64,000 bases of DNA, from assembly GCA_021234155.1 (NCBI GenBank), contig JAJEKV010000148.1, forward strand, positions 1,012,616-1,076,615, in the 5' to 3' direction. The notes beneath the pieces were generated by a model. That model saw nothing but the letters and a program-made list of their open reading frames with translations. It was not told the origin of the DNA and searched no databases. Made by a program: the position numbers and the translations under genes. Shown piece by piece: positions 1 through 64,000 of the stretch (position 1 is the stretch's first letter; every line of letters begins with the position of its first letter). The stretch is from Isoetes taiwanensis. Lineage: Eukaryota > Streptophyta > Lycopodiopsida > Isoetales > Isoetaceae.

Positions 1-283
1 CCAAGTTTGTGCACTTATGCTGAGTCCATAAAAATTTGAAAACATCATCATTCTGGACAATTTGTTTCAAACAAATCATGAGGGCAGTCTCCGACATTGT
101 GGTCCAAATTCCAACTTCAGCAAACTTCAAAAGTTCATTTATAAATTCCGCGCAATTTGGCCTAATTATTATCTTATACTTGTTATACTCTTGATGCTCA
201 CATTTTAGGAGGACTCCATTCATGTCAAGTATAATAAGCCTTCTTGTAAGAAATGAAGATGTTTCAGGGACACCTTCAACATC
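1..283 (-). CDS. FCP1/NIF-like HAD phosphatase domain, partial exon
   Basis: The reverse strand is open here and runs off the left edge of the window. The reading contains LDMNGVLL near 206-229, which resembles the N-terminal HAD nucleophile motif of FCP1/NIF-type phosphatases, where plant relatives often have LDLNG. It is followed by IRPNCAEFINELL and by VGIWTTMSE, matching the family pattern of a conserved R-P-x-x-x-F stretch and a V-x-x-W-T/S segment. A splice acceptor (TTCATAG) at 284-290 would start the exon. FCP1-family enzymes dephosphorylate serine in proteins such as the RNA polymerase II tail. The second catalytic aspartate is replaced by asparagine, so activity is uncertain. It lies downstream of, and in the same direction as, the ParB-like gene. 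I cannot tell whether it is transposon cargo, part of the same transcript or an independent gene. Confidence 0.55.
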
Positions 284-369
284 TATGAACAAAAAGCCAT
301 TAGTGCAACTTCTATGAAATATTAAATGCATAAAACTATGATAATATTAAAATAAATTCCAATGCTATA

Positions 370-501
370 ACCCTAACTCGTGATACAATACATTATTTAT
401 ATACTATGTATATCCCAAACATCATAATAATACATACCCTAACTCGTGATACAATACATTATTTATATACTATGTATATCCCAAACATCATAATAATACA
501 T
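370..501. repeat. 66-bp tandem duplication
   Basis: Two adjacent, identical 66-bp copies start at 370 and 436 (each begins ACCCTAACTCG and ends AATAATACAT). They lie in the AT-rich spacer between the FCP1-like exon and the end of the ParB/methyltransferase-like gene. Identity implies a recent duplication. Confidence 0.9.
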
Positions 502-664
502 TAAACTTATGGAAAGTTATGATAGTAGATAGGATCTCAACAATTTAAAGTCATATATTGAAAATTTGTCTCCATAGAACTTGCAGCAGAGATCATATTC
601 CTATGAATAAGAAATTGCATTCATTAGTTTACATAACTTCCAACATATGCTTGATGTAACTATT

Positions 665-3600
665 TCAATCTAATGCATCAAAGTTGGATCCATACTCATT
701 GATTTTCCATTTTTTTGCTATCTCTCTAACAACTTTCCACTCACTAGGCCCAGAAGATCTCTCAAACTTTGAATTGATTAAAGGATGTGATAGATTATCA
801 CCTGAGGTTTGTACCAATTTGCCCTTTCTTCGTCTTTCTCTCTGCTCCTGGTTTTCACTTGGATTAGGATCATGAGATGCCACCAATACTTGACCAGATT
901 CATAGTTTGGATCTTGCAATGATGTACCCATGTTATCTCCTTCCAACTCTTGTCCAGCTATTGGAGTGTTTTCCTGCACTTCATGGTCTTCTTGTTCAGT
1001 TGTTGGAATTTCTTGTTCAGCAGTTGGAATTTCCTCAAGTTTTTCATTCAAAGAGCTTTCTATACTATTTCCAGATCTGTTTGATATTGATCCAGAAGAA
1101 CTTGATGACGTGGATGCAGAGTTAGATGATAAAACTTCAAGATGTTCATCCCCTTTGGTCTTTGAAGATTCCCTTTGCAACAATTGGCTATGCGAATGTG
1201 TTGAACGGACTGGTGCAAATATCTGAAACAAACTTAGTCCTGAAAAAATGCTGACGATAGCCTCAATTGCCGTCTTTTGAGCCACTGACTCTGTGAATAC
1301 CAAAACTTCTCTACCCATAAGCAAAGCCTCTCTTGCGATGTTTCCACCACAGTTGACCTCTACTATTGTCTGGTTAGACTTTGACAAGCAGTTTATAAAA
1401 CGAAGGATAGCACTTCTTGAAATTGTATCCTTTACAATAGGACCAACTTGATCCCTGCCTATCATTGAGTAACTTAGTGGCCGCAAATATAAATCTTTAG
1501 AAGATGTTTCTGTCTTTGGAATGTCACGCGTGGGATCAAAAGACGGAATCTCATCATCATTTCGAAATTCCAAGGACAACGTTTCTTGTACAAGGTTATC
1601 CAAATTGCTTTTCCTTGATTTTGAAACAAGTGAAAGCACAACATATGTTTTCACGGATATTATACTCCCCTTATCTGTGCTTGACTCATGGCACCCGAAG
1701 GCCAATTGGACTTTCCCTTCTATCTTAGTAAGTACGGGAAAAAAACAGGAAAGAATATGATTCCTGCATACATAAAAGAATCAAACGTAAGAAAATAAAG
1801 AGAATAGAAAGAAGTTTCCAATCACTTTTACACAAAGCAATGAAAGAAGTTTAACTTCCAACATGTGTTGGAAGATAACAACATGGGAGGTGACAAATTG
1901 GTGACAAAGGCATGGCACACATGAATACAAAAAGTACTTTCAACACGTTTAACCTATGATATGTCATATGTTGGTAGTTACTCTACATGGAAGTTTCTAG
2001 CCAATGTGTTAAACTCATGGGAGTTACTAACATTATTAAACTAACACGTGTTGGAAGTTGGAAGGTACACTACGTAAGAGGCGGTCAAATGAAGCAATGC
2101 TAAAATTGAAGAGCACATGACTTATTATATGGTAGACTTCTAACACGTGTTAGAAGTTGCACTAGATGGGAGGCACTAGCATAATCCAATGTATACAAAT
2201 CTATATTTAACTTCCAACACATGTTGGAGGTATAGCCAAGAACATTCTAGTAAAGAAAATGAAAGCTTTAAAGTTTATTATAAATCTTTCAAATAAGAAA
2301 GCATTGATAATTACCTCAGCATTGATATCTGCTATTGAATCCAATAACATCTTGAAGTTCTCCCTTTGCCAACCACCATCCGTATGTGTAACAATTAAAC
2401 ATATGGATCTGTTGCTTTCAATATTTTTTATTTCATTAATTTTGCTGGCCCTCGATCCCACATCATAAACCATGACCACATTATGCTTCCTCCAATTTGA
2501 ATGTCCATGATCTTTATCCCACAAACTTTCTAATTGATAACTTGCCCATGCTGGAATTTGCGAGTTTGCTTGGCGACTGTTTAGTTGTGCTTTACACCAA
2601 CTTTCACAATAGCTTCTAAGCTCATTCCATGATGCACGAATACTTGGACTTTCATTCAATATCCTTTGAATTGTCAAACTAGAAAGGCGAGTGTATTTCC
2701 TTAAGTGTTGAACAATAGCTTCCTTCAATATCCTGTCATGCTTTAGGTTATCTGTAAACTCTTGAAAGCTAAGAACATTTGTTCCTTTTACCCAAGCAAC
2801 TTTCCCGTTAATTAGAGCATCTGCTATTTTTTCCATTTCATTGGGCTTCAATTGAATTGTGCAACGAAATAATGACATACAAATTTCCTTGCCACTTTTA
2901 GGCTCTCCAGGCAGCTTACCTTCATTAAACATCTCCATAGCTGTAATCCACTTATCAAAGATTTTTCTTTCCGATGTTATGAGATTGTGCATCTCATTTA
3001 CTGAACTTTTGCCAAAAGTGAGCTTCACGACTTCCTCATAATTCTGAAATAAAATATAAAACATTCAATAAATTAGATTGCAAGAAATCACTTCTAACGT
3101 GTGTTGGAAGTCGAGGGATTTTATTACAACCTTAAATTCCTCTGGAGTTGATTTTCCTTGTTCGGGCCTTGGCGGACAACCCATAATCTCCCATTGAGCC
3201 CTTGCTTGCTCTACTTTATCTTGGAATGGAGATACAAATCTATTTTTTTCATTTTTCAAGTTAGTTTGTGCAGATATTTCCATCAATTTTAACGTAGGAG
3301 TCTCATGTGAAAGAATTCGTACTGCACGCACTCCCCACTTTGCTTTAAACTCGTCACTTTCTTTTGAAAGCATCTGCATTGCCATCATTGAGTGCTGACC
3401 CGCAATGACAACAAATTTAATATTATCACTATACACTTCACTCAGATCTTTTATTTCAAGAGGTTTAAATGTCTGTGGATTGATTGGGAGTAAGTCAGCT
3501 GCCTCTGGAAGTATAGAAGGATGTTCCATCATTTGCCTTTTTAACCATTCCACATGCTTCCAATTTAACTTCCTATAGTTCCACTGAGCAAACTCTGGCT

Positions 3601-4503
3601 TACTTTTAATATCTGGAACTATACAATTCTCAACCCGTACCATCAAAGGATTGGTAAAACCAAAAACATAGTATCTTTGAAATTCAGATAAAGCTTCTTC
3701 TGTTGTTGGTACATGTTTCTTTCCCTTTCTCTTTTTGGATGGGCTTTCCAACACTTCCCTATCTATTTCATTAATAGCCCTCTTCTTCATTGACTTTTCT
3801 GGTACCATAGAAGCACTTTCTTTTTGATAAACAACAATCTGTTTATTCTTATCTGCCATCTGGTCAGAAGATTCGGCAACAACACCCTTTGTACTTTTGA
3901 TTCTTCTCCTTGGCCCACCATCCTTATCTGTTTTCCTCCCATCTTTTTCGTTCTCATCGTTTGTAACCTTCTTCGTACTTTTTCTTTTCTTCAAAAGATC
4001 TTCACAACTTATAGGACCTGGAGGAATTTTTTTATTGTATTTTGCATAAATTTTGGACCCTGTCTCTTCCTTTGAGAGTCTTGTGCAGACTATGGTCAGA
4101 GAATCTGTGATATCTGTGATGCTACAAATCCCAGCCCTCTCAGCATTTGTGTAATCTGGCAATTTCAATCCATATCGCCTACAACTTATATTCACATCAT
4201 CAGATTTTTTCATACAAGAGACGTCAAAATTATCGAAGGAGACAACAAACCCTTTAATACTTGCATCATTAACATCCTCAGTAACGGCTACAAGCATCGG
4301 ATTTCCATCTTCCCCAGGAACTTCATCAATTTTTAGCAAGATACCATATACATGTTGCTCATCATCTAGTAAACATATTTCATTGTAGGCAGTATATCCT
4401 TGTATGACCTCAAAACACCACCTTCGACCCAACAGATCTTTGCATTCTTGGTAATGCACAAGTTGCAAGTCCTCTAGAGATGAGGCTCTTGGTCTTTGCT
4501 CAC
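665..4503 (-). CDS. ParB-like plus degenerate methyltransferase-like protein, three visible exons
   Basis: Three minus-strand exons can be joined: about 4503-3131, 3045-2314 and about 1727-665. All boundaries carry GT/AG signals. An acceptor at 4504-4505 shows that at least one exon lies further upstream. Exon 1 has a variable N-terminal region, a Lys-rich linker, then a domain with VVIAGQHSMMAMQ (about residue 354 from the Met at 4468), which fits the G-x-H-x-x-x-A signature of ParB/sulfiredoxin-type folds. Exon 2 is helical and ends with VTHTDGGWQ at 2366-2392, where beta-class N4/N6 DNA methyltransferases have a DPPY-type motif. Exon 3 contains EVNCGGNIAREALLMGREV near 1300-1366, resembling the later F-x-G-x-G...A...GR motif I, followed by a Ser/Glu-rich tail. 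The order ParB, motif IV, motif I is that of prokaryotic ParB-methyltransferase fusions. The catalytic residues look lost, so a binding role is more likely than catalysis. The gene is seen; the family call is inference. Confidence 0.6.
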
Positions 4504-6395
4504 CTATATTAGTTCAACATGCACGCATTAGGGTCATAGACATTAGGCTTCAAGCATAACAATTGTAAGTTCATAATAAATATACTTACTTGATCACTTT
4601 ATGACTAGAGTAAGAACCTAGAGTAAGGACAAAAGCATAACACATATAAAGGCTACTAGCAATGAAGTAACTTCCAACACGTGTTAGATGTTACTTATTA
4701 AAAATAAAGATTGCAAGATGCACCACACACATAAAGGCTACTAAAGTAACTTCTAACACGTGTTGGAAGTTACCTCAGATTTGAAAAATAGGACCTTAAA
4801 ACCAAGGACAAAAGCACCACACACATAAAGGTTACTAAAGTAGCTTCTAATTGAGAATAAGGATTGGAAGATGCAAATTCTTAAGTCTACATGCTAAATG
4901 TTCGAATCTAAGATGGGGGTTTCTAGAAAACCACGGACAAAAGCAAAGGCCTATATGCTAGACTTCCAACATACGTTAGAAGTTGCACTAGAGGCGAGCA
5001 CTAGCAGTAGCCTAATGCTTTAGTGTTTTTGAATCTACACTAACAGACAAAAGCACAAAGGCCTATATGCTAGACTTCCAACGTGCGTTGGAAGTTGCAT
5101 TGGAAGTTGCACTAGACGCAAGTACTAGCACTAGCCTCATGCTTTAGTGTTTTTGAAGTTACACAAAAGCACGACTGGAAATATTGCAAAATAGGGATAA
5201 GCATGAGAATAGGCAAAAGCATGACACAGAGAAAGCCTACACATTAAAGTCCTACATAGGACTTTCTAGCCTACTTGATGGTACACCCATAGGAGCTATT
5301 AGAACTATTGAACTTCCAACACATGTTAGAAGTTACACTATATAGAATGTGGCAAGATAACGCATGCTAAAGTTGGAACCAATGTCTTATTATATGCTAG
5401 ACTTGTTAGTACATGACACTCGTGGTACCAACACAAAACTACAAAGTTTCAACATGTGTTGAAACAAAATATGACAACTTCTTGGAAAGTAGCACAAAAG
5501 CATGAAGGCTACTAGCACTGATATAACTTCCAACACGTGTTGGATGTTACTTAAGAATAAAGACTCGACGATGCAGATTCTTAAGCTTACATGCTAAAAT
5601 GTTGAAATCTACATTAGATGGTGGTTTCTAAAAAGCCAGGGATAAAAGTAAAGGCCTATATGCAAGACTTCCAACATGCGTTGGAAGTTGCATTAGAGGC
5701 GAGTACTATCACTAGTTCTACAAAAACACGGACAAAAGCAAAGGCCTATATGCTAAACTTCCAACATGGGTTGGAAGTTGCAACTAGAGGCAAAGCTAGC
5801 ACTAGCCTAATGCTTCAGTGTTTTTGAAGTTACACAAAAGCACTACACATGAAGCTACTAGAACTATTGAACTTCCAACACGTGTTGGAAGTTACACTAA
5901 AGCAGTAAAAAAATGATGCACAATAAGTCTAAGCCATGAGCAATGTAGTTTAACAAAAACTAAAAAAAGGGCATTTCTTGACTTCTAACTATATAATGCA
6001 CTAAATAAGGCCATGCATAAAAAAATCCATGAACTCTACATTGCGATCATGAAATCACTAGCAAAGCAACCTATACAACACTCATGAACCTTAATTTGCA
6101 TGAATGACCAGCAATAATATTTGAATTTTTTGTTCAACTATCATTTGCATGCAAGAAAAAAATGGAGCCAAATTCACTTCAGAATCAAATCAAAATTCAA
6201 TGCACATTCAAATCTAATTTAAGATAATACAGATACATCATCAAAGCAAACTCTAGCAAAAAAATCCAGTTTACAAAGCAAAAAATCAACTCTTGGACAC
6301 AAGAAGAAAATAGTTTCTTAAAGAAATTTAAAATTTCAATAAACAAGCCTACCTTTCTTTGGTGCCATAATAGTTCTCTTCTCAATAGCTGATGC

Positions 6396-6620
6396 TGAAA
6401 CTTGCTTGTTAAGAAAATAACTCAAATCTGTCCTTGTCCTTTTCCTGTTGCTGTTCTTGCTGTTCTGTTGAAACTTGCTTGTTAACAAAATGACTAAAAT
6501 CTGCCCTCTTGTTAACAAAATAACCCAAATCTGTCCTTTTCCTGTTGCTGTTCTATTGAAACTTGCTTGTTAACAAAATAACTCAAATCTGCCCTTTTCA
6601 TGTTGCTGTTCTGACGTTGC
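6396..6620. repeat. imperfect tandem repeat, 70-85 bp units
   Basis: About three units contain GAAACTTGCTTGTTAACAAA, AAATCTG(T/C)CC and CCTGTTGCTGTTCT. They lie in the non-coding spacer between the two divergent genes. Short open frames across them are repeat-derived and not convincing genes. Confidence 0.7.
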
Positions 6621-7529
6621 TTCCTATTACAATAGCTAAACCTGTACTCCTTTCTTGTTGCTGTAGGCGCTTCCACTCCCGTTGGTGCTTGAACAAACAA
6701 AAAAGGAAGGATAATAGCTGAATGTACGAACAAGCAAAAGGAAAGAAACAAAAATAGAATGCATGTATTTTAAGTCAGAAATAGCCACGTGTAATTTTTT
6801 TTGAATTTCAAATCACGGTTAGTTAGTCGGACGTTTGAGATATTTACATTAGGAAATTCAATGCAACAGAAACAGAAATCGTGCTACAGAGTTTAAAGAC
6901 TGATCAAAACCCAAGACCCCAAGGAATCGAACCTTGGCTGAGACCAATGGCACGTTAACTAACACCGATTCAAAATTATTCAGCTTAATTCTTGAAACAA
7001 GCATAATCTGTTCTTGAAGAAATCCCATTTTCTGTCCATTGCAATCTTGGTCCAGGACGTTCTTGGCTTCTTCAATATGGCTTTGACAACCACAAAAAGG
7101 CATATACGACATCCTGTGTGACGGATTAATGGATCTGCAGACTTACAGACTGGAAAACAACAAAATGCTAATGAAGGTATTTTTTCCTTACCTTACTGCT
7201 GCATCGCATCTGTTTCTGATCTGCATCAAGATAGACATCAAACAAAATAGATCGAAAAATCATCCGATTCTATCAACGCCTTCAATCAGCAAATGGATTC
7301 GAAATATCTCTGCCTTCATATCCGAAAAATCCCTGCCTTCAATCAGCAGATGGATCCGAAAGTAGATGTACCGAAAGCAGATGGATCGAAAGTTGGATCT
7401 GAAAGCAGAGAATCAGGAAAAGAATAGGAAAATTTACAGCTTCAAGCATAACGGCAAGAATCGAAAAGAACAAATCCGATGCCAAAAATGGATGATGCAA
7501 CCTTATTTCGGCGCCGCACCGCTCCTCTC

Positions 7530-7712
7530 TTGCAAACCCTAACATCTCTTTCTATTTAATTTTAGGGTTTCGATCTGTTTCTTTTACCTGACATCTGTTT
7601 CCATTTAATCTTAGGGTTTCGATCACCTTTTAGCTAACATCTGTTTCTCTTTAATCTTAGGGTTTCGATCACCTAATATCCGTTTCTATTTAATCTTAGG
7701 GTTTCGATCACT
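7530..7712. promoter_or_regulatory. telobox-bearing tandem repeat (TTAGGGTTTCGATC x4)
   Basis: Four units of about 45-50 bp each contain TTAGGGTTTCGATC preceded by (C/T)TTTAAT(C/T); an inverse AAACCCTAAC sits at 7535. AAACCCTAA-type teloboxes are established promoter motifs of plant housekeeping genes and are bound by telomere-repeat-binding proteins. Here they sit in the spacer from which the ParB-like gene (leftward) and the transposase (rightward) diverge, so a promoter or silencer role is plausible. Interstitial telomere-like repeat is an alternative, but the conserved CGATC flank argues against simple telomere sequence. Confidence 0.5.
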
Positions 7713-8334
7713 TTAGATTTTATCTAGACAAGATAGATATGCCTTATTTACCCTAAACATTCTAGTTTCACCACGATTTTATCTGCCAAATAATATTTTA
7801 AGATAGATAGATAGTTAATCGTAGAAAGAATAGTATTTTAAGTTGGGGTTTGCAATTATTGGAGTGGCCTTCATGGTATGGTATGTATGAAGTGCGTGAC
7901 CCTAAGACTTCTAACACGTGTTTGAGGTGCTTATATTAATGCATGCTTGAAATTTTTTTAATCCTCATTTATCGTATAACTTCCAATTTCTAAGACAGAA
8001 TAAATATGTTTGCAGTTTGCAGTTTTCTGGTGCCACCTTCAACGTATGTTTCAAGTGTGTTGACCCACCCAACTTCTAACACGTGTTTGAGGTGGCTTGA
8101 AATTTGTAACCAATGCAACTTCCAGTCTCTAAGAAGGAATAACATTTGGATCGAAGTGCGTGGACATACCCAACTTCTAACACGTGTTTGAGGTGTTTAT
8201 TTCATGCTTGAAGTGCCTAGTGTTTGGATCCACTAATAACTAGCATAAATAGGTGCATACATCCTAAATACATTCTGATGTTATGTTTTGGGTGTTGGTT
8301 CTTTCAGGCTGTGAGATCAAATTGCCGCACAAGA

Positions 8335-9306
8335 ATGGCTTGTCAGGTTAGGCAGATACAATAAGCCTTTTTTGTTTTTTTTTTTAAATCAAAACAATAT
8401 GTCTTCTCTTCTTTGTCAATTCTTCAAACTAAGGTGGCTCAAGGACAAGATTTTTTGTGCCATGATAAACTAACACCTCCAACACATGTTAGAGGTTAAA
8501 ATGCTAAAGATTCACATGCCTCATGTCTGTTCCGTATGGATGACAACATTTTCTGTTATAAGCTATTCAGTTCTTTACGCTTGTATTGTGCACATTCAAA
8601 ACATGTTTGTTATTCCTATAATAGTGTGAGGTGTTCGAATATTTATCTCGTCATGATAAGCACACGGTAATCTTAGGGACTGACAAACTTGTGTGTAGTG
8701 TAGTTTTTATGTTGGTATCCATGTTTTGTAAACATAGGTTTTCCATTATGGTTGGTTATTTAAATAATGTGATTGCAATAACTCATGTGTTTGCTAGATT
8801 CGTTATATTTTTAGTTTCTATGCATTTTATACTTGCTTAACAGTTCACCTCTTCTTCAGGAGACACTAAACCTTGCAGATGGGATGAATGTCATTTTGCT
8901 TGAAAATGATATTGAGGTGGCAAAAGGCACAATATTTACTGTTGATCCAGATAGATTTTGCCACAATGAAAGGTTGGGCGAGAACAATGTGAGCATATCC
9001 CTAGAGGATGTGTACAACAACCCAGGGTTAGCATGTTATGAATATTTGGTTGAGCATAAAGGTTCCTTTGTCAGATGGCCAAAGTGTGCACTAAAATTGC
9101 AGCAAGATAAGAAAGAGGATAGTCATTATAATCCAAAGGATGGATCCAAGTGTGCATTAAAATTGCAACAAGATAAGAAAGAGGATAGTCGTTTTAATCC
9201 AGAAGACCGATTCACTTGGCCAGGAAATAAAGTTATTCTGGTAGACAAGGACAATAATCATTTGGCGACAGCTTTTATTGTGGTGGCCTTTACAAATGAA
9301 GCCATT
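8335..9306 (+). pseudogene. 5' part of DUF7869-type transposase gene, split by an LTR
   Basis: A short first exon supplies ATGGCTTGTCAG (8335-8346) and a GT donor at 8347. An acceptor at 8858-8859 (CTTCTTCAG) starts the next exon at 8860, in frame to give MACQETLNLADG. The encoded region has NVILLENDIEVAKGTI, a conserved LG and VRWP. It then has a short near-duplicate of KCALKLQQDKKEDS (two copies, about 30 codons apart) and a second ITWP/ATAFIVV-like repeat. This pattern of paired strand-rich repeats ending in WP resembles the plant DUF8039 domain that precedes transposase-like regions. The frame is cut at 9306 by the solo LTR. Skipping the LTR and one target duplication rejoins position 9306 to 9898 in frame, so the gene was open before the insertion. 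Confidence 0.6.
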
Positions 9307-9897
9307 TGTTAGTCCTGTGCCTCCTGGTACAGGACTATTCATGCATACGACAGACCAGGTCAAGCTCAAGGATCCTCAGTCAACCACGGGTCAGACATCC
9401 AAGGCTCCGCAGAAGACTAAGCAGCAGAGCACGCAGTCAAAGCCTTTGGCTGTCAACAAGAGGCGCCGCTCAGACAAGTGACGGCCCGTCACCGCCTGCG
9501 TCAGCGTCAGCGTGATTCTAGGCACTTCAAGAGGCACCGCCAACATTCCTGCAAATCAGGCCTCCTCCCAGGAGTCGGCACCGAGATCAGTCAGAGTGTC
9601 TATATTGGGCCCAAGGCCATTGTACTATATATATGAGTAGAGTTAGCTCATAAGTTTTTAGATGAGTTTTGAGTCTTGTCTCTTTTCAGTTTTCTCTCTA
9701 TTGCGAGAGCTCATGTATTTTCATCATTGATATCAAGGAAGCTTATCATCTTTCTCTCATTTGCTCTGTTCTCTTCCTTTTCTTCTCTTTCAGCAAATCC
9801 CGCGTGACATAGTCCCCCGGACTCTCCTGTTAGATCCACGGGTCCTCACAGAGGGCTGTCTTCCAGGAGTTCCCGAACCCAGACCCCAAACACCATT
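9302..9897 (+). mobile_element. solo LTR with perfect 5-bp target duplication
   Basis: The LTR runs 9307-9892 (586 bp), begins TGTTAG and ends AAACA. It is flanked by identical CCATT at 9302-9306 and 9893-9897. A TATA-like run (CTATATATATGAG) lies near 9625, as expected for an LTR promoter. No internal retrotransposon sequence is present, so this is a solo LTR left by LTR-LTR recombination. Orientation is inferred from the TATA-like run. It breaks the transposase reading frame. The perfect duplication, and the intact frame on both sides, suggest a young insertion. Confidence 0.9.
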
Positions 9898-12543
9898 GAT
9901 GGTACCCGATTAGGTGAGGAAGATCTTGGAATTACAGTCACTGAGGTAGCTATTGACAACGACATGTTTGAGATTGGAAAGTTGATTAGATGGCCAATCA
10001 AACACTTGATATTAACAACTGGAGAGTCATTGGTCAAAGATAACTACTCTGTTGATGATTATCAACTTCAAGGAGATAAGTTCTATGAATTGGAAGGACT
10101 TCGTAGATATAAACGCATCTATCCCACCAGAAAGAGAAAAAGGATACAGAAAGAGAGAAAGAGACCTAAAGGTGATCCATGTGATATGGAAGTAGTTGCT
10201 AATGTTGCAACGATTGATTGTTGCCACCGGCAATGTTGCCAATTTGCAGATCGAAAAAAAGTTTTAGCAGCTCGTCAGGAATATCATTCACTCAAGTATG
10301 AAGATAAAGTGACATTCAGTTACGATAATTTTTCTGCTAGTATAAAGGATGAAAATGGGAACTACCAGGGTATGTTATTTGAAGGAAACATAGTTTGTTG
10401 CAAAGGTTGGTACACAATATATGGCGTGAAGAAAAGCACATTCTTTAGGAGAAGAAACGAGTGGTTGCATGGTGCAAAAAAAGGAATTCATGGTAACAAG
10501 TTAGTAAAGCGAAAAACAGAGAGAGTTGCGGCAGCCACGGTAGCACTTGGCCAGTTTATTGATATTACTGCCAACCAGATGCCTCATCGAAGTAGAACAA
10601 CTGCAGACGGGGAAAGAGATTGTCAAAAGGTCATGCCATCAACACATACTCTTAAATCAATGTTAAAGGAAGTGAATGACACACTCAGCATGCAAGGGCT
10701 TCCTCCTATTTCACAATCAAGTATTAGCAGATTATGGAATACAGAGTTCAAAGATGTCATTATTGCTCGTAATAGTGGTGACTTTTCAAAATGTGAAATA
10801 TGTACAGATTTGAAAAACAGATTATCATGTACAAAAAATCCACAAGAAAGGGTGAAGCTCTTAGAATTGATGGAGAAGCATAACTTTGAGCAAAAGAGTT
10901 GTCGTAATATTTACTACTCTTGGCGATACTTGTCTATCTTCCATCCGAAAGAGTATATATGTTTGATACATGATAAGATGGATCAAAAGAAAACATGCAT
11001 TCCTCGACTGAAGCCAAATCCAAATACAACGAAGAATGCTATGCAATTACCCATGGCTCTAGCAGGGATACTCACTCATGGGCATGGGCCTCACTCTTTT
11101 GGTCATTTTTCCACATGGAATTGGTCCTTTGATCCTAATTTTACTATTGGATCTATAGCCAAATGCTTGAGGAGTTTGGAAAGTTTTAAGGAAAATGATA
11201 GGGGAGATTTGACTCCAAAGTTCACCTCCACAACACAACCTCTTCATAAAGCATTGTTAACAAGAGCTAGTGGGCAAGTACTGCCAAGAAATGATGAAGC
11301 ATCTCAGTTTAAGCCTTTGCCTAAAGTCCTACTGCTACAGGTTGATAATTGTGTGTCAGAAAATAAAAATAGATATGTTTTGGCATATTTGGCATTGCTT
11401 GTGGCCAGAGGTCATTTTAAAGAAGTTAACATGGCATTTCTTATGGTTGGGCACACGCATGAAGATATTGATGCCTTTTTTAGCAAGTTCGGAGAAAGCT
11501 TAAGGAAAAATCATGCTCATACATTGCCCCAGTTATTTGAAATATTTGAGAAATGCTCTGAGTCTGCAAAAAATATTCCCCATCTAATGCAGGAAGTACC
11601 AGACTTCAAAACATTTTTACGTGGTTATATAGAAGATGGCCAGGAAAAGTTGGTTGGTCATACTAAGCCTTTGCATTTTCGGTTGTATATGGATGGGAAT
11701 GTTCCAAAGTTTCAGTACAAAGTTCATCCAAAGGAAACTAGTTGGAAGCCAAAAGAAGGACGTGAACTATTTAAAAAAGATAAAGATGGGCAAGTACTGC
11801 TGCCAATGGGGGAGCCAGAACCATTGCCTCTAGTCGAACGGATGAGAGAACATGATAACATTGTATCAGGCATTTCTAAATACTTAGACTTTTGGAAAAT
11901 TGGTCTGGGTCGTTTTGGACGAACTTCTAGTTATGATGACCTAATGAGACCTGTTATTGAATATTGGGAGAATGTTTTGAAAGAACTTAAACAAAGCCCT
12001 ATGAGATGCAACATGCTACATGAGGGGTTTTGGCCTCGTTCCCAATGGAACTCTGAAGAACCAAATGTTCAAGGAGTACAGGAAGAGGCGAACAAATTAG
12101 AAGAAGAAGAAGAAGAAGAAGAACATTATTGTGGTCCTGCTAGTGGTCGACCTAAGGAAGTTTTTAGGCCTGAGAAACATATTTCACAGGGAATGTTTCT
12201 TATTGTGAGGCCTGAGAATGTGAACGAGACACCTTTTTGGTTGGGTATAGCATTAACAAATTCACTAAAACACCCAGATGGGATTACAAAAGGTTTATAT
12301 GTTCATGTTCAGTGGTGGAAACCATTATGTCGAGGTGCGAAAACAATTCAAGCTCAATATCGTGAATGTTGGACCAAAAGGTGGAAATGCAATCCACAAG
12401 ATGCACAACAATGGTTGGATGTTATGTCAGTCATCCATTCTTGGAAACCCAAAAAGTCTGCTATGACAATGAAGTGCCTTCAGCAAATTCCAAAAAATAT
12501 AGTCAAAATTGCACAAGACCATCTTGAATTATGTAGTCATTGA
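9898..12543 (+). CDS. DUF7869-type transposase, main domain (RNase H-like fold inferred)
   Basis: An uninterrupted frame of 881 codons follows the LTR; the first internal Met is at 9964, and the numbers here count from it. A basic segment (RKRKRIQKERKRPK) and a Cys/His cluster (CCHRQCCQF) lie near residues 55-80. HDKMD lies at about 335-339, QVDNC at about 459-463 and VGHTHEDID at 495-503. These acidic/His motifs, with spacing typical of the DUF7869 group, are plausible RNase H-fold catalytic sites. A Glu run coded by a (GAA)n tract lies near 713-722. A C-terminal domain from about 740 to 850 contains GMFLIVRP, FWLGIAL and W-rich segments (VQWWKP, ECWTKRW), and this domain recurs at 22906-23361. 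With the 5' part, the uninterrupted product would have been about 1034 residues. It is transcribed away from the ParB-like gene across a palindrome-filled spacer. The family name is from memory; the motifs are seen. Confidence 0.75.
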   Translation, partial: DGTRLGEEDLGITVTEVAIDNDMFEIGKLIRWPIKHLILTTGESLVKDNYSVDDYQLQGDKFYELEGLRRYKRIYPTRKRKRIQKERKRPKGDPCDMEVVANVATIDCCHRQCCQFADRKKVLAARQEYHSLKYEDKVTFSYDNFSASIKDENGNYQGMLFEGNIVCCKGWYTIYGVKKSTFFRRRNEWLHGAKKGIHGNKLVKRKTERVAAATVALGQFIDITANQMPHRSRTTADGERDCQKVMPSTHTLKSMLKEVNDTLSMQGLPPISQSSISRLWNTEFKDVIIARNSGDFSKCEICTDLKNRLSCTKNPQERVKLLELMEKHNFEQKSCRNIYYSWRYLSIFHPKEYICLIHDKMDQKKTCIPRLKPNPNTTKNAMQLPMALAGILTHGHGPHSFGHFSTWNWSFDPNFTIGSIAKCLRSLESFKENDRGDLTPKFTSTTQPLHKALLTRASGQVLPRNDEASQFKPLPKVLLLQVDNCVSENKNRYVLAYLALLVARGHFKEVNMAFLMVGHTHEDIDAFFSKFGESLRKNHAHTLPQLFEIFEKCSESAKNIPHLMQEVPDFKTFLRGYIEDGQEKLVGHTKPLHFRLYMDGNVPKFQYKVHPKETSWKPKEGRELFKKDKDGQVLLPMGEPEPLPLVERMREHDNIVSGISKYLDFWKIGLGRFGRTSSYDDLMRPVIEYWENVLKELKQSPMRCNMLHEGFWPRSQWNSEEPNVQGVQEEANKLEEEEEEEEHYCGPASGRPKEVFRPEKHISQGMFLIVRPENVNETPFWLGIALTNSLKHPDGITKGLYVHVQWWKPLCRGAKTIQAQYRECWTKRWKCNPQDAQQWLDVMSVIHSWKPKKSAMTMKCLQQIPKNIVKIAQDHLELCSH

Positions 12544-12779
12544 TGGGTTCAATGTAAGCTCATGCGCAATAATGCAATAGCATGTGTCATGTTCACTTTC
12601 AAAGGATTTTGTTTATTTTTGTGAGCATAATAAGTTAATCTTCATATTCATTATGTGTTTGCCATATTTTGCTCCAACTTTTCTAAATTGAAAATAGAAA
12701 TAGAGCCACATGTTGGAATATTATAGTTTCAAAATGTTGAATAAGTCCCACTTTTCTTGAATATGTGATAATTGGAAGA
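12544..12779 (+). other. 3' flank of the transposase gene
   Basis: AT-rich sequence without an open frame. It holds a half-site of the first palindrome near 12708 (CACATGTTGGAA) and probably contains the 3' untranslated region and element end, but no terminal inverted repeat is recognisable because the left end is outside the window. Confidence 0.4.
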
Positions 12780-14763
12780 ATGGCTTGATCATCATGGTGG
12801 CGGAGGCCCACATTTAGCACACTATATCATCAGGCAACTTATGTATGCTGATGATGTTTCACTTATTGCACATACTGCTATTAGTATGCAACAACATTTA
12901 CATGCTTTGTATAGTTTTTGTGAGAACATAGGCCTACATGTTAATCTCTAAAAGACTAAGCTCTGGGTAGTTCAGTCTCCTTTAAGAACACACTTTGGAA
13001 ACAGTGTATTACCAAGCGTGTGACTGTTGGCTGGAGAGCATTCTATGCAATGCAAAACAATTGTTTTTCGAGCAGAGATTTAGGTTTGGTCACGGAAAGC
13101 CCACTTGTTTTGGGCTTTGCTAGAACATGTTTTACTGTACGGTTCTGAAGTATGCAGGGATAGGTTCAATACGCTGTACGTTTTATACGGAATACGTATG
13201 AATTGTATGATACGGCACAAATTTGTCGGTATAAAATAAAAAATGACAAAAAACAATTCCGGCGTCGAAGATTTTCGCGACGCCGAAAAACAACTATATC
13301 GCAGACGCTGAAAAATTTCGCGACGCACGCCGAAACCTTCGTGACCGCAGCGTCGCGAAAACAAAGGGCCACCGGCAGACGCCGAAAACAACGCCACAAC
13401 AGACGCGGACTTTTTTTCGTCAGACGCGATTTAGTTTGTTTTCACACACGCAAAATCTTCCGACGCCGAATTGTTATTTGGCCGTATTTTTTGCCGTATT
13501 TTTTTCGAACATCATATTGCTTTACAGACGCTGAATGACCGGATAGCCGATGAAAAAAAATTTTCGCAGACGCTATCATCGAACTTTTCGCGCAGCACGC
13601 CGAATGTCGCCCGCCCTTTCAAGGCCGATTCTTTCTATTTCGACACGAAAAATTTCAGCAGACGCCATCGAAGGTTTTCGTCGCGAAGATTTTTTTTTCC
13701 GGCCGGCGAGGTATTTATACGTTAAATACGTATTTTATTAAAAAATACGTATTTTTTAACTTTATACGTCAGAAATTTTAATTTTGTACGTATAGAACCT
13801 ATCCCTGGAAGTATGGGGGCTTGCCATTAGTACTACTGCTTGGGAGAGCTTGGAACATGTGCAAAAACCCTTTCTCACTTACAACCTAGGAGTCAAAACT
13901 ACGATCCCTTATGCTATTCCTTTACGAGAGACAGTTTTTTGGCCTCTTCAATATTCTGCCATGAAGCGCCATCTCCACTATATCAGCAAGGTGCATCACA
14001 TGGATGATGATAGGTACCCTCTTCTCGCACTTCCCATGGTTGAATCTCCCCAGCGTTTGAAATGATGTTGGAACGAGAATTGTAATGCATGGTTTGCCCA
14101 CTGGTCTGTGCAACCGGAACAGTGCATGGTGCTTGCTAGTTCTGATCCTGAGCTTTTGCAATAATATCTCGATGGTCGTTTTTCTCAGAAGATGTGGGAT
14201 ACAATTACCTTAGTGCAAGTTAAAACTGGTCATTATCATGCACGTATAAATCCCACTTTACCAGGACCGCAATCTTATTTGCTTGCTTCTTTGTCCATGA
14301 AAAAGCTTGTAGATTTTGCATCAATTCACACAGGGTCCCACAAGCTATGGATTGAGACAAGTAGATGGGAGCCGCCACAATTTCCACGAGAAGCGAGATT
14401 GTGTACATGTTGCTAGTTATAGGTTATTAAAGATGAAAACCATACTCTGCTAAGATGTCCCGCTTTTGAGATGGCTAGGAATCATTATTTGACTTTAACA
14501 TTCCATTCCACGCTTTCACAACTTCTCAAGCAGATGAGCGTCTTTAATTATTGAACCCTCAGTAATCATCATTGCCTACCTATATTTTCTTCTTACTTGT
14601 CTAGTATCATCATTACTGCAAACGTTTTCCCCTTGAAGATCTTTCAAGGCAGGGGTATTTTAATCCTAGTAGTAATCGTTGTACTAGGCTATTGTATGGG
14701 TCCCATGGCCTCTTGGTCTTCATGAACGTTAAAAAATCTACTCTATTCTATTCTATTCTATTC
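12780..14763 (+). mobile_element. decayed LINE (non-LTR retrotransposon) with (TCTAT)n tail
   Basis: Translation gives RQLMYADDVSLIAHTAISM, with the YADD reverse-transcriptase active site at 12844-12855 and IGLHVN shortly after. Beyond the MITE the frame resumes with LYG-EVWG, TTAWE-LEHVQKPFLTYNLG and YSAMKRHLHYISKVHHM (13820-14065), which fits the segment downstream of the RT in plant LINEs. A Cys-rich remnant (RLCTCC) occurs near 14395. Stops and frameshifts are frequent, for example directly after HVNL. The element ends in a microsatellite tail (CTATT repeated) at about 14738-14763 rather than plain poly(A). It is truncated at the 5' side and split by the hAT-type MITE at 13155-13807. Confidence 0.8.
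13147..13815. mobile_element. hAT-type MITE, 653 bp, 8-bp target duplication
   Basis: The element runs 13155-13807 with terminal inverted repeats CAGGGATAGGTTC / GAACCTATCCCTG. It is flanked by GAAGTATG at 13147-13154 and 13808-13815. An 8-bp duplication and CAGGG ends are hallmarks of the hAT superfamily. The interior is rich in CpG and in GACGC(C/T)GAAAA-like motifs in both orientations, with ATACGTATTT-type motifs near the right end. The open frames inside, on both strands, follow from this skewed repeat composition and show no domain. It sits within the LINE and is therefore younger than it. Confidence 0.92.
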
Positions 14764-15261
14764 CTTGAAAATTTGAAAGAGCTGGTGTTTTTGTATCCCA
14801 ATAAGAAGTTTCTCAATTTTGCCTAGCCCTATTCTTGTACTATTGTCTTTTACTTTTTTTTCGAGGTAGTTCGATATGGTCGGCTACCCTACTCACTTCC
14901 AAATTATAAATCCAATGTATACTGCTGCTGTGACTAATGAAAAGCCTACTTATCGTACATCTTGAGTCTTCCTCACGCGCGCCTCTTCCTATGGGAGGTA
15001 TGCAAGTAGCAGGATATCCAGGACCAAGAATAGCCCATTGCTTGTAATTGGCAATAGATTAGCTCTGATAAATTCTTACAACAAAACCCATGTGAATTTG
15101 CTTCATAAAAGCACAATTTCGTTAAAATGGAAAATTTCGTGATTCCAATTAGGGACGAAATTGTTTTCTAGTCTATTTTATGACCACTTTTGAGTTATTA
15201 TAGTGCCATTATGTTTATTCGCGCATGGGAAACGCCATTATTTGGCACCATTAAAAATATA
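14764..15261. other. unassigned non-coding sequence
   Basis: No convincing open frame, RNA gene or repeat boundary is visible. There are short poly-T runs and mixed composition. Confidence 0.5.
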
Positions 15262-15528
15262 AGAGTGCAAAAATTACAGTTAAGAACATATCCATCGACA
15301 CTTAGAGAAACATCACAGTGCAGAAATTACAGTTAAGAACATATCCATCAACACTTAGAGAAACATGACAATGCAGAAATTACTGTTAAGAATATATCCA
15401 TCGACACGTAGAGAAACATGGCAGTGCAGAAATTACCGTTAAGAACATATCCATCGACACTTAGAAAAACATGACAGTGCAGAAATTACAGTTAAGAACA
15501 TATCCATCGACACTTAGAGACATGAGCA
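15262..15528. repeat. 53-bp tandem repeat, five copies
   Basis: Five head-to-tail units of 53 bp, each with GCAGAAATTACAGTTAAGAA and CATATCCATCGACACTTAGA. Spacing was measured from the GTGCA motif at 15265 and 15318. Units differ by a few substitutions. Confidence 0.9.
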
Positions 15529-15563
15529 ATGTATGAGCTCGATAAATTTATATACAATATTAA

Positions 15564-15593
15564 CTAGTAAATGTCTGCCCGGCGTTGCCGGGC
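15564..15593 (-). mobile_element. Helitron 3' terminus (minus strand)
   Basis: Read on the minus strand, a GC-rich hairpin (GCCCGGCAACGCCGGGC, 15577-15593) is followed by AGACATTTA and then CTAG, with T as the next base. This is the canonical Helitron 3' end (hairpin, CTRR, host T). The element extends rightwards; I could not locate its TC 5' end. The younger Helitron at 18651-20983 may be nested in it. The sequence between 15.6 and 18.6 kb holds no intact gene. Confidence 0.7.
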
Positions 15594-18500
15594 TAATGTC
15601 TTGGGATGTGTCTTTACTCGGTCTTTGATGTCTATATGCGCAAATTTTGACAACAGTACATGTAGATATTGGCAAGAGCATTATTTGCTTTTGTAATTAT
15701 TTTTTTTTGTTATTGAAATTGTCTAGTTACAGTATCGTCAATACATTAACTTTGAGTTTATGGATTTCAATAGAGAAAACAATGCTCAAAATACAAAACA
15801 AAACTTATACTCAAAATTTGAAAAGACAGATGCAAAACTTATGCTCAAAATGCCACTCTTAGATGTAGCTAAGTACATCAACTAATAATAGGTACTGAAA
15901 TGTAAAACACAAATTTTTGTCCTGATTCATTGGCGTACTTTAGTTTATGGTGGAACTCTAAGTATGCATCTCCATGTGGCACACATCACCACCTAATATG
16001 TTTTTCAGATGCTCCCCTGATATCTTCACTTCTTCGACAGATAACATCTTAATCGGGATAAAAGTGATAAATACACGTGCGAGTCATTGATTCAAACCGC
16101 CCACGATGTCTCACGACTATTAAGCACGTGAGACAATGCACCCTGAAGATAGGCTCGTATAAGGAATCAGATATCGTCTTCGGTTGTGAGTCTAAAAGTG
16201 TATGCGAAAATAATTGATAAGCCCTAAAAATCATGGTTGACAGCAAGAAAAGCACCAAGACCTCAAAATCCAGCGTGAGTGCCCGCAACTATGTGCAATG
16301 TCAGATGTTGTTAGCAGTGACAAAGGATATCATTTGCCGTATTCATTTTTGTTGTTTAAGCTATCTTAGACATTGTCATGGAAAAGCGTGTGCCAGGCGT
16401 AAAAAATTGACATGAGAAAAAAATAGGTTTCTCATTGGCATGACATAGTTTATGTTTCTCTCTAGGACTTGCAAAACATAATGGTATAGCATAAAGGATG
16501 GTGAAATTTTTGTATGATAGAGTGGAAACATATGAGCTAAGTCTCTAAACAATTAGAAGCTTATGATGTTTGCTCGTCATTTTCCATTGAAATAAGTTTG
16601 ATGTATCAATTTGAAGATGCAAAAGCAATGATTCTTTTATTTTTGCCTTGATGGTAAGGTTCGTAAAACTAAGAAAGGAGCGATTGTGACTCTGGAAGGA
16701 GTCATCCAAAGGAAGGATTATATAGATCAAAACACATGAAACCATATCATAAAAATAAATAATACTATGTTTATATGGCCAGCAATCCGTTGTGGAATTT
16801 TTCAGCCAAAAAATGCTAAGGTAAAGATATTCTCGAACCACAAATGACACAAATGCAGGCCGCTCCTCTTGTCATGCATATATCAGATCAATCTGTGGCC
16901 TAAGACTAAGACTCAGGCTCCTTTGTGCTTGCTTTAATTTGACTCCTCTGGTGTTGTGAAGCAAACCATCTACATCAGTTAATAAAGTTTTGGATGTTTT
17001 CAAAAAGCCCCTAGAACCTCCCAATCTGATTCCAAGCTTTGTCAAAAATTTGCCCTTTAGCATTCCATGAGCAGGAGCTATTATCTGAACCTAAAAGACA
17101 ATGTATTTGATATATCTTACGACCATATGTTTATATGGAAATAAAATAAGCCAACATACAGATTTTCGAAATGTTCTTGAATGTACAGACCTGAACCAAA
17201 ATAAAGGCACCAGTATATAAAGATCAGATGTCCACCTATTTTAGACCTGCAATAGCTGTAAAAGAACTTCAGATGTTCAAAAGACACTGCTCTTGGTCAT
17301 GATGAGGCATAACATTCAAGGGTGATCCTCCATCCAATAAGACTTTGGTTAGGATTTTTTTGCCCATCTTGGCAACACATGTGAAAGTTGGTATTTCGAA
17401 ACTACAGTTCCTTGTTATGGCAATATCTAAAATAATTTAAGCTGGTATTGCCTCTACTCTCAAACTATTCGAATAATTGTGTCCATGATATGAAGATTTG
17501 ACTTGCATAAATCAGGATCATAAATTTGTTCTGCTGCTTCTAAATAACAAAGATATCTGCTCTGATGTAATACTTGCTTAAGCTACCAAGCGACTTTCTG
17601 CAAATCCTTATTACTTGCAATATATTTAAGGAAAATGGTGGAACATGCTTAATGGATGAGAAAAAGATCCACTGCTGTGATGGAAAGATGAAGCAACAAA
17701 AGACACTTTATTACAAAAGGCTAGTTTACCTCCATAGAGCAAAAATGAATTCGGCCTGCATACAATTAAATCCTTCTTCAACGGCTTGCTAAATATGTTA
17801 AAAAACAATCTGAGTGGCTTCTACATGTAACATGATAACTAAAAATCTTAGATGCGTGCCCAAAACATAGGCAAACATGAAAAAATCCGTTATCTATGCT
17901 TTTCAACTGATGCAAACATATGGAAGCTCTTTAGTAAAAGAAATTCCTATTTCTATTATAAAATGGAAGGTGACACAGTCGGATTCATGCTTCACTGTTC
18001 AAACCAGCATTAGCATTGCCACGACATATTGCATGACGGTTATGGGTCCCCTAAGTGCTTAAATATAACAATAGAAGATGTGGACCTATGATTGGAAAAC
18101 TTGGCCATGACAACATTCCCTTGAGCAGAATCGGCTTCGCCCAATTGCTACATCCAATTCACATCAACCCATGGTTAGGGCTGCTGAAATACCATAAGCA
18201 AACAGTATGCCTAATAAGATCATAAAACTGTCAGAGGCCTTTTCTAGCGTACTAAGCTTCTCATCAAAGATCTAGAGATGAAAAGCAGCAGGACATACAA
18301 AGGCAAGCATTGCACAAACTATGCTACCAACCACAAAATAAAAGCACTGAATCCTGACACAGATGCTTGCCAATCATGCATGTGACTACTCGCAAATAGA
18401 ATACTTTACCGATTAACAATGTGAGCCTGTTTTCAAGTCCTAGCTTTTCAATTTTAAATCCTTGCTGCTCAACCTACATGTTCTTCTATTTCTGCATACA

Positions 18501-18650
18501 TAGATACACAATATTGTACTCGATCAATCTGCCTCATGAAACAAACTATGTCTCCATTTGTACAGAACTGGAAAATTATATATGATAAGTGTAGGGCATA
18601 CGCTTCGTGAAGAATGGATTTGAGGATGTATAGTGCAAGAAGTGCAAAAA
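15594..18650. other. non-coding or captured fragments, probably Helitron body
   Basis: No intact gene is present. An open minus-strand segment at 16872-17063 (starting MLKGKFLTKLGIRLGGS) is preceded in frame by further residues (VQIIAPAH). It reads like one exon of a gene I do not recognise. A retroelement protease fragment lies at 17281-17400. The rest is AT-rich with scattered stops. Confidence 0.4.
17281..17400 (-). mobile_element. Ty3/gypsy-type aspartic protease fragment
   Basis: Minus-strand reading gives FEIPTFTCVAKMG, then KVLLDGGSPLNVMP. The DGGS within L-L-D-G-G-S-x-x-N resembles the active-site region of retroelement aspartic proteases of plants, where DSG/DTG is often replaced by DGG. 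There is no continuation into reverse transcriptase, so this is an isolated relic. The same DGG signature recurs in the larger gypsy element of this window (26237-26782). Confidence 0.55.
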
Positions 18651-18784
18651 TCTTATATTATAATGTTATACCGTAAGTCTGTAGTGCATCGAGCCCTAAT
18701 TTGAATGGCCGAGATCATCTGGATGCATCCGAAGGCCTAGATTTATTGCGCGACTTACCAACGCTGTGATTGGTCATGTTTCGA

Positions 18785-19355
18785 TCTCTTAAGGGGAAAG
18801 GGTAAATGAAAAGGGGGAAAAGGAAAAGAGAAGTGGAAAGAGAGAATGTGAAGGGCAAAAAGGCATGGGGAAAAGGGTGGGGATAAGAGAAGAGAAAAAG
18901 GCATGGAAAACGAAAAAAGGAAAGGGTGGGAAAAGGAGGAAAAGGAAGCACGGGAAAAATAAAAAGAAGAAAAGGGTGGGAAAAAGGGCATGGGAAAAGG
19001 GAAATAGAAAAGAAAAAAGAATGGAAAAGGGGGGAAAGAGAGAGAGGCACGGGAAAAAGGAAATGAGGAAAATGGAAAAGAGGAAGAGAAAAAAGGAACA
19101 TGGAAAAGGGAAAGAGGAAAAGGGTGAGGAGATGGAAAAAGGGAAGGTAAAAAAGGCATGGAAAACGGGAGGGAGAAAAGAAAAATGGAAGGAAAAAAGG
19201 CACACAAAAAAAGGAGGAAAAGAGTGGGAAAAGGAGGAAAAGGGAAGGGAAAATAGGCATGGAAAAAGGGCGAAAGAGAAAAAGGTTGAGAAAAAGGAAA
19301 GACATGGAAAAAGGGTGGGGAAAAGAGAAGGCATAAAAAAAGAGAAATATGTAGC
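18785..19355. repeat. purine-rich low-complexity tract
   Basis: About 570 bp of near-pure purine on the plus strand made of degenerate GGAAAAGGGAAA and AAAAAGGCATGG units. The open frames through it on either strand (Lys/Gly-rich or Phe/Pro/Ser-rich) are products of the composition. A related tract lies at 20705-20915 in the same Helitron. Long one-strand purine runs can adopt triplex structures. Confidence 0.85.
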
Positions 19356-19504
19356 ATAATAACAGGGGGTTTTCTTTGTGTTTTTGTACGCTTTTCACTA
19401 AGGTTTTCCTATGATTTCGTGATGTATTCAAATGGATGTACTAATGCGTACATCTAGAGTGCACCATTTCTGAGCCATTGATTTTAGCCTTTTTTTTTCC
19501 AATA

Positions 19505-19676
19505 GTCAACAACCAATGGCTCACAACAAAAGCCCTTTTTTTGTGTGTGTGGTGCATAATGGTCAACAACCAATGGCTCACGACAAAAGCCCTCTTTTTG
19601 TGCGTGTGGTGCATGATGGTCAACAACCAATGGCTCACAACAAAAGTCCTCTTTTTGTGTGTGTGGTGCATAATGG
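19505..19676. repeat. 57-bp tandem triplicate
   Basis: Three copies starting at 19505, 19562 and 19619, each with GTCAACAACCAATGGCTCAC, AAAAG(C/T)CCT and GTGTGTGGTGCAT. They lie inside the Helitron at 18651-20983. The units are near identical, suggesting recent slippage or unequal exchange. Confidence 0.9.
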
Positions 19677-20983
19677 GCACATGAAGGGCTTGAAGGGCGC
19701 ATGTAGTGCAGTTTCCCGCCGACAACACATTTCTTATCATAACTTTTGATCCAGAGCTCTGTTTGAGATGATTTTTATTGCGTTGGAAAGCTCTCTCCGA
19801 GATCTTTTTGATAGTGTATGATATGGATATGTTTGGTTAAGTTATCTATGCTAAAACAGCAATTTTTCGGCCGGGTTTGGTAGGCTTTCACATCCTACCA
19901 GCTGATTAATACAGGATTACGCTATTGGATATTGTTTTATGGCTCATTCCGAATGAAGGTTGCAAAAAATTACTATGCATTTTTAGATTTTGAGGCAGTT
20001 ATTAAGCAAATTCCAAGGCTTCTAGATCCTTGAGCTAACAAGCAGAAAAGTTTTCCACTTTGGTTTCTCACCACAAGAATCCATGGAGGCCAAAGGCTAC
20101 TGTTGAATTCCAGTTGAAAAATGTTTGTGTATGGGTGTTGCAAACTTTATGACTTTCAGAATAATGGGATCAATCCCCTCTATCTTTATGGTAACTTTTA
20201 CTTATGTTCTATTTGTTTTATTGTGATGAAATTCAAAAGCTATCTGTGATGAAAGCCTCAAATGAATTCTAGTTTTTTTCTGGTTTGAATTCTAAAATTT
20301 TTGTCACACCCAGGGGAGGGGGGCGTCCTAAGGCCCCGAAGGGGCCAAATTTTTTTTTTTTGCAACACAAACCATTAACATCCAACATATAAAAACCAAC
20401 AATATAACAACCAACACATAACAACCATTGATATTAACAACAAACACATAACTACCATTGACATTAATTAACACAACCATTGGGTCCAACACATTTAAAT
20501 TAAAATCCCCCTTAAACCCCCTTTGGTTTGGGTGCATATTCACACGGGGGGTGACGTAGGGCAGCGAGAGCCCTCATAATTGTATTTTGCACGTACAAAA
20601 TCAACACCATATAGTATTCTGCTTGAAATCTTATAGTATTTTGCGAATATACAGTATAGCAAATTTTGTACTTGCATACCCCACAAACGAGGAACTTTAC
20701 GTACGGTGTAGATTAAGGAATAAGGTGGAGAAAGGAGCAAAAGGGAAGGGAAAAAGGTTATCGGGAACAGGGAAGGGGGAAGGAAAGGAATGGGAAAACA
20801 AGGAAACATGTGAGAAAGACGAGCAAAAAAAAAGAAAAGAAAAAAAAAATAGAGAAAATAAGAAAAAATGAAATGCGGGATAGAGCAAAAGGGAAAGGGA
20901 AAGGGATAGGGCTTTTCTCACTGCATCCCAAAGCATTTACAGGCTCTCAACTTATGCCCAGCAACGCTGGGCACCATTACTAG

Positions 20984-22391
20984 TGATTAATAATGTGGTG
21001 CCTTACCAGCTTAAGATGAGAATGCCTTACCAGAAAACATATTCTATTCATGTCGATCTTCCTATGTGATCGTAAAATCTGCTGTCTAGTTTACTACTCC
21101 ATAGCAATCTGGTACATTATATAGCAGCAGGTCAGATATAGAGACATTCAAACAATGCAAACTATAAATGGGAATGAGAAAACAAATAGCATTATGTTTC
21201 AAAACTTCAACAAATCAAAATCTCTAGGAAAATAAATGCACTGGTCTAACTACTGGAGTATCCATAAAAATCTACAGATTGCTATGAGAATATGGAAAGG
21301 AGCTCACCAATGCTATCATGTAAGATCCGACTGAATCTTGATTTTCTTTATCCACTGCCCTTTCCTTTATTTGTGTTCGATGCTCTATTTCAAATGCTAT
21401 GAAATACCCTAAACCCATCGTTGGCCTTAAATAACCATCATGAGCAGCAACCTACAATGGAAGAGCTGCAGTAGATCGAATAGAATAGAGAACGTACAAT
21501 AATCCTGCTAATACTTGCCAAAATAAGATGAAACTAAGCCGGAATGAAAATATGAAACAGAGGAGGATAATATGAATAAGAGCCGATTGATGCTTATATG
21601 AAGGCAGACACTACATCGTCTATTACTACCTCCAAAATTAGCTCCCAGGGCTAAGAAAAAAAAATTGACTATCTGTCTATAAAGTCCTCTGTTAAAAATG
21701 GACACGAAAATATTTTGAAGCTGCAGAGGGTTCCGTATCCCTAAACCCAGAACCAATCCGTAAAATTAAAAAGATGTGTTCCAAAAATCCTCTATTAGAA
21801 ATGGGCACAAAATTTGAAGCTGCAGAAGGATGCGAATCCCTAAAGCAAATCCTATGCAAGAGCTAGGTTGATCTTGCAAGCTTCCTCCCTTTTTTGCTGT
21901 TGAAAAAAAGCGGCAATAGAAGAGAAACCGGCAAGGATTTGAAGAGCTAGAACATGATTCAGCATTATCTACCTTACACACACACCGTAACGGCTGCATT
22001 ACCCACGCCTAAAGGGAGAAAATGTTGCCGGAAGAAACAACGTTTGGCCGAAAAACTGGTTTTTTCTTTCAAATGTAACACCCGGAAAAGGGCACACCGG
22101 CGTTACCGCCTGCCCCCAAAAACATTTTAAATAAGTAGATTTTACATTTGAGGTATACAATTTACAAGTCTTTCTCCAGTGTATTAGGCTCCGCAGTGTA
22201 GGATTAGATGGCCCGGCATCGTTGATGGGATTAAAATAAAAAACCTGGGCAGTGAGGTCAGCTACATCGAGATTGTTGAGGTTGAACTTAGCTTCTTTAA
22301 TAGCATCATAGTCGACATCAGGAATCTCAGGTTATTTCACTGCTTGGCTTGTTTCTGCATGTTCCTCAACTCCAGGAAGAGCACCTTGCTG
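20984..22391. other. unassigned sequence
   Basis: No supported gene. The stretch from 22190 to 22391 reads partly open on the minus strand (PEIPDVDYDAIKEANLNNLD) downstream of the methyltransferase-like pseudogene and may be its low-complexity tail. A TGTAACACCCGG motif at 22076, common at LTR starts, has no visible partner. Confidence 0.35.
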
Positions 22392-22850
22392 CTAGGACAC
22401 AGGGACTGCAGCAAGGATAGGATTGAGCACGCAGTCTAGCCTACCAAAAATCCCCTTCAGGCACTGTTGTTTGACCGGATCATGTTCGAACACGATGCAG
22501 AATTTTTTGTGAATCAGTGCAGCTCTGCCAAAAGCACCACAAGAGAAATAATCGAACACTCCTGTACCTGGCTGTACGAGCTCTTGCACGAGGTAGGAAC
22601 AAGTTGCAGGACCCAGCTGACTTCTCATTATGATTTCTTTGGGCAAGCCTTGTCAACTGTACCTGAATCTGCTGCGAAAGAGTTTTTCTATCATAGCCTC
22701 TTCTTCAGATTGAGCAGGAAGTGGTGGAAGATGCTGGGGGTGATCAGCATAGGAAAACCTGAGGTCAATCTCTTTGACAACAGTTGTGAAAGTTGTGACA
22801 TGCTTAGAAACTGAACAACCATGTGGAGGGGAGCTGGGAGACGGGTTCAT
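22392..22850 (-). pseudogene. methyltransferase-like region, second locus
   Basis: The minus strand reads VVKEIDLRFSYADHP..., a stop (after FRYS), then KEIIMRSQLGP, LVQELVQPG and VFDYFSCGAFGRAALI followed by CIVFEHD. This aligns with exon 3 of the first-locus gene, where LVQ-like text precedes VEVNCGGNIAREALLMGREV. The version here is closer to a classical methyltransferase motif I (D-Y-F-S-C-G-A-F...A-L-I...F-E-H-D) than the first one. The internal stop makes it a pseudogene. The ParB-like part is missing. It lies immediately beside, and divergent from, the transposase C-terminal remnant at 22906, as expected of an internally deleted element. Confidence 0.6.
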
Positions 22851-22905
22851 ACCAGAGTCCAGATAGGAGGGTTCTCAAGGAGCAATCACATCTAAGAAAG
22901 TTCAC

Positions 22906-23361
22906 TTGGGTCCTAACAATGGTTCCAAGTGGTTTGTGGGAAGTACGGCCTCAAAGCCGAAGTGGTTTGATCTTCCTGAGTGGGATCCCTTTGAGGACAT
23001 CAAGGAAGGATACTTTGTGCTAGTAAGGCCTGACGATGAGGATTGTCCAATATGGTTAGGGGTGGCGCTCTCTGATGTAACCACCACCATGGCTGATGGA
23101 GAGGAGTTGCGTCCTGGATTCCAAGTTCAGCCCATTGAAAGACACAAGAAGGGCAACTTAAAGGAGCAATACACCGACTGCTGGGAGAAGAAGTGGAGGG
23201 CAAATCATGCTGATCCTCAAAGGAAAGAATTGGTGGAGTGTGTGGTATGGTCATATCCAACTTGTCACATTTCAAAGGACAAGACACACAAGATCCCAAA
23301 AAGGGAGATGGACAAAGCCATGAGCAACCTCCATGCTATATCATTGTATGAGGGTAGATAA
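22906..23361 (+). pseudogene. C-terminal domain of DUF7869-type transposase, second locus
   Basis: The 151-codon frame contains FEDIKEGYFVLVRPDDEDCP, IWLGVALSDV, FQVQPI and QYTDCWEKKWRANHADPQ. These match in order the C-terminal domain of the first-locus transposase (GMFLIVRPENVNETPFWLGI, YRECWTKRWKCNPQDAQQW). The catalytic part is absent. Together with the divergent methyltransferase-like remnant it looks like an element that lost about 7-8 kb of interior. Sequence divergence from the first locus shows it is a distant relative, not a recent copy. Whether it is transcribed is unknown. Confidence 0.7.
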
Positions 23362-23566
23362 TATTGAGAAGCTTGAAAACTTTCTCAACTAGTGGTTTGT
23401 AAAATTTATGAGGAAAACAAGTTACCCAGTTCTTTGTGTATGATGTGTATTCTATTCAAGCATTCAATTCAGATTTTTTTTTTCTATAGTATGAGTCCCA
23501 TTTTCAGTCTAAGTCCCAAATTTCGAGATTTGACCCACTTTAATTAAATGCGACTTATATTTGATT

Positions 23567-24078
23567 GTAGCCAGAGAAACCATCCATGAAGGAGTACATC
23601 TCATGGTCTGCTACTTCTAGAACTTGATCAGTGAAGGGTAGGGGGAAAAATGATCTCGTTCCGTAGCCATATTGAGTTTTCTGTAATCCACGCAAACACG
23701 TATTTTCCCATTATGCTTAAGGGCAATAACAATGGGGCTCACCCACTCAGAATGTTTGACCTCATAAATAAGTCCAGCAGCCAGAAGTTTATCAATTTTG
23801 GCTTTGACGCGGTCACAATAGTTGGGGTTGAGCCTGCACTGTCGTTGCTAGATGGAGCGTGCATCAGGTTTGGTAGGAATGGTGACTTCCCCCAGCTCTT
23901 TTTTGATACCTCTTAAATCTTTATAACTCCATACAAAAATGTGCTTGAATTTTTTGAAGAGACTGTGTGCGCGAGCTTTATAGGGTTTGGGAAGATTGGC
24001 AGCTAACTTGATTGGTTGGTTGTCTCCTAAATCAATGATTTCAACTTTTAGAGTCTGAATATGCGTAATGACATCCAT
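23567..24078 (-). pseudogene. gypsy reverse transcriptase, N-terminal part
   Basis: The minus strand has LFKKFKHIFVWSYKDLRGI (the usual conserved segment before RT). It continues with VKAKIDKLLAAGLIYEVKHS, WVSPIVIALKHNGKIRVCVD-YRKLN, then PLPFTDQVLEVA and MDGFSGYNQI. These are RT motifs 1-3 of Ty3/gypsy elements. The YVDD-type active site would lie beyond the break and is missing. At least one frameshift separates the segments. Non-functional. Confidence 0.8.
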
Positions 24079-24360
24079 GTCTGTGACAGTATGAGCAGGT
24101 GGTTATAACAATCTGCGTGGAAAAGAATAGAGGATGTTGAGTTAGATCCAGTAAAGGTTGTGTCATAACAGCAGCAATATCAACAGCGCCCGTAAGGGTG
24201 CCAACATCCTACTGGAGTTCAACACGTTGAATGCAATTGCAAGGCGCGAGATAGGGATCAAGCAAGGATGCAACAACGTGGTCTTTATCTAGACTCATAT
24301 CGCCCCAAGGATCAACATACTCAGGATAGGCAGATAAAGGCAAGCCGACGCCTGGTGCTT

Positions 24361-26061
24361 GGACGTGAGAAGTGTTTTTTTTTTTTTGAAGAACTGTGTC
24401 AGCAATATATTAAAAGAATGGTAATGTTACAAAGCAAGTGAGGAGGAAGGAGAACTGCCCCAAAGAGACAGTGATACCTCGACACTCCACAACAACTGCA
24501 ACTCTACTGCTGTACAAACTGACCATCACCATCTACCACACCCAAGAAGTCCCGCCAAATGGAAAACTTCCGCTCTACTAATCCCGGGAACACCAAAAAG
24601 CTTTGAAATAGCTTGTACCGAAGTCGAGGAATCGAGAGGTCCGCAGTCAGTTGAATCCCCGAAGATCCACAACCGCCGCCGCTTCCAAATCAGCCACACC
24701 AACCAAGCCATATACGGATGCAAGGCTTGCTGCCGCACGAGTGGCCAAACACCGGGATACACATGAAGCAAAGAATTGTTGGCTATTCAATCTCACCAAA
24801 AACGAGCCCGACCCAATCCTGTGCAACTCGCAAATGAGGGCATAAAACCGCACAATGCTCCACGATCTCACGATGAAGGCCACAACAAGGGCAAAGAGGG
24901 CTCACACCCGCCTAAACCGACTCACAAGGACATTCACCCGAGGCGGTTGCACCACCCGCCACATAAGCACCCGAACCTTCGATTGGGGAAGTGAGCTCCA
25001 TGTCCACGCCCAAACCGAAGCCATCGAGAACACCGAAGCCGCAGAGACCACTTGCCAGGGCAAGAGTGTCATGAATAGCCAACACCCGGTAACAAGACCG
25101 CACAAAACAAGAAGATACAACATCCGGATGAACCTTCCAAACCCGCACCACCACATCACCCCGAGGGACTATAGGTATATGTAGCGGAATACTCCCCGCC
25201 ACTTGTTCCCGTGACAGTCCTGGCCATCGCCCTTCAAGTAAAAGCGAGCTTCGAAAAGAACTCCCACGGCTAGCTGACCATCCCAATACCAATCCTCCAA
25301 GGTGAGCACGCAGCTCGCCTCCAACGGCCTCAAGGCCCGAGAGCATGCACAAGTGGCGACCAAGGGCAAGTACGCAGGAGGTAGAGGAACCCACAAGAAA
25401 GGAGAAGAGTGGTGATAAACCGAGGCATAATCTAGTGGAAGAGCACACGACGTGATCCCAAGCCCGCAACACCCCCGCGGAGAAAAGGGGACGATGTGGG
25501 AAAGGCCGAGACCATACAACAGCGCCTGGGGCAACTCTACATGCACAGACGACTTTCCAAATGCCACACAATGGCGAAGAGATTGCCACAATAGTGCGCG
25601 CAGGAGAACATGCTCCATCCCGAGAATGCTCCAAATAAACTTAGAGACCAACACCTTACTATGCAAGTGCCAAATCCAATGGCCAAGCCCCCATCCTCCC
25701 GGGGCGGAGACACTTCCACCAAGCCACTTTAACAACCGCCCCTTCATCATCCCCGCCCACACAAAATTTCGAACAATCTTATCCAAAGCCCCAGATCTTA
25801 CCCTCGGGGAGCTAACATCGCAGATGCCGATACACATGAGTGCTACAAAGTAATCGACTTGGCAATAGTGATCCCTACCGCCATGGACAACTTGCTACCC
25901 TTCCACCAATTGAGGTGTTTCTGCAACCCCTGCAAAATCTCATCCCACACCCTCCCCATGGAAACATCCCCTCCAAAGGGAATACCCAACAGCTTAGTAC
26001 ACACATTACCTGGAAGCACCTTCCAAGGGAATAGAGCCAAACAAGGGGGACGTGAGAAGTG
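24361..26061 (-). mobile_element. 5'-truncated LINE nested in the gypsy element, 14-bp duplication
   Basis: The insertion is 24375-26047, flanked by GGACGTGAGAAGTG at 24361-24374 and 26048-26061. Its 3' end on the minus strand is a poly(A) tail (T run at 24375-24387). Coding remnants on the minus strand are YLGIPFG-like text (LLGIPFGGDVSMGRVWDEIL) with LNWWKGSKLSMA, the C-terminal RT segment of plant LINEs. They also include LDKIVRNFVWAG...KWLGGSVSAPGGWGLG, the region that precedes the zf-RVT zinc-binding domain. Truncation in the RT region is typical of incomplete reverse transcription. GC content is higher than in the surrounding gypsy sequence. Confidence 0.92.
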
Positions 26062-26236
26062 ATGGTTCAGCATGTCCAACAGAGATGAGTTTTTCAATTT
26101 CAAGATTCATAGTGGCATTCAATTGGCCATCAGTAATGACAAGTTGATCAGTGGCCCAATAGTAAATGTTTTTAGCCTGACGGAGGAAAGGTCATCCAAC
26201 CAGCATTTCATAATCACTAGGATCCTCTCCAGTTTT

Positions 26237-26782
26237 TCAAACACCAAATTCCAAGGGGAATTTGGGATCACCGATGCTGATGCGAAGAATGGGAGTGACG
26301 CCTTGAGGGCGCATGATGTGTCCATTGGCGAACTTGATGTCATAAGGAGCACGAGATAGTTGAATGATGCCCAGTTGTTTCTTGAGTTTATCCGTGATAA
26401 GGTTGACAACACTGCCTCCATCAATCTGTACATGATTAATCTGTTGATTCTCAAAAGATGCATGAACCATGGGTGTGGAAGTGGCGACAGCGCCAACAAG
26501 AACAGTGGGTAGCGGCAATTGTTCCCTGAGGGCAGGGCATAACTTTAAGATAGTGGAGATGAGGGGAATTTTGATCTTGGCGAGCTCTTCTTGCAGCTCC
26601 AAGGGAACATGTGCTAAGGGATCAACATGATCCAATGGCGCGACTGCTTGGGGCATCGAGGCTGAAACTTTCTTGAGGTGTTCGACTTCATCTTCTATAC
26701 TACGGCTGAGCGCATGAGGTGGTTGTAGACGTGTAGGGCGCTTCCGGCTGACACTGTTGAGCACGTGTGGTAGCGTGAACAT
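26237..26782 (-). pseudogene. gypsy aspartic protease region
   Basis: A 181-codon minus-strand frame with QIDGGSVVNLIT (D-G-G in place of the usual D-S/T-G), then IKFANGHIMRPQGV and LRISIG. This is the order of strand motifs in retroelement pepsin-like proteases (active site, then the flap region). In the intact family this enzyme cuts the Gag-Pol polyprotein. It lies downstream of gag and upstream of RT on the same strand. Confidence 0.7.
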
Positions 26783-27261
26783 TGGTCAGCGTGCGTCCTT
26801 CAGCCGCTTGCATGAGCTTAAGTATACTTTGATGGACTTTGGCCATAAGATGAGGCATGCGCTTGTCTAGATCAGGGACAAAATGTACCATCTTACGTTC
26901 CTCATAAGGGACATTGTCGACTACAAAAGCAGGCTGCGTGTCGTGAGGCGTGAGCGTCAAGGGGCGGCTAACCAGGTGCTGGTGTGAGACCAAACCAACC
27001 CAGTTGGATTGTTGGACTGGAGTATTGAGAGCTTGATAGATCTCTTCTTGAGCTTGTTGGTCCAATACAGCAAGTAGAGGAGCTTGTTGGGTCCTCTGCT
27101 GTTGAAGCGTTCGAGGTGGTTTTTTCAACGTGGGGCGGGGGCCTTGTTTCCCATTGGCGACCCAGAGTTGATAAGCTGATAATATTGAGCTTCACATGAT
27201 CAAAATGAGTGCGTGAGCTTTGGCCTCGTGATTGTTGAGGTGGCTGAGGTTGTGGATATTG

Positions 27262-28040
27262 CTATTGTTGTTGATATTGCTGAGGCCTCTGAACTTGAAA
27301 GATCATTTTTTGTCGAAAAGGCGTGGGATGAGAGCGCGTGCATTCTTCAGTAGCATGATTGCAGATATTGCAATGTTTGCAGTGAGGAGGACCATTAATA
27401 GAATTGCATTCATTGGCCAGGTGTCCTTGATACTTACAAATGTGGCAGAGTAGATTGATGAGGTTGAACAGTGTTTTGTAGAACCATAACAGGAGGAATG
27501 AAAGGGAGATCTGTGAGAGGAATACCATGGGAGGAGATTAACAGAATGATTGACCAATTCAATAGCGTGGTCCAGCGTCTTGGGTCGCAAGTATTCAGTC
27601 ATAAGACGAATAGCAGGAGGAAGGCCTTGCAGAAACCAAACTAAGATCTGACCCTGCGTGGGGTATTCCTTGAGCTTGCTATGCAAGCTATCATCAAAAT
27701 CACGGGCAAACTCCGTGGGTGGTTGTTGAAGGTCGTTGAGTTGCTTGAGAAGTTGTTGATCATCATCAGTAGTACCATAACGTGATAGAAAGACTGTCTT
27801 CATTTCTTGCCAGTTCTATTTCCAATGACTTTTATTGGCCATGTGCCATTGATGAGGTGCTCCACGCAGCGTGGTTAAGAAAATGTGAAACTTGAGCTGT
27901 GGCTGAGAGTGGCCGTTTAAGATAGCCAGAGCTTTACATTCTTCCATGTGTGCCTGAGCACTCTGATCCAGGATAGGTTTTCCTTCCGCATTCCCAAAAA
28001 CCGGATAGGTAAGGGGTGAAAGCATGCTAGGGAGTACCAT
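27262..28040 (-). pseudogene. gypsy gag with two CCHC zinc knuckles
   Basis: The minus strand contains LRGAPHQWHM (compare the usual L-x-G-x-A-x-x-W of retrotransposon gag), then a stop, then TVFLSRYG, FARDFDDSLHSKLKEYP and VWFLQGLPPAIRL-MTEYLRP. In a shifted frame follow two CX2CX4HX4C knuckles, CHICKYQGHLANEC and CKHCNICNHATEEC, joined by a short linker. Gag forms the virus-like particle and the knuckles bind element RNA. The frameshift and stop make it inactive. Confidence 0.75.
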
Positions 28041-28049
28041 CTAAAGTTC

Positions 28050-28575
28050 TTTTTAGGGAGTGCAAAACTACCCAGAAAAGTACCCAGCACTGGGTACTGG
28101 GAACTTGCATAAATGTCTCGATATATAATAATTTTGAGAGTTGATTCATTCATTTTAATCTCTAATAGTATTGTGATCCTCTAATACTATAGATTAACAT
28201 GTTATTGACCTTCAATTCAAAATTTTTGAATTGATTTTAATGGAAAGAAAAAACAGAAAGTACCAGTTTTAAAAGTACCTAGTGTAGGTACTTTTGAGGG
28301 TTCCAAAAGTGGTACACCGTAGCACACATCAACCACGATTCCGTTATTTTGAAATTATTCCACTGTTCAATTTTCGGGTTTTTCCCTATGTTTTGAGCAA
28401 GAAATTGCATCCTGTATTTGTTTTCTAATATGAATTGGTGGCAATATTGCACCATTTATTGAATGTGCTAGAGATTAGTGACAACAAAACTAAGGCAAAA
28501 AGTAGAGTGTAGACTAGAAAGAGCCAAGAACAAACTAGTTTTGCATCAAAAAACATCTTGTATGTTCAAATAAGT
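28050..28575. other. AT-rich flank with short inverted GTACC motifs
   Basis: Contains AAAGTACCCAGCACTGGGTA and, about 170 bp on, AAAGTACCTAGTGTAGGTAC, two small hairpin-forming motifs that might be the ends of a small MITE. No gene is visible. Confidence 0.35.
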
Positions 28576-29700
28576 TATGTACATGTACAAGATATATTAC
28601 AAATCTGAGTACATTTTCATTGTCATTAATTTTTTACAACCAAATGATAGTCTATACTTTATAGGGTTCACTTTTCCTTGTAAATCTGGTCTACTACTTA
28701 CGAAAGCAGGCACTGTAGGGGCTGACATCAGAGAGTCAAACATCTGTAATGTTTCTGCTGACACACAATTCTTTTCATTTACATTATTTGGGTGCCATAT
28801 CAGAGGACTTATGATGTTGCCTACGTTCAAGCAACACTTGATGGGGTCATCGTCTATCTGCTCTTCTTGAAATCCTTCTATCACCTCCAAGGCCTCATGT
28901 ATATTTTTGATGAAGATATTCTTTGCTCCATGTTATGGACGACGAACAATCCCACAATTACCGTGATCTAAAATAATCTAGAAATCAAAGTTCTTCAGCT
29001 CTGGAACAACTTCTTTAATTAAGTCGTATTTAATTAAAGTGGGTCTCATTCCATTCCCACTTTTTTTTGGGAACCCTGTTATTTTACACAAAAAGGACCT
29101 GGAAATATTACTCGGACTCGAAAACTGTCTAGAATTTGAATATTTGTCTGTTAGTGTGGGTCCAATCTTTCTCCCAGTTTTCTCGGATCGCGAGTCGAGA
29201 ACAAGAAGAATACAACTCAAACAATGGAATTTCATTACAGATTGAAACCAAAGTTGTAGTTGAAAAAGAATTTTTGTTAATAAATTGAATAGCTACAATG
29301 TATTTTACATCGGACGCAGAGACCATGGTGGTCTTGCTGTCACTACAGATACATCATCGTGGTAGGTGGTCCACCTTAGGGGATGAATGTGCGGGGCTTC
29401 TTCTTGCCATCTGTAAACCTTGGGGGCAACCTGAAGAATGTGGGAATGCCTCACGAGGAGGTGCCTCGGGAACCACCCGGTGACCTGTCCACCCAATTTC
29501 TCCACTCTCCTCCCGCAGCTTTTCATCAATGGCCGGATCGAATGTGCTCCTTTCCCAACCTCCGTGGATGTCATGCAATGCTTGCAAGATGCTTTGAGCT
29601 TTCTGGACTTGCGAAATGTTCTTCCTCTCTTCTTCATCCCTTGAGGTCACATAGCATCTGCAATCACGAGCAAGCTTATCCCAAAGCCCTGGCAAGAGTG
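28576..29700 (-). pseudogene. decayed coding region of unknown family
   Basis: Several minus-strand segments read open with protein-like composition. They are a 113-codon frame at 29354-29695 (starts MPGLWDKLARDCRCYVTSRD), a short one at 28978-29235 and VIEGFQEEQIDDDPIKCCLN...ISPLIWHPNN at 28597-28890. The segment between the last two reads LDHGNCGIVRRP with stops either side. I do not recognise the family. It may be one gene broken by stops or unrelated exons of a transposon. Confidence 0.3.
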
Positions 29701-29824
29701 TAGCCTGAGCGAGATCTGTGCCTGAACCACCTGGAGCAAAGAGAGTCCATGATTAACAATTACGGTGCCATTAGTCAAAACGAAGAAAAAAATGGAGAAT
29801 TGAAAATAGAATGGAGAACATTCA

Positions 29825-30090
29825 TCCTATATTATAATCTAGATCCAACGACTCAGATCTAGAGCTATAGATCTGAAGGCCATGGTAAAACAAACAAAAG
29901 AAAGAAAGTGGCTTCCTCCTTTGGTTGTTGTGGAGTTCATTGATGCATTGTAGATATCAATTATTCGCCCTCTTGCTATCGCCTACGTGAGGCGACCTAG
30001 ATTTAAAAACGCTTCTCACGAATAGTTTAAGCATACAAGAAATTTATCGCGGCGGCTAAGGCCGCCGCGAACATTTCTCTTTACTGACTT
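29825..30090 (+). mobile_element. possible Helitron 5' end and separate GC-rich hairpin
   Basis: TCCTATATTATAATCTAG at 29825, preceded by A, resembles the 5' ends of the two complete Helitrons here. A 22-base hairpin (CGCGGCGGC-TAAG-GCCGCCGCG) lies at about 30047-30072, but no CTRR-T follows at the expected distance. It could be a degenerate short Helitron, or the 5' end could belong to an element whose 3' end I did not find. Confidence 0.3.
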
Positions 30091-30573
30091 GGTGCAATTC
30101 AAAATCCAAGTAATATAAAGGGAATTTCAAGATAAATTTTTTTGACTAAACAATCTGTTGATTAGTAAGTTAATGTCAGTCTATTAATTCATAGGCAAGA
30201 ACAGCTAAACCTGTGAAACCATTGAATGGGATGGTGAATTCAGTTTTTAAGAGCTTAAAAAACTATGCCCCCAAAACAATAATGTACAACAATTGTCTGT
30301 GTGCTCCATTTAGCTCTACTGATATGCTACTACACCTGACCATTGCTAAGTGTTGGTATAAGAATAATACATCTCTCTTTCCATCAAATACTCCATTAAC
30401 TTTTGGCCTTTGATGTTGAATGTATAAGGTGTGGTGTTCCTCATCTTGATAGATGCAATCTATTAACACATTTGGAACAAATTGATGTAACATCAAAGTT
30501 TATTCAAAATTTATTGCATATCATAGAATAGTTAAGTTGTTAGCCTAGAGAATGGCACACATCAATTAGACTT

Positions 30574-30639
30574 GTAAGTATTTCTTTGATCAGTAAGGCC
30601 CACAATGTAAGTATTTCTTTGATCAGTAAGGCCCACAAT
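30574..30639. repeat. 33-bp direct duplication
   Basis: Two adjacent copies of GTAAGTATTTCTTTGATCAG plus TAAGGCCCACAAT start at 30574 and 30607. They lie in the presumed intron upstream of the ligase fragment. Confidence 0.85.
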
Positions 30640-30794
30640 TTCGTTTTTCTTTTATATATGTATTGTCTTCATTGGTCCACTCTTTGTCTGCGTGCCTACT
30701 TTCTTGCCGATTTCTTGATCTCTTATTAATCAGTAGCCTCCTTCGTTTGCTACTATAAGTACCTCTATTACTCTTATACCATTTTCTTTTGCAG

Positions 30795-31391
30795 CTAGCA
30801 AATGAAGGAATTTACACGGCAAGAAAGGAAGTCCGTGAAACGAGTCAACTTTATCAAGTTATGTTCTCTCCTGATGATGTTGCCATGGAAGAGACATGGG
30901 AGAACCTAAAATCTAATCTGGAGTGCAGCACTATTTGTGTCAAACCTGCAGCTGATGGTTGTTCAACGGGTGTTGCTAGACTATGGTATGCTCATTATTA
31001 TGAACTCAATTAATAGAGATTAACTAAGCACTTATAGCCATACAATAAATGCAGCTCTGGTGAAGACTTGTCTATATACCTGAAAGCATTATATGAAGGT
31101 GTTCCTCGTTTGCTACCAAACACCTTAAGCATGGTATGACCTTAAAAGTGCACAAATTTGCATAATATAGAAAGACATAGTAATGTGTTTGCAGAAGTCT
31201 CTCATTGGTCTTCATGCACCTTTCTTGCCTTGTATTCTGGTGCAGATACATGGTATCATCGAGATGCCATACTTGATGCCGCAAAAGCTAATATTTGAGA
31301 CTTTTATAGAAACCGATGAAATATCCTTCTCATTGGAGGGTCATTGCAAAGAAGAGATATGCTGGGCTGGGAAAAGTAGATGGTTGGAAGT
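30795..31391 (+). pseudogene. D-alanine-D-alanine ligase gene fragment (three exons)
   Basis: Exons at 30795-30985, 31055-31133 and about 31246-31391, all with GT/AG borders and consistent phase. They encode LANEGIYTARKEVRE, then VMFSPDDVAMEETWENLKSN and STICVKPAADGCSTGVARL. The next residues are C-SGEDLSIYLKALYEGVPRL, then HGIIEMP and LIFETFIETDEI before WAGKSRWLEV. VKPA.DGCS is the ATP-grasp lysine/nucleotide segment of D-Ala-D-Ala ligases, and the E-F/T-F-x-E-T-D-E-I segment fits the plant family. The bacterial enzyme makes the D-Ala-D-Ala dipeptide of peptidoglycan; in mosses it supports plastid division. The Gly-rich metal-binding C-terminal part is missing because homology stops where the fold-back repeat begins. 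Upstream exons are not seen. It is a fragment with introns, so DNA-level capture or truncation rather than a retrocopy. Confidence 0.75.
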
Positions 31392-31394
31392 TAT

Positions 31395-31569
31395 GTAGAA
31401 TGGCATGGGGGAAGCCATTCTTGCTGCCCCCATGACCTGCAGAATCAGGTCGCGGCGACCTGATTCTGCAGGTCATGGGGGCAGCAAGAATGGCTTCCCC
31501 CATGCCCGCCGCGACCTGATTCTGCAGGTCATGGGGGCAGCAAGAATGGCTTCCCCCATGCCATTCTAC
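31395..31569. repeat. fold-back repeat: 59-bp perfect inverted arms plus a third copy
   Basis: 31395-31453 is the exact reverse complement of 31511-31569 (59 bp). Between them, 31455-31506 is a further 52-bp copy of the right arm. The arms contain GACCTGATTCTGCAGGTC, itself a near-palindrome, and CATGGGGGCAGCAAGAATGG. It directly abuts the end of homology to D-Ala-D-Ala ligase. Perfect arms mean either recent origin or active gene conversion. Confidence 0.95.
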
Positions 31570-31570
31570 A

Positions 31571-31680
31571 ACGTCAAGGCAAGAAGAACCGGATTCTACA
31601 GGTTTTGGGGACCCATTTTCCATTCTGGACAAGAATGATCAGAGTATCAGGCAAGAACACAGACCCACTTGCCTTGACGT
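31571..31680. mobile_element. 110-bp miniature inverted-repeat unit
   Basis: ACGTCAAGGCAAG (31571-31583) and its reverse complement CTTGCCTTGACGT (31668-31680) bound a 110-bp unit adjoining the fold-back repeat. No clear target duplication is seen. It may be the rest of the same fold-back element. Confidence 0.5.
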
Positions 31681-31683
31681 AAC

Positions 31684-32118
31684 TGTTGGGGTTTTTTGGT
31701 GAGAAGGGCGAGATGCACGCATTTAACCCCAGCATTAAAGAAAACGTTAGCTTCAAGACATTACGTTCTTCAGAGAAGCGAAATGCGAAACAAATATCCA
31801 GAACTTTTTTTACTCTCAGAATCACCAAATAAATACCCTAGAGATGATCCTCCACCAGGTGCAGAATGTACTTTCGTTGATGGACGATCCTACAGAAGAA
31901 ATATAGCAGGTCGCATTAAGAGAAAACAACAGCACGGAAATAGCCCTATCTATTGGGTCAGCATTGGGCAGAATGAAGGAAAAGCAATCGTGCAAAAAGC
32001 CAGACTTATTGCCTGATTTATCTGCCAAAACCGAACAATCCAGAGCATGGCAAATCGACCCCATAGCAGGCCGAAATTGATAATTGCTCTTAGATAGCAT
32101 TAATTCGACACCCCAACA
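31684..32118. mobile_element. LTR-like unit, 435 bp
   Basis: Begins TGTTGGGGT and ends ACACCCCAACA, an 8-bp terminal inverted repeat of the TG...CA type typical of LTRs. No matching 5-bp duplication flanks it (GTAAC / GTGCT), and neither a primer-binding site nor a purine tract follows, so it may be a damaged solo LTR. Confidence 0.4.
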
Positions 32119-33540
32119 GTGCTGCAGACATTAATTGAGGGCTAGATCTCGCAAATTAGTTTTTGACAGGTTAAATTGGCCAGTTTATGGAGATCTATGG
32201 AAATCATAGACGCTAGAGTAAATCGGAATTGGAGATGAAAAAACAGAGGGAAATTCCGCCTGTGGAAACTCAAGCATCTGGATGAGTCGGATTTGGCCAG
32301 AATTGCTACTAAATGAAAGGGGGATTGCATCTTGGGAATTCCTTGTAGAAGTAGAGCTGTGTTTTTGCTAGTATCCCAAAGTATTGGGGCCGATTGCTAC
32401 CAGTATTTAGCCATGAATTGGACAGTCAGATCAAAAGTTCCAATTCCTCCAAATACAAACGGACGCAGAATAAAGATTGAGTAAACATACCTTTTCAACA
32501 GATTGCGGACATCTAGAGCTGCTAATTCATGCTATTTATACAGGACCAGACTGAACAGATGCTGGATTTCCAGGATTTGCAGCGTTGCTACAGCAGCCAC
32601 ATTTGGGGCCACATGCCAACCACATGAAGAACGAACGGTCAATCTAGAATAGGCAGCCAAAGCATTAATTGGCTAGATTTGCAAATCGAACAGAACAGAG
32701 TAGTTATCCAGTATGTCAGCGTTCCAATAAGTCTATACATCTGGCAGTAGGAGATTCAATCATCCAGAGGGTCCAGTTCGTTGCACAGCAAATCGAATCT
32801 TGAAGCGCAAATTCTTAGAATCCAATCTTAGAATCACTGATTGAATTTTGAATGCAATGACGGGTGTTGTTTTCAGGTTCTAACTCGTGGTAGATTTTCT
32901 AACTCGTGGTAGGACCTGTGAATTATCTGTTTGACTCTGATTGATTGATCGCTGATATTATCTGATTGAAAGATCGATGATATTATCTGATTTAAGTAAA
33001 ACGACACGTGTTGATTGCACTTCTCTAAATTGCGGCTCAGGAACGCGAACAAAAATCGCAAACTGCTTTACATAACAAGGATAATAATAATCAGCCAAAA
33101 CCTGGATGTCGCCAACCATGCTTGTTATATTTTATTATGCCGTTCAATAATTATGTACAAATGCGGACTTTAGCAATGGGATTAAAACATTCTAATGTCA
33201 TTTGAGCTTATCAAAGGAGCATCATGTCTCTCGTGAGAAAATGTGTGATGCGGATGTGAGAAAATGTGTGATACATGTCCGCTGCCGAGAATTTCAGCCA
33301 GTAAGTGTACATTTTACATTTCTCTCTCTTTGTCAGACTCAATTCCATACACAAGGGGGTGAAGGCTGCCGCGAAAAACTTCTCATAATCAAATAAAGGG
33401 CAAAAAATGCCTTCAAAAATCCACCCCATAGACAATTCCCACTCTCCAAGCAAAAAAAAACTAAAGAACAAACCAGTCCGATAGTTACATACAGCCAGCC
33501 TATTAAGAAACATTGCACAGCACCTCCATCAAGAGAGAGA
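32119..33540. other. no recognisable gene
   Basis: Mixed AT-rich sequence. Short direct repeats such as TTCTAACTCGTGGTAG (near 32877 and 32896) and GATATTATCTGATT (near 32955 and 32982) are visible. The right part may be the far 3' flank of the PP2-A10-like gene. Confidence 0.45.
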
Positions 33541-33796
33541 GGAGTTCGCTGTTAAGATTCAGCCAGAGACCAGAGCGCAAGAGCCATGCATGTGGGATCT
33601 CATTGTTGTTTTTATGTATGCAATCGTAAGAACTTGAAACTGCCCTTTTAAATGATCAAGGTAAAGGTATAATGGCCTTGCTTCCAGTAATAATAGCATG
33701 TTTCAGTCAGAGATACAAACTGTGGATTGCACGACCTCGGTAAAGGGGGAAAACTTCCATCCCTTTGAGAAAAATTTAGAGAACAAAACTCCATGA

Positions 33797-35605
33797 TCAA
33801 ATAGGCTCAAACAATTTAATACCAACCAGGACATGCAAGATGATAACCAAACATACTGTCGTTGCTACCAAAGACCTTGCAACCATGTTGCGTGTAAGTT
33901 CTGCAACCCTTTGAGTTACAGGTTGATACTTGCCGTCCACATTGGGCGCATCAGTTAAACTTTGGCTGCTCATTACACGCCTTTCCGATCTGTGTGCTGA
34001 CAGAAGCTGTTCCATGCTCTGTTCCTCACCTCTTTTCCTGCCTCCAGATGGCCTGAAAATGTTAATTACCGCATCAAAAGATGAGTGAACAGCTTCTGAT
34101 GTTACAGTACCTGCTAGCTCCATTACAAGTTTCCTATTACTAGGAACTGCAAGAGTTTTAGATAGGCTCTCGATCCAATTAGGCAAATTGACTGGAGAAC
34201 TGACATGAGATATCAAAGCTTTTGAATTGTGAAGTGTAGACCATGATTCTCTTCTCACCAATTTCCCATAATCACTTTCCTGCGGCAAACATGGAGAGTC
34301 ACTACTATCACCATAAGACATGCTTCCTGAATCTCGTTCAGATGTCAAAAAGCTATCCAGATCTTCCTTGCTAGACATGCTCCCATCCACAGAGATGTTA
34401 CTTCCTGTAATTTCTGATTGTTTTCCAGTTTCTGCTGTTAAGTCACTTTCTTGTCCTTGAAAGCTAGAGCACTGTTCTTGTTTCTGCTCAAAATCTTGAC
34501 CTAAATCAGATGCTACACCTGTAGACAGCACCTCATGTGTTGTTCTAACCATTGTTTCAACAGCTCCACTGCATACAGAGGTCAACAGCTCTTTCACGGA
34601 TGCTTCATGAGATGGTTTAGTGATGCTCGCAACTATATCCTCGTAGACATTCACATCTTTTGTTTTGTCAAGGTAGACAGACACGGCTGTTCCAACCAAT
34701 GTTTGAATGGATTCTGCAACCAAAAGCCGTCCTTTTTTGCTGCAAGCTAAATCAAGCAGATTATTTGGACTCCATGGATCTTTTAACTCTAAACCATCCA
34801 AAGGGAACTTGCCAGTCCATCCACTACTGCCCAAACTACTTCCAAGGTAGCCATCTTGTCCAGACGCAGTTTTAAGTTCAAATTCAGTAATATATGGCGA
34901 CTCCCAATTTGAGTCAGAGGATTCTGTGAAATTCCTAGAGAACTCACGTTGTCTCTTGTTTTCAAGGTATGACAAAACAACATTTCGAGCAACACTACCT
35001 AGTACAGTAGAGGCAAAACCAGTTCCAGCATCAGTAAAGAGCTTCTGCATCAACCTCTCAGGAATCCCCCCATTCCCTTCATTGGCCTGATTCTTTCCCT
35101 TTGACGAATTTTCTGATTCTATATGTTCAACTTTCTGGTCATTCACAGGTGTACGTTTTGCAGAATCTTCTCTTGTTTGTGGATGCAGAACCTGCCTTAT
35201 GTATGCCTCATCTACTCTAACATTTCCACTAGAAATATCCAGCCTCTTGTTATTTTGCACCCCATTTATAAGGCCCTGGAAGATACAAGAGGACAAGCAG
35301 ACAAGTGCGTCTTGAAACTCTGGCAACTTGACAATTTTAAGACTTTGTCTTAAGCTTTGTGGGCTATTGTCTTCATCAGAGAGTAAAACGTCTTTTAAAT
35401 CACTGGCAACAATAGCAGTAGAATCAATAGTCTCAGACACGCATTCAGCCATCCTAGCAAGGCTACCAAGAAAGAGCATAACTCTTCTCCTTTTCTGTAC
35501 CACAATTGGCAAGTTATAAATCTTATAGGATGCATAACCACCGGCAGCAAGAGCAGCACAGATAAGAAGAAAATTTCTGCGGCGTCGAGATATAAAAAAC
35601 CCCAT
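33797..35605 (-). CDS. PHLOEM PROTEIN 2-LIKE A10-like protein
   Basis: An intact, intronless 602-codon frame. The N-terminus is RRRRNFLLICAALAAGGYASYKIY, a basic run followed by a hydrophobic segment, then LPIVVQKRRRVMLFLGSL and MAECVSETIDSTAIVASDLK. This layout is characteristic of the plant proteins named PHLOEM PROTEIN 2-LIKE A10. The middle has FASTVLGSVARNVVLSYLE and LVAESIQTLVGTAVSVYLDK. Near residue 500 comes LVMELAGTVTSEAVHSSFD, and the protein ends in a hydrophobic helix (SLVATTVCLVIILHVLVGI). Membrane segments at both ends suggest an anchored protein. The biochemical role of the family is not established and it lacks a clear lectin domain. The Met at 35605 is chosen because it precedes the conserved RRRR motif with no earlier in-frame Met. 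This is the only clearly intact host-type gene here. A possible 5'-UTR intron spans about 35645-35813. Confidence 0.88.
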   Translation of the reverse strand: MGFFISRRRRNFLLICAALAAGGYASYKIYNLPIVVQKRRRVMLFLGSLARMAECVSETIDSTAIVASDLKDVLLSDEDNSPQSLRQSLKIVKLPEFQDALVCLSSCIFQGLINGVQNNKRLDISSGNVRVDEAYIRQVLHPQTREDSAKRTPVNDQKVEHIESENSSKGKNQANEGNGGIPERLMQKLFTDAGTGFASTVLGSVARNVVLSYLENKRQREFSRNFTESSDSNWESPYITEFELKTASGQDGYLGSSLGSSGWTGKFPLDGLELKDPWSPNNLLDLACSKKGRLLVAESIQTLVGTAVSVYLDKTKDVNVYEDIVASITKPSHEASVKELLTSVCSGAVETMVRTTHEVLSTGVASDLGQDFEQKQEQCSSFQGQESDLTAETGKQSEITGSNISVDGSMSSKEDLDSFLTSERDSGSMSYGDSSDSPCLPQESDYGKLVRRESWSTLHNSKALISHVSSPVNLPNWIESLSKTLAVPSNRKLVMELAGTVTSEAVHSSFDAVINIFRPSGGRKRGEEQSMEQLLSAHRSERRVMSSQSLTDAPNVDGKYQPVTQRVAELTRNMVARSLVATTVCLVIILHVLVGIKLFEPI

Positions 35606-36010
35606 TTATGCACTTTTGGGGAAGCCAAAGCACAGCAACAGGATCTGAGTGAGTCAAAACGTCTGGATTAGATCGCATTGCGTTTAAAGATCACTTAAGA
35701 AAATTTACACACGAATTTGCAAAGGATTGAAGAGATACAATTAGGGCAATCAGGGAGCATAAAATGCAACAAAAGGAAAGAAAAAGAACGGGTAATGAAA
35801 GGGAGGATACATACCACATATTGATTGCTCCGGCGTTCAGCATTACGAAGGAAGGGGGATGCTTGAATCTAGCATTAGGGTATAAACGGAGGAGACCAGA
35901 GCCCGCGCCATGCCATTTGGAGTATATGGGGTTACCCTGGAACGTGGCACTGTAAAAGGCTGAAACGTTGCGCCACGTATTTCTTTGCTTTTTACCTAAT
36001 CTGCCTTTAA
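35606..36010 (-). promoter_or_regulatory. 5' leader and promoter region of the PP2-A10-like gene
   Basis: Minus-strand reading shows a donor-like ATGTG|GTATGTATCC near 35813 and an acceptor-like CTCACTCAG near 35650, so the leader may be spliced. The region ends abruptly at the 3' terminus of the Helitron at 36011. Any promoter element further upstream was either displaced by the Helitron or is supplied by it. Confidence 0.4.
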
Positions 36011-39000
36011 CTAGAAAATTGCCCAGCGTTGCTGGGCGAAAATTAAGGCTATTCATTCTAAATATTCTTCTCTATCATTTCTTTTGATCCTAAAATACAC
36101 CAACACGGACTATTTTTAACATTCATGCTGCGTATTGAGGATTTGTGTTCATTTGATATGAATGCAATTTTATATCTATAATTTAGATTATAGCTACAAA
36201 TTTATATTCAACAATAAATTGCATTTGCTTCTATAATCTGTTGAATATTTTTGGCGATTTCTGTTTATTTCCTATTTTTAAGACAAATAAATTCTATTTT
36301 TCTGTTTATATCTATAATTTAGATTATAGCTACAAATTTATATTCAACAATAAATTGCATTTGCTTCTATAATCTGTTGAATATTTTTTGGCGATTTCTG
36401 TATATAAGACATCGTTGATAATTATAGTTGTTTTTCGTGTTCCCAGTGGTTCCTACACTAAGTCAAATACAGCTGATACTGATCTTCGTGTTTTGTATAT
36501 AGAGCCATGTTTATGGAAGGGATTAAATAATTTAAGGTTAATTATTTGATCTTTGAAAAGTACTTGTTGTTTTTATTTGGAAATTGTTGTCTGTCAAGTC
36601 TTGTAATTGTGTTGTGACTACATAGTATTTACTCTATAATATTCTAAATTCAGCAATAGCTTGTCCTATGGCTTTTGTTAAGTATGTTGTTCTACAATTT
36701 TTTGAAATCATAATTGCTCTAGCTATGCATCATTAACTTCCGTTCCTCGAATGCTCAATGCTCCTTGGATAGCATTGTCATGATGTTAGCAAAAGTGACA
36801 TTCTTTAACCAAAAAAGCTTTTACAATCATTCATAGGCATATAATAATACCAAATATAGATTTAAGTGTTTTATTGGTTCATCGTAGGACTTTATTTCAT
36901 GCTTCTAGTGTGAAAGTGATGCATTGATCATCACACAACAAATGCAGTTAAATAGCTACATAAATCCCAAACAATATTTACTAACTTTATATTGGCTAGT
37001 ACAGTTCATTTTGTTTGTAGAAAGGAAGTCTAAATAGCTCAGAAGGAGTTAAATCATTGAGGCCATGTAAACAATAAATTTCAAGCGCAACTGAGCACAG
37101 AAGCAGTGGAGCTACCAATCTATTATCCAAAAGAGATAAATGAGCTAATTATTGAAGTTAACATTGTAGCACTACATAAAATTTCCCAATGATATGTTGA
37201 AAAATCCAACTTGTGCAATATCCTTTGATGCGTTTTGTACACAACAATCATAACCTGCCCATCATGTGCTTGCATTTGCACATTTGTACAACTTGCAAGA
37301 GCTTGACTCTAGAAAGTTGTGCCATGCATGAGGCATCCTTCGCCTGACATATAAATACATATCTTTCCTCATCCCAGGCATGCAAGTGTATGGGCATAAA
37401 TTTCAGAGAGGCATAACTGTCAAACAGAGCTTAGAAACAACACCTCCCAAGCTTTAAGAAAATCTCCTACTACATCATAAGTGCACCTAATGAGCCATGT
37501 CCTGCAACAATATAAACAAAGCAATTCTTACATTTTCAAACCAAGTAGTTGTCTTGCCATTGCAGCTCCAAGTGATTGTGTAGCTGCTACCTAAAAATTA
37601 TCCAGCCAAGCAATGTAAGAAGTGGAACAACTGAAAGCATAATTGGTCGTTGACAACCAAGGAGCAACTAACCTTTGACACGCTTAATTATTTCCAAAAG
37701 CCCAATGTATATATAACACTGGAGCAAGACAAAGAAGAAATGTTGTACATCTATTGATCATGTGAGAGACCTATTATTAGACACATTAAAAGGTACAGGC
37801 AAGTAATGTTCCATCCTCATTACCATGGAGAAGGTAGAAAATGTAATAGAGCAATAGAGTAGAAGATTAGCCAATGTATTTTACAACTCTAGTTTGTCGT
37901 GCATTCTTCCTTCTGCAAGAAGACCTCCATGAATCATAAACCCGCATGAATAACATGCTTAAAAAAATCTATAGAAAATCTTTGGGCATAGACACTGCTT
38001 ACCTGCAATAGCCATAGCCCGCCTGATTGGACTGGAGCCTTCCCATTGCTGACCAGCTTTGCATGGTAATACATGGAAAACCTGGAAAAGAAGTCACAAA
38101 ACTAAGAAACATACCCGGGAACCAGCTCCATGTGCATACCACCTATCTTCTTGCACGCTCCATTGTTTCTTTAAGTACAAAGAGGTGTTGAAAGTAGCAT
38201 TACCATAAAAGCAATTTGCCTGAAAATATCTCTGCTACAAAAATGCAGATAGATGAAATGCAATAGGGAGCTCTCTTTTAAGAAAATGGATGGACCGTCA
38301 TGAGATATGGCACACACATCCTTAGACCCGTTTTTGCAAGGTGCGCATGACATAATCCGTGAAGTTCTTTGTGTTAGAACTGTCTGGCAAAAACAGTAAA
38401 ATAACCCTTGCTCTTGATGCTGCAATAACACTTTGCTTTCTCACTCTTGACTTTTGCAGATCTGGTTTACTTTAGCATTATCTTATTCCTCATGCACCAC
38501 CATTTACATCTACCTAAGCATCTCTTTCTGTTTGTGACATCCAGATATTGATCCACAATAACAATGAAGAAACACAATAAATGGAAGTAGAATTTTTTTC
38601 CAAATACCATTTTAAGCCCAAATCTAGACAGCTATGCTGCAGCACTGGCAATCTCAAGGATCATCTGAATATCCAGATCTGCTAGCTCGATTGAAAGAGT
38701 TAAACTTATGAACTGAGTAGAGAATAGATGGATTTTTATGCTGGTGTAGGAGCGTTATTTGGAATCAGTGAGCATCATTGCCATGCAATATAAAATCGTA
38801 TGAAGAGCTGAGACTGTCTAAAATCTCCCAAGAAGGGAACAATGCCAAATATAATATCAAAAACCCAGCTAGGCTGCCGATCACGCCTATGGCTATGGTG
38901 ATGCTGCAAAGAGAAGAGAGAAGGGAAATACGATCTTTATTACACTTCCCTGCCCTTCAGATCCTAGCTTAACATCCAAACTCCATGAGCAGCGCACCCT

Positions 39001-39233
39001 TAGCGCACCCTTACTTGCTGCTTCGAAGACATGTTTTTACCTCTCCAATATGGGGAGCTCTAGACCTACACCTAAAGGATTTACTATCGCTGTCGAAATC
39101 TGCCATAGCCCTCGAACCGTGTCCGAAATAGGAGATGCAAGACGGAAGGCCTAGATATTGCCATGTGGCAGATTTAGAGCCGTCAGATTTAGGGCGTGGT
39201 CCATTACTTGCACTAAAACATTATAATATAAGA
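36011..39233 (-). mobile_element. complete Helitron, 3.22 kb, non-autonomous
   Basis: On the minus strand it starts TCTTATATTATAATGTT (39233 leftwards), preceded by A. It ends with the hairpin GCCCAGCAACGCTGGGC (36021-36037), AATTTT and CTAG (36014-36011), followed by T. The first 17 bases and hairpin equal those of the Helitron at 18651-20983. There is no Rep/helicase gene. The interior is AT-rich with an approximately 100-bp direct duplication (about 36171-36270 and 36307-36407). It sits about 400 bp upstream of the PP2-A10-like start and on the same strand. Confidence 0.9.
36171..36407. repeat. 136-bp-period direct duplication in the Helitron
   Basis: Copies beginning TATATCTATAATTTAGATTA near 36171 and 36307 continue through TTGCATTTGCTTCTATAATC and GGCGATTTCTGT. 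They are almost identical for about 95 bp. Confidence 0.85.
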
Positions 39234-39437
39234 TAGGTGCGTATATTGGCTCCCTATAGCGTATAACAAACATTTTTTTTTAAATAGGCAAAAAGCCTTA
39301 CGTTCACAAAACCATTAGGATTTAGAACTTTGAGCCGGATTGGCCCTTCTGCTACAAAATTCAGTAGGAACTTTTCCTTTAACAAAGATTTATAAAAGGA
39401 TCATCAGAAAGTTACTTTTAACAAAAGTTACATAAGA

Positions 39438-41750
39438 TCATGCATTTGTATAGATTTGCCTGTAATGAGCACGTACAACAGCAACAAAGTCGAACTCTTC
39501 TATTTCAGGCCCTTCTAAAGAAATCCTGACAAGCTCATCAAGTGTTGTAGTGGACAACCTGTTTCTGGATTTTGTCTTCACCAAGTTTATTCTACTAAAT
39601 CCACGCTCGCAACTAGCTGTGCTGCAACATTGTATCATACCAATAGTGGCCACTTTTAGCAAATTGGAAAACTCCTCTTTCCAAATTGGATGACCATAAA
39701 TTATACCCCATGTGTCTGGAAAACTTCTGCCTGTCCACTCTTCAGAGGCTGTAATTTTCTAGACTGAATATTCACGCACCAAACTAGCAAGATCAACAAT
39801 TCCATGAACAAGTTCTCCTCCAACTCCAACATTATCTTTGCCATAAAACTGTGCAAAGACTTTAATCTCGTCCATGCCATATTGCTTCAACTCCCTGAAT
39901 GATGAGGGTAAGTTAATGGGAGCTAAGACAACAAATTTTGATAAAGTTCCTGTTATTGCAAACTCTTCCAACCTAGATTTAATACCATCTACAAGAGCTT
40001 TAGAAAACCTTTTCTGAAATTCAATTGCCTGCTGCAAGTCCTCTCCACTTGGTAACCTTATCAATTCCACGGTTCTATAATCATTTCCTCTTACTGCACT
40101 TCTAAGTTCAGCTAATAAGCCATCTTTACTTCCCCCATCTGGAATTATTGGGTAACATCTGCTATCCTGCAAGTTAGCATTGAGATCAATGTTGCTAATT
40201 AAATAATACGATTGGATCTTAGCCACTGCTCGCCGACATAAACCCCCTACAACTGTAACATCAATGTTAGAGCTTTGGAACTCCAAACTTAATTGGTTCA
40301 TAACAGCCAAGATGTCACCTAAGAAGTGAAGGATATAAATATTTTTAAATGTCCTTAGCTTTTGATACAATTTATCGGCATGTTTTGTGCCATAATTCTT
40401 GAATAACTCCAAAACAGGTACTCGCATAATCTTGATATGGCTTGCTGCCTACTTAGCCACCTTGTGTCTTGAATTCTTTGAAGTTGGAGCTCGCTATAAT
40501 CCAACTCCCTCTCTAGCTCCATAAGAGCCTGCATCCTACTTGGGCATTTAGAGAAGAAAGCTGCAATTTTATTCACAATATTATCCATCTCATCACAAAC
40601 GGACTTGGAATTTTCAGATTTGAAACAATCTTGAATACATAAATCTGCCCTATGAGCTATGCAATGAATGCTTGACATGTATGGATTAAGTTCCTTCAAT
40701 CTAGCTGCAACCCCTGTTCTATTTCTAGCCATCACATTACAACCATCAAAGCCAAATCCCATGCATTTCTGAAAATCTAGCCCCCAATCTTTTAAAGATC
40801 TTTGAATGCAATAAAAAATTATGCCTGCATCACCTTGAATGGCAACAATGCCCAAGTAACTATTCTCAACTCTAGAGTTGTAAACATAATATAGGTAGCA
40901 TAGAAAATCAAGTGCTTGGATACACTGAAAAAAGAAAGAAAGAAGGTGATGTTAAGATAAAGTATTTGAGGATTTGAAAAATGAAAGAAAAGTAGAATTA
41001 AAGAGAGTAGGTTACTTGATATCGGTTGATTCATTTACCATGAGACCAAAGTATGGACTGGCCCTCACTTTTTGAAGAACCTGATCCAAGACGACACTGT
41101 TGATAGTTGAAACAAATCTTGTGCAAGCCACTTCACTATTATACATGCTTCGCACATCTTTATTGCTATTCAACCTCTCTAGTTGAATTAATTCAGAGAA
41201 TCTTCTAAATTGAGCAAACCCTTTGGCAAGAAAATAAGCACATCTAAATAGCACAGCAACATTTTTATCCACAACTTCTTGATTCCTCCTTTGTGTAGCT
41301 CCAAGTGAAAGTTGCTCTCCATTTCTCACCTCTTGTAGATATATAGAATGCTTATGTTTTTCAGTTCCTCCATGAGTATGAAAGCTTGAAGTTTTGAAAT
41401 TGGAGCTGCTCCCTTTGCCAAATGGGTTCTTACAGTACTTATTTTCTTTACATAATGTGCAAAAGATCAACCCTTCCTTCTCATCAAATTCTAACTATCT
41501 CCATTTATCCTTCCAATCTGGCTGTCATTTCTTCTTTGCTAGTGCAACTATCTTCATTCGAATGCCTTTTGAATCTTTGACTCCAACTTCGTTTACTGCT
41601 GCAATTGATTCTTCTAATACCTCTTCATCATTAGACATTCTGATCCTACTAAATCCAAGAGTCCTCTGTTTAGCATTAGCAACATTAAGAGCACTGAATT
41701 TCCTCTTAGCCATAGGATCCTTTCCCATCCTCACAAACTCAAATCAGGTT
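39438..41750 (-). pseudogene. hAT transposase (ZNF862-like group), decayed
   Basis: Minus-strand order: an N-terminal basic stretch, then stops, then GLIFCTLCKENKYCKNPFGK with KHKHSIYL (a CCHH-type TTF/BED-like finger). Next are YFGLMVNESTDI, a GT/AG intron (about 41008-40926), GWG-like LKDWGLDFQKCMGFGFDGCN and HCIAHRADLCIQ. QDTRWLSRQQAISRL precedes a one-base frameshift near 40427. A stop follows REYSV at 39758, then MIQCCSTASCERGFSRINLV (the hAT C-terminal dimerisation motif, S-x-x-x-E-R-x-F-S) and KTKSRNRLSTTTLDEL. STD, FDG/C-x-x-H and the ERGFS helix are typical of hAT transposases related to ZNF862. At least two upstream stops, one frameshift and one late stop make it inactive. Terminal repeats were not located. 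Confidence 0.82.
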
Positions 41751-42189
41751 GTATCAAGCTGAAGAAGAAGCGGCAATCCAATCGACTCTCGCTGAAGAAG
41801 AAGTGACTCTGGCTGAAGAAGAAGTGACAAAATTATCTGATTAACCTTAAAAAATCGGCTCTACAATCTACAATATGGATCACAAAAGCGACTCTAACAA
41901 CATGGCTTACATTATTTGTAAGATAATATACAAAAACTATGCTGCTAGTGGCGAATGCTGGCAGCTCTTGCCTACGGCATCTTGTCGGATCTGTAAAAAT
42001 GCTGCCGGATCTTGCCTATGGCTACTCCACTACGATTTTTCTTAGCTTTTCCCGCCCCTTGCATGCAAGCAGTGCATGCATATAATAATACAGTTGGTGA
42101 AATTAAATCTTCAGTCAGATGGCTGTTGAACGAGATTTAATAATATGTATATATATATAGTATATAATCAGGAACAAAATATTTTTACC

Positions 42190-43090
42190 CGGTTATTGTG
42201 ATTCGCCCGCAAAAATATTCCTTGCCATGAGAATCACCCGGGCCGCAACCCCGTTCTCCGTGCGAAGCCCGTTTTCCGTGCACCGGCGGGGTCGCTTTCA
42301 TGGGATATATACCTTAGGGTGGTATCACGGGTATTCTCCCTTGCGACGAATCTCCCGAAGTTATTCCACGAGGCGGAATCACTACGCCAAAATGTATTCC
42401 TCCGGGAAGGTATCACGAGGGCGTGATTATTCCGCCCGGGCGGAATCACAACCATGCTATTCCGCCGGATGGAATCTCGATGCCTGATTCCATGAGATGG
42501 AATCACAACTCCGATTATCCTTTGGTGGAATCTGGCGTGACTATTCCACCGGATGGAATATCGACCCGCGATTCACTCTGTGGAATCACAAATGCCCGAT
42601 TCTTGAGGCGGAATCACGGCGAATATATTCCGCCCGGATAGAATCACAACATCATGGCCATTCCCGGATGGAATCCGCGACATGGATACAGCCCGTGGAA
42701 TCTGGCTAGCGATTCTTGAGATGGAATCACGACGACTTCATTCCGCCCGACGGTATCACAACAGCGCTATTCCGTTCGACAGAATCACAGTTTAGTGATT
42801 CCGTCGAGTTGAATCAATCCGGAACGATTCTGCCGGATGGAATCAACCCTCCGTGATTCCACCCGGATGGAATCACGGATCCATGATCCCGCGGGGATAG
42901 AATCACTCCCGGGTGACTCCGATACAGGTGATTAGACACGGTGATTCCCGGGGCGACAAGTGGATGCATCCGGTCCGTTCGCTGAAACCGGTTGGCCGGG
43001 CGTTGTGGCGTCGTGGAGTTCGTCCGGCCTGCGGACGTAGGTGTGCCGATTCCACCGGACGGAATCACCTGCGTGGAACTCCTCGATCAC
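42190..43090. repeat. left array of GTGATTCC...GGAATCAC palindromes
   Basis: About 20 units at roughly 40-bp spacing, each a dyad with arms (G)TGATTCC and GGAATCA(C) around a variable GC-rich core such as ACCCGGAT or GCCCGGGC. Cores vary while arms are kept, as expected if the arms are recognised by a protein. The array starts inside the terminal inverted repeat. Open frames across it are repeat-derived. Confidence 0.9.
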
Positions 43091-43880
43091 AGCGAGCAGG
43101 AGTCCTCAGCGGAGCTTGTCATGGACCTCGAAGAGAAGATTGAGGAGGCAAGCACTTTCCGGTTCCATCTCTTTGTTGTGGCTAAGCTCTAATTGCGCTT
43201 CATTACGCTTCTTGTGGCGGGTGTGCAGAGAGATTTGGCAAACAAACCCCGCAGAAGGGCATTTTGACCCTGGTCGGCTGCCACGGGCGGTTCTAGAGCA
43301 CCGGGGTCCTGATGCGGATGGAGGAGGCACTCAATTGGTGTGGGTTTCCTATATTCCCACCTCACGAGCCCCGGATTTCATTCTTTGGGGAGCAAAAAAT
43401 GGGGATGCACCGCAACTTCTATATAAGAAGCTCTCAAATGAATAAGGGGCTATCAAAACCGGCAAAATGGGACATATCTTTCTACGAAAGGTATGCAGTT
43501 CTTTAGTTTTGTAGATTACACATGGAAATTAAAGCATGGCTGATTCATCCTCCATGGTGGAAGCAGTCTTGGTGTAGTTTTGGGCCCCAAGACAGTGCAG
43601 GGAACACCCATGTTGTGGAAGATCGACCTCGTCCTCGGGGCAAAGGAGGAGGAGGGTTCAAGGGGAGAGTGTTAGAAGGGGATGCCAATGTCATTTCACT
43701 TTGAGACAACTCTACCTTCTTCGAAACCACTCAAATTACCTACCACAAATGGGATCATGTGAACCAAAGCAAGGTCAAATTTGCCCACGGTAAAAGCTTT
43801 AGGCTGGCGAGAAAGGGTTGAGGTATAGGCTGGCTCCAGTGGCTCACGGATGAAAAAGAGAATGGATCAAACAAAAGCTA

Positions 43881-45890
43881 TTGCATTACATTGCACCTAG
43901 AATGGTGATGAATATCCACCAAGAAAGAGTGAGCTTGAAGAAGGAACTACTTGGTTTGGAGGGGCTTTCGAGAGATGACATGTTAAAGATGCATGAAATC
44001 TACAACATTGAAAAGGAAGTGACTCGAAATGTTTGGAAGTTGCATGAAGATGAAGCTACAAGCACTCATATGTGGGTGCAACAACACCTTGACAGTGTAT
44101 TCCATTATGAGCAAGGTGAGATCTTCCAATTGGGTGTTATGACTCCCACCCAAAGAGGAGCCTTGTTGAGATTTGGAAAGGATAGGGCATTGTGTCTCGA
44201 CTCCACCTACAAGACGAACGGGATGAGGTAGGGTTGCACCTCTTGCATTTCAATGCTCATATAAGACTTTAGCTTCCTTGCCAACATTCTTAAGTTGTGT
44301 TGCTACTTTACATTAAAGGTACTACCTCTTCACTATCATTGGATTCGATGACTACTTCAATGGGATGCCTTTGGCTTGGATTATCACGAACTCCCAGAAG
44401 AAAGATGCAATTGCAAGATGGCTAGAAGCCATGAAAGTGTGGGTTGAACGCCATGACTCAACACTGGAAGCCCTCATGCTTTATCACTAATGGATTCTTG
44501 TGATGCCAAAATACATGCAATTAAAAAGGTAACAATGTTTCCACTATGAGCAATTTTAAGTGGTTCATTTTGCACACTCTATGAGCATGTGGCATCTCTC
44601 TACACTTCAGGTTTACCCTAGCGTGCGCTTGAACCTTTGCATCCGCATGTGAGAAAATTTGGTTGAAGTGGTTAGTCAAGAACGTGAAGAACAAGGAGAT
44701 AAGGAACCAAATGTTTAAGGAATTGGGTGAGATCATGTATGGAATCAAGTGTCCCCCAGGTAACAATGAATATGGAGAGGATTACAAGGAGGCTGTTAAA
44801 GTAGAAGCTTTGAGAAAGTTGGAAACCCTGAAAGGAAAGTATCCTCAGTATCCCAGATTGGCCTCCTACATGAGTCGTGAGTGGACTCGCAATATATGTG
44901 AATGGGTGTTGGCCACAAGAATGTTCCCCCATTCAAACCAAGAAACCAATCTTTGCAATAGAGGGTTGGCACAAGATACTAAAGATGCGCTCGGGCATCT
45001 CCAAATGGAGCCCTGAAGGGAAGGAGGATGGATCTGGCTACTACATATGCTTGTCAATGAAGTTGAGGCACATACAACATACTCAAGGTAATTTGCAAAA
45101 GATAACGTGTTTTGTATACTTACGTGTGCACTAACACACCACGCGTTGTTTCATTTACAAGCACAATGGGGGATGAAAGAGGCTGGTTTTGTCATAAACA
45201 CATCACAAGAGAAAATTATAGAATCGGCTATTCGAGGGGCTTAGGCGATGAGGGATGATCTGATCACCTTTGTAGACCTCGAAGGAGGGCGAGGCATATG
45301 TCCGGACTCTTGATCTCAACCGCCAACCGTACTTTGTGAGTGGGGCACACAGAATTGGGCGAAGTTGTGATTGCCCATGGGGTGCCAAAGGTAACCTTTG
45401 CAAACACCAAGTTAAGGTTATTCAACTAATGGACGATTCTGAGAGAGAGGGACATCTTGAAGGTTCTAGGTTCGATTATGGAAATGCAAGTGGTGGCATG
45501 GAGCACTTGCGCCCTTGTACACACAGGGTCCCCCGGAGATTCACTTGAAGAGATAGTTAGTCTAGAGGATGACATTCTCCCTATGAAGAAAGTTGGGTTG
45601 TAAAGTAGAGGAAGCTAGGGCCTCACTAGGATCGTGTGTTGCAAGGGTTATGGGGCCGGGCCTCCAAGGATCCCGGCCTCCTCATAGCCACAGAGGCTGA
45701 TGATGAGACAACTTCGACACCAGGCTTGAGAGGATGGGCCGAAGAGGATGGACAAGACACAACTATAATGTCTTTTGTCTTTGGAGGAAGAGGAGGCATA
45801 TGGAACGAGCCTTGCAAGGATGAAGCCACTCTTGGAAATATGGAAGAGGGGGCCAAAGGACAAGAAACGGAGTTGGAAGGAAGTTGAGAT
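43881..45890 (+). pseudogene. MULE transposase with SWIM zinc finger, decayed
   Basis: Exon 1 (43881-44227) ends LGVMTPTQRGALLRFGKDRA with LCLDSTYKTNGMR. A GT/AG intron follows, and exon 2 from 44319 continues YYLFTIIGFDDYFNGMPLAW and SQKKDAIARWLEAM. D-x-T-Y-K-T-N, then the G-x-P-x-A-W segment, is the MULE transposase core (PF10551-like). Two indels then separate WKPSCFIT from CDAKIHAIKK. Further exons give FKELGEIMYGIKCPPGN and ATRMFPHSNQETN. A SWIM-type zinc finger (CDCPWGAKGNLCKHQ, C-x-C...C-x-H) lies near 45365-45410, followed by a Glu/Asp-rich tail to about 45890. SWIM domains after MULE cores are common in plants, where they aid DNA binding. Inactive through frameshifts and stops. Confidence 0.78.
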
Positions 45891-45934
45891 GGAGAGCCTT
45901 GCTTAGATGGTTTGTAATATCTTTAGTTTTGCAC

Positions 45935-46262
45935 GAATACTATGGTTTTTAATTTGATGAGTTTAGCATATGCACAAAATACTATAAGTATGAATACTCT
46001 GTGTACAAGTACACAATGTATTAATACTCTATGTATAAGTACTGTAATTTGTAAAACTACTCGTATAAATACCATGCGTACAAAATACTATAAGTATGAA
46101 TACTCTGTGTACAAATACACAATGTATTAATACTCTATGTATAAGTACTGTAATTTGTAAGACTACTCGTATAAATACTATGTGTACAAAATACTATAAA
46201 TATAAATACAATGTGTACAAATACACAATGTATTAATACATTTTGTAAAACTACTGGTCGAA
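45935..46262. repeat. AT-rich TATAAATACYRTGTGTA-type satellite
   Basis: Degenerate short units around ACTATAAGTATGAATACTCT and GTGTACAAATACACAATGTA, with a ~127-bp higher-order repeat visible (copies from about 45970 and 46080). A related tract lies at 47340-48010. Both flank small gene 1. Confidence 0.8.
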
Positions 46263-46495
46263 ATAAATCCCGAAAGTCGTCAACTGTCCGGTGGAATCAC
46301 CAATTCGTGATTCCACCGGATGGAAACGCCTCCGCCATCATTGCATGCCGCAGGCAATGATGCTACTTCAAGTCAGATGTCAAGTCAGTTGTCTGCCATT
46401 ATGCAGGACGGCTAACTGACGTACGCAATGTGTGGTGATTCCACTGAACAGAATCACAGGTGGTGATTCCACCCCACAGAATCAACCTTGGGCAT
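46262..46495. promoter_or_regulatory. internal palindromes upstream of small gene 1
   Basis: Sites such as TGATTCCACCGGATGGAA near 46308, TGATTCCACTGAACAGAATC near 46436 and TGATTCCACCCCACAGAATC near 46458 precede the start codon at 46582 by 100-300 bp. They use the same arms as the terminal arrays. Position suggests a promoter role, inferred only. Confidence 0.55.
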
Positions 46496-46581
46496 CGGAC
46501 CAGCACCGTCCTCTTAGTATTCACTCATAATTCTCTGGAAGACGCTCCGGTGAGGCGCTTCGATCTTCGTCTGCTCCAGTT

Positions 46582-47115
46582 ATGGCCGACTGCCCCCCAG
46601 TAGCCATACTCGACGGGGTCCTAGTGGTGGACCTCGGTTTTCTGGAGGCCCTCAAAGATTGCAGGCTCGAGAATCTGCAGGAGCGCCTCCGGGGTCGAGC
46701 ATTGGTAGACGTCCCGCCCATTCCTATCGCCATACCTTCGGGACAGGGTTGTGAATGCATCAGGATTCCTGTGAAGGTTTCCAACGTTTCACACATCCCT
46801 GGGCACGAGACGCTTAATGAAGAGTGGGCAAAGAATCTGTTTGCCTACGTTACGGAATCGCCGAAGGAAGAATCTGCTGGTTCAAAGCCAGTGAAGGTGG
46901 AGTGCAAGGATGAGCCAGATGACGGTGAGTTTGCTTTCCCGGTTCCCTGCTGCAAGGAGACAAGTTTTGGGAGGGTTGACTGGTCTACCAACAAGGTGTG
47001 AGTTCATACACTGCTGTTCATTTGATGTTCTGTATTGTCGCTGCAACTAATGTTCTTTATTGCTGCTGCATGAACCACGCAGAAAAAACGAGCCCGCCCC
47101 AGTTATAGTGCATAG
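46582..47115 (+). CDS. small two-exon element gene, unknown family (intact copy)
   Basis: Exon 1 is 46582-46995 (138 codons), with donor GTGTGAG; the intron is 46996-47082, with acceptor CACGCAG. Exon 2 adds KKRARPSYSA and a stop at 47115. The 148-residue product starts MADCPPVAILDGVLVVDL, has ENLQERLRGRAL and a conserved C-x-C-x-R-I-P segment, then IPGHE, WAKNLFAYVTES, DEPDDGEFAFPVPCCK and GRVDWSTNK. The tail is a basic nuclear-localisation-like KKRARP. I do not recognise the family. A homologue in inverted orientation (48794-48250) preserves every feature, including intron position and basic last exon, so the gene is real. It lies inside the Mutator-like element with palindromes upstream. 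A DNA-binding accessory role is a guess. Confidence 0.75.
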
Positions 47116-47339
47116 CTCGCGACTATCAATGATGGAGGACCGTCCTTTTTTTGGTTTCTGTTCAGACAGTTCTGTTGATTTTTGATTTCCTGGTAGCTAC
47201 CTTGCTACACGCCTTCTTGTGAAAATACAGATTTAAGTTAATTGTTGTGCAATCTCTTCAGTTGGCTTCAAATACTATGCATATTGTGAATGTACATATG
47301 GTAATTTTTGATGAGTTTTGCACAATATGAGTTCCTGAC

Positions 47340-48010
47340 ATGATATGTTTTGCATAGATACTCAATGTACAGAATCTAAGGTTGAAGATGAATACTCGAC
47401 ATTATAAATACTACGCAAAATACTATCATTATACATACTATTAGTACAAAACACACACAATCGCCAATCACTAAAGGTTTGAATACTATCTCAGTATAAA
47501 ATACTAAAAGTATAAATACCATTTATAGAAAATACCGTATGTATAAATCGTGTATAAATACCATGTGTAGAAAAATCTTGTAAGCATAAATACTCTGTGT
47601 ACAAATACCATGTGTAGAAATACTCTGTGTATAGCGGTGTATAAATCTGCAAATTACTATAGGCTTGAATACTATCTCGTATAAAATACTAAATTATAAA
47701 TACCATGTGTAGAAAAATCGTGAGTATAAGTACTACGTGTATAAATAACATGTGTATAAAATACCGTAAGTATAAATACCGTGTATAAATACCATGTGTA
47801 GAAATACTGCGTGTATAAATGCGCAAAGGAGTATACATTTGAATACTATCTATATAAAATACTAAGCATTATAAATACCATGTGAGGCCATAAATACCAC
47901 AAGTATAAATACTACATTTTATAAAAACTTTAATATATTAATACTCTGTGCAGAAGTACTCGAAGCTCTATGTACAATACTTGAAGTATAAATACTCCCA
48001 TGTATATCAC
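47340..48010. repeat. AT-rich TATAAATACCATGTGTA satellite between the two small genes
   Basis: Degenerate 15-25 bp units (TATAAATACCATGTGTAGAA, AGTATAAATAC, TTGAATACTATCTC) fill the spacer where the two small genes converge. One palindrome-arm pair with CCTGCGTATGGAATCAC lies at its right edge (about 48035-48051). No gene. Confidence 0.8.
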
Positions 48011-48249
48011 GTTTATACTGCCTATGGAATCACGATTAATCCTGCGTATGGAATCACAAGAAGAAGCCATAATCGAGAAGCGTCGCACCAAAAAAAAACA
48101 GCAGTGTTTAACGGACAGGGTTTAGCAGCAGGGTTCAACCAAAAAAAGAAACACCAGGGTTTAACAGACAGTGAATATCAGACATGTATAGATGCTCAAA
48201 AGGAAACTGCCAAGAAGACAGCAGTGTCCGCTTCATTCGTTACCAGCAG

Positions 48250-48794
48250 CTAGCCAGTGGAGGTGTGGGAACGCTTCCTCTGCATCAAACATGCAATTAC
48301 TTACATCCAGCAAAAAAGAAAAATCGTGAAGCAAGAGGCGCAGATGGCTGACCTTGACGCTGGTCCAGTTAGTTCTGCCGGTGGAAGGGTCTTTGCAGCA
48401 GGCAACCGGAAACACGAAGTCGTCATCTTCTGGTTCATCGAACTCAAACGCGTCCTTGGAACATCCGCATGCAGTACGCTTACCTGTTGAATGAAGAGAT
48501 GCAAACAAATTCTTGGCCCAATCACCGTCACATTCTTCGTGACCAGGAATTCTGGAACCCCTAGAAACTTTAACTCGAATTTTCGAGCCATTGGATTTCC
48601 TCAAAGGCACCCTCACGCAGTCGCAGCCCTCTTGCCTCGGTATATTAATTTGAAACCGGCGGGACCTCTGGCAGCGACCGACTTCGAAGACGATCCTGCA
48701 GGCTCTCGAGCCTGCAGCTGTGGAAATTATCCAAGTAACGAAGATCAATCTTCAGAAACCCGTCCTCTATAACAATTGGTGGACAGTCCGCCAT
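48250..48794 (-). pseudogene. small two-exon element gene, inverted second copy
   Basis: Starts MADCPPIVIEDGFLKIDL at 48794 and keeps CRLESLQDRLRSRSL. A frameshift near 48650 separates EVPPVSN from INIPRQEGCDCVRVPL. The rest reads IPGHE, DWAKNLFASLHSTGK, DEPEDDDFVFPVACCK and GRTNWTSVK. Exon 1 ends at 48353 with donor GTCAGC. A 73-bp intron follows, and exon 2 (48279-48250) encodes RKRSHTSTG and a stop. Intron position and basic last exon match copy 1. The single frameshift is the only visible defect, so the divergence between copies mostly predates loss. The two genes converge on the AT-rich spacer. Confidence 0.72.
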
Positions 48795-49058
48795 TCCTAC
48801 AAGCCGGCAACTGATGTTAGAGCAGGCGAAGAGCAGACAAAGAAATTCCTTACCGAACCACAGGAAAGAAGGAGAACTTCCTTACCGAACAACAGGAAAC
48901 CACAGGAACTATCGCAAGGATATGGCGCCTAACAATCGGATCGAAGCGCCGGAGCTGGAGCTAAGCACCAAAACCAAAACATATGATTGAATTGGAAGCG
49001 CCAGAAGCTTGTCCGTCGGGGCTCTGAGAAATTCCCCCCGACGGAATCACCGACTAGG

Positions 49059-49245
49059 CTAAATTCGTTGTCAGTCTAGGGGCCAACGTGGCACCCAGAC
49101 ATTCGTCGACGTCACGTCACTTCAGTTTGGCACGAATCCATGCAGTGAAGTACTAAATTCGCTGTCAGTGTAGGGGCCAACGTGGCACCCTGGCATTCGT
49201 GAACGTCGCGTCAGCTCAGTCTGGCACAAATCCTAGTAGTGAGGG
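49059..49245. repeat. 93-bp tandem duplication
   Basis: Two diverged copies beginning CTAAATTCG(T/C)TGTCAGT, each with GGGGCCAACGTGGCACCC and CATTCGT(C/G)(G/A)ACGTC. They lie upstream of small gene 2. Confidence 0.85.
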
Positions 49246-49323
49246 CAATAGATGGCGGCGGCTTGGCATTTATTACGTACGTCGCTCCACGTCACCGACT
49301 CGAGCAATGATGATTCGTCGCAA

Positions 49324-49577
49324 ACCACAGCCTTGTGATTCCACGGGAAAGAATAGCCTACATGTGATTCCACGGTATGGAATAACATACGAGTGATTCC
49401 ACGGAGTTGAATCACGACAGTGTGATTCTACGGAATGGACGCACCATGGAACCACAGCCTTGTGATTCCACGGGAAAGAATAGCCTAAATGTGATTCCAC
49501 GGTATGGAATAACATACGAGTGATTCCACGGAATTGAATCACGACAGTGTGATTCTACGGAATGGACGCACCATGGA
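49324..49577. repeat. 127-bp tandem duplication carrying palindrome arms
   Basis: Copies at 49324-49450 and 49451-49577 are almost identical. Each holds four TGATTCCACGG-type arms, for example GTGATTCCACGGTATGGAAT. Amplification of a block of binding-site-like dyads is visible directly. Single sites continue to about 49632. Confidence 0.92.
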
Positions 49578-49639
49578 GGTGATTCCACGGTTTGGAATCA
49601 CCGTGGTGTGATTCCGCATAGAGGAATCGAGCATGCAAC

Positions 49640-50026
49640 TCAAATTCAAATTCAAAAAAGTTCCCGCTCCAAAATCTTTCAAATTCAGATTCAAAAAACT
49701 TCATCAGATCATATACAGTGGTGTGGGAATTAAAACCAGCAAAGCTGGGAATTTTCGTTCTCTGTACAATAGCAAGGTTGAAATCATGGGCCATTTTTCC
49801 TCAGACGGGTAACCAAGCCACCCTCCTCGGTCCAATCTCCCTGGGGTAGATGAAATGTGCTTTTCCTTTTTTGGGCCAAATCAAATAACTCGTAGCATGA
49901 CAGCAAATGTCGACCTTGTCATGTCGATTTCCCTCGCCCAAACCATTTGGATGTGTCAATGACACAGCGCCCGAGAAGTTTAGAATGAAACATCACGAAA
50001 TTAAGTAAAAATTGCATACATAACAC
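49640..50026. other. spacer without a convincing gene
   Basis: Between the internal palindrome array and the Ulp1-like remnant. A short minus-strand open stretch (49555-49794) runs through palindromes and has no recognisable domain. Confidence 0.4.
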
Positions 50027-51101
50027 TCAGAATGATCTTTCGAGTTGCAAATGTCCAAAGAAGAACCTCTTCACAAAACAAATTGTGTATATCCCACAAT
50101 CACAGGTGTTCTCTGGCTGGGGCACATTCAAGGGGACACGAGGGGCATTGTGAAGGCTTGTGGATTCAAAATTCCATCTCTTCATAATGTGCGCTATGAA
50201 CCGGCGCAAACATAGCAATCGGGGAAGGCAAATTCGATCTCATAGCTGTAAAATTGATCTTACATGGTCGCGAAAGATCTTAAGTTGGAGTGCATGGGGC
50301 CATTGAATCCGGATGCGGCACCACGGGGCCGCGGGGTTTGAAGCCTCGGCTTGCCTCTTCGTTGGATACCAATATAAACAGGGCCAAAGTGGTTGCTGCA
50401 AAACAAGTTTATGAAATCCAATGGCCTACCGTTAACTCGAAATCGAATTGTATACCGCTCATAACGGGAAGTAGTAGAAACCGGCATTTTGCATCCGCCT
50501 ACACACGCCGCTAAAAGGTTTGGGTGGGATTAGATTACTGAAAATTTCATAGGCACTGGACCGACCCTCCAAAGAGTTTTGCAAGAAGAGGCCGAAGGCG
50601 CCGGGATGGATGAAAACATCTTTGGCACCTCTTATTCGGGGGATGGCATGAATTAAGGCTCTGTGAAGGGCATTCTACGATGCTTGAATGATATTGTCAA
50701 ACCAAGCGAAAAATCAGCTTTGAACTTACGGAAGATAGGCACCAACGCATTCCTCGTTGATTTGCAGATCCACATCGTCTTCTACAGGGCGCCATGAAAA
50801 ACCACGGGCAAAATTGGCATAGATCCGAAATTGAGATGCTGCTTGGATTTTTTCCCTACTCGAATTCTTTGTCTTGCAGATTGTTAGTGGATACTTGAAT
50901 GTAAAATACAGGTCCAATTCCTGGAAACAAGGCTGTTTGGTAAGCAAAAAGCAGAATCAAAAATGTGGCCTCCAGTCTATGCATCATGGGAATCTCAATA
51001 ATTGTCCCCTCCTCTTCCGAAGGCCAGTAGAGGGGTGGGAGACTCTTTGTTTGAATAGCATCGCTGAGACCACGAATGTAGCCTGGGCGTCTCAAAAACA
51101 A
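50027..51101 (-). pseudogene. Ulp1/SENP-like SUMO peptidase remnant
   Basis: The minus strand near 50060-50130 reads VPLNVPQPENTCDCGIYTIC followed by FVKRFF. This is the P-Q-Q/P-x-N-x-x-D-C-G-x-Y segment of C48 peptidases, with the oxyanion-hole Gln replaced by P/E context and the catalytic Cys in DCG kept. Upstream exon-like pieces are FIHPGAFGLFLQNSLEGRS (about 50570-50620), a NHFGPVYI segment after a TTTTGCAG acceptor (about 50390) and DDVDLQINEECVGAYLP (about 50730-50780). The usual catalytic HW is NHF here and the DSL/DS region is frameshifted. Plant MULEs, CACTA and KDZ-type elements often carry Ulp1 genes, so it fits as element cargo. Inactive in this copy. Confidence 0.6.
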
Positions 51102-52640
51102 TGTGATTAGGAGCTATGCAATCTTACATTTTATTTGCACCCCTCTTTTTCACGGGTGTTTTGGAGCTTCTTGAGGGGACCCGGGAGCTTGCATGTTCTT
51201 TTTGGGAGGGGGGATGGAAATTCCCCTCTGCTTGTGCAACTTCCATCTTGAAATCATCTCGGTCGACTGTTCCTGCTCTCTACCCAAAAGCAGTCGGCCC
51301 TCAACTCTTCAACGGTAACATTGAACCTTCTAGCAATGTTATTTCTTATTGCTGCCCTCTTACGTTCCTCCAAACTCTCCTCCACCATCCGCCTTATCTC
51401 CCACCTTTGCATGACCCAAGCTGACCTTGTTTCTTGGGTTTGAGAATCCCATGCTCTATTTGCTCCTCGCCATGGCTTCGCCCCACGCCTGGCCCTTGCC
51501 AAAATCCGTCTCAGATTGTGTTGCCCACGGGTAATCCTCATCTACACTCATTGCGGCTTCACCAATTCAAAATCCCTCTTCTTCTTCGCTAACTTCGGGG
51601 GCATTGGGTTTCCTTCCCGAATTGCTTTGGCCGGCGACTTGTAATCCCGCCCATGTTGTGCTTGGCTAATCTGTGGATTTCCAAATCCCACTTCTTGGGT
51701 AACCGATCCACGGTTGTCGAATTGGCGGTGCCACCGAGCCATCACCCGCATCGAATTTCGGTTGGGAATATCGCCATGTTTAAGGGATTCTCCTGGGGGG
51801 CGTTTTCTATGGCATCGTTGCATAAATCCCGCCGCACTCTATGTCGGGCTTCGCTTCATTGCAATCAACATCCTCTTGAGGCTTTGGAGCGGACCTTTTC
51901 GCGGGCATCACGCAACCCCAAATATTTGGGAAAAAAGCGAGAAGCTTGAGCAATGAGCTTAGCACGCGAGCGAATCCGAAGAATCAGGTTGCGGCTCCAA
52001 ACTGCGCTGCGGTTGTCCCAAAACCATGAACGCAAAAAGCCTTACCTGAGGGGAGTCCACCTCCCGAATCAATAGGCTCTTTCTTGCAAAGGGATTGTTC
52101 ATGTGGAACACAAAGGCGTAATTTGCATCGGATTCAACTCGAAGTTCGCCTCGCTGAGGTTTCAAGACTTTGCGCTATCCGGAAACGGATTGAAGCGACA
52201 AAACACAAGAACAGACGCTAGAAGGAACGGGGGCCGGAAGAACCGAGCCGTAACGTGAGCCGGAGAGAAATCGATGTTGGACGCCAGCGTAAAGGGGGCG
52301 AACGAACGAACCTCGCGAGAAAACGTAATGTTTCAAAGATAGAAAGGGAAATTTCGCGTGATTCCTTCTGATGGGCGCAAAGAAATGCAAGGGCTTGACG
52401 GAGGACGATGATACGCGAGCCGGGCTTCAATCATGACATTGTCGTGGTACGCGGTAACGGCCATAATTATGAGTCGCCAGAGTTCAAAATATCCCAAGGA
52501 CATAATTAAAATAGCCAAAATATCCACGACAAATCGGCGGTTAGGATGCGTCATGAGAAATTGATTTATCGGGATCGTCACCCATTTGCGCGATGATTCG
52601 GTCGAATGGAAAATCAAAAGCGTGATTAGATTTCCCGGAA
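51102..52640 (-). other. probable upstream exons of the Ulp1-like gene or unknown element gene
   Basis: Minus-strand open segments at 51254-51541 (RMVEESLEERKRAAIRNNIA, helical and basic) and 51548-51823 are separated by a stop near 51545. They lack a domain I can name. They precede the Ulp1-like remnant on the same strand and could be its N-terminal, coiled-coil part. GC content is higher than in the flanks. Confidence 0.35.
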
Positions 52641-53350
52641 TCTTCATGTCGTGATTCCACGGAGTTGAATATCACAGAATGTGATTCCATCTTGCGAGAA
52701 TCGCGTTGACGTGATTCCTTACATTGGAATCGAATTTGGTGATTCCAGCGGTGCGGTATCCTACGGTTGTGTGATCGAATGGAAAATCAAAAACCGTGAT
52801 TCCGGCCCCGGGAATCTTCATGTCGTGATTCCACCGGAGTTGAATATCATTGCAGGCGTGATTCCATCTAGCGAGAATCGCGTTGGCGTGATTCCTTCGT
52901 TGGAATCGAATTTGGTGATTCAGCGTTGCGGTATCCTACGGTTGTGATTACGTCGAATGGGGAATCAAAAAAAGCGTGATTCCATCCGCTAGGAATCTAT
53001 ATGTGGTGATTCCATCTAGCGAGGTAATGGCGTCGTGGTGATTCCTTCCGGTGGAATCGGGGGTTTAGTGATTCGCGGGCGTGCTATCCTAAGGTCGCGT
53101 GATTCCTTCTAGTGGAATACAAGAGTTGTGATTCTATCCGAACGGTTTCTACCCGTGGTGATTCTCAGGAAGGTTTAAAACCGACGGCGGATACACCGGT
53201 GACCGACCGACCGGGATGCGTCGAAGTCGCGACGCGTTGCGTTGTCATTAATGATTCACGGGTCGCCGGAAGCGGACCCCGTTTCCCCGGGGTCGTGATT
53301 CTGCGGCAAGGAATATCTTGCGAAGGAATCACAATAACCGGGGTAAAAAT
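52640..53350. repeat. right array of GTGATTCC...GGAATCAC palindromes
   Basis: About 15-18 units with arms TGATTCC and GGAATC(A). A ~190-bp block from 52650 is repeated from about 52822 (both with TCTTCATGTCGTGATTCCAC, then GAGTTGAATATCA). It runs into the terminal inverted repeat. It mirrors the left array at 42190-43090. Confidence 0.9.
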
Positions 53351-53673
53351 ATTTCGACGCATATAATCATAAAAATAATATATTGGCTTTCCCCTATATA
53401 CATAAAGCATTTCATAAAACAAGGTGCTGCGCACGGAGGGTTGCCCTCCATGGCCGGAGAGTGAAGTGGCTTAAGTTGTAGTTGTAGACAATAGAGTGTT
53501 TGAATCGAAATTGCTATTTTAAGACATTGACATTTTGTGAGGATGATGGTACGCATTTGCATTACTAAGTTCTGCTTAGGTGTTGAGGTGTTGTTGGAGT
53601 AGGATGTAGTTGGGCAAGTTTACAGATTTTAGACAAGTACTGATAAATTTGATATCATACATAAGAAAGTGGG

Positions 53674-55311
53674 AAACCTACATTCGGAGGGAATGTTAGG
53701 GTTAGGTCGCGACTAGCCGCCGCCCATCTCGTGCAGCAGACTGATTTCTCCTTGCTTGCTGGAAGAGTGGCTGAAGCTAGGCCACTGGCTTCTACATTCT
53801 GATTGTTCTTTTGCAGAGTGGAGAATAGAGTGCTAAGCATTTCACATCTTGCTACAATCGTTCTTTCTTTGGAGCTCGCCTTAACTTCTGAAGGAGATCA
53901 TAAGTGCAGGATTTACGGTCAAAATAGATGCTCGCTTCTTCTTCTGTGATCTAACCAGAATGGTAGCCGTGAAGAAACCTCGGCCAAGTGGTATGCCTTT
54001 TCCCTTGTTTGACGTGTATCTTAGTCAGTTTTCTCAGGTTCAGGAGGCTATGCTGCATCTGCTGTAGCGTTGTAGAGGGCTGCACTCACTGTAGCCAAAT
54101 ATGCTGCACTCACTGCAGCTCAGGGATTCAAATGTAAGCTGGTTTCGTTCTCATCTCAAAGAAGGTGTGGGCACAATCAGTTGGCTAGGTTTTTTTCGTA
54201 CTGAACATGGAGGACAGTTTCTTTCTTTCAAGGTAATGTGCTACATTTGGGATTTAGTTGTGGCAAGCATGAGTTTGATTGGTGGAGTCCTATTACCTCT
54301 GTTCACTGTTGCACTTGCATTGGTTTTGGGTATGTCAAAGTTCTGTCTACTACAGGTTGGGTACAGCAAGAAGAGGGCACTGGATTTATTTAGCCGGCAT
54401 CCATGGCGCTTTTATTGCAGTGGCTTACCTGATAGCTGAATAGAGGTGAGACATATTTAGCTTTCTTGTGCTTGAGAAGTTGCCTCTGTATGAAATCTTT
54501 CGGAGCTACTTAAGGGTGTGCGAAGGAGATTCCTCAAGCATGGTAGCTTTAGCCTGAGCCAAGCTACTGTTTGTTTGGAGAGCTTTGGTTTTTGGTGGCA
54601 GCGCTATCTTTTTTATGCTTTAGCCATGATCGTTCTAATCTGTTGCACTTGCTCCATGGAGAGAGGTTCTGTTTTTTTTTTTATGTTTGCCCTCTTCCAT
54701 CCCAGCTGGAAGATGGTGTAGGCTTCAGGAATTTGCACCACGAAAGCAATTTACAACAGCTATTGACTCCATGAGGCATAGGGACGGGAGGACCACATGT
54801 TCTCATAGCTGCCTACTAGAGATGGTGGGTAGAGATAGGGAAGGTGAAGCCCAAGTGACAGCCATGGACAAGGGAGGTGGATGTGGACCACCCTGTTATA
54901 GGGGAGGCCTTAGAATCATCTATGTTCTATGGAAGAAGGTGAGAATAGATACTCCAAGTACGAGACATCGGAAGTGGGTTCTTATTCTCCCAGTAGTACT
55001 GGAGTATGGATAGAATATAGGCCGAGTTAAGGCGAAGGATGATACCTCTACTCTTTTGCCCGTGACTGTTGCAATTCCGGATGGGGAGCTTAAAGAGGTA
55101 GCATCTTCAGGTAATTTGGGGTCAGTATTTGAGATGGATTGTTATAATGGTGTTTGTGCCTTTTCTCTACACTTTTTGGGAAAACGTGCTGAAATGTTTA
55201 TTATCTGGTAGACCATTGTATGAGAATGTTTATCTAGCCTATTGTGGAGCCCATTCCAATAAGGTCATGTACCCTATTTTTGCTATTAATAGAAAATTAA
55301 AAAAGCTTGCC

Positions 55312-55342
<31 letters not shown>

Positions 55343-55353
55343 AACCTACATTC
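53674..55353 (+). mobile_element. poly(A)-tailed retro-insertion with 12-bp duplication
   Basis: AAACCTACATTC occurs at 53674-53685 and 55342-55353. The insert (53686-55341) starts GGAGGGAATGTTAGGGTTAGG and ends in an A-rich tail (about 55314-55341) preceded by TTTTTGCTATTAATAG. This is a product of LINE-type reverse transcription, either a truncated LINE or a processed copy of a host transcript. The open frame at 54101-54439 has hydrophobic segments (LVVASMSLIGGVLLPLFTVA), but I cannot assign it. The parent is unknown. Confidence 0.8.
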
Positions 55354-56764
55354 ATTTGTGTTCAAGTCCATGACCCCTAATGCTACAAGAGCCTCCACAT
55401 TCTTAGGATCCAACTGCAAAAGAAAAAAAAAATAACTTTTTCATGTCTCCAATTTATAAACAAAAAATTAGACATCAAAACACCATGAGTATCTTCAAAC
55501 CAATCAAGCCCAATTTATAAAAAAAGAATTAGACATCAATACACCATGAGTATCCTTCCCATTTGAATAGCCATTTTTGAAACAAGTGAGACAACCCCTT
55601 TACTTTGAGAGGAGGAGGCTAGAGTGTTTTTATGGAATCCCAAACATGGGGGAAATTGCTCCTTGCCGGGGCATAATTCTCATCACTTACAATCCTAAAA
55701 CCTAGGTGGACCATTTTAACATATATCAAACAAAATTTTTTACACCTAACAATCAAGTAAGTGGTACCATGAAAGGCACAATTCTAACTTTCTCAGGGAG
55801 CAAGTTCGTCAGTTTCAAAATACATAAATTGGGCATATTAGGGTTAAGACCAGCAATTTTACAAACACTTCATAGAACATTACGTTGAGAAGTAGACCCA
55901 CCAAATATCCATCAGATCTAAAATTTGAAGGAGCAAAAGATGCCAAGAGATGGAATAAAGGAAAAGCCAATAATCACTTATGATGGAATAACCAACAATC
56001 ACTTATGATGGAATAACCCACAATCACTTATGATGGATAATGCATGGATTATAATACCAGTTTTCACATAGCCCGCATTAAAGCTGTGAGTATAGAATCA
56101 GATAGCCACGAATAACCACGAATAACCACGAATAGGAACTGTAAAATGTATAAACACGAAATCATCTACATGATTACATAATACAAGAACGTGTAATGAC
56201 AGTATGTTTTTTATTTACATCAAAGTCAAAAACAAAGGATTCTACATGTCCAGCATGTAAATATCTGGATTTTTCATTTACAATCACATGCGAGAAATTC
56301 ATAAATTATGATCAAAGATCCGAATCTATCACATCTTTCAGGTCCTCTTAGCCCGACGGTTTGATATTTGCTTTGGTATTCCCATGCTTAGCGAGGTTCA
56401 TGCATACCCCTACCACCACTCATTGGAAGGCAGCCGTAAGTTCCTTCCTAACTTGAAGGCATCACATATTACGGACTTCTTCCTCCAAATTTTGTTGCTT
56501 CGTTTCATTTACATCATGCTGGTAGGCCGACTAGGAGTACCACATGACATTTTATGAGCTTTGGCGGCATTTAGAAGCATAAACCCACTGTTTCTCTCAA
56601 AAGACACAAGATGTATAAAGCATTGTGCGGTGTTATCTCTGAGAACTTGCTTCAAGGTCTTCATTGTTGTGACAACCATAGTCATCTCAAACTGGCAACT
56701 AGGAAAGCATCAATATGAGTTCCGGGTAGTTTTCCTTCACAAAAGTCATTCCAAACACCATCTC
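55354..56764. other. mostly unassigned; 25-bp and 11-bp tandem repeats
   Basis: No supported gene. AATCACTTATGATGGAATAA repeats three times with a 25-bp period at 55972-56038, and AATAACCACG repeats with an 11-bp period near 56105-56133. Confidence 0.55.
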
Positions 56765-57228
56765 CTAATGCTTCTTTATAAGCGGTAGAACACAGAGACA
56801 CTTTGAGCCCATTCCAAATAGCTTTCTAGCTGAAATTGATGTAGCAAGCCAAGGCCTCTCATTTATAGAGCACATCCCCGGCATTAAGTTACTTATACAT
56901 GTGGAATTACTTACCTCATATTCCCCCTCGCCGAAATGCAACACTCCAATGTTATTGAGTAGTCCAACAGTAATCGAGTCCCGATTCTTTTTCAAAAGTT
57001 TAAAAGAGCACGCATAACCATGCAACGATAAGAATGTCTGAAATGTATTTATGCTGTTAGATGATACAAGATGCCTGGGCCAGGTCCTGTGTTTAAATAC
57101 CCATTAATGAAAGCAGCACATTCCTGCTTTCTTTGTAGAAAAAGAATGACATTCTATCAAAGAAGTTAAGGCAATGTACAAAATAAGGAAAACACGCTGG
57201 GCTAAATCCTAATATGGGAAATGTTAAC

Positions 57229-58241
57229 ATTCTAGAATGGGACTCGCATGAAACCAACAAACCGCCCACTTAGACTTGCTTCTCATTCATCTCAGCAGAT
57301 TTTCTACAATGGTAGATAGTGGGTAGCCGCACACATGCGAACTACCCATAAAAAATAAAGGGAAAATCCAATTATATCATTTGGACCCCAACAAAATACA
57401 ATGCTAATAGAGACTGGGCTAGTGTACCTGCCGAAAGCTTATCACCGGGATTAAAAAACCCCGCCCTTTCGGGTTTTCGAGGAAAAACCCTAGTGATAAG
57501 CCTTCGGCAAGGGGCTTGGACAAACGTAAGGCATAAAAATCGCTCCCAAAACCCACGAATGGAAAAGTCGAAACAGATGTCGCTCGCTAACCTGTACCTG
57601 CACATCACCAACAAAACAACAAGACAAAACAAACTTCCCAGTGTGGAGGGGCTGATTACGCGCGTGCCACGCGATAAAAATACAATAACAAAGAAGGGGA
57701 GGGTGGGTTCAAAGAGAATAAGGTAATCGCCGAGAGAAGAGGAAGCGCCGATGAGATGTTGAAGCGTAAACGCCTAAAATAGCTTAACTCCCAACCAGAA
57801 TGGGCATCGCCACCGCATGCATAAAAAACATACATGCTCGCCCCATTCTAGAATGGCGATCCGATGTCTCGGATCGATGGGATTCTAGAATGGGACTCGC
57901 ATGAAACCAACAAACCGCCCGAATACCAAAGGACTTCCTTACAAACTAGGATCGAGGACGAAGGTCACAGGACGAAGGCTAAAGGCCGGAAAAGGACAGC
58001 AAGAAAGAAACGCCAAATTGGCCAAACCAAGCAGGAAGAAGCCCCTCCCCCGCCTGGGAAACAATTCAAAGAGAATAAGGTACTGCTGAGAGAAGAGGAA
58101 GCGCCGATGAGATGTTGAAGCAGAAACGCGCCTAAAATAGCGAACTCCCAACCAGAATGGGCATGCGCCGCCCGCATGCATACAAAAACATGCATGCTCG
58201 TCCCATTCTAGAATGGCGATCCGATGTCTCGGATCGATGGG
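57229..58241. repeat. nested repeat unit with CCATTCTAGAATGG palindromes
   Basis: 57710-57881 recurs at 58067-58241 (about 85-90% identity; period about 358 bp), both ending CCATTCTAGAATGGCGATCC and GATGTCTCGGATCGATGG. A 38-40 bp piece, TTCTAGAATGGGACTCGCAT continuing AAACCAACAAACCG, occurs at 57229-57268 and 57882-57921. It lies within the intron between the last two clear CTR9 exons and looks like a nested insertion of unknown class. Confidence 0.75.
57429..57509. repeat. 81-bp hairpin
   Basis: TGCCGAAAGCTTATCAC (57429-57445) pairs with GTGATAAGCCTTCGGCA (57493-57509) with one mismatch. The loop itself holds ACCCCGCCCTTTCGGGTTTT, a further pairing. Probably a miniature fold-back element. 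Confidence 0.7.
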
Positions 58242-59395
58242 AACAATGTTCAACTTGGGAGCGATATGATACTTGAAGCATTGAGATAAGTCTTTGAATA
58301 CGTGCTACAAGGCATACATTAGGCATTGGTATTTAGATCTGATATCCTGTTTGCTTTAGTGATTGCTCATGTCGCCAAGTAATTATGGCTCACAAAGCCT
58401 AAACCTTCTCTGGACAATGATAAAACACCTCTTCTCATCTACAAGCGTCTTTATACAGTGTATACAATTGAGTCACAATTTTCCAACATTATTTCTAGCA
58501 TCCACTCAGATGAAAATCAGAAAAATCATGAAGCATTATTATGATTCTAAGACGTACACATAAAGTGAAAAGCTTGATTTTTACAGCTTACAGTTTTAAA
58601 TGCATCAAGAGCAGCAGAAAAATCTGTTGACACAAGTAATTCGCCCATTCCAATCCAAGCCTAAAGAGGGATATCCAGAAAACAATTATCTGAGTATATG
58701 GTTAACAACCTAAAAACTGTAATTTTGTGAAAGTAAATACATCTACATCTCGAGAATTTATCTTGGTTGCTTTTTTAAAACTCTCCAAAGCCTTGTCAAG
58801 ACGACGTTGATGAATATATATGCTGCCTATGGCCTGCAAAACAAACACATGGAGCAAGTAAAACATTGTCCACACCTCAGAAGATGACAAAGAAACTTTG
58901 ATCGAACCTTCAATGCATCACAATTATCAGTTTGAACCTCCAAGACTTTCTCGAAGTTTGACAGTCTGCAGACTTCAAATCTCGAAGTTTAAATTGAACC
59001 TGACCAAGTCCTTTGATACATAAAAAATGAGGGTTATCTTGTACGAAAATCCAAAACTTTAGAAAGCAGAAAAGATCATGACCACAGAAGATACCATAAT
59101 ATGGCAGAATGAAGTCTTTAGGGGTCTTTAGGTCTTGAATAGACAGTCGATAATAGGCAGTTGCTGTCTCATAATCACACTGCAATTACAATATAATTCC
59201 ATCATGCTATTGATTTTGCTAAAATCTACCCATGGCAGAACTTATCGGCATTTATATGGGAAATTCCAACAATAAGCTGCGAACCTTGCTATGGTATGAG
59301 CGAGCCAAGTTGAAATAGGACTGAGCTTTGATGAGTGTATGATCAGTAGCAGCAAGAGCAGTTTGATGCGTGCTGGTCATATGCTCTGCCCTCTG

Positions 59396-59960
59396 CAAAA
59401 AAAACCCAAATCGTCCAGACCTCTCCGGTTAGCCGGTTTCGAGAGCGGCTGCCCACCAACAGAAGTGACCGAGAGTTTACAACCAATCATAAGTTTCGAA
59501 CAGTCACAAGCATATCCTAGGGATATTCTAGAATATACCTAGGATATGCCAAAAGCCCACATAAACAAGGGTTTACCCCCCTAGGGGCAACCCAAAAATC
59601 CTACTAGTGCAAAAACCAACCGTAAAAAATCCTAGAATCTATGGCTTCGACCGGCCCAAATCCTTATACTCTATTTTTTGGACCGGCCGTATATCCTAGA
59701 ATATTTCATGTGGACCGGAACATTTTAATTTGAACCGGATTGTTGGATTCAATCCTAGATCCAGATTTAGCTGGACAGATTTGAAACAATAGGAAAACTT
59801 CCGACTGAAAATAGCAGACTTTCTTAGTAGTTCTGGAGGAATCGTAGTCCTATGTTAGAGCTTCCCAAGGTAGGTTCAGAACAGTTGGAAAGGTGCTTCT
59901 TGAGGTTGAAAAATTTCTCGAACCAAGGTCGTGAGCGAATCACATGACTAGTGTGTCTTA
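59396..59960. other. unassigned sequence with GACCGG motifs
   Basis: No gene. Short recurring words are ATCCTAGAAT (about 59626 and 59692) and GGACCGG (about 59690 and 59715). Possibly part of a small transposon bordering the CTR9-like fragment. Confidence 0.35.
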
Positions 59961-60600
59961 TATTTTAAGGCATATTATTGGTCCATGTCAACATTTAAGA
60001 ACTGGTTTTCACACAGAGCCATATAAAACATATCTTATTTAGGTTCGGATAGGTTCGATAAGGGCAATGGAGTCTTATTTTATACCGGGGAACTTCCCCC
60101 GCCATAAAATAAGACACCACTTATTATATTCTACTTTATTCTATTGACCAGTCATATTCAAAATAAAAGGTGGTCTTATTTTGTGATGGTTTTCACATTA
60201 GTATTTGTTAGTGTCTCATTTACATAAGACACCCTATAGTGTAAAAACAACTTATATTTGTGTGTCTTATTTTTTGCTTTGGAGTCACAAATGATGTCTT
60301 ATATGAAATGGGACAGCCATATTATAAGACATCGTGTATTAGCTCGAGCTAATGACAGGAGAATGACATGGCATGAGATGGTGGGCTTGCGATGCTACTT
60401 TTTTTTTTTTTGCATTTATTTCGCAGCTTGGCGGTGCTTTGATTCAATGATGTTTTCACATGTTTTATTGTATATATTTATTTTGCATGTGTGTTGTGAT
60501 TAGCTCGAGCTGTTATTTTACATAGAATTTTCCCCTGGATATTGTGATTCTAGGGGAACTTTGCGTCAACTGTGATTAGCTCGAGCTAATCACAGCTTTC
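59960..60600. repeat. ATAAGACAC repeats and GATTAGCTCGAGCTAATC palindromes
   Basis: GTGTCTTATTTTA and its complement TAAAATAAGACACC recur in both orientations from about 59960 to 60335. Three copies of a palindrome with core TTAGCTCGAGCTAA lie near 60338, 60497 and 60570; the last is perfect and reads GTGATTAGCTC plus its complement. A third element-specific palindrome family is the simplest reading. Confidence 0.75.
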
Positions 60601-61770
60601 TCGTGATGTGTGTGGGGTCAGATGCATGCTCAGGTGTATTTGCTGGATCTGTAGGTATGCAGAACACGCAATCTGGAGAGGAAAAATGCAAAAAGAGAAA
60701 ATACATCATGTAAACGCCACATCACTCTGATCAGATCAAGCAAATCATGTGAATCGCTCCCATGAATCCGAAGATCACTCAGGCGAATCACATTTACGAT
60801 GTTCCGCGAGCCTATACGATGCTCCCATCGTATAAATACGTGAAATTCGCTTCTCCAGCAACTCTGCCACCGCCCTCCGTCTAACTCGGACCACTTGTGA
60901 TGGCCAAATGTCTGAGCGAAGGACACAAAAGTGTCATTCGCCCCATGCCTTCTCTGGGATATCCTATACTATGGAAGCATACATACATATTAGCACTAGC
61001 AACAATATATACAAATAACATGCCACCACAAAGGGTGGCCCATCCATCATCAATATAAACATCAAACATAACGTCAAAATAACATACTCAATGCATCATA
61101 AATGAGAGTTTTACCTTGAACGTAGCCTCAAAAGGGGGTCGATTGATGGTTAGGGTCTCCAAATAACAACAAATAGAATCATGCACAAATTCATCAAATT
61201 TGGACAATACCTGAATTTGTGGATTTTTTATGAAAATCATGCTTCCATGATAGTTTTCTTAGACTAACATACATCCCCAGCGAGTGTTGCATATGCTTTG
61301 CCAACAAATACAGAAATCTTGATCGTGTTGGGTAGCTCCATTGAAAGGAGTCCAAGCATAATCAATAGTCTATATCTCAACACGGTCACTAGCAGTCGTC
61401 GGCCTCCATTTCCTATACCAAGAATTGACGTAATTGGCTGGGAAGAACATGCACTGTCCCTTTCTGTCTGCTTCGATCCGGTTGCTCTAGCTTTCATACA
61501 TGGCAAGGCGTCACTTCTCGAATGACCACCTACCCCAGTTTTAATGGAAAGTCGGCCTACCAAGGAGGAAAAGATAATGTAGACATCACTTTTTTATTCT
61601 TTCTTTTATTCTATCAAGCGCCATGTGTTCTTGGTTGCACTCTCTTGCATCAATGAGCTAGAATCTCCAATGTTTGCTCGATGGTAATCTTTATGTCTCT
61701 TCCTTCCATACACACTCCCTTTTCATTTTGCCTTCAGTTCCCGGTAGCCCCAAATAAGTAACCACACCTG
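60601..61770. other. no supported gene
   Basis: A minus-strand open stretch at 60630-60926 starts in a region with a TATA-like CGTATTTATACGATGG just inside it, but shows no domain. The rest is mixed sequence with frequent stops. Confidence 0.35.
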
Positions 61771-62705
61771 TGCAAATTGGAGAGGGGGGAGGGCACCCAA
61801 TTTAGCCCCAACTGCATGCCTGCTTGCTTGTCCAGATATCACCTGAGGTAGCAATGGCCCCCCAACTGCATGTCTGCGTTTATGTCTTGAGCTCTAAAGG
61901 TAGCAAATTGAGCGGGCGCCCAATTTGGCCCCCTTGGTGCATACCCCCTGAGTGCATGCATACTGTTTGCCTAGATATCACCTGAGGTAGCACTTGGCCC
62001 CCTTGATGCATGCCCCCTGAGTGCATTGCATACTGTTTGCCTAGACATAACATGAGGTAGAAAATTGGGTGGTTGGCCCCTTAAATGCATGTGTGCCCTC
62101 GTGCCTTGAGCTCTCCAGAGGTAGCAAATTGAGCAGACGCCCAATTTGGCTCCCCAAGTGCATGCCTGCCTTCATGTCTTGAGCTCTCTAGAGGTAGCTA
62201 ATTGGAGAGGTGCCCAATTTGGCTCCCCAAGTGCATGCCTGCCTTCATGTCTTGAGCACTAAAGTTATTAAATTGGATGGGCGCCCAATTTAGCCCCCTT
62301 GGTGCATGCCCCCCTGAGTGCATGCATGATGTTCGCCTAGACATCACCTGAGGTCGCAAATTGGGCGAGCGCCCAATTTGGACCCCCAAGTGCATGCCTG
62401 CCTTCATGGCTTGAGCTCTCCAAAGGTAACAAATTGGGTGGGCGCCCAATTTGGCTCCCCAAGTGCATGCCTACCTTCATGTCTTGAGCTCTCCAGAGAT
62501 AGCTAATTGGCGCCCAATTTGGCCCCCTTGGTGCATGCCCCTGAGTGCATGGCCTATTACTTGTAGACATCACATGAGGTAGCAAATTGGGTGGACGCCC
62601 AATTTGGCATCCCAAATGCATGCCTGCCGTTATTTCTTTACCTCAAGCTATGTAGCAAATTGGGCGGGCGCCCAATTTGACCGCCCCAAATGCATCTCCC
62701 ACCAT
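61770..62705. repeat. tandem array with AAATTGGGCG...CGCCCAATTT palindromes
   Basis: About eleven units of 70-110 bp. Each carries a dyad AAATTGG(G)C(G/T)GG(C)GCCCAATTT and spacer words CCCCTTGGTGCATGCCC or CCCCAAGTGCATGCCTGCC, then GCCTAGACATCACCTGAGGT or TTGAGCTCTCCAGAGGTAGC. Spacers alternate between two types. Short open frames across the array are repeat-derived. Confidence 0.9.
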
Positions 62706-62749
62706 CAGTTCACAGTTTGGTCTCTCAACTGCTTTACTTGCTTTTTTGT

Positions 62750-63900
62750 ATGTTTAGACTTACTCAAGCTATTAGTACCTGCTGATGGGATCTACTTCTT
62801 TATGTTATCCAGCACCTATGACAAGGACCAAACAAACTGCCCGTGTAGCTGGAACGGGCCCTCGAATAGCGTAAGCAATTGGTGCTACAAAGGACACAGA
62901 GCCCAACATGTCTTTTGAAGGTATTGAAGTGGTACCCGACCAGATAACTTCTGTTGCTGATAAGTACACTTGGTGCATCGAGATACCCTGGCTCTAGCAT
63001 AAATCACCTCAAAGATCTGTGCTTGTACTTTGTTGTACCAGCTACTAGGAAGACAAGCAATGGCAATTGATATGGTTGTTTGCATTGAGGTGGATGACGA
63101 GATAGATGTTTTTATTGAAGACATTTTGGATAAGTTCTTTCTTGGATATAGCTTCCTTTACGAACCTCAACTCATGGCTGCAAGCACCACTGAAAATGTA
63201 CAGTCATGTCAAGCGAAGGGCTAGGTATTAGCATCTTACGAGAGCCTGGAGAGATCTAGAATAAAAGAACGTGGAGATATAATAGATGGTTTCAATACAA
63301 TTAGGCAGTGGATTCTTGATCACAAGCAAAATAGGTCCAAAGCCCTTTACACAGAATATCATGGCAAGAACCAACCAAAGGTGTACGACACGCCATGGTT
63401 GAAGTCACGTTATGGATTTCCTAAGAGGGGGAGGTAGTCAAAAGCACGGAGAAGGCCGGGAACGCGACAGTAGAGAAAATTGCTATTCCAAAGAAAAAGA
63501 GAACGGAGTCTGCAAGTAAGCAAAGCATTGAAACACCAAAACTCATTCTTGAAGGTATGCAAAGAGGAGATTCTAGCCCGAACTCCAGTCCTGGGTCAGA
63601 AGAGTTCTCTGAGCAGTTTGCATAAGCTCGGGAGGTGAAGAAACGGAGTAAACACGAAGTAGTGGGGTCCTCCTCTAAGAGACGAAGACAAGCCACTCCA
63701 CCCGAGACTTCATGTAAATCAAAAAGGGAGAGTGAGGCTGAGACTGGATCAGAGGAAGAAGACTTGCAAATTGTAAAGTGCTCAACCTCTTTATAATTTC
63801 TCTGTAAGGCGCAGGAGATCTATAGCAGCTTTGTGTTTTTTGAGCACTCACCATACTACCCGGTAAGGTTGGATCCAGGTATGGTTTTATATTCTTTAAT
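62750..63900 (+). pseudogene. decayed coding region, unknown family
   Basis: Plus-strand pieces are YTWCIEIPWL (about 62960), WMTR-like breaks, then IDGFNTIRQWILDHKQNRSK, KVYDTPWLKSRYGFPKRGR (to about 63435). A Lys/Ser-rich nuclear-type linker follows (KKKRTESASKQSIETPK, one stop after SEQFA, then SSKRRRQATPPE) to about 63795, and an exon-like YSSFVFFEHSPYYPVRLDPG lies near 63815-63870. Frameshifts separate the parts. I do not recognise the family. It continues past or towards the right edge and may belong to the element that carries the 61.8-62.7 kb array. Confidence 0.4.
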
Positions 63901-64000
63901 GTTCTTGGCATGGATTGTATCAAAGTATCATTTTTTCGCTAGATTGCATGCAAGCTGGATTTGGAGGATTGTCCTGGTCGTTATATTCTTGCACCATCTT

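Follow-up and report, generated by a model that had tools for sequence, protein, structure and literature searches.

Gene content of the locus

The stretch of Isoetes taiwanensis DNA analyzed here (64,000 nucleotides, hereafter the window) contains all but the first 1,162 bp of a 13,931-bp transposon that ends at window position 12769. Two divergently transcribed genes lie within it, as originally predicted, gene 1 on the minus strand at 665–6368 and gene 2 on the plus strand at 8335–12543. The left end of the element and a third gene, most of which falls outside the window, had been missed by the original prediction.

Gene 1 had been described as a three-exon gene, but four exons fit best, and this model encodes 1058 amino acids. 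Exon 1 (6353–6368, ATGGCACCAAAGAAAG, reading MAPKK) was placed by splice sites and frame, and exon 2 (3131–4503), which encodes an N-terminal domain, a basic linker and a ParB-like region with IAGQHSMMAM, was placed by the gene model and alignments. Exon 3 (2315–3043; gene model and alignment, ω of 0.09–0.31 in five pairs) includes the proposed DPPY-like motif HTDGGW, and exon 4 (665–1723; ω of 0.25–0.36 in four copy pairs) includes the proposed methyltransferase motif I region NCGGN...GR followed by a variable C-terminal tail. Introns 1, 2 and 3 occupy 4504–6352, 3044–3130 and 1724–2314, respectively. The ParB-type motif that had been placed in this gene is present at that position as IAGQHSMxAM, a stretch that is invariant across the four aligned copies; in copies that are more broken, it reads GQYSMRVM once and is interrupted by a stop twice. 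Across 14 exon comparisons, a set that leaves out two comparisons between lineages A and B, Nei-Gojobori ω ranges from 0.09 to 0.40. Downstream of gene 1, a tandem duplication of ~70 bp lies at 375–505, where many other copies align as two blocks with a break at query position 435/436.

Gene 2 begins with a putative 12-nt exon encoding MACQ (8335–8346) and continues, in the gene model, with a coding part at 8860–9306 and a second coding part at 9898–12543 that contains the DUF7869 domain (Pfam E 2.9e-47) and the motif GHTHEDIDAFF. The predicted length of ~1034 residues is recovered as exactly 1034 amino acids, but only when a 586-bp insert at 9307–9892 (plus strand) is omitted. This insert starts with TG, ends with CA and is flanked on both sides by CCATT, and the best 40 of 4,121 candidates for it genome-wide (window copy included) are 97–100% identical. 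It is therefore a recent solo LTR, whose insertion has broken gene 2 in this copy. Two of three copy pairs gave ω values of 0.10 and 0.18, with the third pair saturated. We infer that gene 2 encodes the transposase; the literature search found no paper with the term 'DUF7869'.

Gene 3, an open frame of 325 codons on the minus strand, separates gene 1 from the left end of the element. Its start lies at 1–346 of the window (the upper limit is approximate), and the remainder extends left of the window to position 1011987 of the contig (C961:1011987). The frame is FCP1/NIF-like (HAD), and Pfam NIF matches it with E 4.6e-21 in the window element and E 4.6e-20 in the element on C1043. The FCP1/NIF catalytic motif is DxDx(T/V), and in the three copies that cover this position it reads DMNGV, that is, DxN and not DxD. 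Multi-copy NIF-like frames with 29–36% identity to gene 3 were also seen elsewhere (C623:438984-439574, C919:4064385-4064942 and others), and those low-identity frames that were read (L263, L264) have DVN where DxD is expected. For gene 3, ω is 0.15–0.30 in four of six pairs, with two saturated. Judged from these coding sequences, copies of all three genes carry signs of purifying selection, and because the Nei-Gojobori values were calculated on copies that partly hold stops, they describe past selection.

Ends of the element and linkage of its genes

The terminal inverted repeats of the window element are 29 bp long and identical at both ends (ATCACATATTCAAGAAAAGTGGGACTTAT), the left one at C961:1011454-1011482 and the right one at window positions 12741–12769 on the minus strand. 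Both ends are flanked by the 4-bp sequence AATT, the right copy of which lies at 12770–12773. The element is inserted in a repeat that by eye resembles a LINE (a YADD reverse-transcriptase motif is visible in the right flank), and three other copies of this host repeat (L027, L028 and L029) contain the exact empty site, uninterrupted and with a single AATT. A fourth copy (L030) differs by four bases at the insertion site, and a copy on C279 that matches both flanks lacks six bases there, so neither was counted as an exact empty site. All five elements for which both ends were located have a 4-bp duplication, namely AATT (C961), AAGT (C179), AAAA (C1043), ATAT (C1034) and ATAT (C996). The left end was not found for C941, C1071 and C67 in the sequence pieces searched, and C1080 has an altered right end.

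Within the genome searched (1.66 Gb in 1,110 contigs), matches to the terminal pattern with two mismatches or fewer number 1,618 (775 + 843), versus none for the reversed pattern. Five adjacent pairs of opposite ends were read among the matches listed, and all five proved to be elements of 695–815 bp that keep the terminal repeats at both ends, with a 4-bp duplication in only two of the five. These short relatives (L255–L259) are non-autonomous, their terminal repeats are closely similar, and the palindromes described below are absent from all five. To the right of the window element, within the host repeat, positions 13157–13807 are bounded by inverted sequences (AGGGATAGGTTC...GAACCTATCCCT), and AGGGATAGGTTCAATAC also adjoins the short element in L256. 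Short tandem repeats of ~60 bp together with a long G/A-rich stretch were noted by eye at 15280–15530 and 18790–19340. The Rfam search of the window gave no match above threshold.

Protein searches scored 43 of 3,026 candidates for gene 1, 44 of 15,410 for gene 2 and 118 of 3,474 for gene 3, and the hits used cluster into at least 35, 38 and 71 loci, respectively; because these are the scored subset of the candidates, the locus counts are lower bounds. Gene 2 was found within 20 kb of 12 of the 35 scored gene-1 loci, in divergent orientation at all 12, where 0.03 chance pairs are expected. Gene 3 lies within the same distance of 24 of the 35, downstream and on the same strand in every case, against 0.06 chance pairs expected. 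A scored gene-2 neighbor is missing from 23 of the 35 loci and a scored gene-3 neighbor from 11, and at 19 of the 38 scored gene-2 loci a copy of gene 1 or gene 3 lies no more than 20 kb away. Many gene-1 and gene-2 copies are fragments with stops. The same three genes occur together also in a lineage whose gene 1 is only 36–45% identical by exon. Chance proximity or nesting of the genes is ruled out by this linkage of copies. That genes 1 and 2 belong to one transposon, the central claim of the original prediction, is thus strongly supported by the ends, the duplication, the empty site and the linkage, and the survey of linked loci and their ends that it had proposed came out in its favor.

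Ancestry of gene 1 and affiliation of the element

What kind of protein does gene 1 encode? The original prediction was that it is a recruited DNA-binding protein with a ParB-type domain and a catalytically dead methyltransferase. DPPY is the catalytic motif of N6/N4 DNA methyltransferases, and methyltransferase motif I is usually FxGxG. At the proposed DPPY position, the gene-1 copies read HTDGGW, HTDGDW, HTQEGW or HTQGGW, and the motif I position reads NCGGN. No Pfam family matched the gene-1 protein, the PDB matches of gene-1 profiles included neither a ParB nor a methyltransferase chain, and the PF02195 profile did not match gene 1, its one sub-threshold match across the genome lying elsewhere. 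HMMs of Spo0J-type, YbdM and YhdJ proteins scored gene-1 sequences no higher than shuffled sequences, and hhalign of gene 1 against two ParB profiles gave no support. ParB-like PHROG families matched weakly, with E 0.065–0.23 in single members, and one gene-1 copy of four gave E 0.015 across the IAGQHS residues. Among 12 hhalign pairings, the best (E 0.013) was that of NCGGN...GR with the YhdJ profile, in which 36 columns align in the register expected for motif I of YhdJ relatives; shuffled templates scored as high in 4 of 60 cases with the domain query, whereas with the longer query none of the 60 did. Single-sequence AlphaFold2 models were poor for both the ParB-like part (mean pLDDT 39) and the methyltransferase part (pLDDT 31). 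Over the exon 4 region, matches were obtained to an NCBIfam DnaB-loader model (E 0.009) and to a DnaB chain in the PDB (E 0.12). Searches of viral contigs found no relatives of gene 1 or gene 2 and no match to a ParB query, and a phage protein search with the gene-1 ParB-like domain returned three weak records, none annotated as ParB. The predicted role is plausible; the DPPY-like motif is not conserved, yet the exons show purifying selection. The ParB and methyltransferase folds, unconfirmed by Pfam, PDB and PF02195, are plausible but unproven.

The strongest support for a ParB-methyltransferase ancestry is external. The Ectocarpus element Sola1-1_Ec32 is described as carrying, on the strand opposite its transposase, a gene for a protein of ~1,100 amino acids with a ParB-like domain and an N4/N6 DNA methyltransferase, and the same report cites similar proteins from transposons of green and red algae (PMC12477816). 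Elements of this kind are therefore already known, and the original claim that no parallel had been described was overstated. Like Sola1-1_Ec32, the window element is a large DNA transposon with a gene of the ~1,100-amino-acid class opposite the transposase, although, as far as published descriptions can be compared, it measures 13.9 kb versus 21.5 kb (PMC12477816) and differs in its decayed methyltransferase motifs. The FCP1/NIF-like third gene and the palindrome arrays are present here, and no mention of either was found for Sola1-1_Ec32 in the available text of that report (PMC12477816). Our literature search found this gene set in no other paper, and the decayed methyltransferase motifs, the third gene and the palindrome arrays look new within the literature searched.

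Sola elements are reported to have DDD transposases and 4-bp target duplications (PMC10741241). The duplication in all five complete elements has this length, and the 29-bp terminal repeats fall within the reported Sola range of 11–1124 bp. Since its layout, the size of its accessory protein and its duplication all agree, the element probably belongs to the Sola superfamily. A modification-type gene beside a transposase is likewise reported for fungal DNA transposons that carry TET/JBP genes, in which both the protein and the host group differ from those considered here (PMC12730594).

Palindrome arrays and the proposed role of gene 1

The two genes share one palindrome family, TTCCAAC-N4-GTTGGAA, as originally noted. 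The window contains 15 sites (30 strand matches with three mismatches or fewer, versus 0.01 expected), and none in its last 51 kb. Ten sites with two mismatches or fewer form an array in intron 1 of gene 1; one site lies in intron 2 (3092) and three lie in intron 3 (1856, 2138 and 2212). A stricter count of the window copy gives 14 sites, all of them intronic, with nine, one and three in these introns and one in the putative first intron of gene 2 (8477–8494). Three looser palindromes lie between the starts of the two genes (7908-7927, 8073-8092 and 8174-8193). Imperfect palindromes of all kinds number 44 in the element versus 26.5 in shuffles and 105 versus 83 in the rest of the window; because this general excess is mild, our argument is confined to the TTCCAAC-N4-GTTGGAA family.

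Arrays of these sites recur in the other gene-bearing stretches, with 18 sites in C1043 and 15 in C1080, mostly upstream of gene-1 exon 2, and with 19 in C941, 17 in C996, 10 in C67 and 3 in C1071 in the stretches examined. In the C1034 lineage, 25 of 27 sites have the half-site CTCCAAC. Seven of the eight stretches thus have 10–27 sites and the eighth has three. The commonest centers differ by lineage (ACGT or ACAT; CCAT; TTGT; ATAT or ATAC), and a central pyrimidine-purine step is present in 116 of 123 sites and in 13 of 16 distinct centers. Between the window intron and aligned copies, 9 of 96 half-site positions differ, compared with 7 of 24 center positions and 216 of 1,205 others; the difference between half-sites and the rest (Fisher p 0.035) suggests weak constraint, on 96 aligned positions from sites that are not independent within an array. 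Genome-wide, the family has 810 sites versus 10 for a reversed control, with the central pyrimidine-purine step in 47 of the first 50 listed, and the CTCCAAC form has 529 versus 3. Isolated sites in L265–L270 (C13, C22, C2, C24, C127 and C148) fall in copies, 77–90% alike, of one unrelated dispersed repeat, and the figure of 810 therefore includes sites outside the elements. Each of these six copies has a perfect 22-bp lineage-A palindrome once, except that L268 has it twice.

What would such arrays do in a transposon? VANDALs are Mutator-type elements. In Arabidopsis, the targets of their VANC proteins lie in introns and intergenic parts, vary from one related element to another and serve as binding sites for a protein that the element itself encodes (PMC5735166, PMC10398659). 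In VANC-type anti-silencing, the accessory protein recognizes its motif and strips the DNA of methylation. The present element resembles them in having arrays of a short motif in its non-coding parts, in forms that differ by lineage. The motif itself is different, an inverted repeat with a 4-bp center here and a 9-mer arrayed in one orientation in VANC21 (PMC5735166). The 4-bp duplication also sets it apart from VANDALs, since Mutator-type duplications are 7–12 bp (PMC10741241).

The position of the sites in introns and at the transposase gene start, together with their lineage-specific forms, reproduces the layout of VANC targets, and this analogy leads us to infer that the gene-1 protein is what binds these sites and that it controls or de-silences the element. 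The explanation that we favor, and consider somewhat better than evenly balanced, is a Sola-like transposon moved by the DUF7869 protein of gene 2, in which gene 1 would encode an accessory relative of the ParB-methyltransferase proteins that algal transposons carry. Its methyltransferase chemistry would have been lost in this genome and the protein retained as a sequence-specific binder, the targets of which would be TTCCAAC-N4-GTTGGAA, or CTCCAAC in one lineage, within the introns of gene 1 itself and near where the transposase gene begins. Such binding would control the element's own genes or shield them from silencing, would be dispensable in cis for the short relatives, and gene 3 would be a further, FCP1/NIF-like accessory gene. 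The ends, the duplication, the linkage, the marks of selection on all three genes and the arrays with their forms specific to each lineage are observed; the transposase role of gene 2, the binding by gene 1, its effect and the ParB-methyltransferase ancestry are the presumptive parts of this model.

Could a host protein bind the palindromes instead? A host transcription factor whose sites the element borrowed for its promoter or introns is an unlikely alternative. The lineage-A center reads CACGTG, which resembles a G-box, and ACGT is the commonest center in C961, in C996 and among the first 50 listed genomic sites. The isolated palindromes of the unrelated repeat family speak against our favored explanation. 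Against a host factor, other lineages mainly have CCAT, TTGT or ATAT centers and no G-box, while the CCAAC...GTTGG core is kept. The most far-reaching version of our own explanation, slightly less likely than a host factor, is that gene 1 is a ParB-type clamp with a retired fused methyltransferase, acting in a eukaryotic nucleus, which would load at the intronic arrays as at parS, spread along the element, and prevent silencing or hold copies together. Were this true, sequence-specific anti-silencing would have been invented twice, with the site and its protein evolving together in each lineage.

Two further readings are improbable. Gene 1 might still be an active N4/N6 methyltransferase that its ParB-like part directs to the DNA of the element in order to mark it, a role already proposed for the algal proteins; Ectocarpus Sola1 has the same architecture (PMC12477816), and the alignment with YhdJ motif I agrees with it. 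However, the variation of the catalytic motif among DGGW, DGDW, QEGW and QGGW, the NCGGN at motif I and the shuffled templates that equal the domain-query score argue against activity. To a similarly small degree, the palindromes could act within gene-1 introns as RNA hairpins, with a stem of 7–9 bp and a loop of four bases, for which the wholly intronic strict sites and the change of half-sites on both sides between lineages would speak. The space between the two genes also has looser sites, however, and the pyrimidine-purine center is explained by a bent DNA site and not by a free loop. That the palindromes are transposase binding sites required in cis for transposition is very improbable: some lie at the transposase gene start and all eight gene-bearing stretches have them, but those of the window copy occupy internal positions, either intronic or intergenic, and the five short relatives with such ends lack them, so they seem unnecessary in cis.

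The purpose of ParB-methyltransferase genes in algal transposons is described as unsettled (PMC12477816). If gene 1 binds as we propose, the combination of decayed enzyme motifs, a protein under selection and a matched site in each lineage examined suggests that the binding role of these proteins is separable from their modifying role, and the palindrome would supply an exact probe sequence for the function of this class of accessory protein.
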